A stretch of 64,000 bases of DNA from positions 124,001 through 188,000 of the forward strand of contig JAPSFT010000007.1 in NCBI GenBank assembly GCA_035063765.1, given 5' to 3'. The notes beneath the pieces were generated by a model. That model was not told where the DNA came from. It saw only the letters and a list, made by a program, of their open reading frames with translations, and did no database searches. Position numbers and translations under genes: made by a program. Positions within the stretch are counted from its first letter, which is position 1, and each line of letters starts with the position of its first letter. Shown here one piece after another: positions 1 to 64,000 of the stretch. The stretch comes from Deltaproteobacteria bacterium (lineage in GTDB: Bacteria; Myxococcota_A; UBA9160; PR03).

Positions 1-116
1 AGCTCGGGCGGGCGGTCCGGATCGGCGAGCCAGCGCGCGGGCAGGGTCGCGCCGGCCCAGCCGAGCCCGGCGCCGGCGGCGCCGGCGAGGAGCTCGCGCC
101 GCGTGAGCCGGCTCAT
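1..116 (-). CDS. Tat-exported protein, N-terminal fragment (cut by window edge)
   Basis: Reading leftward from an ATG at 114-116, the first 38 codons are open to the window edge. The start of the protein, MSRLTRRELLAGAAGAGLGW, is a textbook twin-arginine signal: a polar n-region, an RR-E-L-L core, and an Ala/Gly-rich hydrophobic stretch. The product is therefore likely folded in the cytoplasm and exported by the Tat system. The catalytic part lies outside the window, so no enzymatic function can be assigned. It starts 46 bp downstream of the stop of the GH43-like gene on the same strand and is probably co-transcribed with it, which hints at a secreted carbohydrate-related enzyme. Confidence 0.6.
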   Translation of the reverse strand, partial: MSRLTRRELLAGAAGAGLGWAGATLPARWLADPDRPPE

Positions 117-162
117 CGCGCGGACCCGCGCGGGCCGGACGACGGGGTCGGCATGACGCGCT

Positions 163-1047
163 TCACTCCATCCAATCGAGCTCCCGGATCGCGACGCTCC
201 CCGGAATCACCGTACCGCAGTGCGGGTGCGGCCAACCGCAGCTCGTGACGTACCAGCGGCCGCTCCGGGGATCGCGGAGGTACTCGGGCGCATGCGCGGG
301 GAGCGTCGCCGCGACCTCGTCGGGGCCCTCGCCCGTGTAGGTGCCGAAGTCGAAGGGGTTGGTACTGCGGAAGAGCAGCGTCTCGTGGTACCCGGCGGGC
401 CCGTCGAAGCTCGTCGTGTAGGTGATCGAGAGCCAGTACGCGCCGCCGTGGCGGAATACGAAGGGCGACTCGGTGGCGGCCCAGGGCGGGTTCTTCGGCG
501 CGGTGCCGCCCGTGCGGAGCGCGAAGCGCACGAAGCGCCAGTCCAGGAGGTTCTCGGAGACGCAGACGCTCACGGCGCCCGTCTGGCCGCGCTTGCCCGT
601 CGCGTAGAGGAGCCAGGTGTCGTCGTCGAGGCGGAAGACCATGCCGTCACGCAGCACGGCCTGGATCGGCGCGCCGGCGAGCGTGCACGGGATCTCGCGC
701 CAGTGATCGAGGCGCTCGTCGTCGCACACCGCCGCACGCAGCAGGTCGGGGCCGTAGAGCAGGATCCAGCGCTGGCCGTCGAAGGCGACGGCCGGGGCCC
801 AGGCGCGGTGGCCGAAATCGCAGATGCGGTTGTGCTCTTCGAAGGCGCCGGTCACGAGCGAGGCGCCCGACCCGTGACAGAACCAGCGCTCCTGCTGCGG
901 ATCGACGTCGGGGGTCGGCTTCGTGATGCCGAACACGTGCCAGCGCCCGTCGGGCGCCTGTACGACGCAGTGGTCGTTCACGTAGCAGCCGCTCGCGCGC
1001 GGCGTGAAGAGCGGCCGCCATCCAGCGCCGCCGAGGACGGGCTTCAC
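163..1047 (-). CDS. GH43/GH32-like five-bladed beta-propeller protein
   Basis: 294 aa. The sequence shows regularly spaced propeller-blade motifs such as GRWHVFGIT, QRWILLYGPD, TWLLYATGK, AYWLSITYT and GRWYVTSCGW. This is the repeat pattern of the GH43/GH32/GH62/GH68 five-bladed propeller clan. The N-terminal YVNDHCVVQ segment holds an Asp in the place where these folds carry a catalytic acid, and ATESPFVFRHGG holds a plausible Glu. I see no signal peptide, so it appears cytoplasmic unless the start is misassigned. It lies upstream of a Tat-signal gene on the same strand (46 bp gap). The likely role is hydrolysis or recognition of a plant- or microbe-derived sugar; the substrate cannot be read from sequence. 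Confidence 0.7.
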   Translation of the reverse strand: MKPVLGGAGWRPLFTPRASGCYVNDHCVVQAPDGRWHVFGITKPTPDVDPQQERWFCHGSGASLVTGAFEEHNRICDFGHRAWAPAVAFDGQRWILLYGPDLLRAAVCDDERLDHWREIPCTLAGAPIQAVLRDGMVFRLDDDTWLLYATGKRGQTGAVSVCVSENLLDWRFVRFALRTGGTAPKNPPWAATESPFVFRHGGAYWLSITYTTSFDGPAGYHETLLFRSTNPFDFGTYTGEGPDEVAATLPAHAPEYLRDPRSGRWYVTSCGWPHPHCGTVIPGSVAIRELDWME

Positions 1048-1352
1048 CGCGTGACTCCCTGGCGAGGCCGCTCACGCGGCGCGCGGCAGATCCTACACCG
1101 GCCGCCGCTCGCGTCGAAGGAGATCGGAACGAGCCGGGACGGAGACGGGGGACCAGAGGCGAGACGTCGAACGCGGACGCGCTCGATCGGCCGCACGCGG
1201 CCGCGGGTGAGCTGAGTCAGGAGCGCGCAGCGCGCGCGGCGCGTGTGGCGGCTCGCGACAGCAGCGGGTCGATCGCAGCAGCAGCGTCGCCCGCGTTGGG
1301 TACGTGACTTGCAACCCGGGGGCGGAACTTCCCTCCACGAGGAGAGGCCGAC
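1048..1352. other. divergent intergenic region
   Basis: 305 bp between the GH43-like gene (leftward) and the porin (rightward). It must hold the promoters of both. I see a GC-rich inverted repeat CGGCCGC / GCGGCCG at 1188-1203 and a good ribosome-binding site (AGGAGAG, 1340-1346) ahead of the porin ATG at 1353. No convincing -35/-10 pair or conserved ORF is visible. Confidence 0.5.
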
Positions 1353-2939
1353 ATGGCCTGGCGAGCGGCGACCGCGGGCATCCTCCTGGCGACCGGTCTC
1401 TCGTCTGCGAGCGCCCCTCCCTCCCTTGCGCAGACCGCGGCCCCGAGCACGACGCCGGGATGGATGGCGAACGTGCCGTCGGCGCGGCCCATGCCGCCGC
1501 TCGGCGACTTTCCCCGTTGGCCGTCGGGGCCCGGCTACTACTCCCTGATGGACGCCCTTCGCGGCACCCGGCGGGATGGGCCGCCCCGGTATCCCTATCG
1601 GGCCTATGGCCTCTCGCCCCCGCCCCTCTTCGACGTCGACTTCCGCTACCTCGACGACCCGAACAACACGCAGAAGGACGTCTTCGACCCGATCCACCGC
1701 ATCCGGCTCGGCGAGGATTGGCTCCTCAACCTGGGAGCGCAGGTCCAGTGGCGGCATCAGAACGAGCAGAGCAGCCGCCTCAGCGGCAACAACAACACCT
1801 TCGACATGCTCCGCACGACGATCTACGCGGACCTGTGGTACCGCGACAAGGTCCGCGCGTTCGTCCAGCCCTACGACGCGCGCATCTTCGACGAGGACCT
1901 TCCGATCGGCCCGCTCGACGCGGATCATCACGACATCCAGAACCTGTTCGTCGACATGAACCTCGGAGAGGTCCGGGACAAGGCCGTGTACCTGCGCGTC
2001 GGGCGGCAGGAGATGCTCTACGGCTCGCAGCGGCTGATCTCGACCCTGGACTGGGCCAACGTCCGGCGCACCTTCGAGGGCGTGAAGGTCTTTCGCACGA
2101 GCGAGAAGCTCGATCTCGACCTCTTCTGGGTGCAACCCGTCAACGTCTTCGCACCGCATGCCAACTCCGTCTACGAGTCGCGCCCCAATCATGCGGACGG
2201 CGACCAGAATCTGGTCGGTCTGTGGACGACCTATCGGCCCCGGAAGAACCACTTCGTCGATGCGTACTACCTGATGCTCGACAACGACAACCGGAACACC
2301 GCGCTGGGCATCGAGCGCATGCCCTTCCAGGTCCACACGATCGGGGGGCGCTACTACGGAGACTACGGGCGATTCCTATGGGACGTGGAGGCCATGCTCC
2401 AGGTCGGCGAGAGCACTCGCAACGACCTCCTGGCCGGCTCGTCCTCGGTGGGTGTCGGCTATCACTTCCAGGGCGCCCCGCTCGATCCCACCCTCTGGGC
2501 CTACTACGATTTCGCGTCCGGCGATCAGGATCCCGGTTCCGGGCGCGCCACGACCTTCCACCCGCTCTTCCCCTTCGGCCACTACTACCAGGGCTGGTCG
2601 GATGTCGTCGGCCGCCAGAACGTGCACGACCTCGGCGCGTACCTGGGGGTATGGCCGACCAAGTGGATCATGGTCCGCCTGCAGTACCACCACCTGGAGC
2701 TGGTGAGCGAGAAGGACGCGCTCTACAACATCGTCGGCGTTCCCTACCGGCGGGACCCGTCGGGCGACGCCGGGCGCCACATCGGCGACGACCTCACGCT
2801 GATCGTCAACTTCCACATCGACGCCCACCTCGACATCCTGACCGGCTACGCGCATCTCTTTCCCGGCCGCTTCGTTCGCAGGACGGGGAGCGACGACCAG
2901 GTCGGGATGTTCTACCTGATCTGGAACTTCCACTTCTAG
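1353..2939 (+). CDS. alginate-export-family outer-membrane porin
   Basis: 528 aa. A Sec signal peptide is visible (MAWRAATAGILLATGLSSAS, cleavage probably after the SLAQ/TAA region near residue 28). The mature part alternates hydrophobic and polar residues in beta-strand style and is rich in Tyr, Trp and Asp. It contains the VYLRVGRQEMLYGSQRLIS motif (porin strand with RxGRQ) and ends in an aromatic residue (WNFHF), the usual outer-membrane barrel sorting signal. This matches the alginate_exp (AlgE-like) family, whose members form substrate-specific outer-membrane channels. The start is supported by AGGAGAG seven bases upstream. It stands alone, divergent from the GH43-like gene, so sugar uptake or export is a reasonable guess but the substrate is unknown. 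Confidence 0.85.
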   Translation: MAWRAATAGILLATGLSSASAPPSLAQTAAPSTTPGWMANVPSARPMPPLGDFPRWPSGPGYYSLMDALRGTRRDGPPRYPYRAYGLSPPPLFDVDFRYLDDPNNTQKDVFDPIHRIRLGEDWLLNLGAQVQWRHQNEQSSRLSGNNNTFDMLRTTIYADLWYRDKVRAFVQPYDARIFDEDLPIGPLDADHHDIQNLFVDMNLGEVRDKAVYLRVGRQEMLYGSQRLISTLDWANVRRTFEGVKVFRTSEKLDLDLFWVQPVNVFAPHANSVYESRPNHADGDQNLVGLWTTYRPRKNHFVDAYYLMLDNDNRNTALGIERMPFQVHTIGGRYYGDYGRFLWDVEAMLQVGESTRNDLLAGSSSVGVGYHFQGAPLDPTLWAYYDFASGDQDPGSGRATTFHPLFPFGHYYQGWSDVVGRQNVHDLGAYLGVWPTKWIMVRLQYHHLELVSEKDALYNIVGVPYRRDPSGDAGRHIGDDLTLIVNFHIDAHLDILTGYAHLFPGRFVRRTGSDDQVGMFYLIWNFHF

Positions 2940-3211
2940 GATCCCTCGCCTGCTGGCCCGTCCACGCTGAGCAGGACGCAGTCCGCGCCCGCGGCGAGCG
3001 CGATCCCGCCGCCCGCGCGCAGCGCCGCGCCGCCGGCGCGCCAGCAGCCTCCGCCGAGCACGTCGCGCACCGTGAAGGAGCCGCTGGCCGCGGCGGGCAG
3101 GGGCAGGGCCGGGCGACGAGAGCTCGATTGGTTGCGGAAGAGCGCGACGAGGCCGTTGCCGTGCACGTCGCCCCGGTAGAAGCCGTCCCAGGCGAGCGTG
3201 CCGCTTCGCAC
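2936..3211 (-). pseudogene. possible glycoside-hydrolase C-terminal remnant
   Basis: 91 codons, candidate GTG start at 3211. The translation (GDVHGNGLVALFRN, then FTVRDVLGG, then ADCVLLSVDGP) resembles the C-terminal beta-sandwich of alpha-galactosidase-type glycoside hydrolases, where an ALFN-x-R strand is followed by a VRDLW strand and a LL-L strand. No catalytic domain is present. The frame is identical to that of the VOC gene just upstream: reading through the VOC TAG at 3230-3232 enters this ORF after six codons. It overlaps the porin's end by 4 bp. It may be a decayed tail of a lost hydrolase or a small real gene; no clear Shine-Dalgarno sequence supports translation. Confidence 0.35.
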
Positions 3212-3229
3212 CTCCGCGCGCCTCGCGGG

Positions 3230-3781
3230 CTACGCCCGGCGGGCGATGCTCGGCTCCTTGCGGGTCTCCTCGGGGATCTCCGCCGGCGGGAGGCGCAGCA
3301 GGCGGAGCGCCTCCTCCTCGGTCTGGGCGAAGTGCGCGGCGTCGGTGGTCACGCAGAACTCGACCAGGATGCCGTTCGGGTCCACGAGGTAGAGCGAGGT
3401 CGCCCAGCCGTGGTCGATCTCGTGCATGTTCTCGACGCCGCGCCGGCGCAGCCGCGCCTTCATGGCCTCGAGCTCCTCGAGCGAGTCGAGCGCGAAGGCG
3501 AGGTGGTTGACCCAGATCGGCAGGCCGTTGCCGGACGAGATGGCCGTCCGGTAGTCCGGCTCCTCGCCCACGTCGCTCACCACGAAGAAGGCGAGGCACT
3601 CCCCCTGCCCCATGTCGAAGAAGAAGTGCCGGAAGTAGCCGTCGCCCTGCCGGTGGTTCTCGGTGCGCACGAGCTTCATCCCGAGCTTGTTCGTGTAGAA
3701 GTCGTAGGTCGCCTCGGGATCCCGGGTCACGTAGGCGACGTGGTGCAGGTGTCGGGATCGGACCGCGGTATCGCTGCGCAT
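3230..3781 (-). CDS. VOC-family (glyoxalase/dioxygenase-like) metalloprotein
   Basis: 183 aa, one full vicinal-oxygen-chelate unit. The beta-alpha-beta-beta-beta repeats open with LHHVAYVTRDPEATYDFY (first metal His) and VNHLAFALDSLEELEAM (second half, second metal His). The later strands are GQGECLAFFVV (Glu-containing) and LYLVDPNGILVEFCVTT, with the last metal-binding Glu in LVEF. That gives the usual His/Glu ligand set. Members include glyoxalase I, extradiol dioxygenases and fosfomycin-resistance-type enzymes. The DPNGILVEF signature is closest to dioxygenase/lactoylglutathione-lyase-like proteins; substrate unknown. Length is standard. The C-terminal tail after EIPEE is charged and probably disordered. 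The start is ATG at 3779-3781. Confidence 0.85.
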   Translation of the reverse strand: MRSDTAVRSRHLHHVAYVTRDPEATYDFYTNKLGMKLVRTENHRQGDGYFRHFFFDMGQGECLAFFVVSDVGEEPDYRTAISSGNGLPIWVNHLAFALDSLEELEAMKARLRRRGVENMHEIDHGWATSLYLVDPNGILVEFCVTTDAAHFAQTEEEALRLLRLPPAEIPEETRKEPSIARRA

Positions 3782-3892
3782 GGATGGAGCCGCCTCCTGC
3801 CCGGCGGGTCCTCCGGATCGCGGGAGCGCTCCGCTCCCCGTTCCGGGTCCCGCGAGGTCGGAGCCGAGTGTATCCGCTCCCGGCCGCGGCCG

Positions 3893-4819
3893 TCAGGGTG
3901 TCGCGCGCGAGAGCGCGAGCAGGGAGTCGACCGGGAAGCGCGCCATCCGGATGTCGCTCCGCAGCAGCATCCCGAGGAGCCAGGGGTAGTCGCGGTCGAT
4001 CCGGCTCGTGTAGTAGTCGACGTGGACGAAGCCGTTGCGCACGACCACGCCGGCGTAGGAGGTGTCGCCCGCGCTCGGCAGGTCGGAGAGGTGGACGAGC
4101 CGCCCGGGCTCGACCCGGTAGAGCGCCGTGCGCTTGCGCGACAGGACCCCTCCCAGGCGGGTCCACCAGCCGCGGGCCCCGGGCTGGTGGCGCGCCACCG
4201 CGAAGACCGTGTCGCCGACCCGGAACAGCGCCGGGCCGTCGAGACGCGTCACCTGGGAGCGGGCCGTCCGCCAGGTCGTGTAGGGCGGATCGGCGACCGC
4301 GATCGCGGTGCCCGCGTCGCAGTGACCTAGGACGGTGTCGGGCGTCACCTCGAGCCGCGCGGTGGCGAGCAGGCGGCCGCCGGGCAGGAACTCGAGGGCG
4401 GTCTCGTCGTTGCCGTCGCCGCGGTGGATCGCCGAGACCCGCTCCCAGCCCCGGCCGTCGCGCGAGCGCAGCAGGATCGACTCGCCGTGGTCCCTCCAGT
4501 AGGCCGGCACGTACCAGGTCGCACCGCCGTCCGGCGACTTCGGGCGCCAGAACAGCCAGCCCTCGGGACCGACCGGCTCGAAGGGGGTCCAGGTGACGGC
4601 GTCGTCGCTGGTGGCGGCGTCGCGCCACCAGATCATGTCGGTGTTGGAGTTGTGCATGCCGTCGGCGACGGCGTCCCAGTGCTCGAGCGCGAGCCGCGCG
4701 TCCACGACGGCCCGGTTGGGACGCAGCCACGCCTGGAGGAGCAGCGCGACGAGCCCGCAGCGGGAGGCGGCGAGGAGGATCGCGAGGGGGCGCAGCACGG
4801 CAGCGGCAACGGTAGCCAC
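3893..4819 (-). CDS. sialidase-like beta-propeller membrane-anchored protein
   Basis: 308 aa with GTG start at 4817-4819. A hydrophobic N-terminal segment (VLRPLAILLAASRCGLVALL) suggests a membrane anchor. The rest carries BNR/Asp-box-like motifs typical of exo-sialidase folds: SPDGGATWYVPAYW, LRSRDGRGWERVS, and HNSNTDMIWWRD near the start. Motifs DETALEFLPGGRLLATARLE and GPALFRVGDTVFAVARHQ are blade strands. A catalytic Tyr/Glu pair cannot be fixed, so enzymatic activity is unproven. The step from WWRDAA directly to TSDDAVTWTPF looks short for a blade, as if a few strands had been deleted in frame. It is isolated between the VOC and MBL genes. Confidence 0.55.
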   Translation of the reverse strand: MATVAAAVLRPLAILLAASRCGLVALLLQAWLRPNRAVVDARLALEHWDAVADGMHNSNTDMIWWRDAATSDDAVTWTPFEPVGPEGWLFWRPKSPDGGATWYVPAYWRDHGESILLRSRDGRGWERVSAIHRGDGNDETALEFLPGGRLLATARLEVTPDTVLGHCDAGTAIAVADPPYTTWRTARSQVTRLDGPALFRVGDTVFAVARHQPGARGWWTRLGGVLSRKRTALYRVEPGRLVHLSDLPSAGDTSYAGVVVRNGFVHVDYYTSRIDRDYPWLLGMLLRSDIRMARFPVDSLLALSRATP

Positions 4820-4920
4820 GAGCGGGGCGGCCGCCTGCGCGCGGGAGGCGGTCTCCGGGAACGGGGCCTGCGGCTTGGGGGGTGCTCGCCTGATCGCAAA
4901 CCCCTACCCTGCGCGACCCC

Positions 4921-6027
4921 GTGTCGCACACGCATCCGCATCCGCATCCGCCTTCCCCCGAGCCCCGCAAGCCCAAGCAGGAGCAGGAGCCGGCGGCGCG
5001 CGAGATCCGCGAGGTGGCGCCGAACCTGCTCCGCATGCAGCTCCCGATCGCGATGCCGGGGCTCGGGCACGTGAACATGTACGCGCTCGTCGACGAGCGC
5101 GGCGCGGCCGTCGTCGATCCCGGCCTCCCGACACCGGGGAGCTGGAAGGCGGTCCGTGACCGCCTCGCCCAGGCCGGCCTGCGCCCGAAGCACGTCCACA
5201 CCGTGATCGTCACGCACTCGCACCCCGACCACTTCGGGGGCGCCGCCCGCCTCGCCCGCGAGGCGGGCGCGCAGGTGGTGGCGCACCGCTCGTTCCGCTT
5301 CGGCGTGGTCGAGGCGACGCAGGATCCCGAGGTCTCGGTCGACGATCTCAGCGCCTCGGGTGCCAACGACGAGGCGCAGCGCCGGATCCTCGCCGGCTGG
5401 AACCATCGGACGCCGTGGGGCGGCCAGCATCCGCGCCCCCCCTTCAAGATGCGGCTGCGCTGGCGGGTCGCGCGCTGGCTCGGCGGCTCCTTCGTGCCGG
5501 CCGTGACCAGGCCGGTCGCCGCCGGCGAGGTGCTGCGCCTGGGCGGGCGCGAGTGGGTGGTGCGCCACACCCCCGGCCACACCGAGGACCACATCTGCCT
5601 GCACGATCCCGCCGACGGGCTCTTCCTCTCGGGCGACCACGTGCTGCCCACGATCACGCCGCACATCTCGGGCCTCGCCCTCTCGAAGGACCCGCTCGAG
5701 GGGTTCTTCGCCTCGCTCGACCAGGCCGCGGCGGTGCCGGGCGTGCGGCTGGTCCTGCCCGCGCACGGCCATCCCTTCACCGACCTCGCCGCCCGCTGCG
5801 CCGCGATCAAGCAGCACCACTACGACCGCCTCGACACGGTGAAGCGGATCGGGCGCGAGCTCGGCCCCGCCACCGTGCAGGCCTTCTCCCGCAAGCTCTT
5901 CCGGCCGCGGAGCTGGGGCGAGATGGCCGAGAGCGAGACCTACGCCCACCTCGAGCACCTGCGCCTGGCCGGCGCCGCGCAGGCGCGCCGCGGCGCGGAC
6001 GGCTTCCTCGTCTACGAGACGGGCTGA
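4921..6027 (+). CDS. metallo-beta-lactamase-fold hydrolase (LACTB2/glyoxalase-II type)
   Basis: 368 aa, GTG start. The MBL metal motifs are complete and in order: VTHSHPDHFGG (H-x-H-x-D-H), RHTPGHTEDH, LFLSGDHVLP and PAHGHPF. The C-terminal ~80 residues (ending AQARRGADGFLVYETG) fit the winged-helix tail of LACTB2-like and CoA-thioester-hydrolase-like MBL proteins. A His/Pro-rich N-terminus (MSHTHPHPHPPSP) could hold or sequester metal. The protein is predicted cytoplasmic and would hydrolyse a thioester or other ester using one or two zinc ions; the true substrate is unknown. It lies 90 bp upstream of the SCP2 gene, same strand, which fits lipid or acyl-CoA metabolism. Confidence 0.9.
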   Translation: MSHTHPHPHPPSPEPRKPKQEQEPAAREIREVAPNLLRMQLPIAMPGLGHVNMYALVDERGAAVVDPGLPTPGSWKAVRDRLAQAGLRPKHVHTVIVTHSHPDHFGGAARLAREAGAQVVAHRSFRFGVVEATQDPEVSVDDLSASGANDEAQRRILAGWNHRTPWGGQHPRPPFKMRLRWRVARWLGGSFVPAVTRPVAAGEVLRLGGREWVVRHTPGHTEDHICLHDPADGLFLSGDHVLPTITPHISGLALSKDPLEGFFASLDQAAAVPGVRLVLPAHGHPFTDLAARCAAIKQHHYDRLDTVKRIGRELGPATVQAFSRKLFRPRSWGEMAESETYAHLEHLRLAGAAQARRGADGFLVYETG

Positions 6028-6117
6028 GCCGGCGCCATCGGCGAAAGCGGGGGAACGAGCTATATCCGCCGGGCGGCCCCGCTCCCCGGGGCCGATCCAC
6101 CAGGAGTCGCTCGTCCC

Positions 6118-6507
6118 ATGGGCCAGGTCTTCCTCTCCCCCGGCTGGTTCGCCGAAGTCGACCGGATCATCACCGAGATCGACCCGCCGGTGCCCGCCGC
6201 CGTCCAGGATCTCGTCATCAACTTCCGCGTGAAGGGCGGCCCCGAAGGCGACGTCGAGGCGCGCATGGCGGGCGGGCGCCTGCTCGCGGGCTTCGGCGAG
6301 GGTGCGCCGACCACCGTCAACGTCCCGTTCGAGATCCTGCGCAAGATGCTGGTCGAGAACGACCAGAACGCCGCGATGCAGGCCTTCATGGCCGGACAGA
6401 TCCAGGTCGAGGGCGACATGACGCGGCTCATGGCGATGCAGGCCGCCGGGCCGCCGAGTGCCGAGAGCCAGCAGGTCGCCGAGCGCATCCGCGCGATGAC
6501 CGCGTAG
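6118..6507 (+). CDS. SCP2 sterol-carrier-domain protein
   Basis: 129 aa, a single SCP2-type lipid-carrier domain. The pattern is the family signature: a strand pair with INFRVKGGPEGDVEARMAGG, then TVNVPFEILRKMLVEND, QAFMAGQIQVEGDMTRLMAM and a C-terminal helix. SCP2 domains bind fatty acyl-CoA, sterols or other hydrophobic ligands in the cytoplasm and present them to enzymes. AGGAG upstream of the ATG at 6118 supports this start. It follows the MBL hydrolase on the same strand, so a shared role in acyl-CoA handling is plausible. Confidence 0.85.
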   Translation: MGQVFLSPGWFAEVDRIITEIDPPVPAAVQDLVINFRVKGGPEGDVEARMAGGRLLAGFGEGAPTTVNVPFEILRKMLVENDQNAAMQAFMAGQIQVEGDMTRLMAMQAAGPPSAESQQVAERIRAMTA

Positions 6508-6613
6508 CCGGCGGCGCGCCCCGCGCGGCGCTGCGCCGCTCACCGGGGCGGCGCGCGTGCGTTGATCGATCACGAGAGCCGTCTACCCTCGCGGGACGCC
6601 CCGTTCCGCGTGC

Positions 6614-6626
6614 GGAGGACGCCCTG
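6614..6626 (+). promoter_or_regulatory. ribosome-binding site favouring a CTG start
   Basis: GGAGG at 6614-6618 lies five bases before an in-frame CTG (6624-6626). This is the best-placed initiation signal for the debranching enzyme. No ATG is available nearby in frame; the next in-frame candidate is GTG at 6684, which lacks a comparable Shine-Dalgarno sequence. Confidence 0.5.
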
Positions 6627-8804
6627 AAGCCCCTCGGCCCCGTCGCGAGCGACGCCGATCCGGGCGGCGTACCGCCGTCCGACGTGATCGAGGTCGACGA
6701 CCGCTTCTACATCCTCGCCACCTCGGATCGGCTCGACGAGCGAACGCGGGTGCTGAAGACCGGCGACACCTTCGCGGTGCTCGACCGGCGCGGCGACGCG
6801 CGCCAGCTCGGGCGCGGCGAGCAGGGGCTGTTCCACCGCGGCACCCGCTACCTGTCGCACCTCGAGCTCGGCCTCGGCGGCGAGCGGCCGCTGCTCCTGG
6901 GCTCCTCCGTGCGCAGCGACTCCAAGGTCGTCACCGTCGACCTCACCAACCCCGATCTGCGTCAGGGCGAGCACCTGGTCCTGCCGCGGGGCTGGCTGCA
7001 CGTCTCGCGGACGCTGACGCTGCTCGCCGGCGGCCTCGACGAGGTCATCGAGGTCACGAACTTCGGGATGGCCCACGCCGAGACGACCCTCCGCCTGCGG
7101 GTCGACGCCGACTTCGCCGACATCTTCGAGGTGCGGGGCTTCCGGCGCGAGCGACGCGGAGAGCGGCTGCCGGCGCCCGCTGCGAGCGACGCGATCGAGC
7201 TCGGCTACCGGGGTCTGGACGGGGTCGAGCGCTGGACGCGCGTCACCTGCGAGCCCCCGGCGCGGATCGCCGGCCGCGAGCTCGTGATCGACGTCCGCCT
7301 CGGGCCCCGCGAGACCCGACACCATCGCGTGCAGGTCCGGACGCGCGAGACACCGGGGCACCCGGCGGGCGCCGCGCGCGCGCACCCCCTCCGCGCGGAC
7401 CCCGCCGCCCGCCTCGAGACCTCGAGCCTGCGCTGGAACGACTGGCTCCACCGCTCGTCGGCCGACCTTGCGATCCTCGCCACCGAGACCGAGCTCGGGC
7501 CCTACCCGTACGCCGGCATTCCCTGGTTCAGCACGCCCTTCGGGCGCGACGGCCTCGTCACCGCGCTCGAGCGGCTGTGGCTCGACCCGTCGCTGGCGCG
7601 CGGTGTGCTCTCCTACCTGGCGGCGACGCAGGCGACCACGTCGGATCCCGAGCGCGACGCCGAGCCGGGCAAGATCCTCCACGAGGCGCGCCACGGCGAG
7701 CTGGCGGCCCTCGGCGAGGTGCCCTTCGGCTGCTACTACGGGAGCGTCGACGCCACGCCGCTCTTCGTCGCGCTGGCCGGCGCCTACTTCGAGCGCACCG
7801 CCGACCGCGAGCTCGTGGCCGGGCTCTGGCCGCAGGTCGAGGCGGCGCTCGCGCGCATCGACGCGGACTGCGACGAGCGTGGCTTCCTCGTCTACCAGCG
7901 GCGCTCGCGCCGGGGCCTGGTCCAGCAGGGCTGGAAGGACTCGAGCGACTCGATCAGCCACGCCGACGGCACGCTCGCGGAGGGGCCGATCGCGCTCTGC
8001 GAGGTGCAGGGCTACGTGCATCTCGCCCGGCGCGAGGCCGCGCGCATCGCCCGGGCGCTCGGCAACGAGGAGCGCGCGCTCGCGCTCGAGGCGCAGGCCG
8101 CGGCGCTCGCGCGGCGCTTCGAGCGCGCCTTCTGGTGCGACGAGATCGGCAGCTACGCGCTGGCGCTCGACGGCAAGGGGGAGCCGTGCCGGGTGCGCGC
8201 CTCGAACGCCGGCCACTGCCTCTACACCGGGATCGCTTCGCCGGCGCGCGCGCGCCGGGTCGCCGAGGGCCTGTTCCAGGGCGACCTCTTCTCGGGCTGG
8301 GGTGTGCGCACGCTCGCCGCGGGCGAGCGCCGCTACAACCCGATGTCGTATCACAACGGCTCGGTCTGGCCGCACGACAACGCGCTGATCGCGCAGGGGC
8401 TCGCGCGCTACGGCTTCGAGCGCGACGCGCTCGTCCTGCTCGAGGCCGCCTTCGACGCCAGCCGCTGCGTGGACCTGCACCGGATGCCGGAGCTCGTGTG
8501 CGGCTTCGCGCGGCGCCTCGACGACGGGCCGGTAGCCTACCCGCTTGCGTGTACGCCTCAGGCCTGGGCAGCCGGCGCCGTGTTCCTGATGCTCCAGGCC
8601 GTGCTCGGGCTCACGATCTCCGCGCCGCGGCGCGAGCTCCGCCTGGTCCGGCCGCTGCTGCCGCGCAGCCTCGCCGAGCTGCGCATCCGCGACCTGCGCG
8701 TCGGCGACGCGCAGGTCGACCTCGACCTCGCGCGGCGCGGCGAGCACGTGATGGTCAGTGCGGTGTCGCGCCGAGGTCGGGTCCGGGTGCTGGTCGAGAG
8801 CTAG
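6624..8804 (+). CDS. amylo-alpha-1,6-glucosidase (glycogen debranching-type)
   Basis: 726 aa from a CTG start at 6624 chosen because of the GGAGG at optimal distance; if GTG at 6684 is used instead the protein is 20 residues shorter. The N-terminal ~280 residues form the GDE_N_bis beta-domain (DTFAVLDRRGDARQL, GLFHRGTRYLSHLEL, LVLPRGWLHVSRTL). The rest is an (alpha/alpha)6 barrel with IPWFSTPFGRDGLV, CYYGSVDATPLF, WKDSSDSISHADG and SYHNGSVWPHDNALI. The family hydrolyses alpha-1,6 branches in glycogen-like glucans. It converges on the GT4 gene with a 50 bp 3' overlap. A glycogen branching enzyme (GlgB) is encoded at 41.2 kb, so glycogen synthesis and breakdown are both represented. Confidence 0.9.
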   Translation: MKPLGPVASDADPGGVPPSDVIEVDDRFYILATSDRLDERTRVLKTGDTFAVLDRRGDARQLGRGEQGLFHRGTRYLSHLELGLGGERPLLLGSSVRSDSKVVTVDLTNPDLRQGEHLVLPRGWLHVSRTLTLLAGGLDEVIEVTNFGMAHAETTLRLRVDADFADIFEVRGFRRERRGERLPAPAASDAIELGYRGLDGVERWTRVTCEPPARIAGRELVIDVRLGPRETRHHRVQVRTRETPGHPAGAARAHPLRADPAARLETSSLRWNDWLHRSSADLAILATETELGPYPYAGIPWFSTPFGRDGLVTALERLWLDPSLARGVLSYLAATQATTSDPERDAEPGKILHEARHGELAALGEVPFGCYYGSVDATPLFVALAGAYFERTADRELVAGLWPQVEAALARIDADCDERGFLVYQRRSRRGLVQQGWKDSSDSISHADGTLAEGPIALCEVQGYVHLARREAARIARALGNEERALALEAQAAALARRFERAFWCDEIGSYALALDGKGEPCRVRASNAGHCLYTGIASPARARRVAEGLFQGDLFSGWGVRTLAAGERRYNPMSYHNGSVWPHDNALIAQGLARYGFERDALVLLEAAFDASRCVDLHRMPELVCGFARRLDDGPVAYPLACTPQAWAAGAVFLMLQAVLGLTISAPRRELRLVRPLLPRSLAELRIRDLRVGDAQVDLDLARRGEHVMVSAVSRRGRVRVLVES

Positions 8805-9861
8805 GGACCCGGGCCGGCGCCAGCCGAGGCGAGGCCGCTTCGGCGACGGCGCGCTCGTAGAGCGCCAGGTAGTCGCGCGCCATGCGCTCGGCGGTGAAGC
8901 GCGCCTCGAAGGCCGCGCGGCACGCCGCGCGGTCCAGGCGCGCCACCCGCTCGAGGGCCGCCACGGCGCCGTCGACGTCGTCGACGACGAGACCGGTGAC
9001 GCCCGGCTCGATCACCTCGCGCACCGAGCCGCCGGGAAGGGCGAGGACCGGCGTCCCACAGGCCATCGCCTCGATCATCACGAGCCCGAAGGGCTCGGGC
9101 CAGTCGATCGGGAACAGGAGCGCCAGTGCCTCGCCGAGGAAGGCGCTCTTGTCGGCCTCGCCGATCTCGCCCACGAACTCGACGAAGGGCCCGTCGAGGA
9201 GCGGCGCGATCACGGTCTCGAAGTAGGCACGGTCGACCTCGTCCACCTTGGCCGCGATGCGCAGCCCGATGCGCGCGCGCCGCGCGATCTCGATCGCGCG
9301 GTCCACGCGCTTCTCCGGCGAGATCCGCCCGAGGAAGGCGAGGGTGCGGCCGGGGCCGGGGTGGAAGCGGAGCCGATCGGCCGGGAGGCCATGGGGAACC
9401 GTCGCCACCCAGTTCGCGTGCGGCAGCGGCGCGCGCTGCGCGTCCGAGATCGAGACCACCGGCATCTCGTGGAACTCGCGATAGAGGGGCGCGAGCTCCG
9501 GCAGGTCGAGGCGCCCGTGCAGCGTCGTGAGCTGCGGCGTCGGCGTGCGGCGCGAGAGCGGAAAGTGGAAGTAGTCGGTGTGGTAGTGGATCAGGTCGAA
9601 GCACGCGGCACGCTTCGCCACCTCCTCGAGCATCAGCACCTGGTAGGCGAAGGGGTCGCGCACCTGCGGGTCGAGGCGCAGCGCGCGCTCGCTGCAGGGG
9701 ACGAGCTGCGCGCTCGTGACGGAGTCGCCGCTCGCGAAGAGGGTCACGTCGTGGCCCAGCCGCACCAGCTCCTCGCTCAGGTACGAGACCACCCGCTCGG
9801 TCCCGCCGTAGAGCTGCGGCGGCACGCGTTCGAAGAGCGGAGCGACCTGGGCGATCCTCAC
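8755..9861 (-). CDS. glycosyltransferase family 4
   Basis: 368 aa with GTG start at 9861, preceded by GAGGA. The GT-B fold is clear. The N-terminal acceptor domain has YGGTERVVSYLSEELVRLG and FDLIHYHTDYFHF. The C-terminal donor domain has LGRISPEKRVDRAIEIA and the E-x7-E segment EPFGLVMIEAMACGTPVLA, which contacts the nucleotide-sugar. Members transfer sugars from NDP- or GDP-sugars. Its tail overlaps the last 50 bp of the debranching enzyme gene on the opposite strand. The pairing with an amylo-glucosidase and Dps suggests storage or compatible-solute metabolism, but the sugar and acceptor are unknown. Confidence 0.88.
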   Translation of the reverse strand: MRIAQVAPLFERVPPQLYGGTERVVSYLSEELVRLGHDVTLFASGDSVTSAQLVPCSERALRLDPQVRDPFAYQVLMLEEVAKRAACFDLIHYHTDYFHFPLSRRTPTPQLTTLHGRLDLPELAPLYREFHEMPVVSISDAQRAPLPHANWVATVPHGLPADRLRFHPGPGRTLAFLGRISPEKRVDRAIEIARRARIGLRIAAKVDEVDRAYFETVIAPLLDGPFVEFVGEIGEADKSAFLGEALALLFPIDWPEPFGLVMIEAMACGTPVLALPGGSVREVIEPGVTGLVVDDVDGAVAALERVARLDRAACRAAFEARFTAERMARDYLALYERAVAEAASPRLAPARVPSSRPAPGPDLGATPH

Positions 9862-10181
9862 CGGCTGTGTCCTCGGCCCGCGTGCATCCGCAGCAGGCTG
9901 GGGACTTCCCTCGCCACGGCGCCGCCCGCTCCTGCACGCGGCGGGCGCAGGCCCGCCCGCCGCCGGGAAGCCGTGACGCAAGAGCGATGCCAGCCCGGAG
10001 CCGCCGCGCGTGCGACCCGCGCGTCGCGCCGCCTTGCACCTTCTACAAAGCGTCCGCCGGCGACCCGTCTCGTCGCGTCGAACGGCTCGGGGAGCGCGCA
10101 GGAAGGGAGTCGGAGGCCGGCATCCTCCTTGCTTCCTTGGATCGATGCACGGCCGGAGCCCGCCGGTCAGGAGGATCCGCG
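9862..10181. other. divergent intergenic region with GC hairpin
   Basis: 320 bp between GT4 (leftward) and Dps (rightward). A perfect 9-bp inverted repeat (GCGGCGGGC at 9938-9946 and GCCCGCCGC at 9955-9963) forms a stable hairpin with an 8-base loop; there is no T-run, so it is not a classical terminator. AGGAGG at about 10169-10174 is the Dps ribosome-binding site. No ORF with family support is seen. Confidence 0.45.
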
Positions 10182-10727
10182 ATGCGGAAGAGCGTTTCGA
10201 GAGCCACCCAGGCCCCCCCCGCCAGGTCCTCGGATCGCTCGGTGCGGGAGGTTTCCCGCACGAACTCCTCCGACGCCCCGGTCGTGCGCCACCTCCAGCG
10301 GCAGGTCGCGAACGCGTTCCTGCTCCACGCCAACTACAAGCGCCACCACTGGCAGACCTACGGCCCGCTGTTCCGGGACCTCCACCGGCTCTTCGACGAG
10401 CTCGCTCGCGACGTCCTGGGGACACTCGACGAGCTCGCCGAGCGCCTGCGCATGATCGGGCAGGACCCGATCGCGATGCCCGCCGAGGTGATCGAGGCCG
10501 CGAGCGTGAAGCCCGCACGGCTCGGCCAGAGCATGCGCGACCGGGTCGAGAGCGCCGATACCGACGTGCTGACCGTGATCCACGAGATGCGCGAGGGGGT
10601 GAAGGCGGCCGACGAGGCCGGGGATCCCGGCACTGCCGACCTCTTCACCCGCTTCGTCCAGATCCACGAGAAGCACGAGTGGTGGCTGCGCGACGTGCTC
10701 GAGCGCGGCGACGGCCTCGTGAGCTGA
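10182..10727 (+). CDS. dps: Dps-type ferritin-like DNA-protection protein
   Basis: 181 aa. The ATG at 10182 was chosen because AGGAGG precedes it and because the Dps fold starts shortly after. The first ~35 residues are a basic, Ser/Arg-rich tail (MRKSVSRATQAPPARSSDRS) suitable for DNA contact. The ferroxidase helices then follow: FLLHANYKRHHWQTYGPLF (His/Asp region), LHRLFDELARDVLGTLDELAERL, and VQIHEKHEWWLRDVLE at the end. Dps proteins form dodecamers that oxidise iron with hydrogen peroxide and coat DNA in starvation or oxidative stress. Length is typical. It stands in front of a small unknown ORF. Confidence 0.88.
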   Translation: MRKSVSRATQAPPARSSDRSVREVSRTNSSDAPVVRHLQRQVANAFLLHANYKRHHWQTYGPLFRDLHRLFDELARDVLGTLDELAERLRMIGQDPIAMPAEVIEAASVKPARLGQSMRDRVESADTDVLTVIHEMREGVKAADEAGDPGTADLFTRFVQIHEKHEWWLRDVLERGDGLVS

Positions 10728-10738
10728 GGGGCGCGCGG

Positions 10739-10915
10739 ATGATCCGGGCAGGGGAGACCGCCAGGCTGACGCTGGGCGAGTGGATCGCGGCCGTCGTGGA
10801 CGCGGCCAGCGACGAACGCCAGGGCATCGCGCGGGTGGCCTCGATGCTCCGCCGCGGGACGATCCGGCGCAGCCGTCCGCCCGGCGCACCGGCGCCGATC
10901 CCGCCGGCCGGCTAG
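10739..10915 (+). CDS. small hypothetical protein (58 aa)
   Basis: ATG at 10739, 11 bp after the Dps stop. The product (LTLGEWIAAVVDAASDERQG, then RVASMLRRGTIRRS) is a helical segment followed by a basic Pro/Ala-rich tail. I recognise no family. The position directly behind dps and the continuous open frame suggest co-expression with it. It ends in a 4 bp overlap with the end of the TPR lipoprotein gene on the other strand. Confidence 0.45.
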   Translation: MIRAGETARLTLGEWIAAVVDAASDERQGIARVASMLRRGTIRRSRPPGAPAPIPPAG

Positions 10916-13425
10916 GACGGGCCAGCGCCTTCCGCCGCGGCGCGTGCCTCCTCGAGCGAAGCCCGCGCCTCGCCCGCCTCGTCGAACGCGGGATCGAGCG
11001 AGAGCGCCGCCTCGAACGCGTTCACGGCCTCCGCGGGCCGCCCGAGCCCCTGCAGCGCGAGCCCCTTGCGGAACAGGTACTCGGCGCGCGGGCCTCCCTG
11101 CCGCCGGGCGAGCTCGATCGCCCGGTCGAACTGCTCGAGCGCGGCGGCGTGGAGCCCCTTCTGGAGGTAGACGGAGCCCAGGGTGTCGGAGTAGGTGGGC
11201 TGCTCCGCGCCGCTCGCGACCGCTTCCTGCGCGAGCGTGAGGGCGCGCTCGAGATCCCGCTGGTCGCGCGCGAGCAGGCGCGCCAGCTCGTTCTTCGCGG
11301 GCGCACCGCCGCCATCCTGGACCACCTCCTCGAGCGTCCGGATCGCATCTTCGTCGCGGCCCTCGGCGGCGTACAGGCGCGCCAGCACGCTGCGCGCCGC
11401 TGGCGGCAGCGAGCCGTCGGCCAGCACGCCCTCGAAGGCCGTGATGGCGTCGGCGCTCCGGCCCTGCTGGGCGTAGAGGCCGGCGACCAGCTCGGCAGCG
11501 CCCGGGATCCCCGGCGCCGCGCGAAACCCCTCGAGCGCGTCCTGCTCCGCGCCTGCCGGGTCGCCGGCCTGCGCGCGGAAGCGCGCTCGCAGCAGGCGCA
11601 GGCCCGGGGCGTCGCCCGGGGCGCGCCTCTCGAGGTAGTCGTCGAGCCGCGCGAGCCCCTCCTCGCGGCGCCCGGCTGCGACGTCGAACACCACGAGCTG
11701 CTGGAGCAGCGCCTGCGCGTCGGGATCGGCGGCGAGGCCCTCCTCGAGGAACCGGCGGGCGCGGGCCGGGTCGGCGGCACCTTCGCGCTGCGCGTACAGG
11801 AGCCGCGCCGCGGGCGACGCCGAGGAGGACGTCAGCAGGGCGTCGAGCCGCTTCCTCGCCTCGCTCGCCCGGTCGGTCTCGTAGAGCGCCTCGATCACGG
11901 CGAGCTGCTGCTCCGCGTCGAGCGCACGGCCGCTCTCCTCGAGGGCCTTCGCCGAACTCAGCAGCCCCGCCCAGTCCCGGCTGGCGCGCTGGATCGCGAG
12001 CCGGAGCGCCTGGCCCGCGGGCCATCCCCCGCGTGCGATCCGAGCGCCCCGATCCACGGCCTCCTTGGCGGCCGCGACGTTTCCGAGGCGCAGATGGGCT
12101 TCGGCGAGCATCTCCAGCGCGCGCAGGCTCTCGGCCCCGGCGGTGACCGCGTCGAGCTCCCGCACCGCGTCCTCGAGCCGGTCCTCGCGCATCGCCCGCA
12201 GAGCGCCGGCCAGCCGCACGTTGGGGTCCTCGGGCGACGCCGCCTGCATGCGCTCGACCAGGGCCCCCGCGTCCGCGGCGCGGCCCGCACGGTAGAGCAG
12301 CTCGGCGAGCGCAAGCTGGGCGGCGGTCGGGTCGTCCACCTGGCCCACCGCCGCCTCGAGCGCGGCCACGGCGCCGGCGAGGTCGCCGCGCTCGACCAGC
12401 GCCTCGGCGCGGATCATGTGCGCGGCGCTCACCCGCGGCTGCTTCGCGAGCATGCGTGCGTAGACCGCGTCGTCGGAGCGCCCGAGCCGGCGCTCGTGCG
12501 TCGCGAGCGCGCCCCACGCGACGAGGTTCGAGGGATCGCGCTCGACGATCCGCTCGAGCACCTCGTGGATCACGCCGTCGTCGTTGGTCGCGACGGCGAA
12601 CGAGAAGGCCGTCTCGCTGGCCGCGCGCACGCGGGCGGCGTCGCCCCCGCGGCCGGCGAGGTCGATGAGCGACAGGTAGGCGGCCGTCGCGTCGGCGCGG
12701 TGGCCCGGCCACGCGGCCAGCACCCGCGCGCGCTCGAACACCGCCATGATGTGCCGCTCGAGGTCGCCCGCCTTCTCGGACGAGGCGGCGGCGCGCGCGA
12801 ACGCGTCGGCGGCGCCCTGGAACACGGCGTCCTCCGGGAGGCGAGCGGCCTGCTGCGCCACCTGGATGCGGGCCTGGTAGGCGCGGCCCAGCCGGAGCTG
12901 GGTCTCCGCGTCGTCGGGGGCGAGCTCGACGGCGGTGCGTGCCGACGCCAGCCCCCCGGCGAGGTCACTGTCGAGCAGCGCCAGGCGCGACATGAGGCCG
13001 TGCGCGCGCGCGTTGGCGGGATCACGCGCCAGCACCTCCTCGACGAGGGCGCGCGCCTGGCCGCGCTCGCTCACGGCCAGGATCTCGGCGGCGCCGAGGC
13101 GGGCCTCGTCGAGCGAAGGATCGAGCTGGTAGGCCTCCTGATAGAGGAACAGCGCGTCGGCGGCCCACGCCGGGTTCGTCGTGAGCAGGCGCGCGATCCG
13201 CAGATCCAGATCGGCGCGCCGGGGAGCGACCCGCAGCGCGTCCTGCAGCTCGAGCCACGCAGCCCCCTGGTCGCCCGCCGCGAGCAGCGTCTTCGCCTTC
13301 CCGAGATGGGCTTCGACCTGCTCCTCGGGCGAGCGGCAGGCGCCGAGCGTGCAGGCCAGCGCGAGCACGGCGAACGCGCGGAGCACGCCGCCAAGGAGCC
13401 CGCTCCCCGCCTCCGGCCGGATCAC
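10912..13425 (-). CDS. TPR-repeat lipoprotein (second of pair)
   Basis: 837 aa with a GTG start at 13425 whose bases overlap the TGA of the upstream gene (GTGA). A lipoprotein signal is visible (AFAVLALACTLGAC, lipobox LGAC, Cys near residue 30). The rest is an unbroken array of TPR-like helical hairpins (LGKAKTLLAAGDQGAAWLEL, YSDTLGSVYLQKGLHAAALE and so on), ending with a helical Ala/Glu-rich tail. It is presumably a membrane-anchored protein-interaction scaffold facing the periplasm. Size and layout recall the large TPR lipoproteins of PEP-CTERM/exosortase gene clusters, and a PEP-CTERM gene lies 3 kb away. No exosortase or polysaccharide gene is present here, so that assignment is tentative. 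Confidence 0.8.
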   Translation of the reverse strand: MIRPEAGSGLLGGVLRAFAVLALACTLGACRSPEEQVEAHLGKAKTLLAAGDQGAAWLELQDALRVAPRRADLDLRIARLLTTNPAWAADALFLYQEAYQLDPSLDEARLGAAEILAVSERGQARALVEEVLARDPANARAHGLMSRLALLDSDLAGGLASARTAVELAPDDAETQLRLGRAYQARIQVAQQAARLPEDAVFQGAADAFARAAASSEKAGDLERHIMAVFERARVLAAWPGHRADATAAYLSLIDLAGRGGDAARVRAASETAFSFAVATNDDGVIHEVLERIVERDPSNLVAWGALATHERRLGRSDDAVYARMLAKQPRVSAAHMIRAEALVERGDLAGAVAALEAAVGQVDDPTAAQLALAELLYRAGRAADAGALVERMQAASPEDPNVRLAGALRAMREDRLEDAVRELDAVTAGAESLRALEMLAEAHLRLGNVAAAKEAVDRGARIARGGWPAGQALRLAIQRASRDWAGLLSSAKALEESGRALDAEQQLAVIEALYETDRASEARKRLDALLTSSSASPAARLLYAQREGAADPARARRFLEEGLAADPDAQALLQQLVVFDVAAGRREEGLARLDDYLERRAPGDAPGLRLLRARFRAQAGDPAGAEQDALEGFRAAPGIPGAAELVAGLYAQQGRSADAITAFEGVLADGSLPPAARSVLARLYAAEGRDEDAIRTLEEVVQDGGGAPAKNELARLLARDQRDLERALTLAQEAVASGAEQPTYSDTLGSVYLQKGLHAAALEQFDRAIELARRQGGPRAEYLFRKGLALQGLGRPAEAVNAFEAALSLDPAFDEAGEARASLEEARAAAEGAGPS

Positions 13426-15806
13426 GGCTGGCCCTGCTCGAGGCTCGCGAGCTCCGCGCGCGCCGCGTCCGCTTCGGGAAAGGCGCCGGCCTCGAGCGCC
13501 TGGCGCAAGGCATTCGCGGCGCCCTCGCGATCTCCGCCCGCTTTGCGTACGAGCCCCAGGCGGTACAGCAGCGTCGGCTGCCCGGCCTCCTTCTCGAGCG
13601 CGCCCTCCAGGGTCCCGCGCGCCGCGTCGCCCTCGCCCCGCTGCATCTGGACGAACGCGAGCGTGTCGAAGGTGCGGGCGGAGGGAGCCAGGCGGGCAGC
13701 GCGCTCGGCGAGCGCGAGGGCGCCGTCGAGGTCTTCCTTGCGTTCGGCCAGGATCCAAGCGAGGTCGTTGTTCGCGCCGGCGTGGTCCGGCTGGTCCACC
13801 AGCACCAGGCGATAGCGCCGCACCGCCTCGTCGTGACGGCCGAGCGCCCCGGCCGCCTGCGCGGCCTTGAAGTCCGCCTCGGGATCGGGCAGCGGCGCGC
13901 GTGCCGCCTCGTCGAAGTGGCGCAGCGCCGCCTCGAGGTCTCCTTCCCGGGCCGCGATCGCGCCGAGGCCCGAGCGGGCCGGGCCGTAGTCCGGATCGCT
14001 CGCCGCGGCCCGCTCGAAGGCCGCCTTCGCCTCGGCGGCCCTGCCCAGCCGGAGCAGCACCCGGCCGCGCGCGTCGCGGAGCGACGCGCGCTCGGGCGCC
14101 TGGCGCAGCGCCGCGTCGATCCGCTCGAGCGCCTGCTCGCCCTGGCCCGATGCCAGCTCGGCGTCCACGAGCGCGCGCAGGGCGGCCTCGTTCGCGGGCT
14201 CCTCGAGGTCGATGCCGCTCGCCGTGATCGATCGGGCTGCCGCCTCCGCCCCGCCCGCCTGTTCGGCAACCCATGCCTTCTCGACGGCGAATGCCGCCGC
14301 CAGATCCGGGCGCTGGCCCATCTTCTCGAGCAGCTCCGCGGTCACCGGACCCATCCCCGCCGCCTGCGCGGCGCGGATCGCAGCCGCGTAGGTGCGGGCG
14401 TCCGGCGGCGCCTTCGCCGCGGTCAGGTGGCGAACCAGGTACTCGGTGGCCTCGGCGTAGCGGCCGAGCGAGCGGGCGAGCAGCCCGGCCCACAGGCCCG
14501 CCGAGGTCGCGCCCGGGTCGGTGCGCACGGCCTCGCGGTAGTGCGCGAGCGCGCGCTCGTTCTGGCCGAGGCGCTCGGCCGCGCGGCCGGCGAGGGTGCG
14601 GGCGCCCGCGTGGCTCGGGTAGGTCTCGAGCGCCTTCTCGAGCCGCTCGAGGGCACTCGCGAGCTCGCCCTTCTCGAGCAGGATGTGGCCGCGCACGATG
14701 TTCGCGAGCGCCGGATCCCCGATCTCCTTCGCGAGCTGCTCCGCGCCGTCGAGATCGCCGCTGGCGATGCGCAGGTCGGCGCGGCTCAGCAGGATCGCCC
14801 CGGCCTGCTGCGGAGCCGCAGCGGCGGCGCTCCGGAACGCCGCGTCCGCCTCCTCGGGATGCCCCAGCATCGACTCGAGATCGGCGAGCGCGAGCCATGC
14901 CTGGACGGTGCGGAAGTCCTCGGCGGCCGCGCGGGTCACGACGCGCGCCTCGTCCATCCGGCCCGCCAGCCCGAGCTGCCTCGCGTAGCCGAGCCGCAGC
15001 TCGATCGACTCGGGCGCCGCTCCGGCGGCCTCGCGCCACCGTGCGAGCACGCGCTCCTCCGGCAGCACCCGGGCCGCCGTCTCGAGGACGACCGGCTGGG
15101 TGGGGTACTCGGCGAGACACGCTTCGATGGCGGGTACGCCGCGCGTGAGGTTGCCGTCGGATCTCTCGAAGCTCGCGGCGCGCACGCCGCACGCGCGCGC
15201 GGCCTCCGCCAGGTTGCCCTCCTCGCGATGCAGCGCCTCGAGCGCCGCCAGCACCTCGCGCTCCGCGTCGAAGCGGCCGAGCGCCTCGAGCGCCGCCACC
15301 CGCAGGCCGAGCCCGCGCGCGCCGGGCTCGAGCCGGGAGAGGTGCTCGGCGTCGGCGAGCATCGCCCCGTAGTCGCCGCGGCGGTGATGGGTCCGGACCC
15401 GGAGCGCGAGCGCTTCGACCTGGTCGGGGTCGTGCTCCAGCACCTTCGTTGCCGCGGCGTGTGCCTGGTCGGTGTTGTCGGTGGCGGCGAGGACCTGCGC
15501 CAGCATGAGCCCCGCCTCGACGGCGAAGGCCTCCGTGCCGGCAGCCTCGCGCAGCGGGAAGACCGCCCCGCTGAGCTGGCCGGTCTTCGCCAGCGCGAGG
15601 CCGAGCCGGAAGCTCGCCTCGGGCTGGCCCGGCTCGTCGGCCAGCACGCTCCGCAGCGGGGCGAGCGAGCCCTCGAACTGCTGGCGGTCCTGGAGCTCCC
15701 GGGCCGCGGCCAGCCGCTCCTCGATGCTCGGCCCGCAGCCCGCGGCGGCCAGCACGGCGCCGAGCAGGAGGGCGGCAGCGCGCAGCCGGAACGGGGCTCG
15801 GGCCAT
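13422..15806 (-). CDS. TPR-repeat lipoprotein (first of pair)
   Basis: 794 aa, ATG at 15806 with GGAGGAGG about 12 bases upstream. The N-terminus MARAPFRLRAAALLLGAVLA ends in a lipobox (AAGC, Cys24), so the mature protein is a lipoprotein. The remainder is TPR repeats throughout, e.g. PEASFRLGLALAKTGQLSGA, AGARTLAGRAAERLGQNERA and TLLYRLGLVRKAGGDREGAA. It is translationally coupled to the second TPR lipoprotein (GTGA overlap), indicating that the two act together at stoichiometric levels. It is divergent from the PEP-CTERM gene across 372 bp. No catalytic domain is seen. The likely role is an envelope assembly scaffold. Confidence 0.82.
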   Translation of the reverse strand: MARAPFRLRAAALLLGAVLAAAGCGPSIEERLAAARELQDRQQFEGSLAPLRSVLADEPGQPEASFRLGLALAKTGQLSGAVFPLREAAGTEAFAVEAGLMLAQVLAATDNTDQAHAAATKVLEHDPDQVEALALRVRTHHRRGDYGAMLADAEHLSRLEPGARGLGLRVAALEALGRFDAEREVLAALEALHREEGNLAEAARACGVRAASFERSDGNLTRGVPAIEACLAEYPTQPVVLETAARVLPEERVLARWREAAGAAPESIELRLGYARQLGLAGRMDEARVVTRAAAEDFRTVQAWLALADLESMLGHPEEADAAFRSAAAAAPQQAGAILLSRADLRIASGDLDGAEQLAKEIGDPALANIVRGHILLEKGELASALERLEKALETYPSHAGARTLAGRAAERLGQNERALAHYREAVRTDPGATSAGLWAGLLARSLGRYAEATEYLVRHLTAAKAPPDARTYAAAIRAAQAAGMGPVTAELLEKMGQRPDLAAAFAVEKAWVAEQAGGAEAAARSITASGIDLEEPANEAALRALVDAELASGQGEQALERIDAALRQAPERASLRDARGRVLLRLGRAAEAKAAFERAAASDPDYGPARSGLGAIAAREGDLEAALRHFDEAARAPLPDPEADFKAAQAAGALGRHDEAVRRYRLVLVDQPDHAGANNDLAWILAERKEDLDGALALAERAARLAPSARTFDTLAFVQMQRGEGDAARGTLEGALEKEAGQPTLLYRLGLVRKAGGDREGAANALRQALEAGAFPEADAARAELASLEQGQP

Positions 15807-16178
15807 GGGGGTGCGGTCCTCCTCCGATTCGGGGAACCCGGGATCCTGGCACGCGCTGGGGCTTCCTCCAAGTCGAGGACGGTCCCGTCCCCGCGAGCGT
15901 TGCGCCAGGGCGGACCCGTCGTCCCTTCCAGCTCGGAAAATCCTGCCGCGACACGGGCTTCGCAGGGGCATCCGCTCCTCGGAACGGCTCGCCGCCCCTC
16001 GCCCGCCGGGTCCCCGGGGCCCCGCGCCGTTCACGGTCCTCCGATTTTGCGTGCCACGACCCGCGGGTTGTGCCAAGCTCCGGCCAGTCTCGATCCGCAG
16101 GCTGCCGGGCCGGTGCCGTCCCGGTCGCGTGAATCTGACGTTGGACCACGGGCCATCCATCAAGGGAGTCCTCCGAAC
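15807..16178. other. divergent intergenic region
   Basis: 372 bp between the TPR lipoprotein operon and the PEP-CTERM gene. It contains two TGGCAC half-sites on the minus strand (complement of 16051-16056 and 16070-16075), but neither has a proper TGC element 11 bp further, so I do not call a sigma-54 promoter. The region 16044-16050 is relatively AT-rich (ATTTTGC). AGGGAG near 16163 serves the PEP-CTERM gene. Confidence 0.45.
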
Positions 16179-16919
16179 ATGCGAAAGTTGCTCGCTCTCC
16201 TCGCCGCCAACGCGCTCGTCCTCGGGACGGCGGGGGTGGCCTCCGCCTACAACGGCTCCGTCTCGGCAAGCCTCAACGTGGCGATCGGAACCCTGCCGCC
16301 GGCCGGGTTCACGGGTGGCGCGGCGTCGGCTTCGTCGGCGGGCCAGGGGGGCGCGGCCACGCTCCCGGCCGGCTCGCTGAGCGGCATCTTCTCGGCCCCC
16401 ATCGACCCGCCGCTCCTCGGCCTCCTCGACGGCATCGGCGTCGGCGAGCCGGGCGGCTGGCCGGGCGATCCGGCCCAGAACAACAAGCTCACCTGGAGCG
16501 GGGCGGGCGGCACGATGGCGCTCAACGGCTCGGCGTACCTGCTGATGGCCGGTGCGTCGGTGGCCGAGATCCCGCTCGGCGTGATCGGCGTCGGCGGCAC
16601 CCAGATGTTCCACGTCCTCACGCTGGTGGCGGGTACGATCAACGCCAACCCGTACCAGCTCGGCGCGGTGACCCTGATGGGCGCCCTCAACGGCGAGAAC
16701 CACACGCTCATGGCGACGGGCGTCGACAACCGCACCGCCGGCGGCGTGGGCCAGCTGGTGCTGGTCAGCCCGACCAACGTGAGCCTCGGTGCGATCGGGA
16801 CCCTGGCGTCGATCGCGACGCTCACCCTGAACGCGCCGGAGCCCGGTGCCATGCTGCTCGGCGGCGCGGCCGTCGCGAGCCTCGTGACGCTCGGGATCCG
16901 GCGCCGGAAGCGGGCGTAG
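16179..16919 (+). CDS. PEP-CTERM-sorted exported protein
   Basis: 246 aa. It has a Sec signal peptide (MRKLLALLAANALVLGTAGV, cleavage likely after ASA near residue 23). A Gly/Ala/Ser-rich, low-complexity beta-rich body without Cys follows. The end is a classic tripartite sorting tail: APEPGAMLLGG, a hydrophobic stretch (AAVASLVTLG), and a basic end (IRRRKRA). PEP-CTERM tails are recognised by exosortases, cleaved, and the proteins released or anchored to the surface in exopolysaccharide-producing bacteria. No exosortase is in this window. The gene has its own strong terminator, so it is monocistronic. The body has no recognised function. Confidence 0.85.
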   Translation: MRKLLALLAANALVLGTAGVASAYNGSVSASLNVAIGTLPPAGFTGGAASASSAGQGGAATLPAGSLSGIFSAPIDPPLLGLLDGIGVGEPGGWPGDPAQNNKLTWSGAGGTMALNGSAYLLMAGASVAEIPLGVIGVGGTQMFHVLTLVAGTINANPYQLGAVTLMGALNGENHTLMATGVDNRTAGGVGQLVLVSPTNVSLGAIGTLASIATLTLNAPEPGAMLLGGAAVASLVTLGIRRRKRA

Positions 16920-16946
16920 CGAGCCGCCCGGACCCCTGGCTCCTTC

Positions 16947-16990
16947 GCTGCGGCGGCCCTTCCGAGAGGAGGGGCCGCCGCAGCTCTTTT
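16947..16990 (+). terminator. strong intrinsic terminator
   Basis: A perfect 13-bp inverted repeat (GCTGCGGCGGCCC at 16947-16959 pairing with GGGCCGCCGCAGC at 16972-16984) is separated by 12 bases and followed directly by TCTTTT (16985-16990). It sits 27 bp behind the PEP-CTERM stop codon and would end its transcript before the sulfatase gene. Confidence 0.9.
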
Positions 16991-17053
16991 GCCCCGCCGT
17001 GAGCGGTTCCGTACGATTCCGGGCCCTCTTCCGCGCATGGAGAGCGTTTCCGG

Positions 17054-18538
17054 ATGCTGCAGCGGCTGCTTGCGAAGCGCGCGCGCTGGTGGGTCGTCGC
17101 GGGCGTGCTGCTCGCTGCCGGCCTCGCGAGCCAGGTGCGGATCACGCCGCCGCCCCGCTCCGCGGGCACGCTCGCGGACCTGCGAGCACTCCGCGAGCGC
17201 GACGACCTCCACGTCGTCCTGATCCTGGTCGACACGCTGCGGGCCGACCATCTCTCGGTCTCCGGCTACGCGCGGCCGACGACACCCTTCCTCGAAGAGA
17301 TCTCGCGCTACGGCATCCGCTTCGCCCGCGCCCGTTCCCAGTCGAGCTGGACCAAGACCTCGATGGCCTCGCTGTGGACCGCGCGCTACCCCGCCCGCAC
17401 GGCGGTCTTCGACTACTCGCACGTCGTCCCCGAAGGCCTCGTGATGGCGGCCGAGGCCTTCCAGGCCGGAGGCTTCCGGACCACCGGCATCTACCGCAAC
17501 ACCTGGCTCCTGCCGAATGCCGGCTTCGACCGGGGCTTCGACGTCTACCTGCAGCCCGTCCCGAGCACCGCGCGCGCGCGCTTCCAGAGGGCCTCGCGCC
17601 CGGGCCATCACGAGCTCCAGGGCACCGATCTCGACGTCGTGGACGCCGCGCTCGAGTTCTTCCGCTCCCATCCCGGGGAGCGCTCGTTCCTCTACCTCCA
17701 CCTGATGGACGCCCACCAGTACCTCTACGAGAGCGCGTCGGGGCTGTTCGGGACGAAGCTGGTGGACAGCTACGACAACGCGATCCACTGGACCGACCGC
17801 CTGCTCTCGGCCTTCTTCAAGGGGCTTGCGGACCAGGACCTCCTGCGCCGCACCCTGATCGTGATCGCCTCGGACCACGGTGAGGAGTTCATGGAGCACG
17901 GCGCCGAGGGGCACGCGCGGAACCTGTACCGCGAGGTGACGGACGTACCGCTCGTGATCTCACCGCCCTTCAACCTCGAGCAGCCGATCGTGGTCGAGGA
18001 GACGGTGCGCAACATCGACATCGTGCCGACCCTGCTCGACCTGGCGGGCCTGCCTCCGATCCCGGGCGCCGACGGCATCTCGCTGCTGCCCCTGATCGAG
18101 GCCGTCGCCGCAGGCCGCGCTCCCGGCGCCGCCGCGCCCGGGCGCGACTTCGCGCTCCTCGACCGGGCCTGGGCCGACCTCGACACGCCGCACCAGCTCA
18201 CGCAGTCGATCACCGCCGGCGGCCTGCGGCTCATCGTCGAGGACTGCGTCGAGGATGGCGTCACGCTCTTCGATCTCGGCGCCGACCCGGGCGAGACCCG
18301 CAACCTCGCGCCCGACCGTCCCGAGCAGGTCGCGGCGCTGCGCGCCGAGATCGACGCGCACTTCACGGCCGCCACGGGGGAGACGCGGGCGACCGAGATG
18401 GCGCTCGACCAGGCGCAGATCGAGCGCCTCCGGGAGCTCGGCTACGTCCTCGGCGCACCCCGACCCGGAGGCGAGCCGCCGCCGACCCGCTGTCCGCCGG
18501 CGCAGGACGCGCCGGGAGCCGGCGCCGCCGCCTCCTGA
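17054..18538 (+). CDS. membrane-anchored sulfatase-superfamily protein
   Basis: 494 aa. An N-terminal membrane segment (RWWVVAGVLLAAGLASQV) is followed by the alkaline-phosphatase/sulfatase fold. The first metal site is VVLILVDTLRADHLS. The nucleophile region is SQSSWTKTSMASLWT, and the second metal site is VIASDHGEEFMEHG. The canonical C/S-x-P-S-R sulfatase motif is replaced by SSWTKTS, so formylglycine formation is not expected; the attacking residue is probably the Thr or Ser in this segment. The real substrate may be a phosphate or phosphonate ester in the envelope rather than a sulfate. It runs convergent to the second, TPR-fused sulfatase. Confidence 0.8.
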   Translation: MLQRLLAKRARWWVVAGVLLAAGLASQVRITPPPRSAGTLADLRALRERDDLHVVLILVDTLRADHLSVSGYARPTTPFLEEISRYGIRFARARSQSSWTKTSMASLWTARYPARTAVFDYSHVVPEGLVMAAEAFQAGGFRTTGIYRNTWLLPNAGFDRGFDVYLQPVPSTARARFQRASRPGHHELQGTDLDVVDAALEFFRSHPGERSFLYLHLMDAHQYLYESASGLFGTKLVDSYDNAIHWTDRLLSAFFKGLADQDLLRRTLIVIASDHGEEFMEHGAEGHARNLYREVTDVPLVISPPFNLEQPIVVEETVRNIDIVPTLLDLAGLPPIPGADGISLLPLIEAVAAGRAPGAAAPGRDFALLDRAWADLDTPHQLTQSITAGGLRLIVEDCVEDGVTLFDLGADPGETRNLAPDRPEQVAALRAEIDAHFTAATGETRATEMALDQAQIERLRELGYVLGAPRPGGEPPPTRCPPAQDAPGAGAAAS

Positions 18539-18583
18539 CGGCCCTCCCGTGCCGGCCGGCGAGAACCGGCAGGCCGGCCGCCT

Positions 18584-20680
18584 TCAGTCGCCGGGGTCCG
18601 GCTCGAGCGCGCGCGCGGCGGCGCGCGCCTCGGCGGCCCCGGCAAGGTCGCCCTGGGCCTCCCGCAGGGCCTCCGCAGCTCGCAGCAGGGCCCCGCTGCG
18701 CGGGTGCTCGCGCAGGGCGGCCTCGACCCGCAGCAGGGCGAGCTCCGGGCGCCCCGCTCCGTTCTCGACCTGGGCCAGCCGCAGCGCGGCGAGCGGGTCG
18801 GCGAGCAGGCGGGGCGGCGCCTGCGCGAGCAGGGCGAAGGCCGCGCTGCGATCGCCGCGTGCGAGCAGCAGGGCCGCCAGCCGCCAGAGCGCACCCGGCG
18901 CCGGCGCGCGCGCGCCGAGGGCTTCGCGATACCGGCGCTCCGCCCCGGGAAGGTCGCCGCGCTGCTCGGCGATCACCCCGAGCGTCGCGAGCGGACCGCC
19001 GGTGCCAGGCGCGAGCTCGAGCGCGCGAGCGAGGGCGGCTTCGGCGCCATCGAGCTGCCCCTCCTGCAGGCAGACTGCGGCGTCGAGCTCGTGCGCATCC
19101 GAACGCTCGGGCGCGGCGGCCAGCGCCGCGTCCGCGGCGGCGCGCGCGGCCGGGAGGTCGCCGAGCGCGAGCTCCACGAGCGCGCGCATCTGGAGCACGG
19201 CGAAGCCGCGTGCCGGGATCGGGTCGAGCCGCGCCTTCGCCTCGCGGGGCCGGTCCGCGGCGAGCAGGCCGTTCGCGTCGTGCACCGCAGCCACCGCGCC
19301 GATCGCCTCCTTCGGGTCGATCCCGTCCACCCGCCCGAGCGGCGCCAGCGCGGCGGCGGCTGGGGCGATCGCGTAGCCGAGCCGTTCGAGCTGCGCGCGC
19401 ACGAGCGCGTCGCCGGCCGCCGGCGCTGCGGGCCGCGGCGCGCCCGCGAGCAGCGCGTCGAGCTCGGCCGCGAGCGCCGCAAGCCGCGCCGGCTCCTGCT
19501 GCGATAGGTCGCGCGTCTCGTCCGGGTCGGTCCCGAGCGCGTAGAGCTCGGGGCGCGGCGCGCGCACGTACTTCCAGCCGCCGCTGCGCAGGCCGAAGAG
19601 CGGGCTCCATCCCTGCTCGAGGCGGGTGGCGAGCGTCTCGAGGTACGCCGTGCGCGGCGCGTCCTCGCGGCCGGCCCAGAGCGGCTCGAGGCTGCGGCCC
19701 TCGGCCGGCACGAGCGGCGGTGCCCCCGCCAGGGCCAGCAGCGTGGGCGCCACGTCCACGAGCCGCACCTGGGCGCCGACGACCCGGCCCACCGGCACGC
19801 CGGGCCCGGCGAGCAGCAGCGGGACGTGCTGGGTGGCGTCGTAGACGCCGTAGGAGTGGGTGGGCTCGCCGTGCTCGCCGAGGCTCTCGCCGTGGTCGCT
19901 CGTCACCGCGACCAGCGTGGCGCGGTCCGGGAAGCGCGCGTCGAGCGCGGCCAGCAGGCGCCCGAGCTGCGCGTCGGCGAAGGCGATCTCGCCGGCGTAG
20001 GGCCGGGCGCGGAAGCGCGCCTCGAAGGGTGGTGGCGGCGCGTACTCGGAGTGCGGGTCGTAGAGGTGCACGAACAGGAAGAAGCGCTCGGGCGCGTGCG
20101 CCAGCCACGCCTCCACGGCCGCGACGGTCGCGTCGCCGCGGCGCTCCGCCATCGCCACCAGGCCGCGCCCCGGACCGCGGGGGGAGAGCTGGTCGTCCCA
20201 GTGCCCGAAGCCGCGCGCGAGCCCGAAGCTGCGGTCGAGCACGTAGGCCGAGACGAAGCCGGCCGTGGCGAAGCCGGCCTCGCGCATGCGCTCGGCGAGC
20301 GTCGGGTGCGCGCCGGCGAGGCGGAACACGCCGTTGTGGTGGACCCCGTGGGCGTAGGGCTCGCGAGCGGTGAGCAGCGACGCGTGGGAGGGCAGCGTGA
20401 TCGGGGCCGGGCTCACGGTGTCCGCGAAGCGGGTGCCGCGCGCGGCGAGCGCATCGAGGTTCGGCGTCCAGGCGCCGGCGGCGCCCCAGGCACCGACGTG
20501 GTCGGCACGCAGGGTGTCGATGCTGACCAGCACCACGCGCGCCGGCCGCGCCGGCGGTGCCGGAGCCGTGGCGGGGGCAGCCGGCTGCACGCGTTCCTCG
20601 CCGCAGCCCGGCGCCGCGGCGAGCAGCAGGCCGCAGGCGAGCCCGCGGAGCACCCACGAGGCCCTGCGCTCACTCGACAC
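18584..20680 (-). CDS. sulfatase-TPR fusion lipoprotein
   Basis: 698 aa from GTG at 20680, which overlaps the upstream gene's stop region by 11 bases; a longer ATG form (start at 20752) would overlap by 83 bases. From the GTG, a lipoprotein signal is clean: MSSERRASWVLRGLACGLLL, then AAAPGC. The first ~410 residues are a sulfatase domain (VVLVSIDTLRADHVG, nucleophile region PAPITLPSHASLLT with Thr/Ser and no Cys, VTSDHGESLGEHGE). The last ~250 residues are TPR-like hairpins (LQMRALVELALGDLPAARAA, ERSDAHELDAAVCLQEGQLD). It is predicted to be exported and anchored. The TPR half could dock the hydrolase to a partner. It is co-directional and overlapping with the propeller lipoprotein gene. Confidence 0.82.
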   Translation of the reverse strand: MSSERRASWVLRGLACGLLLAAAPGCGEERVQPAAPATAPAPPARPARVVLVSIDTLRADHVGAWGAAGAWTPNLDALAARGTRFADTVSPAPITLPSHASLLTAREPYAHGVHHNGVFRLAGAHPTLAERMREAGFATAGFVSAYVLDRSFGLARGFGHWDDQLSPRGPGRGLVAMAERRGDATVAAVEAWLAHAPERFFLFVHLYDPHSEYAPPPPFEARFRARPYAGEIAFADAQLGRLLAALDARFPDRATLVAVTSDHGESLGEHGEPTHSYGVYDATQHVPLLLAGPGVPVGRVVGAQVRLVDVAPTLLALAGAPPLVPAEGRSLEPLWAGREDAPRTAYLETLATRLEQGWSPLFGLRSGGWKYVRAPRPELYALGTDPDETRDLSQQEPARLAALAAELDALLAGAPRPAAPAAGDALVRAQLERLGYAIAPAAAALAPLGRVDGIDPKEAIGAVAAVHDANGLLAADRPREAKARLDPIPARGFAVLQMRALVELALGDLPAARAAADAALAAAPERSDAHELDAAVCLQEGQLDGAEAALARALELAPGTGGPLATLGVIAEQRGDLPGAERRYREALGARAPAPGALWRLAALLLARGDRSAAFALLAQAPPRLLADPLAALRLAQVENGAGRPELALLRVEAALREHPRSGALLRAAEALREAQGDLAGAAEARAAARALEPDPGD

Positions 20681-21767
20681 GGAAGAGCCGGCCGCCGGCG
20701 CTCGCACCCGCCCAGAGGTGGCCGGCGAAGGCTGCGAGGCTCGCGCAGGCATCGACGCTGACGCGGCCGTCGGCGAGCGGGACCGGCGCGAACACCCCGG
20801 GCCCGGGCGCGGGCGCCACCAGCGTGAAGGTCGCGTGATCGCGCGCGCCGAACAGGCCGCGCGGCGTCAGCGCGTAGAGGTTGCCGTCGAGCTCCGCGAG
20901 GCCCGACACCAGCTCGCCCGCCAGGGTGGCGACCGGCTGCCAGCGGTCGCCGCCGTCGCTCCACAGCAACTGGAAGCGCCCCTCGGCATGCAGCGACCAG
21001 AACAGGCGCCCGCGCCCGCTCACGTACCACCGGATCGTGTCGGCTTCACCCGGGATCGCGTCGACCCCGTGCGGACGACCGGGGACCGCGGCGAAGCGCA
21101 GGTAGTCGGCCGGCGACCCGGTGCGGGCCTTCGCGACCAGCAGCTCGCCCTGGTGCTCGACCATGAACTTCAGCCGCGCCGCGCCGGCGACCGCCACCAC
21201 CTGCCACGGGGCGGCCGGGCTCGCGGGCTCGCGCAGCAGCGCTCCGCGGCCGTCCTCGAGCGCGTTGGAGGTGAGCAGCACGCCGCGATGCTCGATCACG
21301 TCGTAGGTGTGGACGGCGCCGGCCAGCTCGCTCGCGACGAAGCTCTCGCCGTCGCGGCTCGTGTAGAGCCGGCCCGGTGCGATGCCCTGGGGATCCGCGT
21401 CCGGCACCCAGAGCGCGTCGCGCAGCACGCGCAGCCGCAGGAAGCCCTGGCTGAAGGGGCGATCGAGGTCGACCCGGTAGCTCGTGCCGTCGCGGGTGGA
21501 GAGCACCCGGGACCCGAAGGCGTCGAGCGGGTTCACGCCCGTCGCGAGGTAGAGCCGGCCCTGGAACACGGCGAGGTCGGCGATCACCGGGTGCGCCTGC
21601 GCCGGGTGCGCCGCCTCGACGAAGCGCGCGCCCGCGAGCAGGGGCACGCCGGGCGCGGCGTCGCGCGCCTCCGGTGCCCCGCACGCCAGCGCGAAGGGGA
21701 TCGCGGCGGCGGCCGCCCGGCGCCGCCAGCACCGTCGCGGGCCCGCCCGTCGGGAGACGCGTGTCAT
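20670..21767 (-). CDS. lipoprotein with propeller-like repeats
   Basis: 365 aa. The N-terminus has an Arg-rich n-region and AAAIPFALACG, giving a lipobox LAC. The body has repeated strands such as IADLAVFQGRLYLATGVN, GRLYTSRDGESFVASEL, LLWSDGGDRWQPVATL and LAELDGNLYALTPRGLFG. These contain Asp-box-like SRDGxSF and SDGGDRW motifs that indicate a beta-propeller. No catalytic residue can be assigned. It is overlapped by the start of the sulfatase-TPR gene, so the two are likely one operon; a ligand-binding or surface-exposed accessory role is inferred. Family not recognised. Confidence 0.55.
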   Translation of the reverse strand: MTRVSRRAGPRRCWRRRAAAAAIPFALACGAPEARDAAPGVPLLAGARFVEAAHPAQAHPVIADLAVFQGRLYLATGVNPLDAFGSRVLSTRDGTSYRVDLDRPFSQGFLRLRVLRDALWVPDADPQGIAPGRLYTSRDGESFVASELAGAVHTYDVIEHRGVLLTSNALEDGRGALLREPASPAAPWQVVAVAGAARLKFMVEHQGELLVAKARTGSPADYLRFAAVPGRPHGVDAIPGEADTIRWYVSGRGRLFWSLHAEGRFQLLWSDGGDRWQPVATLAGELVSGLAELDGNLYALTPRGLFGARDHATFTLVAPAPGPGVFAPVPLADGRVSVDACASLAAFAGHLWAGASAGGRLFRVE

Positions 21768-21887
21768 CGGCGCGGGAGGCTAGAGCCCATCGCAGGGACC
21801 CGCTGCCGGCGCGGTCACGCGCGCCTCGCGCGCTGGCCCGGAGGGGCATTTCTCGTATGCTCCCGCGCGTCCGGCCGCGTTGGCCCC

Positions 21888-24800
21888 GTGGAGCGCCCCT
21901 TGCGGGACCGCAGCTTCTGGCCCGTCGCCCTCTGCTTCCTGCTGTCGGGCTTCGCGGCCCTGATCTACCAGACGGCCTGGACCCGCGCGTTCGCCTTCGT
22001 CTTCGGCACCTCGGAGCTCGCGGTCGCCACCGTGCTGGCGGCCTACATGGGCGGGCTCGCGGCCGGCTCCTGGGTGGCCGGCCGCCACGCGCACCGGGTG
22101 CGGCGGCCGGTGCTCGTCTACGGCGCGCTCGAGGGCGGCATCGCGGCGGCGGCGCTGGCGGTCCCGCTCGCCGTGCGCGCCGCGACCGCACTCCATGGCG
22201 TGCTCTTCGGAGGGCAGCCCGAGGTGCCATCCTCGGGCGGCACGGGGTCGGCGCTCTACTTCCTCGGGTCGTCGTTCCTGATCCTGCTCGTCCCGACGGC
22301 GCTGATGGGCGCGACCCTGCCCCTGCTCGCGCGCTCCGGGGTGCACACGCAGAGCCAGATCGGCTCGCGGATCGGCGCCCTCTACGCCCTGAACACGGCC
22401 GGTGCCGTCGCCGGCACCGGGATGGCGGCCTTCTGGCTGCTGCCGGCCCTGGGCCTCTCGAGGACGGTGCTGGTGGCGGTGGCCGCCAACGTGGTGGTCT
22501 TCGCCATCGCCGCCGCGCTCGCTCGGACGGCGCCACCGCTCGCCCCCGCGACGGCGAGCACCGCCACGCCCCGGCGCGGCTTCCACTGGATCCTGCCGGC
22601 CGTGCTCGTCTCGGGTGCGGTCTCGTTCGGCTACGAGGTGTTCTGGTTCCGGCTGCTCTCGCATCTCCTCGGCGGCAGCGTGCACGCCTTCTCGACGATG
22701 CTGGCGAGCTTCCTGATCGGCATCGCGGCCGGCTCCGCGATCGCGGCCCGCCTCGCGTCGAGCCCGGAGCGCGGCGGGCGCGGCTTCGCGATCGCCCAGC
22801 TCGGGATCGCGGCGCTCTCGGTCGTGGCATACACACTTCTCGATCGCACGCCGGCGCTCGCCGGCCTGCTGGCCGGGGTTCCGCGCGAGGGGGCCGACGC
22901 GCTGATCGCGATCGCCGTCCTGCTGCCGGGCACGCTCTGCATCGGTGCCACCTTCCCGTTCGCGGTGCGGGTGCTGGCGCGCACCCCCGAGGAGGCCAGC
23001 GCCGCCACCGCGCGCGTCTACGCCTGGAACACGGTCGGTGCGATCGCGGGCTCGATCGGCGCGGGCTTCTGGCTGATCCCGGCGCTGGGCTTCCCGGGCG
23101 CGCTCGCGGCGTTCGTCGCGGCGAGCGCGCTGCTCGCGCTCCTCGCCGCCACGGCGAGCGTCCCGCGCGCGCCGGGGCTCGCGCTCGGTGCAGCGGCGCT
23201 CGCGCTCGCGGCCGTCCTGGTGCCGCTCGAGCCGCCCTGGACGCTCCTGCGCACCGGCCCGCTCGTGCGCGAGCCGCAGCCCGGCAAGGTCGCCTTCGAC
23301 GCCGTCGGCCGCACCGCCACCGTGCTCCTGCTCGACGAGGGCAGCCAGTGGAGCCTGCGCACGAACGGGCTGCCCGAGTCGACGGTCATGGGCCGTCACG
23401 GCCGGCCCATGAAGTTCGGGAGCGGCCGCTGGCTCGGGATCCTGCCGACGCTCGCGCGGCCGGAGAGCCGCGAGCTGCTGGTGGTCGGCCTCGGCGGCGG
23501 CGTCGCCATCGAGCTGGTGCCGCCCTCGATCGAGCGCATCGACGTGATCGAGCTCGAGCCCGAGGTCGTCGAGGCGAACCGCCGGCTCTCGCCGCTGCGG
23601 CGCTTCGACCCGCTCGCCGATCCGCGCGTGCGCGTCCACGTGAACGACGCCCGCGGCGCGCTCCAGCTCACGAGCCGGCGCTTCGACGCGATCGTCTCCC
23701 AGCCCTCGCACCCCTGGACCGCCGGGGCGTCGCACCTCTACACGCGGGAGTTCTTCCAGCTCGCGCGCCGCCATCTGCGCCCGGGCGGGGTCCTGGTGCA
23801 GTGGATGGGCATGCACTTCGTCGACACGGAGCTCCTGCGGGTGCTGCTCGCGACGCTGCTCGACAGCTTCCCCCACGTGCGCGTGTACGGCCCCTACCTG
23901 GCTGGCGAGTTTGCGTTCGTGGCCTCGGAGCAGCCGCTGCCGATCGAGGAGACCTCGGCCCGGGCGCTCGCCGCCGCGCCGGGCTTCTTTGCCCGCCTGG
24001 GCCTGTTGGCGCCCGAGGCGATCGCCGCCGACCTGCTGCTCGACGAGCAGGGGGTGCGCGCGTTCGCCGCCGGTGCGCCCGTCGGCACCGACGACCGGAA
24101 CCTGCTCCAGACGCGCTCGCCGGGCGTGATCGCGAGGAATGCCGGACTCACGCCGGCGGCCGCGCTCGCCGCTCTGGCCGGGCAGGACCCCCTGCCCGGG
24201 CTCGTCCGGCGCATGGATCCGCTGCTGCTCGCCGACGCGCTGCAGGCGCACGCCGCCACCGCGCGGGCGCTGCAGGTCGCCGACGGGGTGGAGGAGGACC
24301 CGGGGCTGCGGCACACGGTGCTCGGCTGGATCGCCGCGTCCTCCGGCCAGGCGCAGCGTGCCGGACAGGAGCTCGACGCGGCGCTCGCGAAGGACCCGCA
24401 CCAGCCCTTCGCGCGGGCGGCGCTGCTGCGCGTGCGGCGCGGCGCCTACCTGCGCTCACCCGAGACGCTCGCGCAGCTCGCGCCGCTCGCGCCCGAGGAG
24501 CAGGCGGTGCTCGACGCCTGGCGCGCGCTCGAGGCCGGCGACGAGGCCGCTTCCGCGGCCCTCGAGCCGCGCCTCGCCGCGATCGACCCCCGCCATCCGC
24601 TGGCCCGGGAAGCGCTGCGCGCGCGCGCCGATGCGCGCGTCGCCCGCGGCGACCCGGCCAGCGCGGTCGAGGCGCTGGCGCTGCTCGACGACGCCATGCA
24701 GTACGGCGCGCGCCCGGAGGACTTCGTAGCGCGCGCGCGTGCGGCGCTGCTGGCGGGGGATCCCGACGAGTCGATCGACACGCTCGCGCAGCTCCTGCCG

Positions 24801-24995
24801 TGGGTCGAGTCGAACCCGAACCCGGGCGCGATCGCGCAGCAGGCGCTCGCGTTCCTCGACGGGATCCCCGCGGACGCCGACGCCATGGGCCGGCGAGCCG
24901 GGATCCGCGTGCGCTTCGAGCGGGCCGCGCACGGCGGACGCCAGGCCCCGCGAGGCGCCGCACGCGCCCGGGGCGGGCGAACCCCTTCGGGATGA
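21888..24995 (+). CDS. membrane protein fused to spermidine-synthase-like and TPR-like domains
   Basis: 1035 aa from GTG at 21888 (a TTG at 21900 is also possible). At least eight transmembrane segments fill residues 1-430 (FWPVALCFLLSGFAALIYQT, TALMGATLPLLAR, LPGTLCIGATFPFAVRVLA), the MFS-like layout of PF01564-fused proteins. A Rossmann spermidine-synthase-like domain follows (LLVVGLGGGVAIELV, IDVIELEPEVVEANRR, VHVNDARGALQL). The usual catalytic Asp position is FDAIVSQPSHPW, so polyamine synthase activity is doubtful. The last ~280 residues are helical and TPR-like. The stop overlaps the start of the next gene (ATGA), so the two paralogues are co-translated. Confidence 0.8.
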   Translation: MERPLRDRSFWPVALCFLLSGFAALIYQTAWTRAFAFVFGTSELAVATVLAAYMGGLAAGSWVAGRHAHRVRRPVLVYGALEGGIAAAALAVPLAVRAATALHGVLFGGQPEVPSSGGTGSALYFLGSSFLILLVPTALMGATLPLLARSGVHTQSQIGSRIGALYALNTAGAVAGTGMAAFWLLPALGLSRTVLVAVAANVVVFAIAAALARTAPPLAPATASTATPRRGFHWILPAVLVSGAVSFGYEVFWFRLLSHLLGGSVHAFSTMLASFLIGIAAGSAIAARLASSPERGGRGFAIAQLGIAALSVVAYTLLDRTPALAGLLAGVPREGADALIAIAVLLPGTLCIGATFPFAVRVLARTPEEASAATARVYAWNTVGAIAGSIGAGFWLIPALGFPGALAAFVAASALLALLAATASVPRAPGLALGAAALALAAVLVPLEPPWTLLRTGPLVREPQPGKVAFDAVGRTATVLLLDEGSQWSLRTNGLPESTVMGRHGRPMKFGSGRWLGILPTLARPESRELLVVGLGGGVAIELVPPSIERIDVIELEPEVVEANRRLSPLRRFDPLADPRVRVHVNDARGALQLTSRRFDAIVSQPSHPWTAGASHLYTREFFQLARRHLRPGGVLVQWMGMHFVDTELLRVLLATLLDSFPHVRVYGPYLAGEFAFVASEQPLPIEETSARALAAAPGFFARLGLLAPEAIAADLLLDEQGVRAFAAGAPVGTDDRNLLQTRSPGVIARNAGLTPAAALAALAGQDPLPGLVRRMDPLLLADALQAHAATARALQVADGVEEDPGLRHTVLGWIAASSGQAQRAGQELDAALAKDPHQPFARAALLRVRRGAYLRSPETLAQLAPLAPEEQAVLDAWRALEAGDEAASAALEPRLAAIDPRHPLAREALRARADARVARGDPASAVEALALLDDAMQYGARPEDFVARARAALLAGDPDESIDTLAQLLPWVESNPNPGAIAQQALAFLDGIPADADAMGRRAGIRVRFERAAHGGRQAPRGAARARGGRTPSG

Positions 24996-27877
24996 GGGCC
25001 GGCCGCGCGGTGGCCCCGCTCCTGTGCGCGATCTTCTTCCTCTCGGGTGCCGCCGGGCTGCTCTTCGAGAGCCTGTGGTTCCGGCAGGCCGGGCTTGCCT
25101 TCGGCAACGGGGTCTGGGCGACGAGCCTGGTGCTCTCGAGCTTCATGGCCGGCCTCGCGCTCGGCAACCTGCTGGCCGCGCGCTGGCGCCGGCTCGGCGC
25201 GCGTCCGATCGCCGCCTACGCCGCCCTCGAGGCGACGATCGCGGCGTCGGGCGTGGGCCTCGTGCTCCTCCTGCCGCGGCTCGGGCCGCTGCTGGCTCCC
25301 GGGCTCGGGGGGCTCTCCGAAGCGCCCGTGCTGCTCAACGCGCTGCGCCTCGCGATCGCCTTCGCCCTGCTCGTGATGCCCGCGACCGCGATGGGCGCGA
25401 CGCTGCCGCTCCTCGTGCAGGCGCTCGAGGTGCGCACGGGTAGCTTCGGCTCGGCACTCGGGCGGCTCTACGGCTGGAACACGCTCGGCGCGGTGCTCGG
25501 CGCGGTCGCGGGCGAGGCCTTCCTGGTGGCGCCGCTCGGGGTGCGCGGCACCGCGCTGGTCGCGGCCGGCTGCAACCTCGCAGCCGGCGCCGGCGCGCTC
25601 GCGGGCGGCTGGGGCCTCGCGGGTGCGCGCGAGGCGGGCGAGGAGCCGCGGCGCGGCGACCCGCACGCCCCGCGCGTGCGCCTCGCGCTCGCGGCGGCCT
25701 TCCTGGCCGGCCTCACGCTGCTCGCCCTCGAGGTGGTCTGGTTCCGGTTCCTGCACCTCTTCGTGCGCTCGAGCGGCCTCGCCTTCGCGCTGCTCCTGGC
25801 GACCGTGCTGGGCGGGATCGGCGCGGGCGGCCTGCTCGGCGGCGCCTGGCTGCGCCGCGATCCGCGCGCCTGGCGCCACGCGGGCTGGCTCGCGTGCGCG
25901 GCCGGCGCCCTGGTGGCCGCCCTCTACCTCGGCTTCGCGTGGGTCCCGGCGCTCTTCGCCGGGCGCTACCTCGCGAAGCCGGCCGAGATCCTCGCGCTGG
26001 CGGCCCTGCTCGTGCTGCCGGTGAGCCTCGTCTCGGGCGCGCTCTTCCCGCTGCTCGGGGCGGCGCTCGGCGAGGAGCTGCGCCCGGCGCGCCGCGCCAC
26101 GGGCCTGCTCACCTTCGCCAACACGGTCGGGGCCGGGCTCGGCTCGCTGCTCGGCGGCTTCGTGCTGCTGCCCGGGCTCGGGATGGAGCGCTCGTTCTTC
26201 CTGCTCGCCGCCCTCTACCTGGCGGTCGCCGCGCTGGCCGAGCGCCTCGCGCGCCATGCGGCGGCGCCGCTTCCGCGCGCGCGCTGGGCGGCGCCAGCGG
26301 CGCTCGGGCTCGCGCTCCTCGTCTTCCCGTTCGGGCTCATGGAGTCGCACTACCTGCGCATCCCGGCCCGGCGCGCGACCACGGACCAGACGCTGGTCGC
26401 GGTGCGCGAGGGGCGCACCGAGACCAGCCAGCTCCTGCGCCGCGACTTCCTCGGCGAGCCCGTGAGCCATCAGCTCCTGACCGACGGCTACCGCATGGCC
26501 GGCACCGCCGTCGGCGGTCGCCGCTACATGAAGCTCTACGTGTGGATGCCGGTGGCGTTGCGCCCCGAGCCGAAGCAGGCGCTCCTGGTCAGCTTCGGCG
26601 TGGGTTCGACCGCGCGCGCGCTCGCCGACACCCGGAGCCTCGAGCACATCGACGTGGTCGACATCTCGCGCGAGATCCTCGCGCTCTCGGATCTCGTCTA
26701 CCCGCCGGAGCGCCATCCGCTGCGCGACCCGCGCGTGCAGGTCCACGTCGAGGACGGTCGCTGGTTCCTCGAGACGACCGGCCGGCGCTACGACCTGATC
26801 ACCGGCGAGCCGCCGCCGCCGAAGAACGCCGGGGTCGTGAACCTCTACACCCGCGAGTACTTCGCGCTGGTGCGCAGCCGGCTCGCACCGGGCGGCATCC
26901 ACAGCTACTGGCTGCCGGTCCACCAGCTCAGCGAGCTCGACGCCCGTTCGATCGTGCGTGCCTACTGCGACGTCTTCCCCGACTGCTCGCTGTGGACCGG
27001 CACCAGCCTCGACTGGATGCTGGTCGGGAGCAACGGCGCGCGCTTCGCGCGCGACGAGGCCGCCTTCACCGCACAGTGGCGGGACCCCGTGGTGGGTCCG
27101 GAGCTCGCGGCCGTCGGCTTCGAGCGGCCCGAGCAGCTCGGCACGACCTTCCTGGCCGACGCCGACCAGCTCCGGAGCTGGACCGGGGACGCCCCGCCCG
27201 TCCGCGACGACTTCCCGAAGCGGATCTCGGGCCCCTACCCGGGCCCGGCGGCGCGCGCGGTCTTCACCCGCTTCATGGACACCGGCGCGACGGCCGCGCG
27301 CTTCGCCGCGAGCCGCTTCGTGCGCGAGGCCTGGCCCGCCGCCCTGCGCGAGCGCACGCTCGGCTGGTTCCGCAGCCAGGCGCTCGTGAACCGGCTGATG
27401 GCCGACCGGGCCCCCACGGTCCCGGCAAGCGAGCGGATCGCCACGCTCGACGCGCTGCTCAGCGACACCGATCTGCGAACGCTTCCCCTGTGGGCGCTCG
27501 GGGTGACCGGGGAGCAGATCGAGATCCTCGAGCGCCGGCTCGCGGCCGGCCTCGAGCGCGAGGCCGATCACCAGGCGGGCCTGGCCCCCCGCGACCTCGC
27601 CGCCCGCCGCTACGACGTCGCCGCGCGCCGCTACGGCCAGCTCCTGCGCCGCCACCCGCGCGACCGCGAGGCCCTCACCTGGCGGGTCTACGCGCTGGCC
27701 CGCAGCGGCGATCTCGAGGAGGCGCGCGCCGAGCTGCGCCGCGCCCGCCCGTGGCTCGCGCAGGCCGGCGGCGACCAGAGCGACCTCGCGTGGATCGCCG
27801 AGCGCTACGGGCTCGGCCGTCCGGAGGGCGGGCCGGGCGGGAGCGCCCCCCCCGGAGGCGGCGGCGCCCCGCGCTAG
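24992..27877 (+). CDS. second membrane/spermidine-synthase-like fusion protein
   Basis: 961 aa, ATG overlapping the previous TGA. It has the same architecture as its neighbour: about 10-12 membrane helices (LLCAIFFLSGAAGLLFESLW, LALLVMPATAMGATLPLL-type motif, LVLPVSLVSGALFPLLGAAL), then a Rossmann domain (LLVSFGVGSTARALADT, IDVVDISREILALS, VHVEDGRWFLETTG, YDLITGEPPPPKNAG, VNLYTREYFALVRSRLAPGG). A short helical repeat tail comes last. The GEPPPPKNAG loop replaces the catalytic Asp region of genuine spermidine synthases. The sequence ends in a Gly/Pro-rich tail. The proteins may move or modify a small molecule at the inner membrane; the substrate is unknown. Confidence 0.8.
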   Translation: MRAGRAVAPLLCAIFFLSGAAGLLFESLWFRQAGLAFGNGVWATSLVLSSFMAGLALGNLLAARWRRLGARPIAAYAALEATIAASGVGLVLLLPRLGPLLAPGLGGLSEAPVLLNALRLAIAFALLVMPATAMGATLPLLVQALEVRTGSFGSALGRLYGWNTLGAVLGAVAGEAFLVAPLGVRGTALVAAGCNLAAGAGALAGGWGLAGAREAGEEPRRGDPHAPRVRLALAAAFLAGLTLLALEVVWFRFLHLFVRSSGLAFALLLATVLGGIGAGGLLGGAWLRRDPRAWRHAGWLACAAGALVAALYLGFAWVPALFAGRYLAKPAEILALAALLVLPVSLVSGALFPLLGAALGEELRPARRATGLLTFANTVGAGLGSLLGGFVLLPGLGMERSFFLLAALYLAVAALAERLARHAAAPLPRARWAAPAALGLALLVFPFGLMESHYLRIPARRATTDQTLVAVREGRTETSQLLRRDFLGEPVSHQLLTDGYRMAGTAVGGRRYMKLYVWMPVALRPEPKQALLVSFGVGSTARALADTRSLEHIDVVDISREILALSDLVYPPERHPLRDPRVQVHVEDGRWFLETTGRRYDLITGEPPPPKNAGVVNLYTREYFALVRSRLAPGGIHSYWLPVHQLSELDARSIVRAYCDVFPDCSLWTGTSLDWMLVGSNGARFARDEAAFTAQWRDPVVGPELAAVGFERPEQLGTTFLADADQLRSWTGDAPPVRDDFPKRISGPYPGPAARAVFTRFMDTGATAARFAASRFVREAWPAALRERTLGWFRSQALVNRLMADRAPTVPASERIATLDALLSDTDLRTLPLWALGVTGEQIEILERRLAAGLEREADHQAGLAPRDLAARRYDVAARRYGQLLRRHPRDREALTWRVYALARSGDLEEARAELRRARPWLAQAGGDQSDLAWIAERYGLGRPEGGPGGSAPPGGGGAPR

Positions 27878-27904
27878 AGTGGGCCCGCACGCCAGGAGGG
27901 TCCC

Positions 27905-30160
27905 GTGGAACGCACGACCTTCGCCGCCCCTCTCGCGCTCCTGCTCGCGCTCGCCGGCTGCGGCGAGCACCAGGGCCCCGGCACGATCGAAGGCGCCGCG
28001 CTCCCGCCGGAGCTCGTCCGCTCCCGCGCCGGGGCGCAGGCGGAGGCGGCCCACGCGCTCGCCGAGCGCTCGTTCTCGGCCGATCCCGATCGCCAGATCC
28101 TGTTCGGGGACCTGCACGTCCACACCACCTTCTCGGCCGACGCCTTCATGATGGGCCTGCCGATCCAGCAGGGCGAGGGCGTCCACCCCGTCGCCGACGC
28201 CTGCGACTTCGCCCGCATCTGCTCGGCCCTCGACTTCTGGAGCATCACCGACCACGCCGAGGCGCTGACCCCGCGGCGCTGGGAGGAGACGATCGACACG
28301 ATCCGGCAGTGCAACGCGGTTGCCGGCGATCCCGCCGACCCCGACGTCGTGGCGCTGCTCGGCTGGGAGTGGACCCAGATCGGGCGCACGCCCGAGACCC
28401 ACTACGGGCACAAGAACGTGATCCTGCGCGAGTGGGAGGAGGGGCGCGTCCCGGCGCGCCCGATCCACTCGGCCAGCTTCGCGACCCAGGCGATGCGCCA
28501 GAAGCCGGACTGGCGCCAGCGCTGGCTGCTGCCGCTCGGCGACTGGGAGAACCGCCAGCTCTACTTCGACATGATGACCTACCTCGGGGAGCTTCGCGAC
28601 ACGCCGATGTGTCCAGACGGCGTGGACGTCCACGAGCTCCCGACGGACTGCTCCGAGGGCGCCGCCACGCCCGCGCTGCTCTTCGACAAGCTCGACCAGT
28701 GGGGCTTCGACTCGCTGGTGATCCCGCACGGAACGACCTGGGGCATCTACACGCCGCCCGGCTCGTCGTGGGACAAGCAGCTCGATCCGGAGCAGCACGA
28801 CCCCGCGCGCCAGAAGCTCGTCGAGGTCTTCTCGGGGCACGGGAGCTCCGAGCAGTACCGGAGCTTCCGCGAGGTGGAGTTCGGCGCGAACGGCGAGGCG
28901 ATCTGCCCGGCGACCCAGCCCGACTACGAGCCCTGCTGCCAGCGTGCCGGCACGATCATCCGCAGCCGCTGCGAGGACCCGGACTCGCCGGAGTGCGCGG
29001 AGCGGGTGGCGGCGGCGCAGGCGAACTTCCTGGCCGCCGGGGTGCAGGGCCGGCTCACCGTGCCGGGCGCGCAGGTGGAGGACTGGGGCAACTGCGGCAA
29101 CTGCACCGACTGCTACCTGCCGGCCTTCGGCTACCGGCCGCGCAGCGCGGTCCAGTACATCCTCGCGCTCTCCGACTTCCGGGACACGGCCGATCCGCTG
29201 CGCTTCCGCTTCGGCTTCCTCGCGTCGAGCGACAACCACTCCGCCCGCCCCGGCACCGGCTACAAGGAGTACGGGCGCCTCTACAACACCGAGGCACGCG
29301 GCCCGCGCGACGCCGGGTGGTACGAGCGCGTCAACCGGGGCGTGCGTCGCGACCCCGCACCCGAGTCGGTGTCGATCGAGGAGGCGGCGCGCGGCCTCCA
29401 GCAGTACCAGCTCCTCGACTTCGAGCGCCAGGCGTCGTTCTTCCTGACCGGCGGGCTGGTCGGGCTCCACGCCCGGGGCCGCGGCCGCGAGGCGATCTGG
29501 GACGCGCTCCAGGAGCGCGCGGTCTACGGGACCAGCGGCGAGCGCATCCTGCTCTGGTTCGACCTGCTGAACGCGCCGGGCGGCGTGCTGCCGATGGGAA
29601 GCGACGCGAGGCTCGCCGAGACCCCGATCTTCCGCGTGCGTGCGGCCGGCGCCCTCGAACAGCTCCCGGGCTGCCCCGACGCCGCGACGGCAGGCCTGTC
29701 GCCCGAGCGCCTCGAGCGGCTGTGCCGCGGCGAGTGCTACCACCCGGGCAACGTGCGGCGGCGCATCACGCGCATCGAGGTCGTGCGGATCCGGCCGCAG
29801 GCGGTCCCGGGCGAGCTGGTCGACGCCCTGATCCAGGACCCGTGGCGCACGCTTCCCTGCCCGCCCGACGAGAGCGGCTGCACCGTCGAGTTCGACGATC
29901 CCGAGTTCCTCGCCGAGAACCGCGAGATCCTCTACTACGTGCGCGCGATCCAGGAGCCGACGCCCGCGGTGAACGCGGGCCTGCTGCGCTGCACCCGCGA
30001 CGAGAGCGGCGCCTGCGTCGGCGTCGACCCCTGCTACGGCGACTACCGCACCCCGCGCGGCGAGGACTGCCTCGCGCCCAACGAGGAGCGCGCCTGGTCC
30101 TCGCCGATCTGGGTCGCGCCCGGCCACGGCTTCACCGCACCGGCGTCCGCGGCGCCCTGA
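27905..30160 (+). CDS. DUF3604-family lipoprotein (PHP-type metallohydrolase candidate)
   Basis: 751 aa, GTG start with AGGAGGG ahead. The signal peptide ends in LALAGC (lipoprotein). The DUF3604 pattern is clear: LFGDLHVHTTFSADAF (PHP-style GDLHxHTxxS metal motif), LDFWSITDHAEAL (TDH), LLGWEWTQIG, VIPHGTTWGIY, and FRFGFLASSDNHSARPGTGY (SSDNH metal motif). Many Cys pairs (NCGNCTDCY, CEDPDSPEC) suggest disulfides in the periplasm. PHP-type folds are metal-dependent phosphoesterases, and DUF3604 proteins are common in deltaproteobacterial and marine genomes. It follows the two membrane/SpeE-like genes by 27 bp, indicating one operon. Confidence 0.88.
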   Translation: MERTTFAAPLALLLALAGCGEHQGPGTIEGAALPPELVRSRAGAQAEAAHALAERSFSADPDRQILFGDLHVHTTFSADAFMMGLPIQQGEGVHPVADACDFARICSALDFWSITDHAEALTPRRWEETIDTIRQCNAVAGDPADPDVVALLGWEWTQIGRTPETHYGHKNVILREWEEGRVPARPIHSASFATQAMRQKPDWRQRWLLPLGDWENRQLYFDMMTYLGELRDTPMCPDGVDVHELPTDCSEGAATPALLFDKLDQWGFDSLVIPHGTTWGIYTPPGSSWDKQLDPEQHDPARQKLVEVFSGHGSSEQYRSFREVEFGANGEAICPATQPDYEPCCQRAGTIIRSRCEDPDSPECAERVAAAQANFLAAGVQGRLTVPGAQVEDWGNCGNCTDCYLPAFGYRPRSAVQYILALSDFRDTADPLRFRFGFLASSDNHSARPGTGYKEYGRLYNTEARGPRDAGWYERVNRGVRRDPAPESVSIEEAARGLQQYQLLDFERQASFFLTGGLVGLHARGRGREAIWDALQERAVYGTSGERILLWFDLLNAPGGVLPMGSDARLAETPIFRVRAAGALEQLPGCPDAATAGLSPERLERLCRGECYHPGNVRRRITRIEVVRIRPQAVPGELVDALIQDPWRTLPCPPDESGCTVEFDDPEFLAENREILYYVRAIQEPTPAVNAGLLRCTRDESGACVGVDPCYGDYRTPRGEDCLAPNEERAWSSPIWVAPGHGFTAPASAAP

Positions 30161-30163
30161 GGG

Positions 30164-30703
30164 ATGCTGCGCAAGCTCCTCCTGCTCTGCCTCGACGAGG
30201 AAGCGGGCGGGGACGGCCCGGCCGACGCCGCGGGCGCGCTGCGCCGCCTCGCGCACCACTGGGAGTGGATCGACGGCGTCCTCGCAGCGCCGGAGGGTCT
30301 CGCCCTCGCGGCGGCGCGCACGGCCCCGGTCCCGGTCGGGCTCGACGCGAGGCTCGGGCGCGAGGGCGCCGGGGAGGCCGGGGCCCGCGAGCTGCTCGCC
30401 GCGCTCGCGGCTGCTCGATGGCGCGGCGCGCTGCTGCTGCTCGGCGCCCCGGCCTTCGGGAGCCTCTGGTCCGCGACGGCCGGCGGCGTGCCCCCGAGCG
30501 GGCCGCGCTTCGGGTCGGTGGGCCTGCTCACGCGCGCCGCGGGAGGACCCTGGCTGCGCGGGCGCCGCTCGAGCGATCCCCTGCCGCTCCGTTCGCAGCT
30601 CGAGCGCGAGGGCTTCTGCGAGCTCGCCGTGCTCGAGGCCGAGCGCCCGCGCGAGGTCGCCGCGCTCCAGCTCGCGGGCGGGGGCGGCTGGCGCGAGCGC
30701 TGA
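30164..30703 (+). CDS. hypothetical protein behind the DUF3604 gene
   Basis: 179 aa, ATG three bases after the DUF3604 stop, so co-translated with it. The start MLRKLLLLCLDEEAGGDG and the run WRGALLLLGAPAFGSLWSAT give a mixed alpha/beta impression. The ending (DPLPLRSQLEREGFCELAVL) is charged. No motif I know is present, and no signal peptide is convincing. A degenerate sulfatase/phosphatase-like fold is conceivable because the neighbours are of that kind, but no metal ligands are visible. Function unknown. Confidence 0.6.
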   Translation: MLRKLLLLCLDEEAGGDGPADAAGALRRLAHHWEWIDGVLAAPEGLALAAARTAPVPVGLDARLGREGAGEAGARELLAALAAARWRGALLLLGAPAFGSLWSATAGGVPPSGPRFGSVGLLTRAAGGPWLRGRRSSDPLPLRSQLEREGFCELAVLEAERPREVAALQLAGGGGWRER

Positions 30704-30760
30704 GGTCCGCGCTGCGGAAGGGATCGCACGACGCGACGGCAGCCGTCGGGCCGAGCACCC

Positions 30761-33343
30761 CTACGTCCCGATCCGGAGGAGGCGGACGAGCGGCCCCGCA
30801 GGCGAGCGCTCGGCGCGCAGGTCGACCTCGCCCGCCAGGTGCCAGAGGTCCTCGCCGCCCGGGTCGCAGAGCACCTGCTGCAGGCTCCAGCGCCGCGGCT
30901 CCTCCTGGCGCAGGACGGTCTTGTCGGCGCTGCGGGCGCGCGGCTCGAAGACGATGCGCCCGTGCTCGGCGAAGAAGGGCGCGAGCGCGCGCTCGAAGCG
31001 CGCCTCGTCCCAGGGATCCCCGGGGTCGGCACGCACGCACGCCGCGGCCGCCTCCCAGTCGCGCGCCGCGAGCGCGCGCACGAGCTGGTGGAGCTCGCCG
31101 CGCACGCGCGCGGCGAGCGCGCGCGGGTGGCGCGCGAGGTCGTAGGGCTGGGGCGCCGGAGCCGGCCGATCGCGGCGCCGTCCCGAAGGGTCCAGAGCAC
31201 TCGCACCGCCCGGCCGCAGGCGCTCCTCCCACTCCTCGACGAGGCTCGAGTCCACCCGCGCCAGCAGCGCGCGGAAGAAGCCGATCGCGTCCCACAGCTC
31301 GTCGTCGCGCGCGGCCTCCGGCACCGACTGGACGAGCACGTTGTGGAACTGCGAGAGGTAGCGGAGCAGGAGGCCCTCGCTGCGCTGGATGCCGTAGCGG
31401 CGCACGTAGTGGTCGAAGTCCTCGTAGCCCTCCCACATCTCGCGGGCCACGGACTTCGGGCGCAGCGGCTCCTCGGCGAGCCATGGGTGCTTCTCGCAGA
31501 AGAAGGCGAAGCTCGCGCGCAGGAACTCCTCGGCGGGCTTCGGGTGGGTCACCTCGGCGAGCTTCGCCATGCGCTCCTCGTACTCGACCCCCTCCGCCTT
31601 GAGCCGCGCCACGAGCTCCGCCCGGGCCTGCTGCACCTGCTGCTGGAGGACCGGCCGGGGGTCCTCGAGGATCGCCTCCACGAGCGACAGGACGTCGCGG
31701 GCGTAGTCGGGCGACGTGCGGTCGAGGAGCCCGACCGCGTCGACCAGGTAGAGCGCCAGCGACTGGTGCAGCGAGAAGTCGCGCTGGAGATCGGCGGCCA
31801 GGCGCACGGTGGCGCAGCCAGCCTCGACGTCGAAGACGCGCTGGACGAGGCCCGCCGCACGCAGCGAGCGGAACAGACGGGCCGCCTCGCGGCGCAGCAC
31901 ACGCTTGCGGGCCGGCGGCTCGTGCGAGCGCTCGATCAGCTCGACGAGCAGGCGGTGGCCGGTCCCCCGCACCCCTTCGTCGAGCCCGCGCTGGAGCGAC
32001 GCCACGAGCATTCCGTGCCCGATCCGGAAGCGCGACTCGAGCCTCTCCGGGGGGCTCGCCGCGAGCTTCTCGAAGGCCTCCTTCGACCAGCCGACGAAGC
32101 CGGGCGGCGGCTTCTTCTTCTGCGCCTTCTTCCCGCCGCCCGCCGCCCGGGCCTCGATGCGCTTGTTCTCGACCACGTGCTCGGGCGCCTGGCACACCAC
32201 CCAGCCGTGGTCGTCGAAGCCCTTGCGTCCGGCGCGCCCGGCGATCTGCTGGAAGTCGCGGACCGAGAGCAGGCCCGTCTTCTCGCCGTCGAACTTCACG
32301 AGCCCCGAGAAGAGCACGGTGCGGATCGGCACGTTCACGCCGACGCCGAGCGTGTCGGTGCCGCACACGACCCGCAGCAGGCCGCGCTGGGCGAGCTGCT
32401 CGACCAGCAGCCGGTAGCGCGGCAGGAGCCCCGCGTGGTGGAGGCCGACCCCGTGCTTCAGGATGCGCTGCACGTCCTTGCCGTAGGGCGAGTCGAAGCG
32501 CACGCCGGCCAGCGCCTCGGCGATCGCCTGGCGCTGCTCGCGCGTCGCCAGCTGCGCGCTGGTCAGCGCCTGGGCCTGCTCGGCCGCCTCGCGCTGGGTG
32601 AAGAAGACGACGTAGACGGGCGCACGCCCGCTCGCGAGCAGCTCCTCGACCGTCTCGTGGAGCGGCGTCTCGCGCCACTCGAAGCCGAGCGGCACGGGCC
32701 GCTCGTCGCTGTGCACGTGGGCGGCCGGACGCCCGCTCTGGCGCACCAGCTTCTCCTCGATCGGCGCGGTGTTGCCGAGCGTCGCCGACATCAGCAGGAA
32801 CTGGGTGCGCTCGAGGAGCAGGAGCGGCACCTGCCACGCCACGCCCCGCGCCGGGTCGGCGTAGAAGTGGAACTCGTCCATCACGACGCAGGGCGCGTCG
32901 GCGGCCTCGCCCTGGCGCAGCGCCATGTTCGCGAGCACCTCGGCGGTGCAGCAGACGACGGGCGCCGCCCAGTTGATGCTGGCGTCGCCGGTGAGCATCC
33001 CCACCTGCTCGGGGCCGAGCTCCGCGCACAGCGCGAAGAACTTCTCGTTGACGAGCGCCTTCACCGGTGCGGTGTAGAACGAGCGGCGGCCCTCGCAGAG
33101 CGCCTTCCAGTGCAGGCCGAGCGCCACCAGCGACTTGCCCGAGCCGGTCGGTGTCGAGAGCACCACGTGCTTGCCGGCCCAGAGCTCGAGGAGCGCCTCC
33201 TCCTGCGCGGGATAGAGCGTGAGGCCCGTGTCGGCGACCCACCCGAGGAAGCGATCGAGCGACGCCTCGGGCGCGAGCGGGCCGTCGGGCAGGCGCGGGC
33301 CGAGGCGCGAGGCCGCGGGCGCTTCGGTGTCGGGGGCGCTCAT
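30761..33343 (-). CDS. Ski2-like DEAD/DEAH RNA helicase with DUF3516
   Basis: 860 aa, ATG at 33343. The helicase core is complete: LSTPTGSGKSLVALGL (Walker A), MDEFHFY (DExH variant), LMSATLG (motif III), CGTDTLGVGVN and QIAGRAGRKGF (motif VI). A lysine-rich linker (GGKKAQKKKPPPG) and a ~400-residue C-terminal helical region follow, matching DUF3516 proteins. This group belongs to the superfamily 2 Ski2/Mtr4-like helicases, and bacterial members are thought to act on RNA. It is divergent from the SNF2 gene with only 58 bp between the starts, so a shared promoter region is likely. Predicted cytoplasmic. Confidence 0.9.
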   Translation of the reverse strand: MSAPDTEAPAASRLGPRLPDGPLAPEASLDRFLGWVADTGLTLYPAQEEALLELWAGKHVVLSTPTGSGKSLVALGLHWKALCEGRRSFYTAPVKALVNEKFFALCAELGPEQVGMLTGDASINWAAPVVCCTAEVLANMALRQGEAADAPCVVMDEFHFYADPARGVAWQVPLLLLERTQFLLMSATLGNTAPIEEKLVRQSGRPAAHVHSDERPVPLGFEWRETPLHETVEELLASGRAPVYVVFFTQREAAEQAQALTSAQLATREQRQAIAEALAGVRFDSPYGKDVQRILKHGVGLHHAGLLPRYRLLVEQLAQRGLLRVVCGTDTLGVGVNVPIRTVLFSGLVKFDGEKTGLLSVRDFQQIAGRAGRKGFDDHGWVVCQAPEHVVENKRIEARAAGGGKKAQKKKPPPGFVGWSKEAFEKLAASPPERLESRFRIGHGMLVASLQRGLDEGVRGTGHRLLVELIERSHEPPARKRVLRREAARLFRSLRAAGLVQRVFDVEAGCATVRLAADLQRDFSLHQSLALYLVDAVGLLDRTSPDYARDVLSLVEAILEDPRPVLQQQVQQARAELVARLKAEGVEYEERMAKLAEVTHPKPAEEFLRASFAFFCEKHPWLAEEPLRPKSVAREMWEGYEDFDHYVRRYGIQRSEGLLLRYLSQFHNVLVQSVPEAARDDELWDAIGFFRALLARVDSSLVEEWEERLRPGGASALDPSGRRRDRPAPAPQPYDLARHPRALAARVRGELHQLVRALAARDWEAAAACVRADPGDPWDEARFERALAPFFAEHGRIVFEPRARSADKTVLRQEEPRRWSLQQVLCDPGGEDLWHLAGEVDLRAERSPAGPLVRLLRIGT

Positions 33344-33401
33344 CGCGGCGCGAGGGTAGTGGATGCCCGGGCGGGACGGGTTTCCTACGCTGCGCGCCCG
33401 C

Positions 33402-36335
33402 ATGGCTTCCTCGTCGCTCTTCGAGGCGGTGCGCAAGGCGGCCTCGCGCCACGCCTGGTCGCGGGGCGTCGAGCTCGTGCGCGCGCAGGCCGTCACGCTC
33501 GAGGCGGAGGGCGCGGACGAGCTGCGCCTGCGGGTCGCCGAGCCGGGCGCGGTGGTCGCGCGTGCGGTGACGCTGCTCCCGGCCGACGGCGCCTGGGACT
33601 GCGACTGCGCCGGCGAGGAGGACCCCTGCGAGCACGTCGCCGCCGCGGCGATCGCGTGGCGACAGGCGGGCGGCGCCCTGCCCCGCCCGGCGCCCGGCGA
33701 AGGTGGCGGGCGGCTGCGCTACGCGCTCTCGCGCGGTGCGGGCGGGCTCGCGCTCGCGCGGCTCGCCGTCGCAGCCGACGGCGGCGAGCAGGTGCTCGCG
33801 GTGCGCCTGCGCGCGCTCGCGGCCGGGCGCGTCGCGGGCCCCCGCGTGGCCGCCGAGGAGATCGATCTCGCGGTCGACGATGCGCTCGACGACCCGCGCG
33901 GGGGCCCTCTCGGCCGCGCCGGCCTCACGCGCCTCCTGCCGCTCCTCGCGCGCTGCACCGACGTGCGTCTCGACGGGGTCCCGGTGCGCTGCGAGCCCGA
34001 GCCGCTCGCACCCCAGGGCTTCGTCGAGGACCACGCGGGCGGCTTCCTGCTGCGCGTCGAGCTGCTGCCGCCCGGCGCCCAGCCGGTCGGCGAGGGCTTC
34101 GCGCTCGTCGCGGGCGCGCTCCGGCCACTCCGCGAGACGCGCCTCGGCGCCCGCGAGCTCGCAGAGCTCCCGCGCGGGGAACTCTTCGCGCCCGAGCGTG
34201 CGGCCGAGCTCGCGGCCGAGGTGCTCCCGGACCTCGCGCGGCGCATCCCGGTGGAGGTGCGGACGCGGCGGCTTCCGCGCGCCGGCGCGCGCCGCGAGCC
34301 GCCGCGGATCGTGATCGCGACGCACCGCCAGGGCGAGGCGCTCGCCGTGCGTGCCGACCTCGTCTACGGCGACCCGCCGCGCGCGCGCGTCGAGGCAGGC
34401 CGGCTGATCCCGCTCGGAGGCGCCGTGCCGCTCCGCGACGAGCCTGCCGAGCGGGCGCTCGCGCGGCGCGTGCAGGGCGAGCTGGCGCTCCCGGTCGGCG
34501 CCGAGCTCGTGCTGCGCGACGAGGCCGCGCTCGAGACCGCCGCGCGCCTGCGGAGCTGGCCGGGCGCGATCGAGGGCGATGCGCACGCCACCTTCGTCCG
34601 CGCGCCCGCGCTCGCGCCGAGGCTCGGCGGCGAAGGGGAGCGCGTCGAGCTCTGGTTCGAGGGCGCCACGCCGGGCGCGCCCCTCCGGGTGGACGCTGCG
34701 CGCGTGCTGCGCGCCTGGGAGGAGGGACGCACGTTCGTGTCGATCGGCGAGGGAGGCCTTGCGCCCCTCCCCGCCGACTGGCTCGCGCGCTTCGGCCGCG
34801 AGGCGGCGGCCCTGCTCGAGCAGCGCCGCGCCGACGGCAGCCTGCCGCGCGCCGCGCTTCCGGATCTCGCCCGCCTCGCCGCCGCGCTCGACACCCCGCC
34901 GCCCCCCGCCCTCGACGGGCTGCGCGCCCTCGTCGACGGCTTCACGGCGACGCCGCCCGCCGCGCTGCCGCCGGACCTGCGCGCGGAGCTGCGCGGCTAC
35001 CAGCGCGCGGGCGCCGACTGGCTCTGCTTCCTGCGCGACGCCGGCCTCGGCGCGCTGCTCGCCGACGACATGGGCCTCGGCAAGACGCTCCAGGTGCTCT
35101 GCGCCCTGCCTGCCTCCAGGCGGACCCTCGTCGTGTGCCCGACGAGCGTGCTCCAGAACTGGGCCGACGAGCTGCGCCGCTTCCGGCCGGGCCTCGCCGT
35201 CGCCATCTACCACGGCCCCGCGCGGAGCCTCGATCCCGGCGCCGACGTGACCCTCACGACCTACGCGATCCTGCGTCTCGAGGCGGAGGCGCTCGCCGCC
35301 GCCGCCTGGGACACGGTCGTCCTCGACGAGGCCCAGGCGATCAAGAGCCCGGACAGCCAGGTCGCCCGGGCCGCCCGCGCGCTGCGCGCCGGCTGGCGCG
35401 TGGCCGTGACCGGCACGCCGGTCGAGAACCGCCTCGAGGAGCTGTGGAGCCAGCTCCACTTCGCGAGCCCGGGGCTGCTCGGCTCGCGCGCCTCGTTCCA
35501 GACGCGCTGGGCGCGGCCGATCGCGGCCGGCGAGCCGGGCGTCGCCGAGGCGCTGCGCCGGCGCCTGCGCCCCTTCGTGCTGCGCCGCCGCAAGAGCGAG
35601 GTCGCCCCCGAGCTGCCGCCGCGCATCGAGCGCGTGCTGCGCTGCGAGCTCGACCCCGAGGAGCGCGCGGTCTACGAGGCGATCCGTGCCGCCACGCGCC
35701 GCGAGGTCGCCGAGCGCCTCACGGCGGGTGCGAGCCCGCTCGCCGCGCTCGAGGCGCTCCTGCGCCTGCGCCAGGCCGCCTGCCACCGCGGGCTCGTGCC
35801 GGGGCAGCAGGCGGGTGCGGGTCCGGCGGGCTCGTCGAAGCTCGAGCTGCTCGTCGAGGAGCTCGGCACGGCGGTCGCCGAGGGCCACAAGGCGCTGGTC
35901 TTCTCGCAGTGGACGAGCCTGCTCGACCGGGTCGAGCCGGCCCTCGCGGCGGCGGGGATCGCCTGGACCCGGCTCGACGGCAGCACCCGCGACCGCGCCG
36001 GGGTGGTGGCCCGCTTCCAGGACGCGGCGGGGCCGCCGGTCCTGCTCGTCTCGCTCAAGGCCGGGGGCAGCGGCCTGAACCTGACCGCGGCCGACCACGT
36101 CTTCCTGCTCGACCCGTGGTGGAACCCGGCGGTCGAGGACCAGGCCGCGGACCGCGCGCACCGGATCGGCCAGACCCGGCCGGTCGAGATCCACCGGCTC
36201 GTCGCGGCCGACAGCGTCGAGGAGCGCGTGCTGGCGCTCCAGGCGCGCAAGCGTGCCGCCGCCGACGCGGCGCTCGGCGACGCGGGTGCCGCCGCGGCGC
36301 TCACCCGCGAGGACCTGCTGGCCCTGCTCGACTAG
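33402..36335 (+). CDS. SNF2-family ATPase with SWIM zinc finger
   Basis: 977 aa from ATG at 33402 (an in-frame ATG at 33363 gives 13 extra residues). The N-terminal SWIM zinc finger is exact: C67-x-C69-x6-C76-x-H78 ([14 protein letters not shown]). The SNF2 ATPase starts near residue 530: [15 protein letters not shown] (Walker A, about residues 555-562), [24 protein letters not shown] (DEAQ), [14 protein letters not shown]. The helicase C half has [35 protein letters not shown] and [14 protein letters not shown]. Such ATPases translocate on double-stranded DNA and can displace bound proteins. The stop is 33 bp ahead of a histone-fold gene on the same strand, an unusual and suggestive pairing. 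Confidence 0.93.
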
Positions 36336-36368
36336 CTCGTTAGAGTCTCGCCCTCGGAGGGACCCGGC

Positions 36369-36920
36369 ATGGAGGCGGCCGATCGCTGGCGGCGCTGCAG
36401 CTCGTGCAAGGCGCCGCTCGCCTTTGCCGCGCCGTACTGGGCCTGCAACGTCTCCACCTGCAACCGCGGGCGCACGGCGCTCACCTTCTGCTCGGTGTCG
36501 TGCTGGGACGCGCACCTGGCCGTGGTGCCGCACCGCGAGTCGTGGGCGCTCGAGCGCCGCGCGCCGACGCGCGCGGAGTGGGCCGCGAAGCTCGCGGAGG
36601 ACGGGGGGGAGGAGCGGCCGGCCGAACGGGCCCCCGCGACCGCAGCCCCGGCGCGCGCTCCGTCCGCGCCCCCTGCCGCCGCCGCCGCGCCGCGCCGCAT
36701 CCTCCCGCCGCCGGCGCCGGCCCGGCCGGACCCCCTCGCGCGCGAGGTCCTCATCGTCGCCTCGAAGCTCAAGGCCTACGTGCGCGCGCGCGCCGGGATG
36801 AACACCTCGGACCGCTGCGTCGAGCCGCTCTCGGACGCGGTGCGCGAGCTGGCCGAGCGCGCCATCGAGAAGGCGCGCGCCGAGGGGCGCAGGACCGTCC
36901 TCGAGCGCGACTTCGAGTGA
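36369..36920 (+). CDS. zinc-finger / histone-fold fusion protein
   Basis: 183 aa, ATG with GGAGGG (36356-36361) well placed. Residues 10-55 hold a two-zinc, MYND/HIT-like finger: C10-x2-C13, C26, C31, C41-x3-C45-x3-H49 and H55 (FCSVSCWDAH core). Residues 60-122 are a Pro/Ala-rich linker. Residues 123-183 look like a bacterial histone fold: helix 1 VLIVASKLKAYVRARAG, loop MNTSD, long helix 2 VEPLSDAVRELAERAIEKAR, loop with the Arg-Thr pair GRRTVLERD, and a very short helix 3. This is the arrangement of Bd0055-like histones. It is predicted to bind DNA or other proteins. It follows the SNF2 ATPase gene by 33 bp, so the two are likely co-transcribed. Confidence 0.8.
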   Translation: MEAADRWRRCSSCKAPLAFAAPYWACNVSTCNRGRTALTFCSVSCWDAHLAVVPHRESWALERRAPTRAEWAAKLAEDGGEERPAERAPATAAPARAPSAPPAAAAAPRRILPPPAPARPDPLAREVLIVASKLKAYVRARAGMNTSDRCVEPLSDAVRELAERAIEKARAEGRRTVLERDFE

Positions 36921-36936
36921 GGCGGGAGGCCGCCGG

Positions 36937-37845
36937 CTAGGCGGCCTCGCTCAGCTCGGGCGCGCGGCTCGCGCCGGTCTCCTTCATCCAGGCAGGCGGC
37001 TCGCGCAGGTTGCTCACGAGGCCGATCGCCGCGAGCCCGCGCAGCACGTAGTAGGTCGCGTCCACCTCCCAGGGGCGGAAGCCCTGGCGGCAGCTCGCCT
37101 GGTAGAAGTGATGGTTGTTGTGCCAGCCCTCGCCGCAGGTGAGCAGAGCCAGCGCCAGGCTGTTGCGGCTCGTGTCGCCGGTCTCGAAGCGCCGCCCGCC
37201 GACCAGGTGCATCAGCGAGTTGATCGTGTAGGTCGCGTGCCAGAGCAGGGTCGTCGACAGGAAGTAGCCCCAGAAGAGGCCCGGCCAGCCGCCGATCGCG
37301 AAGCAGGCGACGGCGAGCGCCACCGGCGGCACGAAGTGCCAGCGGTTGAGCCAGCGGATCTCGGGGTAGCGCGCGAAGTCCGGGATCAGGTCGAGGCGCG
37401 TCGCCTGCCAGCGCTTGTCGAAGATCCAGCCCTGGTGCGAGTACCAGAAGCCGCGCTTGGGCGAGTGGACGTCGTGCGGGCCGTCCGACTCGCGGTGGTG
37501 GATGCGGTGCAGGCTCGCCCACCAGAGCGGGCCCTTCTGCGTCGCCAGGGTCCCGAGCAGCGCCAGCACGAACTGGAAGGCGCGGCTCGTCCGGAAGCTC
37601 TTGTGCGCGAAGTAGCGGTGGTAGCCCGCGGTGATGCCGAACAGACGGCCCCAGAAGGTGAGGGCGAAGAGCAGGAGGGCGGTCTTGGTGAAGCCGGTCA
37701 CGAAGACACCGAGCGCCGCGACGTGCACGCCCCAGTAGAGCGCGTAGGTGATGCGGTCGAGCGTGGCGTTCGCCCAGAGCCCGTCGGCATGGGTCGGCGG
37801 CCGCACGGGCTCGGCGTTCGTCGTCTCCCCTTCGCGCATGGTCAC
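36937..37845 (-). CDS. acyl-lipid/acyl-CoA desaturase
   Basis: 302 aa, GTG at 37845 with an in-frame ATG two codons later. The three His boxes of membrane di-iron desaturases are present: HRYFAH, HRIHH and HNNHH (in GEGWHNNHHFYQ). Four hydrophobic regions (ITYALYWGVHVAALGVF, LLLFALTFWGRLFG, FQFVLALLGTLATQ, VALAVACFAIGGWPGLFWGY) fit the usual topology. The layout is that of stearoyl-CoA/delta-9-type desaturases, which insert a double bond into saturated acyl chains to control membrane fluidity. Length is standard for bacterial forms. It is alone, between the histone-like gene (convergent) and the universal stress gene. Confidence 0.92.
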   Translation of the reverse strand: MTMREGETTNAEPVRPPTHADGLWANATLDRITYALYWGVHVAALGVFVTGFTKTALLLFALTFWGRLFGITAGYHRYFAHKSFRTSRAFQFVLALLGTLATQKGPLWWASLHRIHHRESDGPHDVHSPKRGFWYSHQGWIFDKRWQATRLDLIPDFARYPEIRWLNRWHFVPPVALAVACFAIGGWPGLFWGYFLSTTLLWHATYTINSLMHLVGGRRFETGDTSRNSLALALLTCGEGWHNNHHFYQASCRQGFRPWEVDATYYVLRGLAAIGLVSNLREPPAWMKETGASRAPELSEAA

Positions 37846-38001
37846 CCCGGTGCTCCTTCTCGCTGGGCAGGGCCGTTCGAGCGCGAGCAGGATACGGCCT
37901 GCCCAGGCCGGCGAAGGCGGGCGCCTGTGAAACTTCGGTAAAAGGGGTCGTCCCGCCGCGAGCGGGGAGCGGGGGTCAGGGCGGTGGCGAGGCGGGCCCG
38001 G

Positions 38002-38829
38002 TCACGCGCCCCCGGCCGGCGCGCGCAGCACCGAGGCCGGCGCCAGGCGCAGCAGGGCTTCCGACACCGAATCCTGTCGAATCCGCTCGAGCCCGCTTCG
38101 CTGCCGGCCGCCGACCACGACCACGTCGGCGCGCTCCTGCTCGGCCACCAGCGCGATCTGGTCCGCGAGCCAGCGGACCGCCGGCTCGATGCGGATCTCG
38201 GTCGTCCCCGGCCCCGCCGGCGCGCCGAAACGCGCCTCGAGCTCGGCGCGGGCGGTGGCCGCACCTGCCGGCTCGCAGAGGTGGAGGAGCAGCGCGTCGC
38301 AGGCACCGAGCCGGCGCAGGCTCGCGAGCGCGGCGGCCGCGGCGTCGCCGCTCGCCGAGGCGTCCACCGCCACCAGCGCCCGCAGCGCGCGCCGGCCGCC
38401 CGCGCAGGCCTCGAAGGGCGCGGCGTCGGCGGCCAGCAGGACGGGCGCCGGCACCGCGCGCGCCAGCCGGGTGGCGAGGCTCCCGACCCTCCAACGCGGG
38501 CCCGGACGATGGCCGACGATGCCCATCACCAGGAGCCGCGCCGAGACCTCGCGCGCGAGCTCGCCGATGCGCTCGTCGGGCCGGCCGACGAGCGCGCGCG
38601 TCTCGACCTCGAGCCCGCCGCTCGCGAGCCCGGCGGCGACCTCGGCGAGACGCGCCGTGGCGGCCTGCGAGAGCTCGTCCTGGAGCTTGCGCCCCGTCCA
38701 GGCCAGGGCGCCGAGGTCGGTCACGTGTACGAGCAGCAGGCGCTCGCCGCAGGCGCGCGCGAAGGCGGCCGCCGTGCGCAGGCCGTGCTCCGCCCCGGGC
38801 GAGAAGTCCGTCGCACAGACGATCGCCAC
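38002..38829 (-). CDS. double universal stress protein (UspA family)
   Basis: 275 aa from GTG at 38829, preceded by GGAGGAG. It contains two Usp domains. The first runs from IVCATDFSPGAEHGLRTAAAFA through LLVMGIVGHRPGPRWRVGSLA (ATP-binding G-x2-G-x9-G type loop) to APVLLAA. The second runs from ALVAVDASASGDAAAAALAS to ADVVVVGGRQRSGLERI, ending ASVLRAPAGGA. Tandem Usp proteins bind ATP and support survival in starvation and stress. No membrane segment. It is divergent from the MTA phosphorylase gene by 144 bp. Confidence 0.9.
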   Translation of the reverse strand: MAIVCATDFSPGAEHGLRTAAAFARACGERLLLVHVTDLGALAWTGRKLQDELSQAATARLAEVAAGLASGGLEVETRALVGRPDERIGELAREVSARLLVMGIVGHRPGPRWRVGSLATRLARAVPAPVLLAADAAPFEACAGGRRALRALVAVDASASGDAAAAALASLRRLGACDALLLHLCEPAGAATARAELEARFGAPAGPGTTEIRIEPAVRWLADQIALVAEQERADVVVVGGRQRSGLERIRQDSVSEALLRLAPASVLRAPAGGA

Positions 38830-38973
38830 CCCGTCTCCTCCCTGCTCCGCTGCGGGCGCGCAGGGTATCGCATCCGGCCGCCGGAACGGTCGCGCCGGCG
38901 CGGCGCGCGCCCGCTGGCGAGCGCTCGCCGCGTCACCGTAGACTCGCTCCCGCCGCGAGGCAGGGGGGGCTCC

Positions 38974-39744
38974 TTGGCGCGCATCGGCATCATCGGCGGC
39001 TCGGGGCTCGACGACCCGCAGCTCCTCGCGGGCGCGCGCGACGAGGCGGTCACCACGCCCTGGGGCGCCCCCTCGTCGCCGCTCCGGCACGGGCGCATCG
39101 AGGGGGTCGAGTGCCTGCTCCTCGCGCGCCACGGCCGCGCGCACACGATCCCGCCCTCGCAGGTGAACAACCGCGCCAACCTGCATGCCCTGAAGACGGC
39201 CGGCTGCACCCACGTGCTGGCCACGACCGCGGTCGGGAGCCTGCGCCAGGAGGTGGGCCGAGGCGACCTCGTCGTGCTCGATCAGTTCATCGACTGGACG
39301 CGGGGGCGGGCGCAGAGCTTCCACGAGCGCTTCGAGCCCGGCCAGCCCGTCCACACGCCGATGGCCGACCCCTTCGACGCCCGCCTGCGCGAGCGGCTGA
39401 TCGCCGCCGCGCGCGCGCTCGGCCTGCGCCACCACCCGCGCGGCACGGTCGTGACCATCGAGGGCCCGCGCTTCTCGACGCGGGCCGAGTCGCGGATGCT
39501 CCGCAGCTTCGGCGCGGACGTCGTCAACATGTCGACCGCGCCCGAGTGCGCGCTCGCGAACGAGGCCGGCCTGCCCTACGCGGCGGTCGCCATGGCCACC
39601 GACTACGACTCGTGGAAGGAGGACGAGCCGCCGGTCACCTGGGAGGAGATCACGCGCACCTTCGCGGCCAACGTGGAGGCGGTCGTGTCGCTCCTGGTGC
39701 GGGCGATCGCCGCCCTCGGCGCGAGCCCCCTGGATCGGACGTGA
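38974..39744 (+). CDS. mtnP: S-methyl-5'-thioadenosine phosphorylase
   Basis: 256 aa from TTG at 38974. The PNP/MTAP fold is clear: IGIIGGSGLDDP (phosphate loop), LLARHGRAHTIPPSQVNNRA, LATTAVGSLRQ, VNMSTAPECALANEAGLPYA (ribose/thio group contact) and MATDYDSWKE. The DYDSWKE segment is the MTAP signature that distinguishes it from purine nucleoside phosphorylases. It cleaves MTA into adenine and methylthioribose-1-phosphate in methionine salvage. MTA is the by-product of polyamine synthesis, so it would fit if the nearby SpeE-like proteins were active, which is uncertain. Its stop overlaps the GTG of the ArfB-like gene. Confidence 0.92.
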   Translation: MARIGIIGGSGLDDPQLLAGARDEAVTTPWGAPSSPLRHGRIEGVECLLLARHGRAHTIPPSQVNNRANLHALKTAGCTHVLATTAVGSLRQEVGRGDLVVLDQFIDWTRGRAQSFHERFEPGQPVHTPMADPFDARLRERLIAAARALGLRHHPRGTVVTIEGPRFSTRAESRMLRSFGADVVNMSTAPECALANEAGLPYAAVAMATDYDSWKEDEPPVTWEEITRTFAANVEAVVSLLVRAIAALGASPLDRT

Positions 39745-40184
39745 GCGGGCTGCGCGACCTGCGCGTCGGCCGCACGCTCGTGCTGCCGCGCCGCCTGCTC
39801 GCGCAGCGCTTCGCCCGCTCCGGCGGGGCGGGCGGGCAGAACGTGAACAAGGTCGAGACCAAGGTCGAGCTGCGCCTCGACCTCGACGCCGCCGAGGCCT
39901 GGCTCGGCGCGCAACGCACCGCCCGGGTACGCGAGCGCCTCGCCGGCCGCCTCGACGCGGACGGCCGCCTGCGGATCGCCTGCGACCGCCATCGCGAGCG
40001 AGGCCGCAATCTCGAGGCCGCGCTCGCGCGCATGGAGGAGCTGCTCGCCGCCGCCCTCCGTCCGGCCCGCCCGCGCCGCCCGACGCGGCCCACCCGCGCC
40101 TCCCGGGAGCGGCGCCTCGAGGGCAAGCGGCGGCAGGCCCGGCGGAAGCGGGAGCGGGCGGGGCCCGGCGACCAGGCCCGGTGA
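39741..40184 (+). CDS. arfB: ArfB/YaeJ-type ribosome-rescue peptidyl-tRNA hydrolase
   Basis: 147 aa, GTG overlapping the mtnP stop (GTGA). The GGQ motif is exact: RSGGAGGQNVNKVETKVEL, the catalytic loop of class-I release-factor-like domains. The C-terminal ~35 residues are strongly basic (RERRLEGKRRQARRKRERAG), the tail that ArfB inserts into the mRNA channel of stalled ribosomes. It lacks codon-recognition domains and is of the usual length (about 140 aa). It releases peptides from non-stop complexes. A second rescue route (tmRNA) was not seen in this window. Confidence 0.9.
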   Translation: MSGLRDLRVGRTLVLPRRLLAQRFARSGGAGGQNVNKVETKVELRLDLDAAEAWLGAQRTARVRERLAGRLDADGRLRIACDRHRERGRNLEAALARMEELLAAALRPARPRRPTRPTRASRERRLEGKRRQARRKRERAGPGDQAR

Positions 40185-40202
40185 CCCGGGTATGATCGGC
40201 CG

Positions 40203-41189
40203 ATGGCCGCCCTCGCGCGCAGGAGCTGGCGATCGGTCCTGCCGTGGGTCGTCTCGGCGGCGCTGCTCGTCTACGTGTTCGGCTGGGCCACCGACTGGCA
40301 CAAGCTGCGCGAGGCGCTGCGCGCCGCCGACGTGCCGGCGTTCCTGCTCTTCGCGAGCCTCGACCGGCTCGCGTTCTTCGCGGTCTGGACCTCGCTCCAG
40401 GCGCTCGCGCTGCGCCGCTTCGTGTCGGAGGTGCCGACCCGCTCCGTCTTCGCCGTGCGGGGCGGCTCGGAGCTGATCCGCACGGTCAGCAACCCGGCCT
40501 CCGACGCCGCCTTCTTCCTCGGCCTCGCCCAGCTCGCGGGTGGGCGCATCGACGCCGTCATCAGCGCCGCGCTGGTGCCCGCCTTCGTGCACTTCCAGGT
40601 GATGCTCGCGCTGATGACCGTGGCGCTGCCCTTCGTCACGGGCGGGCCGGCCGGCAATCGCGGCACCTGGACCACGGCCGCGATCCTGTGGGGCGTGGTC
40701 TTCGCGGTCGCGATCGCCGTGCGCCTGTCGGGCTCGCGCAAGCTCCGGATCCCGGGCATCGCGGGCCTGCGCGGCTGGCTCGAGCGCTTCGCGTTCCGGG
40801 ACCTGCGCCCGTTCTACCTGGGCTTCCTCGGCCTCACGCTCTTCGACGTCCTGATCCAGGGGCTGGCGTCGCGCGCCTTCGGGATCCCGATCGACTGGAT
40901 CGCGCTCGCGGCACGCCTGCCGCTGCTCTACCTGGCGCTCGCGATCCCGACCCTCGGCAACTTCGGCACGCGCGAGGTGGCGTGGGCGGCGCTCTTCGCC
41001 GAGTTCGGCAGCCACGACCAGTTGATCGCCTACGCGCTCGGCGTGAACGCCGTCTTCCTCGTCATGAACCTGCTGCTCGGGCTGCTCTTCCTGCCCCGCG
41101 CGCTGCAGCTCCTCGCCGCCGTGCGCCGGGCCCGACACGAGGGCGCGGCCGTCCCCGAGCCCCTCCTCCACGACCCCACCGACCTCTGA
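40203..41189 (+). CDS. LPG-synthase-type flippase-like membrane protein
   Basis: 328 aa, ATG at 40203. Six to eight hydrophobic segments (LPWVVSAALLVYVFGWAT, LVPAFVHFQVMLALMTVALP, TTAAILWGVVFAVAIAV, FYLGFLGLTLFDVLIQGL, NAVFLVMNLLLGLLFLP) and the motif LGNFGTREVAWAALF are typical of the UPF0104 / lysylphosphatidylglycerol-synthase membrane domain. These proteins are thought to move lipids or polyprenyl-linked sugars, and those lacking the synthase half have no aminoacyl-transfer function. It sits 18 bp after arfB and 39 bp before glgB. No substrate is evident. Confidence 0.75.
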   Translation: MAALARRSWRSVLPWVVSAALLVYVFGWATDWHKLREALRAADVPAFLLFASLDRLAFFAVWTSLQALALRRFVSEVPTRSVFAVRGGSELIRTVSNPASDAAFFLGLAQLAGGRIDAVISAALVPAFVHFQVMLALMTVALPFVTGGPAGNRGTWTTAAILWGVVFAVAIAVRLSGSRKLRIPGIAGLRGWLERFAFRDLRPFYLGFLGLTLFDVLIQGLASRAFGIPIDWIALAARLPLLYLALAIPTLGNFGTREVAWAALFAEFGSHDQLIAYALGVNAVFLVMNLLLGLLFLPRALQLLAAVRRARHEGAAVPEPLLHDPTDL

Positions 41190-41228
41190 CGCTGGCGCCT
41201 CCCGGGGCGGAGGGGCAGGCTCCGGGCC

Positions 41229-43142
41229 ATGCCGGTGCCGTCGGCCCTGAGCGACCAGGACCTCCATCTCTTCAACGAGGGCAGCCACCTGCGGCTGCAC
41301 GAGAAGCTCGGCGCCCATCCCTGTGTCGCCGGCGGCGTACGCGGGACGCGCTTCGCGGTGTGGGCGCCGAACGCGGAGGCGGTCAGCGTGTCCGGCGACT
41401 GGAACGGCTGGGACCGCGGGCGTGACCGCCTCCGCCCGCGCGGCAGCTCCGGCATCTGGGAGGGCTTCGTCGCCGGCGTCGGCCCGGGCGCCGTCTACAA
41501 GTACCACCTGCGCTCGCGCGAGCGCGGCTACCGCGTCGACAAGGCGGATCCCTTCGCCTTCCACCACGAGGTGCCGCCGCGCACCGCCTCGGTGGTCTGG
41601 GAGCTCGACTACGCGTGGGGCGACAAGGATTGGATGGAGGCGCGTGCCGCACGCCAGGCGCTCACCGCGCCGATGTCGATCTACGAGCTGCACGTCGGCT
41701 CCTGGCGGCGGGTGGCGGCGGAGGGCTGGCGCAGCCTCGGCTATCGCGAGCTCGCGGGGCCGCTCGCCGAGTACGCGAGCGCGCTCGGCTTCACGCACGT
41801 GGAGCTCCTGCCGGTGATGGAGCACCCCTTCTTCGGCTCCTGGGGCTACCAGACCACCGGCTACTTCGCGCCGTCGAGCCGCTACGGGACGCCGCAGGAC
41901 CTGATGTACCTGGTCGACGTGCTCCACCAGAACGGCCTCGGCGTGATCCTCGACTGGGTCCCGTCGCACTTCCCGACCGACGAGCACGGCCTCGGCTTCT
42001 TCGACGGCACGCACCTCTACGAGCACGGCGACCCGCGCCAGGGCCTCCACCCCGACTGGAACAGCTTCCTCTTCAACTACGACCGCCACGAGGTGCGGAG
42101 CTTCCTGCTCTCGAACGCGACCTACTGGCTCGAGACCTATCACGCCGACGGGCTGCGCGTGGACGCGGTGGCCTCGATGCTCTACCTCGACTACTCGCGC
42201 AAGCCCGGCGAGTGGATCCCGAATCCACACGGCGGCCGCGAGAACCTGGGCGCGATCCGCTTCCTGCGCCGCTTCAACGAGGAGGTCTACGGCCGCCATC
42301 CCGGCGTCCAGACCTTCGCCGAGGAGTCGACCGCCTGGCCGATGGTCTCGCGCCCCGTCTGGCTCGGCGGGCTCGGCTTCGGGCTCAAGTGGGACATGGG
42401 CTGGATGCACGACACGCTCGCCTACTTCCGCCGCGAGCCGATCCACCGCAGCCACCACCACAACGAGCTGACCTTCCGGATGCTCTACGCCTTCAGCGAG
42501 AACTTCGTGCTGCCGCTCTCCCACGACGAGGTGGTGCACGGCAAGGGCTCCCTGCTCGCCAAGATGCCGGGCGACGCCTGGCAGCGCTTCGCGAACCTGC
42601 GGGCGCTCTTCGCCATGATGTGGGCGCAGCCCGGCAAGAAGCTCCTCTTCATGGGCGGCGAGATCGGCCAGGGGTCCGAGTGGAACCACGACGGCGAGCT
42701 CGACTGGGGCCTCCTCGCCCACGCCCCGCACCAGGGCCTCCAGCGCTTCGTCCGCGACCTCAACACCACCTATCGCGCGGAGCCGGCGCTGCACGAGCTC
42801 GACTGCGACGCCGCGGGCTTCGCCTGGATCGACTGCAACGACAACGAGCAGAGCACGCTCTCGTGGCTGCGCCGCGCCCGCTCCGGAGCCGGCACGATCG
42901 CGGTCGCCTGCAACCTCACGCCGGTGCCGCGGGAGGGCTTCCGGCTCGGCGTCCCCGCACCCGGGCGCTGGCACGAGATCCTGAACAGCGACGCGCCGCT
43001 CTACGGCGGGAGCGGCCTCGGCAACCTGGGCGGCGCCGACGCGGTGCCCCGGCCCTGGCACGGCCTGCCCTGCTCGATCTCGATCACGCTGCCCCCGCTC
43101 GCCGTGCTCTGGTTCCGGCACGAGGGGACGGCCGCGCGTTGA
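41229..43142 (+). CDS. glgB: 1,4-alpha-glucan branching enzyme
   Basis: 637 aa. GH13 branching-enzyme motifs in order: GVILDWVPSHFPTDEHG (region I), DGLRVDAVASMLYLDY (region II with the nucleophile Asp), QTFAEESTAW (acid/base Glu) and LPLSHDEVVHGKGS (region IV with the transition-state Asp). A CBM48 domain precedes the barrel (TRFAVWAPNAEAVSVSGDWN). The first N1 domain of longer GlgB (about 730 aa in E. coli) is absent, which is common. It makes alpha-1,6 branches in glycogen. The gene's TGA overlaps the TTG of glnE (TTGA), linking carbon storage and nitrogen control. Confidence 0.94.
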   Translation: MPVPSALSDQDLHLFNEGSHLRLHEKLGAHPCVAGGVRGTRFAVWAPNAEAVSVSGDWNGWDRGRDRLRPRGSSGIWEGFVAGVGPGAVYKYHLRSRERGYRVDKADPFAFHHEVPPRTASVVWELDYAWGDKDWMEARAARQALTAPMSIYELHVGSWRRVAAEGWRSLGYRELAGPLAEYASALGFTHVELLPVMEHPFFGSWGYQTTGYFAPSSRYGTPQDLMYLVDVLHQNGLGVILDWVPSHFPTDEHGLGFFDGTHLYEHGDPRQGLHPDWNSFLFNYDRHEVRSFLLSNATYWLETYHADGLRVDAVASMLYLDYSRKPGEWIPNPHGGRENLGAIRFLRRFNEEVYGRHPGVQTFAEESTAWPMVSRPVWLGGLGFGLKWDMGWMHDTLAYFRREPIHRSHHHNELTFRMLYAFSENFVLPLSHDEVVHGKGSLLAKMPGDAWQRFANLRALFAMMWAQPGKKLLFMGGEIGQGSEWNHDGELDWGLLAHAPHQGLQRFVRDLNTTYRAEPALHELDCDAAGFAWIDCNDNEQSTLSWLRRARSGAGTIAVACNLTPVPREGFRLGVPAPGRWHEILNSDAPLYGGSGLGNLGGADAVPRPWHGLPCSISITLPPLAVLWFRHEGTAAR

Positions 43143-45985
43143 ACGCCGCCAGCGAGCATCCCGCGCTGCACGAGGCCCTGGCGCGCGCGCCCGACCCCGA
43201 ACGGGCGCGGAAGCTCGCCGAGCGCGTGCTCGAGGCGGCGGCGGCACGGCCTCCGCTCGACCCGGCCGGCCTCGCGCGCGTGCTCCACGCCTGCTGCGGC
43301 GTGGCGCCCTTCCTGGCCCCGTGGCTCGCGCGCCATCCGGACTGGCTCGCCGCCCTGGCCCGCGACGACCTGCGGGCGCCGCTCGCGCGCGACACGCTCG
43401 ACGCCGGGATCGCCGGGGCGCTCGCCGGCGCTCCGGACGCCGAGGCGGCGCGGATCCTGCGCGAGTGCAAGTACCGCGCCCTTGCGCGCATCGTGACCCG
43501 CGACGCCGACGCCGGCCTCGTCCCGCTCGCACGCAGCGGCGAGACCCTCGCGGAGCTCAGCGCCCTCGCCGAGGCGCTGCTCGAGGCCGCGCTGCGCCTC
43601 GCCCGGGCGCGCGTCGCGGCGCGCTTCGGGCCCGCTCCCGGCGGCTTCTGCGTCCTCGGCCTCGGCAAGCTCGGCGGCGAGGAGCTGAACTTCTCATCCG
43701 ACGTCGATCTCGTGTACGTCTTCGACGGCGCCGCCGGCACGGGCGGCCACGAGCTCGCCCCCGCCGACTACTGGACGCGCGTCACCCGCGAGCTCGGCAC
43801 GCTCGTCGCCACCGAGACCCCGGAGCGCTTCCTCTACCGCATCGACCTCGACCTGCGGCCGGAGGGCGAGCTCGGCCCGCCGGTGGTCTCGGAGGAGGCG
43901 CTGCTCGCCTACTACGAAACCGCCGCCGCCCACTGGGAGAAGGTGGCGTTCATGAAGGCACGCCCGGTGGCGGGCGACCTCGCGCTCGGCTGGCGCGCGG
44001 TGCGGGCGGTCGCGCCGATGATCTACCACGCGACGATGGACTACGCGGGCGTCGGGCGCATCCGCTCGCTGAAGGACGAGATCGGCCGCCGGCGCGGCAC
44101 CCGCGGCCAGGGCTTCGACGTGAAGCTCGACCCGGGCGGGATCCGCGACGTCGAATTCGTGGCGCAGGCGCTCCAGCTCCTCCACGGCGGCCGCATCCCG
44201 CAGCTCCGGGACCGCTCCACCCAGCGCACCCTGCGCCGCCTCGCCGAGGTCCGCGTCCTGCCGGCGGAGGAGGCGGAGGCCCTGCTCGACGCCTACCGCT
44301 TCCTGCGCCGGCTCGAGAACCGCCTCCAGATGGAGGACGAGCAGCAGGTGCACCGCGTGCCGCAGCAGCCCGAGGCGCTGCGCCGGCTGGCTCGCGCCAT
44401 GGGCCATCTCGAAGCGGACGGCGTCGCGCGCCTCGCCGCCGAGCTCGAGGCGCGCCGCGAGCAGGTGCTCGGATTCGCGGCTCGCTTCCGGGCCGAGAGC
44501 GAGGCCGACGAGGTGGTACAGCTCTTCCTGCGCCACCAGCCGGCGCTCGCCAGCGCGCCCGCGACGCGCCCGATGATGGAGTCGCTCGCGCGCGCCTTTG
44601 CGCGCGAGATCGCCGCCTCGCCGGACCCCGCGCTCGCGATGACCAACCTCGACCGCTTCGTCGAGGGCGTGGGCGCGCGCCGCTTCTACTACGAGTTGCT
44701 GCTCGACCGGCCCGAGCTGGTGGGGCGCCTCGCGGCGCTCTTCGCGGGCTCGCGCTGGCTCTCGAACACCCTCGCGAGCCATCCCCGGCTGATCGAGCCG
44801 CTCTTCGCGGACCCCGACGTGCTGCTGCTCGACCGCGCGCACCTGCGCGGGGACCTGGCCGCCCTGCGCCGCGAGCGCGCCGCGGCGGCCGGGCGGCCGG
44901 CCGACTACGAGTCGGAGCTCGAGGCGCTGCGCCTCTTCGTCCACCGCCAGGTGATGAACGTGGGGCTCCTCGACCTCGACGGGCGCGTGGCACGCGCCGC
45001 GTGCGAGCGCGCGCTCACGGAGGTGGCCGAGGTCACGCTCGAGGCCGCGCTCGAGGTCGCCGCGCGCGAGGTCGCGCGCGTGCGGCCGCCGGGGCCCGGC
45101 GCTGCCGCGGCGCGCTTCCTCGTGGTCGGGATGGGGAAGCTCGCGAGCCGCGAGCTCTCCTATGGCAGCGACCTCGACCTGATCTTCCTCTACGACCTGC
45201 CGCCCGGGCACGAGGGCGAGCCGCTCGCCGCCCAGGAGCACTGCGTGCGCGTCGCGCAGCGGCTCATCTCGGCACTCGAGACGCCGACCGCCGAGGGCGC
45301 CTGCTACGAGATCGACTCGCGCCTGCGGCCCTCCGGCCACCAGGGCGCGCTCGTGACCTCGCTCGCGGGCATGGCGGCCTACCACGCGGGCGAGGCGCAG
45401 CTCTGGGAGCGGCAGGCGCTGCTGCGCGCACGGCCCGTCGCCGGCGATCCGGGCGCCGCCGGGCGCTTCGAGGCGCTGCGCCGCGAGGTGCTGGCCCGGC
45501 CCCTCGGGCCCGGCGCCGCCGCCGAGGTCCACCGCATCCGCGTGCGCATGGAGGCGGAGCTCGCCGCCGAGTCACGCGGGCACCGCGACCTGAAGCGCGG
45601 GCGCGGCGGCCTGCTCGACGTCGAGACGGTGGTGCAGCTCCTCCAGCTCCAGCACGGCGCCGGGGCGCCTGCGCTGCACGACGTCGAGCGCACCGAGGTG
45701 CTGCTCGAGCGGCTCGCGGCGCGCGGCCTGCTGCCCCCCGCGCAGGCCGAGGCGCTCGCGCAGGGCTGGGACTTCCTGCAGCGCCTGGCGGCGCGGCTGC
45801 GGATCGTCGAGAACCGTTCGATCTCGGAGCTCGACGCCGGCAGCTCCCAGCTCGACACGGTCGCGCGCCGGCTCGGCTACGCCGAGGGTGCGCGCGAGGC
45901 CAGCGCCCGCAGCGCGCTCCTGCGCGACTACGCCCGCCACACCGAGGCGATCCGCGCGGTGTACCAGGCGATCCTCGGCGGCTAG
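43139..45985 (+). CDS. glnE: bifunctional glutamine synthetase adenylyltransferase/deadenylase
   Basis: 948 aa from TTG at 43139 overlapping the glgB stop. Two nucleotidyl-transferase halves are present. The first has GLGKLGGEELNFSSDVDLVY (de-adenylylase half) with LYRIDLDLRPEGELGPPV. The second has GMGKLASRELSYGSDLDLIF (adenylylase half) with YEIDSRLRPSGHQGALVTS. The G-x-G-K-x-[GA]-x2-E-L-x3-S-D-x-D-L pattern is the GlnE hallmark. It modifies glutamine synthetase at a Tyr in response to PII. Length equals E. coli GlnE. It ends in a 4 bp overlap with the NYN-domain gene on the other strand. Confidence 0.94.
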   Translation: MNAASEHPALHEALARAPDPERARKLAERVLEAAAARPPLDPAGLARVLHACCGVAPFLAPWLARHPDWLAALARDDLRAPLARDTLDAGIAGALAGAPDAEAARILRECKYRALARIVTRDADAGLVPLARSGETLAELSALAEALLEAALRLARARVAARFGPAPGGFCVLGLGKLGGEELNFSSDVDLVYVFDGAAGTGGHELAPADYWTRVTRELGTLVATETPERFLYRIDLDLRPEGELGPPVVSEEALLAYYETAAAHWEKVAFMKARPVAGDLALGWRAVRAVAPMIYHATMDYAGVGRIRSLKDEIGRRRGTRGQGFDVKLDPGGIRDVEFVAQALQLLHGGRIPQLRDRSTQRTLRRLAEVRVLPAEEAEALLDAYRFLRRLENRLQMEDEQQVHRVPQQPEALRRLARAMGHLEADGVARLAAELEARREQVLGFAARFRAESEADEVVQLFLRHQPALASAPATRPMMESLARAFAREIAASPDPALAMTNLDRFVEGVGARRFYYELLLDRPELVGRLAALFAGSRWLSNTLASHPRLIEPLFADPDVLLLDRAHLRGDLAALRRERAAAAGRPADYESELEALRLFVHRQVMNVGLLDLDGRVARAACERALTEVAEVTLEAALEVAAREVARVRPPGPGAAAARFLVVGMGKLASRELSYGSDLDLIFLYDLPPGHEGEPLAAQEHCVRVAQRLISALETPTAEGACYEIDSRLRPSGHQGALVTSLAGMAAYHAGEAQLWERQALLRARPVAGDPGAAGRFEALRREVLARPLGPGAAAEVHRIRVRMEAELAAESRGHRDLKRGRGGLLDVETVVQLLQLQHGAGAPALHDVERTEVLLERLAARGLLPPAQAEALAQGWDFLQRLAARLRIVENRSISELDAGSSQLDTVARRLGYAEGAREASARSALLRDYARHTEAIRAVYQAILGG

Positions 45986-46779
45986 ACCGCCGCCAGGCGC
46001 ACCTTGTAGTTGCCGCGGCTCGGGTCGTAGTCGAGGTGGATCAGGCCCTTGCTCTCGGCGGCCTGGAGCAGCTCCCCGAAGGAGCGGTAGCCGGACTGGG
46101 CCTCGTTGAAGCCGGGATCCACGCGGCGCATGGTCTGCTTCACGATCGAGCCCCAGATCGGGTCGTAGTCCTGCTCGAGCGAGCGCACGATCTCGACCAG
46201 GCGGTCGAGGGCGGGATCGGCCGCCTGGCCCTCGCGCTCGCGGGTGCGCTTGCGCGCCGGACGCTCGGTCTGCGCCTTCAGGAGGTCGTCGTAGAAGAGG
46301 AACTCGTCGCAGCTCGCCACCAGCAGCTCGGAGGTGGAGTTGCGGACGCCGCAGCCGATCACGCGCTTCTCGTTCTCCTTGAGCTTGTAGACGAGCGGCG
46401 AGAAGTCGCTGTCGCCCGAGAGCAGCGCGAAGACGTCGATGTGGCCCTTCGCGTAGCAGAGGTCGATCGCGTCCACGACCATCCGGATGTCGGCGCTGTT
46501 CTTGCCGCTCTGGCGGGTCTGGGGGATGTCCACCAGCTCGACGCCCTGGCCGTGGAACTCGCGCACGTGCTCGCGGTAGCGGCTCCAGTCGCAGTAGGCG
46601 CGCTTGTAGACGATCCGGCCCTTCTCGAGCAGCCGCTTGAGCACGAGGTCGATCTGGAAGCGCCCGCCCTTCATGCCGCGCGCACCGAGCGCCAGGTTCT
46701 CGAAATCGACGAAGACGGCGATCAGCGGCTCGTCGGACAACGATCGCTCCCCGGTTCGCGGTGTGGAGTCGGGGCGCAC
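45982..46779 (-). CDS. NYN-domain protein with LOTUS/OST-HTH tail (putative RNA processing)
   Basis: 265 aa with GTG at 46779; a TTG at 46740 with GGGGAG upstream is an alternative. The NYN (LabA/DUF88) nuclease fold has IAVFVDFENLALGARG, SGKNSADIRMVVDAIDLCYA and VFALLSGDSDFSPLVYKLKE, carrying the Asp quartet of PIN-like RNases. The C-terminal ~75 residues (ADPALDRLVEIVRSLEQD, IWGSIVKQTMRRVDPGFNEA, LLQAAESKGLIHLDYDPSRG) form an OST-HTH/LOTUS module, which binds RNA, often with G-quadruplex preference. Bacterial NYN-LOTUS proteins are thought to process RNA. It converges on glnE. Confidence 0.85.
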   Translation of the reverse strand: MRPDSTPRTGERSLSDEPLIAVFVDFENLALGARGMKGGRFQIDLVLKRLLEKGRIVYKRAYCDWSRYREHVREFHGQGVELVDIPQTRQSGKNSADIRMVVDAIDLCYAKGHIDVFALLSGDSDFSPLVYKLKENEKRVIGCGVRNSTSELLVASCDEFLFYDDLLKAQTERPARKRTREREGQAADPALDRLVEIVRSLEQDYDPIWGSIVKQTMRRVDPGFNEAQSGYRSFGELLQAAESKGLIHLDYDPSRGNYKVRLAAV

Positions 46780-46852
46780 TCTACCCCTTGGCCGGGTGGG
46801 CGGCTAGGATGCGGCGCCGCCCCGACGGGCGGTCGGGTGGGTGAGGCGCGGC

Positions 46853-47254
46853 ATGAGCGTAGGGGCCGACATCGAGGCCGAGTGCGGCCGCTGCGGCAAG
46901 ACCTGGCACGTCGTGATCGCGATGGTCGACGGCCGCATCGCGCAGGTGGAGTGCGGCGAGTGCCACAAGCGCCACCGGTTGCGCTCGGGCGAGGGCGCCC
47001 GGCCGCGCCCGCACCGCCGGACCGGCCTCGTGGACGCGTCCGCTCGCAAGCCCGTCGCCGCGCGTCCCCTCGTCGCCGCCGATCCGGATCGCCCCCCGCG
47101 CCCCTACGAGGCCAACGAGAGCTACGCACCCGGGGACCGCGTCGAGCACCCCGCCTTCGGGCCCGGCGTCGTCGAGCGCCTGGTGGGCGCCAACAAGGTG
47201 CAGATCTTCTTCGCCGGCGGCAGCCGCGTCCTGGTCCACCGCCGGATCGGCTGA
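46853..47254 (+). CDS. zinc-ribbon / Tudor-like small protein
   Basis: 133 aa from ATG at 46853 (a GTG at 46841 adds 4 residues). N-terminal zinc ribbon: ECGRCGKTWHVVIAMVDGRI, then VECGECHKRHRLRS (C-x2-C, 18 residues, C-x2-C). The middle is a basic Arg/Pro-rich linker. The C-terminal ~40 residues read YAPGDRVEHPAFGPGVVERL, then NKVQIFFAGGSRVLVHRR, a small SH3/Tudor-like barrel of the type found at the ends of UvrD/PcrA helicases and in CarD-like proteins. Such a protein could recruit a partner to DNA, RNA polymerase or the ribosome. It lies 73 bp from the divergent NYN gene and 12 bp from the end of the NtrC-type gene. Confidence 0.6.
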   Translation: MSVGADIEAECGRCGKTWHVVIAMVDGRIAQVECGECHKRHRLRSGEGARPRPHRRTGLVDASARKPVAARPLVAADPDRPPRPYEANESYAPGDRVEHPAFGPGVVERLVGANKVQIFFAGGSRVLVHRRIG

Positions 47255-47266
47255 GAGGACGCCGGC

Positions 47267-48655
<1,389 letters not shown>

Positions 48656-48665
48656 GGCCCGTCCC

Positions 48666-49091
48666 TCACTCCGGGTGCTGGTTGAGCAGCATCCAGTAGC
48701 GCGCCGCCTCGGCGAGCCAGGCCCCCGGCGCGCGCGGGTCGATGCGCTTCACGAGGTAGCTGTTGGCCCCGAGCTCGTAGCTGCGCCGCACGTCCTCCGG
48801 CTGCTGCGAGGACGAGATCACCACCACCGGGATGCCGCGCGTGCGCGGTGCGTCGCGCAGGCGGCGCAGCACCTCGAAGCCGTCGACCTGTGGCATGCGA
48901 AGGTCGAGGAAGATCACCTGGGGTCGCAGCGGCTCGCCGCCGCCCTCCGACAGGTGCAGCGCTTCGAGCGCCTCGCGGCCGTTGCTGCAGGTCTCCACCT
49001 CGACGGGCAGGCCGGCGCGGCCGATCGCGCGCAGCGCGATCGTCACGTCGTCGGCGTCGTCGTCGACCAGCAGCAGCAGCGGGCGGCTCAC
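48666..49091 (-). CDS. single-domain response regulator (Rcp1-like)
   Basis: 141 aa, GTG at 49091 overlapping the kinase stop codon (GTGA). A lone CheY-like receiver: LLLVDDDADDVTIALRAIG, VIFLDLRMPQVDGFEVLRR (phospho-Asp in FLDLRMP), VVVISSSQQPEDVRRSYELG and NSYLVKRIDP. The DDADDVxxxxRA start and long beta3-alpha3 region match Rcp1-type receivers. It has no output domain and probably relays phosphate between the kinase upstream and the NtrC-type regulator downstream, as in short phosphorelays. Confidence 0.9.
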   Translation of the reverse strand: MSRPLLLLVDDDADDVTIALRAIGRAGLPVEVETCSNGREALEALHLSEGGGEPLRPQVIFLDLRMPQVDGFEVLRRLRDAPRTRGIPVVVISSSQQPEDVRRSYELGANSYLVKRIDPRAPGAWLAEAARYWMLLNQHPE

Positions 49092-49960
49092 GGCCCGGCC
49101 CCCGTGGCGGGCGCAGGGAGCAAGAGCCGGATCGTCGCGCCGCGCTCGAGCTCGGCCTCGGCGCACACGCGCCCGCCGTGGCGCTCCGCGACACGCCGCA
49201 CCACGGCGAGCCCGGCGCCGGCTCCGGCGAACTCCTCGCGCGGGTGCAGGCGCTCGAAGACGTGGAAGAGCTTGCTCGCAAAGCGCGGGTCGAAGCCGAT
49301 CCCGTCGTCGGCCACCCAGTACTCGACGCCGTCCTGGCTGGTCCGCGCCCCGACCGTGATGCGCGCCTTCTCGCGGCTCCGGGTGAACTGGAGCGCGTTC
49401 GCGAGCAGCTCCTCGAAGGCGGTCTGCAGCAGGATGGGGTCGGCGACCACCGGCGGAAGCGGGCCCGCCACCAGGAGCTCGACGGCGCGCCCGGCGGGCA
49501 GGGCCGCCGCGAACGAGGCGCGCACCAGGGCGTCCACGTCCACGAGCTGCCTCTCGAGCGGCCGGCGCCCGACCCGCGCAAGACGCGCCAGGCCGTCGAG
49601 CAGGGTCAGGGCGGCGTTCGCGCTGCGGCGGACGCGCGCGAGGATCGCCCGCCCGTCGGCGTCGAGCCGGGCGCCGTGGTCCTCCTCGAACACCGTGAGG
49701 AAGTTCAGGGCGGCGCCGATCGGCGAGCGCAGGTCGTGGGAGACCGAGGAGTGGATCTCGTCGAGCTCGCTGCGGACGGCGTCCACCTCGCGGCGCAGGG
49801 CCGCCAGGTCGTCCGCGTCCCCGGCGACGTCGATGCCGCGGCCGGCTCCGCCGGCGCGGCCGCTCCGGCGGTGCATCCACAGCCGGCTCGAGACCGCCCC
49901 CGAGGCGAAGAGCAGGATGGAGACGAGGGCGGCCACCGCCAGCTGGCTCTCGGGGCTCAT
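49088..49960 (-). CDS. membrane-anchored histidine kinase without sensor domain
   Basis: 290 aa, ATG at 49960 with AGGAAAGGAA upstream. One N-terminal membrane helix (SQLAVAALVSILLFASGAV), then a coiled-coil (DLAALRREVDAVRSELDEI), HisKA with SSVSHDLRSPIGAALNFLTV (phospho-His), and the ATPase: ELLANALQFTRSREK (N box), YWVADDGIGFDPRF (G1), LHPREEFAGAGAGLAVVRRV (G2). No PAS, GAF or periplasmic sensor domain is present, so the signal probably enters through the membrane helix or partner proteins. Co-translated with the receiver gene. Confidence 0.9.
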   Translation of the reverse strand: MSPESQLAVAALVSILLFASGAVSSRLWMHRRSGRAGGAGRGIDVAGDADDLAALRREVDAVRSELDEIHSSVSHDLRSPIGAALNFLTVFEEDHGARLDADGRAILARVRRSANAALTLLDGLARLARVGRRPLERQLVDVDALVRASFAAALPAGRAVELLVAGPLPPVVADPILLQTAFEELLANALQFTRSREKARITVGARTSQDGVEYWVADDGIGFDPRFASKLFHVFERLHPREEFAGAGAGLAVVRRVAERHGGRVCAEAELERGATIRLLLPAPATGAGP

Positions 49961-49984
49961 TTCCTTTCCTCGCCGATGAGGCGG

Positions 49985-49990
49985 ATTGTA
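49985..49990 (-). promoter_or_regulatory. putative -10 element of the histidine kinase operon
   Basis: TACAAT on the minus strand, one mismatch from TATAAT, lies 25 bp before the kinase ATG in one of the few AT-richer spots of the region (CTGAAAACTCTACAAT). A good -35 was not found at 16-18 bp, so an activator or another sigma factor may be needed. The short leader would still contain AGGAAAGGAA. Confidence 0.35.
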
Positions 49991-50128
49991 GAGTTTTCAG
50001 CGTCTCTGCGATCCGCCCGACCGTCCGGCCCTTTCGCGCGCGTCCTTCCGGGGCTCCGGCCGGACCGGACGTCCGCGGGGTTCCCGAGCAGCAATCGTGC
50101 CACCGGGATCCCCGAGTGTCGTGACACC

Positions 50129-50144
50129 TGGCATGGGCGCTGCA
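50129..50144 (+). promoter_or_regulatory. sigma-54-like -24/-12 promoter with no gene behind it
   Basis: The sequence TGGCATGGGCGCTGCA matches the consensus TGGCAC-N5-TTGCA with correct spacing (GG at 50130-50131, GC at 50142-50143) and two substitutions. It faces right, away from the kinase operon and antisense to the 3' end of the LLM gene. No protein gene starts downstream in that direction, so it would drive either a small RNA or an antisense transcript, or it is a chance match. The operon next to it encodes an NtrC-type activator. Confidence 0.35.
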
Positions 50145-50287
50145 AAGGGATCGGGTCGACCCCGGCGCTGCCCGCGTGCAGCGACAGCGCGCGCCGGCGC
50201 CGGGGCGAGCGCCCGGGGTCCCCGCCTCCGGGCCCTGCGCGGCGGGGTTGCCCGTCCCCCGGCTCCCCGCCGCGCCCCTCGCTCCTG

Positions 50288-51205
50288 CTACGAGGGAAGC
50301 TCGGCGCGCAGGAAGGCGCGGGTGCGCGCGACGGCGCCGCCGTCGGCAGGGAAGAGGCTGGCTGCGAAGTGCGTGACCCCGGCCTCGCGCAGCCGGGCGA
50401 GGCCCGCGCGCACGGCCGCCTCGTCGCCGACCAGGGCCACGTCGCCGGGGCTCGCGGCGCCCTCGCGGTCCAGCATCGCGCGATAGCTCGGAAGCTGCCC
50501 GTAGATCGCGAACACCTGGCTCGCGGCCGCACGCGCCCCGGCCGGGTCGCCCGTGATCGCGATCGGGAGCGCGGCGACGATGCGCGGCTCGCCCCGCCCC
50601 GCGTCGCGGGCGGCACGGCGGATCGTCGGCACGGTGTGATCGGCCAGGGTACGCAGGCCCGTCATCCAGGTGGCGGTGCCGTCGGCGAGCCGGCCGGCGA
50701 GCGCGAGCAGCTTCGGGCCGAGCGCGGCGACCACGACCGGCACCGGTGCGCCGCCCTTCACCTGGAGCGCGCCCTGGACCCGGTAGAGCTCGCCCGAGAA
50801 CGCGGCCGGCTTGCCCTGTACGAGCGGCATCAGGACCTCGAGGTACTCGCGCATCTGCCGGGCGGGGTGGGCGTAGGAGAGCCCGAGCATGTTCTCGATC
50901 ACGACCTTGTGCGAGAGCCCGATGCCGAGCACGAAGCGCCCGCCACAGGCCGCCTGCGCCGTCAGCGCCTGCTGCGCGATCGCGAAGGGATGGCGCGGAG
51001 GGGTGGGCGTGACACCGGTCGCGAGCTCGATGCGGCGCGTCTCGCGCCCGGCGAGGGTCAGGACCGAGATCGCGTCGAACCCGAAGATGTTGGGCAGCGA
51101 GAAGAACGCGAAGCCGTCGCTCTCGGCCTGCCGCACCTCGCCGACGAGGGCGTCGAGCGTGGTCTCGGGGTTGCCGACGAGGAGGCTGCCGATCCCGATC
51201 TTCAT
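50288..51205 (-). CDS. LLM-class F420-dependent oxidoreductase
   Basis: 305 aa, ATG at 51205 with GGAGG seven bases ahead. The luciferase-like TIM barrel is indicated by MKIGIGSLLVGNPETTLDAL, IELATGVTPTPPRHPFAIAQ, GRFVLGIGLSHKVVIENMLG (F420/flavin-phosphate region) and VPVVVAALGPKLLALAGRLA. The LLM family includes FMN monooxygenases and F420-dependent reductases; the ATGVTPTPPRHP segment and size fit the F420 branch. It would act on an unknown substrate in secondary or degradation metabolism. It sits alone between the kinase operon and a small ORF. Confidence 0.88.
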   Translation of the reverse strand: MKIGIGSLLVGNPETTLDALVGEVRQAESDGFAFFSLPNIFGFDAISVLTLAGRETRRIELATGVTPTPPRHPFAIAQQALTAQAACGGRFVLGIGLSHKVVIENMLGLSYAHPARQMREYLEVLMPLVQGKPAAFSGELYRVQGALQVKGGAPVPVVVAALGPKLLALAGRLADGTATWMTGLRTLADHTVPTIRRAARDAGRGEPRIVAALPIAITGDPAGARAAASQVFAIYGQLPSYRAMLDREGAASPGDVALVGDEAAVRAGLARLREAGVTHFAASLFPADGGAVARTRAFLRAELPS

Positions 51206-51377
51206 GTGCTCGACCTCCGGGGGGGGAGCACGCAACATAGATCGGGCCCGTACCTGGTGCAGCCGGCTCCCGGTCCGAGCTTTCTACATCCTTCCGAGCC
51301 TCTTGCGCCCCGCGCGCCGCAACGCCTCCGCCGTGCGTGGTACGCCCCGTGCATCCCCGGGGCGCAGGGAGGAGATC

Positions 51378-51575
51378 ATGCAGACGCCGAGGACCAGAGA
51401 GCAGCGCCACCCGACACGGCCGACGCGCGGGACGCCCGCCGAGGAGGAGCGGGAGCCGGCCGCCTTCCCGGACCCGGTCGACGAGGCGTCGGCCGAATCG
51501 ATGATCGCGAGCGACCCTCCGGCGCGCTCGGGCCTGCGGCTCGGGCCCGCCAGGAAGCCGCGAAGACGGCCGTAG
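51378..51575 (+). CDS. small basic, disordered ORF (65 aa)
   Basis: ATG at 51378 with AGGGAGGAG directly ahead, the best ribosome-binding site in the vicinity. The product is Arg/Pro/Glu-rich and probably unstructured (MQTPRTREQRHPTRPTRGTP, then PARSGLRLGPARKPRRRP). An inverted repeat (GCCCC...GGGGC) just before the RBS could modulate translation. No family is recognised. It is either a real small basic protein (DNA- or RNA-binding tail) or a chance ORF. Confidence 0.4.
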   Translation: MQTPRTREQRHPTRPTRGTPAEEEREPAAFPDPVDEASAESMIASDPPARSGLRLGPARKPRRRP

Positions 51576-51619
51576 CGAGCGCGCCTCGGCGGATCCGCCG
51601 GACGTCACCGGGCGGGCGT

Positions 51620-53245
<1,626 letters not shown>

Positions 53246-53325
53246 CGCCGGGAAGGGGACGTGGTCTTGCGCAGCTCGCATCCCGTCAGGGACGCAGGTC
53301 CGGCAAGCCGCGCCCCCCGGTTTGC

Positions 53326-54156
53326 CTAGCCTGCGAAGCCGAAGCGGCCCTGGTCGAGGACGACGTCGCCGGAGGGGTTCACGGTCTGGAAGACCGCGCT
53401 CTGGCCGTCGACCCAGATCCGCACCGTCACCGCCTCGCCGGGGAAGACCGGCTTCGAGAAGCGCCCCTCCATCGAGCGGAAGCGCGCCGGGTCGTTCTTG
53501 CACAGCGCCTCGAGCAGCGCCCGGCCCGTGAAGCCGTAGGTGCACAGCCCGTGCAGGATCGGCTTCGGGAAGCCCACCGACTTCGCGAGCTCCGGATCCG
53601 AGTGCAGCGGGTTCATGTCGCCCGAGAGCCGGTAGATCAGGGCCTGGTCCGGCCGGGTCTGGTAGCTGACCTCGTGGTCCGGCTTGCGCGCCGGCACCGC
53701 GAAGGGCTCCGCCTTCGGGCCGGGGTCGCCGCCGAAGCCGCCGGCGCCACGGATGAAGGCCGTCATGCGGTTGCGAAAGCGCAGCTCGCCGGTCTCGGCG
53801 TCCTTCGACTCGCACTCGAAGGTGACGAGCCCCGCCTTCCCCTTGTCGTAGATCGAGGCGACCTTGCCGGTGGTGCGCACCTTGCCGTTCGGCGGGATCG
53901 CGCCGAACACCTCGATGGCCTGCTCGCCGTGCACCAGCATCGCGAAGTTGAAGGTGCCGATCTTGTCGAAGGGGATCCCGCCCATCCCGACGATCACCGC
54001 GTAGGTGGGGAGCACGAGCTGGTTCTTCTCGGTCGTGAACTGGAGCTCCTCGACCCCACAGCCGACGCCGAGGGCGTAGAGGATGGCGTCCCGGAAGCTC
54101 CAGGAGCGCTCGGTGGGGGTGCCTTCCAGGCCGACGGCCTTGGGATCGAGGGGCAT
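53326..54156 (-). CDS. MaoC-type hydratase (2-enoyl-CoA hydratase 2 / MFE-2-like)
   Basis: 276 aa. A double hot-dog protein: the N-terminal half has DAILYALGVGCGVEELQFTT and ending MTAFIRGAGGFGGD; the C-terminal half has the hydratase-2 motif YRLSGDMNPLHSDPELAKSV with GFPKPILHGLCTYGFTGRAL. The catalytic Asp and His of the motif (GDMNPLH) are present. These enzymes hydrate trans-2-enoyl-CoA to (R)-3-hydroxyacyl-CoA in fatty-acid or sterol side-chain breakdown. The pair of half-domains resembles the hydratase part of peroxisomal multifunctional enzyme 2. Monocistronic on the minus strand. Confidence 0.93.
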   Translation of the reverse strand: MPLDPKAVGLEGTPTERSWSFRDAILYALGVGCGVEELQFTTEKNQLVLPTYAVIVGMGGIPFDKIGTFNFAMLVHGEQAIEVFGAIPPNGKVRTTGKVASIYDKGKAGLVTFECESKDAETGELRFRNRMTAFIRGAGGFGGDPGPKAEPFAVPARKPDHEVSYQTRPDQALIYRLSGDMNPLHSDPELAKSVGFPKPILHGLCTYGFTGRALLEALCKNDPARFRSMEGRFSKPVFPGEAVTVRIWVDGQSAVFQTVNPSGDVVLDQGRFGFAG

Positions 54157-54265
54157 GGGGTCCTCCGCGCGGATGGGGGTTCGGGGGGCGCTGCGGGCGG
54201 CGATTGTAGCCGCCGATCGCCGGCCCGCCCCGTTCCGCCGGAGCCGCTCGGGCGCGCGCGGCGCC

Positions 54266-54841
54266 TCAGCGGGTGTCGCCGATGAAGACCATGCGCTCGG
54301 GCGACACGCGCTCGCTCGTCATGCGCACCTTGTGGTCGCCGGCGTAGAGGCTTGCGACGTAGCCGATGAAGCCCTGGGTGGGCCAGCGGCAGATGTCCGG
54401 GAACTCGGGCGGGCAGTCGACCTCGAGCCGGAACACGACCGCGCGCTCGGCGACGCTCGTGATCTCGCAGCGCCACTGGGTGTCCCGGTACATCGCAGGC
54501 CCCAGGGTCGCCAGGATCGTGCCGACGCGGTCGCCCCAGTTCGCCCAGTTCCCCTTGAGCTGGGCGTAGAGCCCGCTCGCGCGCACCCGCTCGGCCGCGA
54601 GCCGGCCGCGCTCGACCAGGTACTCGGTGCTGCGCCGGCCCTCGACCTCGAAGAGCAGCTCCATGAGCCGCCCGTAGGAGCCGTAGGGATACCAGAGGGC
54701 CGCGACGATCTTGCTCTCGAGGAGCTGGAGGTCCGAGCCGGGCAGCCGGGCCTCGAGCGCCTCGGGAGGGATCCGGCCCTGCCCGACGAGCCGCTTCACG
54801 TCCGCGACGACCGACTCGATCGCACTGCCCTTCACGCCCAT
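54266..54841 (-). CDS. conserved-looking protein of unknown function
   Basis: 191 aa, ATG at 54841. N-terminal helical part (IESVVADVKRLVGQGRIPPE), central segment ALWYPYGSYGRLMELLFEVE, and a C-terminal beta-rich half (RCEITSVAERAVVFRLEVDC, FIGYVASLYAGDHKVRMTSE). Size and the Trp/Tyr-Pro helical core followed by a beta-rich end recall V4R/haem-NO-binding-like ligand-binding domains, but no signature is certain. No signal peptide. A soluble small-molecule sensor is possible. It is monocistronic, with a 109 bp gap to the MaoC gene start, and its own promoter region is shared with the alkaline phosphatase gene. Confidence 0.5.
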   Translation of the reverse strand: MGVKGSAIESVVADVKRLVGQGRIPPEALEARLPGSDLQLLESKIVAALWYPYGSYGRLMELLFEVEGRRSTEYLVERGRLAAERVRASGLYAQLKGNWANWGDRVGTILATLGPAMYRDTQWRCEITSVAERAVVFRLEVDCPPEFPDICRWPTQGFIGYVASLYAGDHKVRMTSERVSPERMVFIGDTR

Positions 54842-55340
54842 CGATGCTCTTCCTCTGCCTGCGGCCTCGCAGGAGTCGATCGGAAGTGCAGGCCGAGTCC
54901 TTGAGAACCGCGATTCCGCGGGCTCGTTCCGGCGCTCCGCCCGCCCCGCACGCGAGCCCCTCGTGGACCGCGAGGAGCCCGGTCGCGAGCGCGCGCAGCG
55001 CCAACGGGGTCCAGGCGAGGCCAGGCGGCCGCGAGAGCAACGGCCCCCGCCGGGACGAGCGAGACCCACCCGCGGCGGCGGCCGCGGTCGGGAAGCCGAC
55101 CGCGCGGGCGGCCCCGGCCCGCCCCGGGGCGCGGCAACGAGCGAAGGCCCGCCACGACCCGCGTGCGATGACGACGCAAAAGTGCGTCGATTCCGCCCCG
55201 CCGATCCGGCGCGCCGAGGCGACGAGCACCAGCAGGCCGCCGGCGGTGCGCGAGCGCGGAGATCGCTCCACGGGATCACCCGAGCCGATCGCGCGGCGCG
55301 GTATGCTGTGCCGCCCCGCCCCGCGGAGGAGCCGATCGGC
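54842..55340. other. divergent intergenic region with palindrome
   Basis: 499 bp between an unknown gene (leftward) and the alkaline phosphatase gene (rightward). Open frames in it look like noise (extremely Arg/Pro/Ala-rich). A perfect inverted repeat lies at 55172-55189. The alkaline phosphatase RBS GGAGGA lies at 55325-55330. No phosphate (Pho) box could be recognised with confidence. Confidence 0.45.
55172..55189. repeat. perfect inverted repeat, possible operator
   Basis: CGACGCA-AAAG-TGCGTCG: two 7-bp arms around a 4-base spacer, about 150 bp upstream of the alkaline phosphatase gene and 330 bp upstream of the divergent gene. Such a symmetrical site could be a binding site for a dimeric regulator or a small hairpin in a leader. 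There is no T-run for a terminator. Confidence 0.4.
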
Positions 55341-56939
55341 GTGTGCGTCCGTCTCGTCGTCGTCCGTGTCGTCGTCGTGGCTGGCGCCGTTCTCGCGCTC
55401 GCGGCCTGTGCCCGTCCCGTACCGGCACCCGCACCCGTCGACGACTGGACGGCGCGCGGCCAGGCGGCCGTCGCGCGCGCGCGCACCCAGGTGCCGCCCG
55501 GCGGGAAGGCGCGCAACGTGATCCTCTTCATCGGCGACGGCATGGGGATCCCGACCATCACGGCGGCGCGGATCCTCGAGGGCCAGCGGCGCGGCGAGGG
55601 CGGCGAGGAGAACCGGCTCGCCTTCGAGGAGCTTCCCTACCTGGCGCTGGCCAAGACCTACTGCACGAACCTCCAGGTCGCGGACTCGGCGTGCACGGCC
55701 ACCGCGATGACCACCGGCGTCAAGACCAAGGCCTACGCGATCGGCGTCGACGAGCGGGTCGTGCCTGGCGACTGGCGCAGCGTCGCCGCGAGCCGCCGCC
55801 CCACGCTCTTCGAGGAGGCCGAGGCGCGCGGGCTCGCGACGGGCGTGGTCACCACCACGCGCATCACGCACGCAACCCCGGCCGCCGCCTACGGGCACGT
55901 GCCCCACCGCGACTGGGAGGACGACACCACGCTCCCGCTCGAGGCGCGCGAGGCCGGCTTTCCCGATCTCGCCCGCCAGCTCGCGGCGTTCTCGCTGGGC
56001 GACGGCCTCGACGTCGCGTTCGGTGGCGGCCGCGCGCAGTTCCTGCGCCGTACCCAGCTCGACCCCGAGCGGCCCGAGCTGCGCGGCGCGCGCGGCGACG
56101 GGCGCGACCTGATCGCGGCCTGGCAGGCCCGCCACCCGGACGGCGTCTTCGTCTGGAACCGCGACCAGCTCCGCGCGGTCGATCCCGCGCGCGTCGGGCC
56201 CGTCCTGGGCCTCTTCGAGTCCTCGCACCTCGCCTTCGAGGCCGACCGCGCCCGCGACGTCGGCGGCGAGCCCTCGCTCACCGAGATGACCGTGAAGGCG
56301 ATCGAGCTCCTGCGCCGCAACCCGCGCGGCTTCGTGCTGTTGGTGGAGGGCGGGCGCATCGACCAGGCCCACCACCTCGGCAACGCCTACCGCGCCCTCA
56401 CCGACACGATCGAGCTGTCGAACGCGGTGCGCGCCGCACTCGCGGCGACCGATCCGCGCGACACGCTCGTGGTCGTGACCGCCGACCACAGCCACGTGCT
56501 CACGATCGCGGGCTACCCGCACCGGGGCAACGACATCCTGGGCAAGGTGGTCTCGCTCGACGAGCACGGCGAGGCGGCGACGCGCTACCTGCGCGACGCG
56601 GTGGGACGCCCCTTCACGACGCTCTCCTACGCGAACGGCCCGGGCTACACCGGCACGAGCCCGGAGCAGCCCGAGGGGCCGAAGCGCTTCCCGCACCTGC
56701 CGACCGGCTACCGCGGCATCACCCGCGGCCGGCCCGACCTGACCGGGGTCGACACCGCCGATCCCGACTACCTCCAGGAGGCCACCGTCCCGGCCCGCAA
56801 CGAGACCCACGGCGGCGAGGACGTCCCGATCTACGCCGGCGGGCCCGGGGCCGAGCTGTTCCGCGGGGTCCAGGAGCAGAGCTACGTCTTCCACGCGATC
56901 GTGGCGGCGCTCGGCTGGACGGAGCCGGCCGCCCCCTGA
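55341..56939 (+). CDS. lipoprotein alkaline phosphatase (PhoA family)
   Basis: 532 aa, GTG at 55341 with GGAGGA upstream. A signal peptide with lipobox LAAC is present (VVVAGAVLALAACARP). Catalytic features: VILFIGDGMGIPTITAAR (metal Asp), NLQVADSACTATAMTTGVKT (phosphoserine in VADSACTATAM), RITHATPAAAYGHV (metal His/Thr), LLVEGGRIDQAHHLGNAYR (Asp/His metal ligands) and VVVTADHSHVL (DH). All core residues are kept, so it should be active at the cell surface or periplasm, releasing phosphate from esters. It is monocistronic. Confidence 0.9.
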   Translation: MCVRLVVVRVVVVAGAVLALAACARPVPAPAPVDDWTARGQAAVARARTQVPPGGKARNVILFIGDGMGIPTITAARILEGQRRGEGGEENRLAFEELPYLALAKTYCTNLQVADSACTATAMTTGVKTKAYAIGVDERVVPGDWRSVAASRRPTLFEEAEARGLATGVVTTTRITHATPAAAYGHVPHRDWEDDTTLPLEAREAGFPDLARQLAAFSLGDGLDVAFGGGRAQFLRRTQLDPERPELRGARGDGRDLIAAWQARHPDGVFVWNRDQLRAVDPARVGPVLGLFESSHLAFEADRARDVGGEPSLTEMTVKAIELLRRNPRGFVLLVEGGRIDQAHHLGNAYRALTDTIELSNAVRAALAATDPRDTLVVVTADHSHVLTIAGYPHRGNDILGKVVSLDEHGEAATRYLRDAVGRPFTTLSYANGPGYTGTSPEQPEGPKRFPHLPTGYRGITRGRPDLTGVDTADPDYLQEATVPARNETHGGEDVPIYAGGPGAELFRGVQEQSYVFHAIVAALGWTEPAAP

Positions 56940-56985
56940 GCCGGCCCTCCTGACACCGCGCCGGGCCTCCTCCCCACCCACCGGC

Positions 56986-57267
56986 ATGGCGAGCGATCGT
57001 TCCGACTCGAGCGCCGGCGCGAGTGCGCCGCCCGCGATGACGGCCGACGAAGCCAGGCGCTGGGTGCGCTCGGTGGGCGGCGCCCTCGTCCGCCAGCCGG
57101 CGCGCGCGGACGGAAGCCCGCGCTGGGCCGCGCTGGTGCGTACCCCGGCGACGCCGGGGACGAAGAGCCGCCTGATCGTCGGCCTCGGGGAGACGCCGGC
57201 CGGCGCGGCCCGGATGGCCGAGTGGGCCTGGCACGAGGTCTGGAAGACGCTCTCGCGGCCTCACTGA
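56986..57267 (+). CDS. small hypothetical protein
   Basis: 93 aa, ATG at 56986, 46 bp behind the phosphatase. The N-terminus is low-complexity (Ser/Ala), then an alpha/beta part: TADEARRWVRSVGGALVRQP, WAALVRTPATPGTKSRLIVG, MAEWAWHEVWKTLSRP. I do not recognise a family. It is followed after 32 bp by the PlsC-like gene, so co-transcription is likely. Confidence 0.6.
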   Translation: MASDRSDSSAGASAPPAMTADEARRWVRSVGGALVRQPARADGSPRWAALVRTPATPGTKSRLIVGLGETPAGAARMAEWAWHEVWKTLSRPH

Positions 57268-57299
57268 GGAGCGCAGCGCCCGCGGTACACTGCGCGCGC

Positions 57300-58040
57300 A
57301 TGCTGCTGCGCCGCCTCTACTCGACCCTGTTCTGGGCCTTCCTCGTCGTGAGCTCGGTCGCGCTGTTCCCGGCCGCCGTCGCGCTCTGGGCCCTGACGGC
57401 ACCCTTCGACCGCCGCCTCGTCGCCCTGCACCGCTTCACCTGCTTCTGGGCCTCGCTCTACACCTGGGTGAACCCGCTCTGGCCGGTCACGGTCCACGGG
57501 CGCGAGCGGATCCGCGCCGGCGAGACCTACGTGATGGTGGCGAACCACCTCTCGCTGCTCGACATCCTGGTGCTCTTCCGGCTGTTCCGGCACTTCAAGT
57601 GGGTGTCGAAGATCGAGAACTTCCGGATCCCCTTCATCGGCTGGAACATGCGGCTCAACCGCTACATCCCGCTCCGGCGCGGCGACCGGGCGAGCGTGGT
57701 CCAGATGATGGCGGCCTGCGAGAAGACGCTGGCCGAGGGAAACCCGATCCTGATGTTCCCGGAAGGCACCCGCTCGCTGACCGGCGAGCTGAAGGCCTTC
57801 AAGCCCGGCGCCTTCGAGCTCGCGCTGAAGACCTGCCGCCCGATCCTGCCGATCGTGCTGGCCGGCACCTCGAACGCGCTCCCGAAGCGGGGCTACGTGC
57901 TCCAGGGCCGACACCCGATCACGGTCACGGTGCTCGAGCCGATCCCGCCCGAGCGCTTCGAGGGGATGTCCGCGAAGGAGCTGACCGAGCAGGTGCGGGG
58001 CGTGATCGCGGACGCGCAGGCGCGCATGGCCGGCGGGTAG
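57300..58040 (+). CDS. plsC: 1-acyl-sn-glycerol-3-phosphate acyltransferase
   Basis: 246 aa, ATG at 57300. N-terminal membrane helix (STLFWAFLVVSSVALFPAAV). Acyltransferase motifs: MVANHLSLLDILVLF (H-x4-D), MRLNRYIPLRRGDRAS, ILMFPEGTRSLTGELKAFK (EGTR) and ILPIVLAGTSNALPK. It forms phosphatidic acid from lysophosphatidic acid and acyl-CoA/ACP, or acts in a related lipid acylation. Length is typical of PlsC. The neighbourhood (desaturase, MaoC, SCP2 genes elsewhere in the window) fits active lipid metabolism. Confidence 0.92.
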   Translation: MLLRRLYSTLFWAFLVVSSVALFPAAVALWALTAPFDRRLVALHRFTCFWASLYTWVNPLWPVTVHGRERIRAGETYVMVANHLSLLDILVLFRLFRHFKWVSKIENFRIPFIGWNMRLNRYIPLRRGDRASVVQMMAACEKTLAEGNPILMFPEGTRSLTGELKAFKPGAFELALKTCRPILPIVLAGTSNALPKRGYVLQGRHPITVTVLEPIPPERFEGMSAKELTEQVRGVIADAQARMAGG

Positions 58041-58203
58041 CTCCGGTGCCCGGCGCCGTCCGGGAGGTTCCGCCCCGATCGAGCGACGAGGTCGCGGCGG
58101 ATCGGGCGCCTCGCGAGGCCGTACGCACGCGGTGGTAGGGCACTCGGGGCCGGGCAGGAGCGCGTCGGAACGGCTAGCCTGCGCGCCCGCAGGAAGGCTC
58201 CCG

Positions 58204-60123
58204 ATGACCCAGAGGGCTCCGCGGCGACGACCCGGACAGCTCCGCAGCGACGACCCAGAGGCCTCCGCACATGATCCAGAGCGCTCCGCACACGACCGAG
58301 AGGGCTCCGCGGCGATGACCCGGAGGGCTCCCCGCAAGGACGTCCGCAACCTGGCGATCATCGCCCACGTCGATCACGGCAAGACGACCCTGCTCGACGG
58401 CCTGCTGCGCCAGACCGGGGCGCTCCCGCCCAAGCAGGCCGCGGTCGAGCGGGTGATGGACTCGAACGACCAGGAGCGGGAGCGCGGGATCACGATCCAC
58501 GCCAAGAACACCGCGGTCCGCTTCGAGGGCGTCCACATCCACCTCGTCGACACGCCCGGCCACGCCGACTTCGGCGGCGAGGTGGAGCGCGTGCTCGGGA
58601 TGGTCGACGCGGTGCTGCTGCTGGTCGACGCGGTCGAGGGCGTGATGCCGCAGACCCGTTTCGTGCTGCGCAAGGCGCTCCAGCACGGGCTGCGCCCGCT
58701 GCTCGTGGTGAACAAGATCGACCGCCCCGAGCAGCGCGCCGACGAGGTGCTCGACGAGGTCTTCGACCTGCTCGTCGAGCTCGGCGCGAACGACCGCCAG
58801 CTCGACTTCCCGGTCGTGTATGCGTCGGCGAAGGAGGGCGGCGCGGCCCTGGCGCCCGACGCGCCGCGCAAGGACCTGCGCCCGCTGCTCGAGGCGATCC
58901 TCGAGCACGCGCCGGCGCCCGAGGTGGATCTCGACGGGCCGCTCCAGTTCCAGGCCATGACGCTCGCCTACGACGAGTTCCTGGGCCGGCTCGTGATCGG
59001 CCGCGTGGCCCGCGGCCGGCTGCGCCGGGGCACGACCGTGACCCGGCTCGGCGCGCACGGCGCGCGGGACTCGTTCCGCGTCACCAAGCTCTTCGGCTCG
59101 CTCGGCCTCGAGCGCGTCGAGATCGAGGAGGCGGCAGCCGGCGACCTCGTGGTGATCGCCGGCGTCGAGTCGATCGACATCGGCGACACCGTCTGCGACC
59201 CGGCGGCGCTCGAGGCGCTCCCGCGCGTCACCGTGGACCCGCCCACCGTGCGGGTGCGCTTCTCGGTGAACAACTCGCCGCTCGCGGGCCGCGAGGGCCG
59301 CTACGTGACCTCGCGGCAGATCGGCGAGCGGCTGCGGCGCGAGGCGCTCGGCAACGTCTCGATCCGGGTCGAGCCGACCGAGAGCCCGGAGGTCTTCGAG
59401 GTCGCCGGGCGCGGCGAGATGCAGATCGGCGTCCTGATCGAGACCATGCGCCGCGAGGGCTACGAGTTCTCGGTCTCGCGCCCCGAGATCATCACCGCCG
59501 ACGTCGACGGGGTGCGCAGCGAGCCGGTGGAGGACGTGGTGGCGGAGGTGCCCGAGGGCAGCTCGGGCGCGGTCATGGAGAAGCTCTCGCAGCGGCGCGC
59601 GCGGCTCACCGCGATGGAGCAGCGCAGCGGCACCAGCGTGCTCACCTTCGTGGCACCCAGCCGGGGCCTGTTCGGCTACCGCAGCGAGTTCCTCTCCGAC
59701 ACGCGCGGCGAGGGCATCCTGCACCGCACCGTGCGCGGCTACGAGCCCTGGAGCGGCGACCTGCCGACCCGCCAGAACGGCGCGATCGTCGCCACCGAGG
59801 CCGGTGACACCACCGCCTACGCGCTCTGGAAGATCCAGGAGCGGGCCGACCTCTTCGTCGGCCCCGGCGCCGCCTGCTACGAGGGCATGATCGTCGGCGA
59901 GAGCCGCCGCCCGGGCGACATGAACGTGCACGTCGGGCGCGCCAAGAAGCTCACCAACATCCGCGCGGCCGGGAAGGACGAGAACATCGTCCTCGTCCCG
60001 CCGCGCCAGCTCACGATCGAGACCGCGCTCGGCTGGATCGCCGAGGACGAGCTGCTCGAGATCACCCCGAAGTCGATCCGGCTGCGCAAGAAGGTCCTGT
60101 CGGGGAGCTTCCGGAAGCGCTGA
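58204..60123 (+). CDS. typA: BipA/TypA ribosome-associated GTPase with repeat-expanded N-terminus
   Basis: 639 aa if started at ATG 58204, which has AGGAAGG at 58191-58197; a second in-frame ATG at 58315 gives 602 aa, the usual TypA length. GTPase motifs: IIAHVDHGKTTLLDGLLRQT (G1), RERGITIHAKNTAV (G2), HLVDTPGHADFGGE (G3), VVNKIDRPEQ (G4). C-terminal TypA signatures: IVATEAGDTTAYALWKIQER, GMIVGESRRPGDMNVHV and NIRAAGKDENI. It acts in ribosome assembly and stress response. Codons 2-37 of the long form are encoded by a decayed tandem repeat. The summed repeat length (111 nt) preserves the frame between the two ATGs. Confidence 0.92.
   Translation: MTQRAPRRRPGQLRSDDPEASAHDPERSAHDREGSAAMTRRAPRKDVRNLAIIAHVDHGKTTLLDGLLRQTGALPPKQAAVERVMDSNDQERERGITIHAKNTAVRFEGVHIHLVDTPGHADFGGEVERVLGMVDAVLLLVDAVEGVMPQTRFVLRKALQHGLRPLLVVNKIDRPEQRADEVLDEVFDLLVELGANDRQLDFPVVYASAKEGGAALAPDAPRKDLRPLLEAILEHAPAPEVDLDGPLQFQAMTLAYDEFLGRLVIGRVARGRLRRGTTVTRLGAHGARDSFRVTKLFGSLGLERVEIEEAAAGDLVVIAGVESIDIGDTVCDPAALEALPRVTVDPPTVRVRFSVNNSPLAGREGRYVTSRQIGERLRREALGNVSIRVEPTESPEVFEVAGRGEMQIGVLIETMRREGYEFSVSRPEIITADVDGVRSEPVEDVVAEVPEGSSGAVMEKLSQRRARLTAMEQRSGTSVLTFVAPSRGLFGYRSEFLSDTRGEGILHRTVRGYEPWSGDLPTRQNGAIVATEAGDTTAYALWKIQERADLFVGPGAACYEGMIVGESRRPGDMNVHVGRAKKLTNIRAAGKDENIVLVPPRQLTIETALGWIAEDELLEITPKSIRLRKKVLSGSFRKR
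58206..58335 (+). repeat. tandem minisatellite at the start of typA
   Basis: Six head-to-tail copies of a 21-23 nt unit of the form GA[CT]CCAGAGGGCTCCGC + 4-6 nt. They start at 58206, 58229, 58252, 58273, 58294 and 58317. Unit lengths are 23, 23, 21, 21 and 23 (last partial). Copies differ by a few substitutions, so the array is not brand-new. The first and last copies both follow an AT giving ATGACCC, i.e. a start codon. The last copy runs straight into the conserved TypA sequence. Confidence 0.85.
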
Positions 60124-60228
60124 GGTGCCCGCGCTCCGGCGCGGCGTCCGGAGCCCGTCCCCAGCTCGCTCGAGAACGGCTCGAGGACGGCTTGAGGACG
60201 GGCCGGGGCCCGCCGAAACGAGCCGGGG

Positions 60229-62766
60229 ATGGCCCGCTTCCGCGATCCGCTGCTGCTCGCCGCCGCGCTCCTGGCGGCGGCCGTCACCGCGCTCGTCGCC
60301 TACGAGTCGAGCGGCTGGATCGGCCGGCCCTTCCCGGGCTTCCTGGTGCTCGGCAACCGCGTGGTGGCGTCGGCCGGGCTCGCCTCGTGGCCGGGCGTCG
60401 CCGGGGGCGAGATCTACCAGCACGAGGTGGTCGCCATGGACGGCGTGCCGGTCGCGAGCGCGCCCGCGCTGCGCGACCGGGTCGAGGCCCTGCCGCCCGG
60501 GAGCGCGGTCGTCTGGCGGCTGCGGCTCGGTGGGGCCGAGATCGAGCGAAGGATCGAGACGCGCCGCTTCGGCGGCGTCGACTACCTGCTGCTCTTCGGG
60601 ACCTTCCTGTTCTGTGGCGTGGCGCTCACCGGCCTCGCGCTCGCGATCCGCATCCTGGGCCGCGACGAGGCGGCCACCGGCAGCGCGATCGCGCTCTGGG
60701 TCGTGGGCATGTACGCGCTCACCGCCTGCGATCTCTACGGCCCCTGGCGGCTGTTCCGCCTCCACGTGGCGCTCGAGGCGATGCTCTTCGCGGGCGTCCT
60801 GCACATGGCGCTGGTGCTCCCCTACCCGCGCCCGCTGTGGCGCCGCCACCGGCGCCTGCTCTTCGCCGCGCTCCACGGCAGCGCGGCGCTGTTCGCGGGC
60901 GGGGCCCAGCTCGTCCTGGCGAACCCCTCCGGCTACGTCGCCCTCCACCGCGCCGCGATCGGCGCCTTCGGCGTGTCGCTCGTGGTCCTCATCGGCTCCC
61001 AGCTCGAGGCGTTCCTGCGCCCGCCGAGCTTCGCCGCGCGCCAGCGGGTCAAGGTGGTGGCGCTCGGCTCGCTGGCGGCGCTGGCACCGCAGGTGGCACT
61101 CGCGCTCGGCGCGGCGCTCGGCGCCGGCGCGTCGTCCGAGAACCTGATGACCTGGAGCGGTCTCTTCTTCCCGATCTCGGTGGCCTACGCCGTCCTGGGT
61201 CGCGACCTGCTCCAGGTGGACTCGATCCTGCGCCGCTCGGTCGCCTACGCGATCCTGACCGGCCTCGTCGCGCTCGCCTACGCGGGGATGATGGCGGCGC
61301 TCGAGGGATGGCTGCGCGACGGCCTCGGCGCCACGCGCTGGACGACCGCGCTGCTCTTCTCGGCGTTCGCGGTGGCGGGGCTCCTGCCGCTGCGCGACCG
61401 CATCCAGTCGGCGGTCGACCGCGTGCTGTTCCGCGCGGCCTACGACTTCCGGCGTCTCGTCGAGGAGGCGAGCCGCCGGCTCGCCTCGGCGACCGACCTC
61501 GCCGTCGTGCGCGCCGAGACCAAGCGCGTGGCCGAGGAGGCGCTGGCGCCCGAGTCGATCGACTTCCAGACCCGCGCCCACGACGCGCCCGAGCTCCCCG
61601 CCGCGCGCGCCCTCCTGGCCGGCGCCGGTGCGGCGGGGGTGGTGGAGCGACCCGACGGCGGGCTCGCGGTGCCCTTCGTGGTCGAGGGGCGGGCGGTCGC
61701 CCTGCTCTCGCTCGGGCGCCGTCTCTCGGGCCGGCTCTACAGCGGCGAGGACCGCCGCCTGCTCGCGACGCTCGCCAACCAGGGCGCGCTGGCGGTCGAG
61801 AACGCGCTGGCGCTCGCCGAGGTCCGCGAGCTCAACGCCACCCTCGAGGTCAAGGTCGAGGAGCGCACCGCCGAGCTGGCCCACGCGCTCGACGCCCTGC
61901 GCGAGGCGCAGCGCCAGATGCTCCACCAGGAGAAGATGGCCTCGCTCGGCCAGCTCGTGGCCGGCGTCGCCCACGAGATCAACAACCCGCTCAACTTCAT
62001 CGAGGGCAACCTCTTCCACCTGCGCGAACACGCGCACGCGCTGACGGCGGCGATCGAGGCCTACGAGAAGCTGGTCGCCGACGAGGCCGGCGCGCTCGGG
62101 CCGCGCGTGGCCGAGCTCCGCGAGGCCCACGACCTCCCGTTCGTGATCGGCGACCTGCCCGCACTCCTGGCCGGCTGCGAAGAGGGCGTCTCGCGCGCGA
62201 GCGCGATCGTGAAGGACCTGCGCAGCTTCTCGCGCACCGACAGCGGGCGTAGCTCGCAGGTCGACCTGGCCGGCGCGCTCGACGCGGCGCTGAACCTGCT
62301 GCGCAGCCGGCTCGGCGCGATCGAGATCGTGCGCGACTACCAGCCGATCCCGCCGGTCGAGTGCCTGGAGGGCCAGATCAGCCAGGTCTTCGTGAACCTG
62401 CTCGCGAACGCCGCCGACGCGATCGGCGAGCGCGGCCGGATCGTGCTGCGCACGCGCGCGCTGGGGGACGAGCGGGTGGTGGTCGAGGTCGAGGACGACG
62501 GCCGCGGGATCGCCGAGGCGGATCTCGGCCGCATCTTCGAGCCCTTCTTCACGACCAAGGAGGTCGGCCGCGGCACCGGGCTCGGGCTCGCGATCTCCTA
62601 CGGCATCGTCACCCGCCACGGCGGCGAGATCCGGGTCACGAGCGAGCCCGGGCGCGGCGCCTGCTTCGCGGTCGAGCTCCCGGTGCGCGGGAGCGAGGCG
62701 GATCAGGGAGCGCCGCGGCCCAGGTTGCCGGGCTCGAAGACCGCGTCGTCCACCCCGTCCTCGTAG
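60229..62766 (+). CDS. multi-pass membrane histidine kinase with PDZ-like and GAF-like domains
   Basis: 845 aa. The N-terminus has a membrane helix, then a short PDZ-like segment (QHEVVAMDGVPVASAPALRD, LPPGSAVVWRLRLGG). A set of about 7-8 helices follows (YLLLFGTFLFCGVALTGLAL, MLFAGVLHMALVLPYP, ALLFSAFAVAGLLPLR). A GAF-like domain (ARALLAGAGAAGVVERPDGG, GRLYSGEDRRLLATLANQ) leads to a coiled-coil. The kinase core has GVAHEINNPLNFIEGN (phospho-His), FVNLLANAADAIGE (N box), VEDDGRGIAEADL and GTGLGLAISYGIV. No response regulator is adjacent. Its last 64 bp overlap the end of the LolA-like gene on the other strand. Confidence 0.9.
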   Translation: MARFRDPLLLAAALLAAAVTALVAYESSGWIGRPFPGFLVLGNRVVASAGLASWPGVAGGEIYQHEVVAMDGVPVASAPALRDRVEALPPGSAVVWRLRLGGAEIERRIETRRFGGVDYLLLFGTFLFCGVALTGLALAIRILGRDEAATGSAIALWVVGMYALTACDLYGPWRLFRLHVALEAMLFAGVLHMALVLPYPRPLWRRHRRLLFAALHGSAALFAGGAQLVLANPSGYVALHRAAIGAFGVSLVVLIGSQLEAFLRPPSFAARQRVKVVALGSLAALAPQVALALGAALGAGASSENLMTWSGLFFPISVAYAVLGRDLLQVDSILRRSVAYAILTGLVALAYAGMMAALEGWLRDGLGATRWTTALLFSAFAVAGLLPLRDRIQSAVDRVLFRAAYDFRRLVEEASRRLASATDLAVVRAETKRVAEEALAPESIDFQTRAHDAPELPAARALLAGAGAAGVVERPDGGLAVPFVVEGRAVALLSLGRRLSGRLYSGEDRRLLATLANQGALAVENALALAEVRELNATLEVKVEERTAELAHALDALREAQRQMLHQEKMASLGQLVAGVAHEINNPLNFIEGNLFHLREHAHALTAAIEAYEKLVADEAGALGPRVAELREAHDLPFVIGDLPALLAGCEEGVSRASAIVKDLRSFSRTDSGRSSQVDLAGALDAALNLLRSRLGAIEIVRDYQPIPPVECLEGQISQVFVNLLANAADAIGERGRIVLRTRALGDERVVVEVEDDGRGIAEADLGRIFEPFFTTKEVGRGTGLGLAISYGIVTRHGGEIRVTSEPGRGACFAVELPVRGSEADQGAPRPRLPGSKTASSTPSS

Positions 62767-63509
62767 CGGATCTTCGAGAAGCTGAGCACGGTGCGGTGCC
62801 CGGTGCGGTGGTTCGCCACCTCCGTGCGCAGCGCCGTCCAGATGCCCTCCACCGGGGCCAGCTCGGTGTGGTGGACGGTCTTCAGGTGCTGGCCCTTGCG
62901 GTCCCAGTAGTCGGCGCGCCGCGAGATCCAGAGCTCGGCGTCGATGCACGACACCACGCGGCCGTAGCCGAGCTCGCGGGCGGTGCCCTCGTCCACGGGG
63001 ACCGCCTCCAGCTGGTAGCAGCGATGGCCGTCCACGCTGTCCTCGCCGATCGTGGCCCAGCGGTAGTCCTCGATCGCGAGCTTGGTCTCCTTCTTCACGT
63101 CCTCGTAGCTGAGGTCGGTCCCGAAGAAGGAGGCGCCGCGGTCGCTGGCGGCGATCCGGCGCACCTTGCGATGGGCGGGCAGGTAGAGCCAGACGTCGTC
63201 GTCGCGGCCGCCGTCGGCGTAGTCGTAGGTGAGGAACGCGGTGCCGGCGATGACCGCGGGCTCGACGAAGAACACGGTGGTCTTCTTGTCGTCCCCGAAG
63301 TACTTGCGGAAGATGGTTGCCACCCGGCTGCGCGTGCGCCCCTTGGCGTCGATCAGCTCCATCCGGACCTCGCGGCGCTGGGCCACGCCCTCGGAGCGGG
63401 CGTTGACGCGCTGGGCCAGCTCCAGCCCGGCCGGAGGCCCGGCGGCGGCGGCGAAGGCGACGACGCTCGCGAGCGCCAGGGCGAGTGCAGCGGGCAGGCG
63501 GTGCGGCAC
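62703..63509 (-). CDS. LolA-like outer-membrane lipoprotein-sorting-type protein
   Basis: 268 aa, GTG at 63509 with GAGGAGG upstream. A Sec signal peptide is visible (MPHRLPAALALALASVVAFA, cleavage near AAA-GPP). The mature part shows the all-beta pattern of the outer_membrane lipoprotein-sorting protein family (PF17131-type): VRMELIDAKGRTRSRVATIF, TVFFVEPAVIAGTAFLTYDY, DVWLYLPAHRKVRRIAASDR, SFFGTDLSYEDVKKE, SFSKIRYEDGVDDAVFEPG. It is predicted to be periplasmic and bind lipid or acyl chains. This type often accompanies RND/MMPL exporters, but none is in the window. It overlaps the histidine kinase gene tail-to-tail. Confidence 0.88.
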   Translation of the reverse strand: MPHRLPAALALALASVVAFAAAAGPPAGLELAQRVNARSEGVAQRREVRMELIDAKGRTRSRVATIFRKYFGDDKKTTVFFVEPAVIAGTAFLTYDYADGGRDDDVWLYLPAHRKVRRIAASDRGASFFGTDLSYEDVKKETKLAIEDYRWATIGEDSVDGHRCYQLEAVPVDEGTARELGYGRVVSCIDAELWISRRADYWDRKGQHLKTVHHTELAPVEGIWTALRTEVANHRTGHRTVLSFSKIRYEDGVDDAVFEPGNLGRGAP

Positions 63510-63639
63510 GAAGCCTCCTCTCGGGCGGCGAGCATAGTCGAAAGCAGTTGCACCCTTCGACCATCCGTGGCGTAATGCCCGCGCGATCGCACCCCCTCGC
63601 CGACGACCCCTGGCGGCCGATGGGAGGAACCTTCACTCC

Positions 63640-64000
63640 ATGTGTGGCTTCGCGGGGATCCTGCGCCTGGGACAGCGCCCGCTTCCCCCTCCTTCCACGG
63701 TACGCCGCATGCTCGCGACGATCGCGCACCGCGGTCCCGACGAGGCGGGCGAGCTCCTCGGCCCCGACCTGCAGGTCGGGGTGGCGCGGCTGTCGATCAT
63801 CGACGTGAAGGGCGGTCACCAGCCGGTGTGGGGCTGCGGCGACGCGCTCGCGTGTGTCTACAACGGAGAGCTCTACAACCACCACGAGCTGCGCCGCGAG
63901 CTCGCGGCGAAGGGCCACCGGCTGCGGAGCGAGAGCGACTCGGCCGTCCTCCCCCACGCCTACGAGGAGTGGGGCGCGGACCTGCTCCGGCACCTGCGGG
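63640..64000 (+). CDS. asnB: glutamine-hydrolysing asparagine synthetase, N-terminal part
   Basis: ATG at 63640 with GGGAGGAA upstream; cut by the window end after about 120 residues. The class-II glutamine amidotransferase domain starts with Cys2 as nucleophile (MCGFAGILRLGQ), followed by IAHRGPDEAGELL, VARLSIIDVKGGHQPV and ALACVYNGELYNHHELRREL. HRGPD and YNGE(L/I)YN are diagnostic for AsnB-like enzymes. The synthetase domain lies beyond the window. It could be a housekeeping AsnB or one of the AsnB homologues found in exopolysaccharide/exosortase clusters; which of these cannot be decided here. Confidence 0.92.
   Translation, partial: MCGFAGILRLGQRPLPPPSTVRRMLATIAHRGPDEAGELLGPDLQVGVARLSIIDVKGGHQPVWGCGDALACVYNGELYNHHELRRELAAKGHRLRSESDSAVLPHAYEEWGADLLRHLR

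What the first reader, a model, noticed from the sequence alone, without database searches (positions are those of the whole stretch)
33402..36920. SNF2 ATPase and histone-fold protein in one putative operon
Seen: a SWIM/SNF2 ATPase gene ends at 36335 and, 33 bp later on the same strand with a good ribosome-binding site, a protein with a C-terminal histone fold begins. Known: SNF2 enzymes move or strip proteins on double-stranded DNA, in eukaryotes typically on nucleosomes; bacterial histones (Bd0055 type) can be real chromatin proteins. Inference: the pair may be a minimal bacterial chromatin module in which the ATPase remodels or removes the histone-fold protein. I am not aware of such a pairing being described.
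Basis: partly seen in the sequence, partly recalled or inferred. Interest (0 to 1): 0.75.

Follow-up and report, generated by a model that had tools for sequence, protein, structure and literature searches.

The report
Zinc-finger histone beside SNF2 ATPase
In an unnamed bacterium, a gene for a DNA-moving SNF2 enzyme is followed at once by a gene for an already described zinc-finger bacterial histone, a pairing also seen in a distant bacterial lineage but not in most relatives, so the two proteins may work together but a true 'bacterial chromatin-remodelling module' is not shown.

Summary
A SWIM/SNF2 ATPase gene (33402-36335, +) is followed after 33 bp and a GGAGGG ribosome-binding site by a 183-aa protein with an HBb (Bd0055)-like histone fold (residues 125-182). 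It is the only histone detected in the genome; two HU/IHF-family genes are also present.

Gene order is mostly not conserved: of 38 sampled same-phylum genomes with both genes outside the window's family, none shows them adjacent (35 on separate contigs). Inside the family (six genomes) the pair is tandem in two (33-bp gap; 4-bp overlap), split by about 1 kb in three (transposase elements in two), and apart in one. Unexpectedly, the same tandem (33-55 bp) occurs in three Bdellovibrionota genomes whose SNF2 and ZZ proteins branch apart from the window family's: formed twice, or an ancient remnant.

A working partnership is plausible but unproven. Bulk chromatin remodelling is unlikely: 59 of 77 ZZ-histone genomes in the Bdellovibrionota sample lack this ATPase, and published data describe the ZZ histone as scarce in Bdellovibrio.

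The parts
33402..36335 (+). SWIM/SNF2-family DNA translocase (ATPase) gene, 977 aa
   Evidence: matches at E 1e-30 in 51 of 60 genomes, own included
33591..33656 (+). SWIM-type zinc finger (residues 64-85)
   Evidence: PF04434 E 0.004, below the curated cut-off
34998..36170 (+). SNF2 and Helicase_C lobes (residues 533-923)
   Evidence: PF00176 and PF00271
36356..36361 (+). Shine-Dalgarno-like GGAGGG, 7 nt before the ATG
   Evidence: sequence
36369..36920 (+). ZZ histone gene, 183 aa
36387..36569 (+). N-terminal two-zinc ZZ-like finger (residues 7-67)
   Evidence: 8 of 8 ligands invariant in 26 of 26 sequences; AF2 pLDDT 88.9 for residues 1-80; weak matches to ZZ domains among others
36570..36737 (+). 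variable basic Ala/Pro/Arg-rich linker (residues 68-123)
   Evidence: mean column identity 0.32 against 0.77 (finger) and 0.73 (histone fold); pI 11.3 for residues 79-123
36741..36914 (+). HBb-like histone fold (residues 125-182)
30761..33343 (-). divergently transcribed DUF3516 DEAD-box helicase next to the SNF2 gene (context)
   Evidence: PF12029 3.1e-142
36937..37845 (-). convergent fatty-acid desaturase after the ZZ histone gene (context; exact start uncertain)
   Evidence: PF00487 1.3e-16

Best explanation
A two-gene operon for a single-chain SNF2 DNA translocase and a ZZ histone. Shown: the domains, the ZZ-histone architecture, the tandem order in two unrelated lineages, and the lack of linkage in most other genomes surveyed. 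Inferred: the ZZ histone dimerises through its histone fold and clamps or bends DNA in the minor groove without sequence specificity, as HBb does. Its two ZZ fingers, held on flexible basic linkers, grip a conserved protein partner. In these lineages the SNF2 enzyme acts on the same DNA-bound complex: it is recruited by, or strips, the ZZ histone at particular sites such as repair, replication or transcription intermediates. The ZZ histone is thus a low-copy architectural adaptor, not bulk packaging, and the pair is an optional partnership fixed as an operon in a few lineages.
For: Same-strand tandem, SNF2 first: window gap 33 bp, L032 4-bp overlap, L101 55 bp, L141 (G099) 33 bp, L142 (G100) 33 bp. 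The two groups fall in separate clades in both the SNF2 and the ZZ tree, so a pair passed between them is not supported. Of the 80 named loci, four have this SNF2 upstream: three of the window's family and L101; a crude chance expectation of a tandem for 59-90 genomes with both genes is 0.006-0.018. Both genes co-occur more than expected: same-phylum sample of 188, 41/10/43/94 (both / ZZ only / SNF2 only / neither; p 2e-9); the 149 of these outside the window's class, 13/8/39/89 (p 0.007); Bdellovibrionota sample of 191, 18/59/5/109 (p 1.5e-4) (counted; tests; not corrected for relatedness). Of HBb's ten main DNA-contact residues (PMC11317129), seven are identical here (N145, R180, S132, T176, S147, K133, K135), two are Lys-to-Arg (R139, R175) and one differs (A131); the RD clamp R174/D181 is invariant in 26 of 26. 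The finger is at least as conserved as the histone fold: 22 of 61 invariant columns against 10 of 58, which suggests a conserved partner.
Against: Most genomes with both genes do not show them together: 0 of 38 outside the family in the phylum sample (35 on separate contigs, which can hide some) and 15 of 18 not tandem in Bdellovibrionota. In the window's own family three genomes carry about 1 kb between the genes: Y1-transposase elements with inverted repeats in L031 and L034, another ORF in G002; in the sixth member, G003, no SNF2 lies in the roughly 1.5 kb upstream of its ZZ gene, though that contig may be contamination. In Bdellovibrionota 59 of 77 ZZ-bearing genomes lack this SNF2; in the other sample 43 of 84 SNF2-bearing genomes lack a ZZ match. 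Other genes of the local block (the DUF3516 helicase, a nucleoside-phosphorylase-like gene) are also syntenic in the family, so tandem order there is weak evidence on its own. The Bdellovibrionota tandem rests on one clade. No physical interaction was tested.
Confidence: 0.45

Rival explanations
1. Fortuitous neighbours. The ZZ histone gene landed downstream of a housekeeping SNF2 gene twice and uses its transcript; the proteins do unrelated jobs.
For: Neighbourhoods of both genes vary widely: apart from clusters of the ZZ ORF itself and antisense shadow ORFs, the commonest neighbouring ORF family reaches 10 of 81 loci (crotonase-like, name from sequence). SNF2 sits beside a DUF3516 helicase in the window's family and in three class-mates, and has a DnaJ-like gene downstream in five genomes of another family. 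Insertions between the genes are tolerated. Each gene often occurs without the other.
Against: An independent second tandem with the same order and short gap is unlikely by chance (crude expectation about 0.01); one pair overlaps by 4 bp; the genes co-occur above expectation (uncorrected for relatedness).
Confidence: 0.4
2. One reading: a minimal bacterial chromatin module in which the SNF2 ATPase slides or evicts the histone from DNA genome-wide.
For: A motor with all the motifs checked next to the genome's only detected histone. A chain of the RSC remodeller is the first (weak) VIA match of the finger (6tda_L, Z 4.3; that this chain region is the Rsc8 ZZ domain is recalled).
Against: Two HU/IHF-family genes are present; the ZZ histone is low in expression and abundance in Bdellovibrio (PMC11390915); 59 of 77 ZZ-bearing genomes in the Bdellovibrionota sample have no such ATPase; the fold match is at a Z that the tool itself calls common.
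Confidence: 0.12

Closest known systems
ZZ histones (Schwab et al. 2024, PMC11390915; Haliangium ochraceum D0LYE7)
   Same: N-terminal two-zinc finger plus C-terminal bacterial-dimer-like histone fold; the same positions for seven ligands (C10, C13, C26, C31, C41, H49, H55)
   Different: The eighth ligand, a cysteine, is at 45 here and in 26 of 26 aligned sequences, whereas the paper's text gives profile position 43; the paper describes alpha3 histones as single-gene operons, while here the gene follows SNF2
HBb / Bd0055 bacterial dimer histone
   Same: Histone fold (E 1e-9), RD clamp, most DNA-contact residues
   Different: HBb is a stand-alone abundant fold without a finger or linker
Bacterial SWI2/SNF2 helicases (NCBIfam SCO1167/SCO6262 family, RapA)
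   Same: SNF2 and Helicase_C lobes, motor motifs; SCO1167 model 442 bits over residues 496-973
   Different: Far below the SCO1167 (1200) and RapA (576) cut-offs, so neither equivalog; the SCO1167 match does not reach the N-terminal half
Eukaryotic SWI/SNF-type remodellers
   Same: Motor family; ZZ domains occur in eukaryotic chromatin proteins
   Different: No multi-subunit complex, nucleosome or remodelling shown here

Membership tests
ZZ histone | C-terminal alpha3 / bacterial-dimer-like histone fold | tested here: met
   phmmer HBb 1e-9, profile 3.6e-14, Foldseek 9ezz
ZZ histone | N-terminal finger with C4 and C2H2 zinc sites | tested here: met
   Eight ligand positions invariant in 26 of 26; spacing as published except C45 for C43
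ZZ histone | Finger has the ZZ fold | tested here: inconclusive
   p62, HERC2, PRT1, BIG and p300 ZZ regions are among the matches, but all matches are weak (Foldseek E 0.79 or worse, Z 4.3 or less), and NosL, LIM, MYND and ribosomal proteins rank beside them
ZZ histone | Zinc is bound | not testable with these tools
   needs purified protein
HBb-type bacterial dimer histone | Single stand-alone histone fold | tested here: not met
   extra finger and linker
HBb-type bacterial dimer histone | RKT...D motif and basic alpha1 positions | tested here: met
   R174-R175-T176...D181 (RRT here; K is commonest at 175 in the family), K133, K135, R139
SNF2 ATPases | SNF2_N and Helicase_C lobes with motor motifs | tested here: met
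RapA/HepA | reaches the RapA model cut-off | tested here: not met
   36.9 bits against 576
SCO1167/SCO6262 helicase | reaches the equivalog cut-off | tested here: not met
   441.7 bits against 1200
Chromatin remodeller | ATP-dependent movement or eviction of histones | not testable with these tools
   biochemical assay needed

The most novel reading that the evidence does not exclude
A dedicated bacterial remodeller-histone pair: the SNF2 translocase specifically recognises the ZZ finger and removes, slides or loads the DNA-bound ZZ-histone dimer, an ATP-driven histone-handling system in bacteria that was made into an operon independently in two phyla.
Probability: 0.15. Interest if true: 0.85.

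Novelty: new variant of a known kind. Interest (0 to 1): 0.45.

Why it matters
The ZZ-histone passages that I read give no known function or partner. A tandem with a SNF2 motor in two unrelated lineages is a concrete lead on a partner, and it can be tested with two recombinant proteins. If the motor acts on the histone, ATP-dependent histone handling would exist in bacteria. None of the eight paper searches (open-access PMC library only) showed me a report of this pairing; most hits were seen as listings only, and passages were read in five papers: PMC12701072, PMC10627809, PMC11390915, PMC11317129, PMC13088155.

Tried and rejected
HIT-type finger idea: FCSxxCWxxH looked like zf-HIT or MYND (recalled). 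Pfam gave zf-HIT at E 1.3 in 1 of 26 members; no HIT-finger protein is named in the rows shown for the finger model, while MYND proteins (SMYD2, BS69/ZMYND11) appear weakly. Not excluded, but the published ZZ label fits better.

Horizontal transfer of the pair between the two lineages: not supported by the SNF2 and ZZ trees. In the ZZ tree the non-tandem G117 falls inside the Bdellovibrionota tandem group (94/82) and G018 inside the window's family (81/68), so single-gene branching is not fully settled.

Same-contig but non-adjacent cases (G014 19.5 kb, G117 16 kb, G216 31 kb, G236 19 kb) were read as possible remnants of ancestral linkage, but they are few and of mixed orientation.

Limits of the counts. 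Neighbour clustering works on stop-to-stop ORFs in very GC-rich DNA, so antisense shadow ORFs fill the largest clusters. Five of 28 requested ZZ rows had no clear ORF and were left out of the ZZ tree (L120, L129, L131, L134, L135); the SNF2 tree has partial rows. Alignment A1 leaves out L010, L018, L019 and L024 of the 30 loci. Of 222 confirmed places the tool kept 80; 73 of these have over 1.5 kb upstream of the ZZ match, and one, L085, is probably G003 of the window's family. SNF2 presence was judged at E 1e-150 in the two wide surveys, so fragments or diverged copies count as absent; ZZ thresholds there (1e-25, 1e-28) can miss split matches. Adjacency in the surveys was read off the printed coordinates by eye. 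The Bdellovibrionota survey was prompted by L101, so its 3 of 18 is not an unbiased rate, and G099 and G100 are near-identical. One search was given 40 of the 80 named loci and searched 39. That G003's ZZ looks like another family's was judged by eye.

Complex modelling was not possible (single-chain predictor, two jobs, both used).

Full report
WHAT IS THERE. On the + strand, 33402-36335 encodes a 977-aa SNF2 protein: SNF2 domain E 1.1e-58, Helicase_C 2.1e-19, a SWIM finger below its cut-off, and the motor motifs checked. After 33 bp, with GGAGGG 7 nt before the start, 36369-36920 encodes 183 aa. No terminator-like or sigma-70-like site was found in 33200-37000 (such scans are weak in 75% GC DNA). 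The gene upstream is a divergent DUF3516 helicase, the gene downstream a convergent desaturase.

THE HISTONE PROTEIN. Residues 125-182 match the solved bacterial histone HBb/Bd0055 (E 1e-9 by sequence, 3.6e-14 by profile). The AlphaFold2 model (pLDDT 81, pTM 0.46) has HBb structures as its first five Foldseek matches. Curated models are less sure: no Pfam hit for this protein, PF00808 in 7 of 26 homologues at best 0.0041, NCBIfam's archaeal-histone model 21.3 bits against a cut-off of 50. Of the ten HBb residues named as important DNA contacts (PMC11317129, passages), seven are identical, two are Lys-to-Arg and one differs. The N-terminal 67 residues hold a finger with C10, C13, C26, C31, C41, C45, H49, H55, invariant in 26 of 26 aligned sequences. 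Modelled alone (residues 1-80) it reaches pLDDT 88.9; its structure matches include several ZZ domains, but all matches are weak and the first Foldseek row is the copper chaperone NosL. The architecture is that of the published ZZ histones (PMC11390915, passages), whose ligand list agrees but for one position (43 there, 45 here).

CONTEXT IN THE GENOME. P0002 finds no second histone there at E 0.001, though the same query finds histone-only matches in relatives. Two HU/IHF-family genes are present. Two SNF2-domain matches exist, this one (7e-60) and a weaker one on another contig (4.6e-18). Named records of the window's family are titled Myxococcota, Deltaproteobacteria or uncultured proteobacterium.

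IS THE PAIR CONSERVED? Of 60 genomes, own included, 44 match P0002 (histone-only matches counted) and 51 match the SNF2 at 1e-30. In the window's family (G000-G005): G000 gap 33 bp; G005 (L032) 4-bp overlap; G001 (L031) and G004 (L034) have 967 and 1076 bp between, holding Y1/IS200-like transposases on the other strand between inverted repeats of 42 and 51 nt; G002 has about 944 bp with another ORF; G003 has no SNF2 match in the roughly 1.5 kb upstream of its ZZ gene, but that contig may be contamination (its ZZ sequence looks by eye like another family's, and the genome is listed at 6% contamination). In a phylum sample of 188 genomes, 51 have a ZZ match, 84 the SNF2, 41 both; of the 38 with both outside the family none shows adjacency: 3 have them on one contig 19-31 kb apart, 35 on different contigs. 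Among the 80 named loci (73 with over 1.5 kb upstream, 54 with over 4.5 kb), SNF2 lies upstream in four: three of the family and L101, an Oligoflexia genome.

A SECOND LINEAGE. L101 (G060) has SNF2 4982-7945 then ZZ histone 8001-8489, same strand. Two relatives, G099 and G100, near-identical to each other, have the same with a 33-bp gap. In 191 genomes of that phylum 77 have a ZZ match, 23 the SNF2, 18 both, and these three alone are tandem. SNF2 and ZZ trees put the two groups in separate clades, so a transferred cassette is not supported. A crude chance count for one such tandem is about 0.01. It is the best evidence for a functional link, but it rests on one clade, and an ancient linkage retained in two places cannot be excluded.

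CO-OCCURRENCE. Both genes occur together above expectation in both phyla (p 2e-9; 0.007 outside the window's class; 1.5e-4), with no correction for shared ancestry. Each also occurs alone: 10 of 51 and 59 of 77 ZZ genomes lack the SNF2; 43 of 84 and 5 of 23 SNF2 genomes lack a ZZ match. Neither needs the other in general.

MECHANISM. Most likely the ZZ histone is a low-copy DNA-bending adaptor: a histone-fold dimer on the minor groove (by homology to HBb), two fingers on basic linkers that hold a conserved protein. The finger has more invariant columns than the histone fold (22 of 61 against 10 of 58). In the lineages with the operon the SNF2 motor probably works on the same DNA complex. Steps shown: architecture, tandem, separate ancestry of the two groups. 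Steps inferred: co-transcription, dimer, bending, partner binding, SNF2 action. Against bulk chromatin: HU/IHF genes present, and the ZZ histone described as low in expression and abundance in Bdellovibrio (PMC11390915).

NOVELTY. The histone family is known; SNF2 helicases are known; the tandem was not seen in the papers searched. The ZZ-histone paper has no occurrence of 'SNF2' or 'helicase' in its main text and describes alpha3 histones as following the single-gene-operon pattern. I rate it a new variant of a known kind.

Noticed in passing
L031:7040-7990 and L034:6923-7988: Y1/IS200-like (probably REP-associated; recalled) transposase elements with 42- and 51-nt inverted repeats lie between the SNF2 and ZZ-histone genes in two relatives; the repeats differ in sequence, so these may be independent insertions.
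   Followed up: partly
L019:1288-2097 (-): A ZZ protein with what looks like two tandem histone folds in one 270-aa chain, which could be a built-in dimer; the ZZ-histone passages read describe one fold.
   Followed up: no
L074, L095, L106, L062, L058: An SMC-like gene lies 2.7-5.4 kb downstream of the ZZ histone in 5 of the 110 loci searched (name from sequence); PMC12701072 reports SMC next to the Leptospira histone. A GAF-like protein (name from sequence) lies upstream in 7 loci.
   Followed up: partly
window 30761-33402: DUF3516 DEAD-box helicase divergent from SNF2 with 58 bp between; relatives of it lie within about 1 kb of SNF2 in three class-mates too (L172, L173, L174), so this link reaches further than SNF2-ZZ.
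   Followed up: partly
L163, L164, L166, L168, L169: In another family of the order a DnaJ-like gene (name from sequence) lies 0.1-1.7 kb downstream of SNF2 on the same strand.
   Followed up: no
window 36489-36503 (C41 and C45 of the ZZ histone): All 26 aligned sequences have C-x3-C where the ZZ-histone paper's text gives residues two apart (C51, C53); perhaps a slip in the paper or a different residue there.
   Followed up: no

What the first reader, a model, noticed from the sequence alone, without database searches (positions are those of the whole stretch)
36369..36920. Treble-clef zinc finger fused to a bacterial histone fold
Seen: residues 10-55 carry a MYND/HIT-like Cys/His array (CxxC, C, C, CxxxC, H, H); residues 123-183 show the helix-loop-helix-loop pattern SKLKAYVRARAGMNTSD / long helix / GRRTVLERD of bacterial histones; a Pro/Ala linker joins them. 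Known: most bacterial histones are small single-domain proteins, with some fused variants. Helix 3 is almost missing, which may alter dimerisation. The finger could read a partner or RNA while the histone fold binds DNA.
Basis: partly seen in the sequence, partly recalled or inferred. Interest (0 to 1): 0.7.

Follow-up and report, generated by a model that had tools for sequence, protein, structure and literature searches.

The report
ZZ-finger bacterial histone, published family
This gene encodes a small bacterial histone that carries a zinc-finger domain, a kind of protein described in 2024; it is a clean new example, and its relatives show the finger also made as a separate protein in genomes that always carry a separate histone, which hints that finger and histone work together.

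Summary
In detail: window 36369-36920 (+) is a real 183-aa gene with an eight-ligand Cys/His finger (C10 C13 C26 C31 C41 C45 H49 H55), a Pro/Ala linker and a histone fold (125-182). It is not a new fusion. It matches the "ZZ histones" of Schwab et al. 2024 (PMC11390915) at seven of eight ligand positions; the eighth (paper C43, here C45) is probably a misprint there. The histone part is closest to Bdellovibrio HBb and keeps nearly all its DNA-contact residues. The short helix 3 is the rule for this family (alpha3 histones), not an oddity. The finger resembles ZZ more than MYND/HIT, by fold only and weakly.

New here, from relatives: (1) in one Bdellovibrionota order the finger is a separate protein in 15 genomes, and all 15 also carry a separate histone (6 of 20 genomes with fused genes do). 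(2) Finger tails and fused linkers share an Arg-flanked hydrophobic motif. (3) A SWIM/SNF2 ATPase gene lies directly upstream in the window's family and again in a second phylum. (4) This genome also encodes an archaeal-type histone with a full helix 3, common in its class.

Likely function: an HBb-like DNA-bending dimer whose fingers tether a partner. The partner is unknown.

The parts
36369..36920 (+). ZZ histone gene, 183 aa plus stop
   Evidence: ORF and translation; coding-type substitution pattern; conserved relatives
36354..36360 (+). likely ribosome-binding site (GGAGG), about 8 nt before the ATG
   Evidence: sequence; match by eye only
36387..36602 (+). ZZ-like zinc finger with its following strand and helix, residues 7-78; ligands C10 C13 C26 C31 C41 C45 H49 H55
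   Evidence: invariant ligands; AlphaFold2 model; fold match to ZZ domains, not significant
36603..36740 (+). Pro/Ala-rich linker, residues 79-124
   Evidence: sequence; mostly low pLDDT
36690..36713 (+). linker motif PRRILPPP (residues 108-115); R109 invariant in 20 relatives
   Evidence: RR[ILV][ILVMA] in 35 of 80 fused linkers, 0.86 expected by shuffling
36741..36914 (+). alpha3-truncated histone fold, residues 125-182
   Evidence: HBb match E=1e-9, 5e-13 by profile; HBb DNA-contact residues conserved
33363..36335 (+). SWIM-like/SNF2 ATPase gene directly upstream (gap 33 bp); candidate operon partner; start codon uncertain (33402 also possible)
   Evidence: Pfam SNF2 1.1e-58; adjacency conserved in the window's family and in three Bdellovibrionota genomes; CxC...CxH SWIM pattern seen by eye, not a Pfam hit

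Best explanation
The protein is a ZZ histone: a nucleoid protein that dimerises through an HBb-like, alpha3-truncated histone fold and binds and bends DNA in the HBb manner (inferred from conserved contact residues). Two zinc fingers on flexible linkers then tether or recruit a protein partner. The finger plus linker motif is a histone-associated adaptor that can act fused to the histone or as a separate protein (inferred from gene fusion/fission). In the window's lineage the upstream SWIM/SNF2 ATPase is a candidate partner. Shown: architecture, conservation, relatives, gene order. Inferred: zinc binding, dimer, DNA binding, partner binding.
For: Eight invariant Cys/His ligands. HBb match and HBb DNA-contact residues kept in 78-79 of 80 relatives at S9, K12, T23, S24, R51, T53, R57, D58. 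Finger-only proteins in 15 Bdellovibrionota genomes, all 15 with a separate histone, against 6 of 20 genomes with the fused gene. Shared linker/tail motif well above shuffled expectation. SNF2 gene directly upstream in two phyla.
Against: No partner is known. Schwab et al. note that the eukaryotic ZZ peptide pocket is not conserved and that half of ZZ proteomes lack a second histone. Short finger-only proteins also occur in two Myxococcota genomes (G101, G291) with no alpha3 or HMf-type histone detected. SNF2 adjacency is absent from most lineages. The 15-of-15 count is not corrected for relatedness.
Confidence: 0.6

Rival explanations
1. The finger is a second nucleic-acid contact: a net-basic module that widens the DNA footprint or bridges duplexes, without a protein partner.
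For: Residues 7-66 carry 8 Arg/Lys against 3 Asp/Glu (sequence); R56 is nearly invariant; the shared motif is Arg-flanked.
Against: ZZ, the nearest fold, is a peptide-binding domain in known cases (general knowledge; for H3 tails). A separate finger protein would not then need to travel with a histone.
Confidence: 0.2
2. The finger reads the tail of another histone, like eukaryotic ZZ domains that bind H3.
For: In the window's class 50 of 54 ZZ-positive genomes have a second histone (counted by hand).
Against: Peptide-pocket residues not conserved. The second histones here are short and mostly tail-less. Outside the class ZZ is usually the only alpha3 or HMf-type histone found, and 14 of 20 Bdellovibrionota genomes with the fused gene have no second one.
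Confidence: 0.1
3. The finger is a structural or sensing element (zinc or redox) that controls dimer stability or DNA binding of its own histone.
For: Eight invariant Cys/His ligands.
Against: Conserved non-ligand positions (V28, S29, T30, R56, A60, P66) extend beyond the ligands. No recurrent metal or redox neighbours were seen. The finger exists apart from the histone.
Confidence: 0.05

Closest known systems
ZZ histones (Schwab et al. 2024, PMC11390915; e.g. D0LYE7 of Haliangium ochraceum; Bd3044 of B. bacteriovorus is the likely counterpart there)
   Same: N-terminal finger with C4 and C2H2 sites at the same numbered positions, linker, C-terminal alpha3-truncated bacterial-dimer-like histone fold
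   Different: The paper prints C43 where this protein and all relatives aligned here have C45 (probably a misprint). The paper does not describe finger-only relatives, finger plus double histone, the linker motif or the SNF2 neighbour in the sections read.
Bacterial dimer histone HBb (Bd0055), PDB 8cmp, 9ezz, 9f0e
   Same: Histone fold, short helix 3, DNA-contact residues, R-D clamp
   Different: HBb is a single domain without finger or linker and is abundant; the ZZ histone of B. bacteriovorus is reported as low in abundance.
Eukaryotic ZZ domains (p62, p300, HERC2)
   Same: Best fold neighbours of the finger; C4 plus C2H2 cross-brace arrangement as described for ZZ histones
   Different: No sequence match; E=0.2 at best; peptide pocket reported as not conserved.
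MYND / HIT fingers
   Same: Treble-clef-like CxxC ... CxxxC array
   Different: Last ligand His instead of Cys; no Pfam hit for the window finger; fold matches rank below ZZ.

Membership tests
ZZ histone | N-terminal finger with C4 and C2H2 ligand sets | tested here: met
   All eight ligands present and invariant in relatives; seven of eight positions identical to the published HMM numbers
ZZ histone | Finger has the ZZ fold | tested here: inconclusive
   First six Foldseek hits are p62 ZZ domains, best probability 0.80, E=0.2; no sequence-level match
ZZ histone | C-terminal alpha3-truncated, bacterial-dimer-like histone fold | tested here: met
   HBb match; last helix 177-181 in the model
ZZ histone | RKTxxxD motif of the histone fold | tested here: met
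   R174 R175 T176 ... D181, with K replaced by R; R, T and D kept in 78-79 of 80 relatives
ZZ histone | Two bound zinc ions; homodimer; DNA binding | not testable with these tools
Bacterial dimer histone (HBb type) | Stand-alone histone fold without other domains | tested here: not met
   Finger and linker precede the fold
MYND or HIT finger | Final ligand Cys (HxxxC) and family profile match | tested here: not met
   Final ligand is H55; no Pfam match for the window protein or its finger; MYND structures rank below ZZ
SWIM/SNF2 operon partner | Gene order SNF2 then ZZ histone conserved beyond one family | tested here: inconclusive
   Present in the window's family and three Bdellovibrionota genomes, absent in most others

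The most novel reading that the evidence does not exclude
The ZZ finger with its Arg-flanked hydrophobic motif is a dedicated bacterial histone cofactor that works in cis (fused) or in trans (finger-only protein plus separate histone), and in some lineages it is coupled to a SWIM/SNF2 ATPase, giving a bacterial histone-remodeller module.
Probability: 0.2. Interest if true: 0.85.

Novelty: new member of a known kind. Interest (0 to 1): 0.45.

Why it matters
The window protein itself is a plain member of a family already described, but nobody knows what the finger of ZZ histones does; I found no experimental study of it in the papers searched. The split finger-only proteins, the shared motif and the SNF2 neighbour turn that into testable predictions: which protein the finger binds, and whether bacteria pair histones with SNF2 ATPases. 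The co-resident archaeal-type histone makes this Myxococcota class a place to look for bacterial chromatin with more than one histone type.

Tried and rejected
Pfam and NCBIfam: no Pfam hit for the window protein; one sub-threshold archaeal-histone hit in NCBIfam. Finger profile against PDB sequences: nothing meaningful, so the ZZ label rests on fold alone. Viral contigs: no relative. Conserved neighbours over 80 loci: none general; SNF2 only in the window's family and one Bdellovibrionota locus; other shared neighbours are lineage-specific. Neighbours of finger-only genes: none shared. Finger tree (108 rows, 60 columns): too few columns to place the Bdellovibrionota finger-only proteins; only the short Myxococcota fingers form a well-supported clade. 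A phylum-wide SNF2 search failed on the server and was replaced by two narrower ones. Idea that finger-only ORFs are frameshifted fusions: rejected, no histone motif in the 600 nt downstream in any of the three forward frames for all 15 (one of them, L136, was flagged by a loose pattern that fell on its linker). Antisense and other-frame long ORFs over the gene (e.g. 30528-36533, -) are taken as high-GC by-products.

Full report
CHECK. The ORF at 36369-36920 (+) translates to 183 aa. It has a GGAGG 8 nt before the ATG, and its differences from the nearest relative pile up at third codon positions (17/19/68). A match occurs in 30 of 41 sampled genomes, nearly all of the same order, with all eight finger ligands invariant in the aligned sequences. 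The long open frames on other strands here are taken as high-GC by-products.

WHAT IT IS. Residues 125-182 match Bdellovibrio histone HBb (8cmp; E=1e-9; 5e-13 by profile). An AlphaFold2 model gives a well-predicted finger (residues 11-80 in ten-residue blocks of mean pLDDT 88-97) that continues into a strand (60-64) and a helix (68-77), a mostly poorly ordered linker, and helices 131-142, 148-171 and 177-181. A finger-only model resembles ZZ domains first (p62, probability 0.80, E=0.2), with MYND lower. Neither match is statistically significant and no sequence profile matches, so 'ZZ' is a fold label.

KNOWN KIND. Schwab et al. 2024 (PMC11390915) define 'ZZ histones' with this architecture and list ligands at HMM positions C10 C13 C26 C31 C41 C43 H49 H55. 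P0001 has the same numbers except C45. C45 is invariant in all relatives aligned here, so C43/C53 in the paper is probably a misprint (my inference).

HOW IT LIKELY WORKS. HBb contacts DNA through T8 S9 K10 K12 K16 N22 T23 S24 A25 K52 T53 R57 and clamps R51-D58. In 80 ZZ histones S9, K12, T23, S24, R51, T53, R57 and D58 keep the HBb residue in 78-79; K10 is always K or R; K16 is mostly R or K; K52 mostly K or R; N22 is N in 64; T8 is replaced by A or V. DNA binding in the HBb manner is therefore likely, though untested.

SPLIT FORM. In one Bdellovibrionota order (55 genomes) 15 genomes encode the finger as a separate protein whose tail carries [ILV][ILV]R[RK] near its end. All 15 also encode a separate HBb-like histone. 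Of 20 genomes with the fused gene only 6 have a second histone (Fisher p=1.8e-5; relatedness not corrected; genome states counted by hand). Fused linkers carry a related motif (RR[ILV][ILVMA] in 35 of 80, 0.86 expected by shuffling); in the window it is PRRILPPP, with R109 invariant in 20 sequences. Read as a gene fusion or fission, this suggests that finger and histone act together. Counter-examples: a separate subfamily of short fingers (about 62-73 aa, clade support 99) in some Myxococcota, two of them (G101, G291) in genomes without a detected alpha3 or HMf-type histone.

NEIGHBOUR. A SWIM-like/SNF2 ATPase gene ends 33 bp upstream. The order SNF2 then ZZ histone, same strand, holds in the window's family; in two relatives (L035, L038) a minus-strand ORF that reads like a REP-associated transposase lies between them (recognised by eye, not searched). 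It recurs in three Bdellovibrionota genomes with gaps of about 34-55 bp. Most other genomes of the class have a homologue of this SNF2 protein elsewhere.

OTHER HISTONES. This genome also encodes a 74-aa histone with a full helix 3 (G000:C18:32344-32526; Pfam Histone 7e-11). The type occurs in 39 of 72 genomes of the class and in none of the other 214 sampled in the phylum, and is conserved. One family of the class (f5) lacks it and mostly has a stand-alone alpha3 histone instead. Counted by hand, 50 of 54 ZZ-positive genomes of the class have a second histone; it is also common in ZZ-negative ones, so there is no dependence. A 2025 paper states that nucleosomal histones are found only in archaea and eukaryotes. 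I could not build multimers, so calling this one nucleosomal is a sequence judgement.

VERDICT. Observation confirmed; interpretation partly right; the protein is a new member of a known family. The value lies in the relatives.

Noticed in passing
L031:1489-1713 (G000:C18:32344-32526), same genome as the window: A 74-aa archaeal-type (HMf-like) histone with a full helix 3 and RKT motif; found in 39 of 72 genomes of this Myxococcota class and in none of 214 others sampled in the phylum, although a 2025 paper says nucleosomal histones are restricted to archaea and eukaryotes.
   Followed up: partly
L128-L142: Finger-only proteins of Bdellovibrionota, finger plus linker with a conserved [ILV][ILV]R[RK] motif near the C-terminus, always in genomes with a separate HBb-like histone.
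   Followed up: partly
L115-L120: Very short finger-only proteins (about 62-73 aa) in other Myxococcota, a distinct clade with a PTARHR signature; no Pfam or NCBIfam family.
   Followed up: partly
L015:1288-2133 (-), L121:1884-2735 (+), L122:1941-2702 (-): Single ORFs with a ZZ finger followed by two histone folds.
   Followed up: no
window 33363-36335: SWIM-like/SNF2 ATPase gene directly upstream of the ZZ histone; the same order recurs in Bdellovibrionota (L092, L146, L147).
   Followed up: partly
L057 (CAMBZJ010000041.1): A contig labelled Klebsiella pneumoniae carries a ZZ histone; most likely a mislabelled metagenome bin.
   Followed up: no
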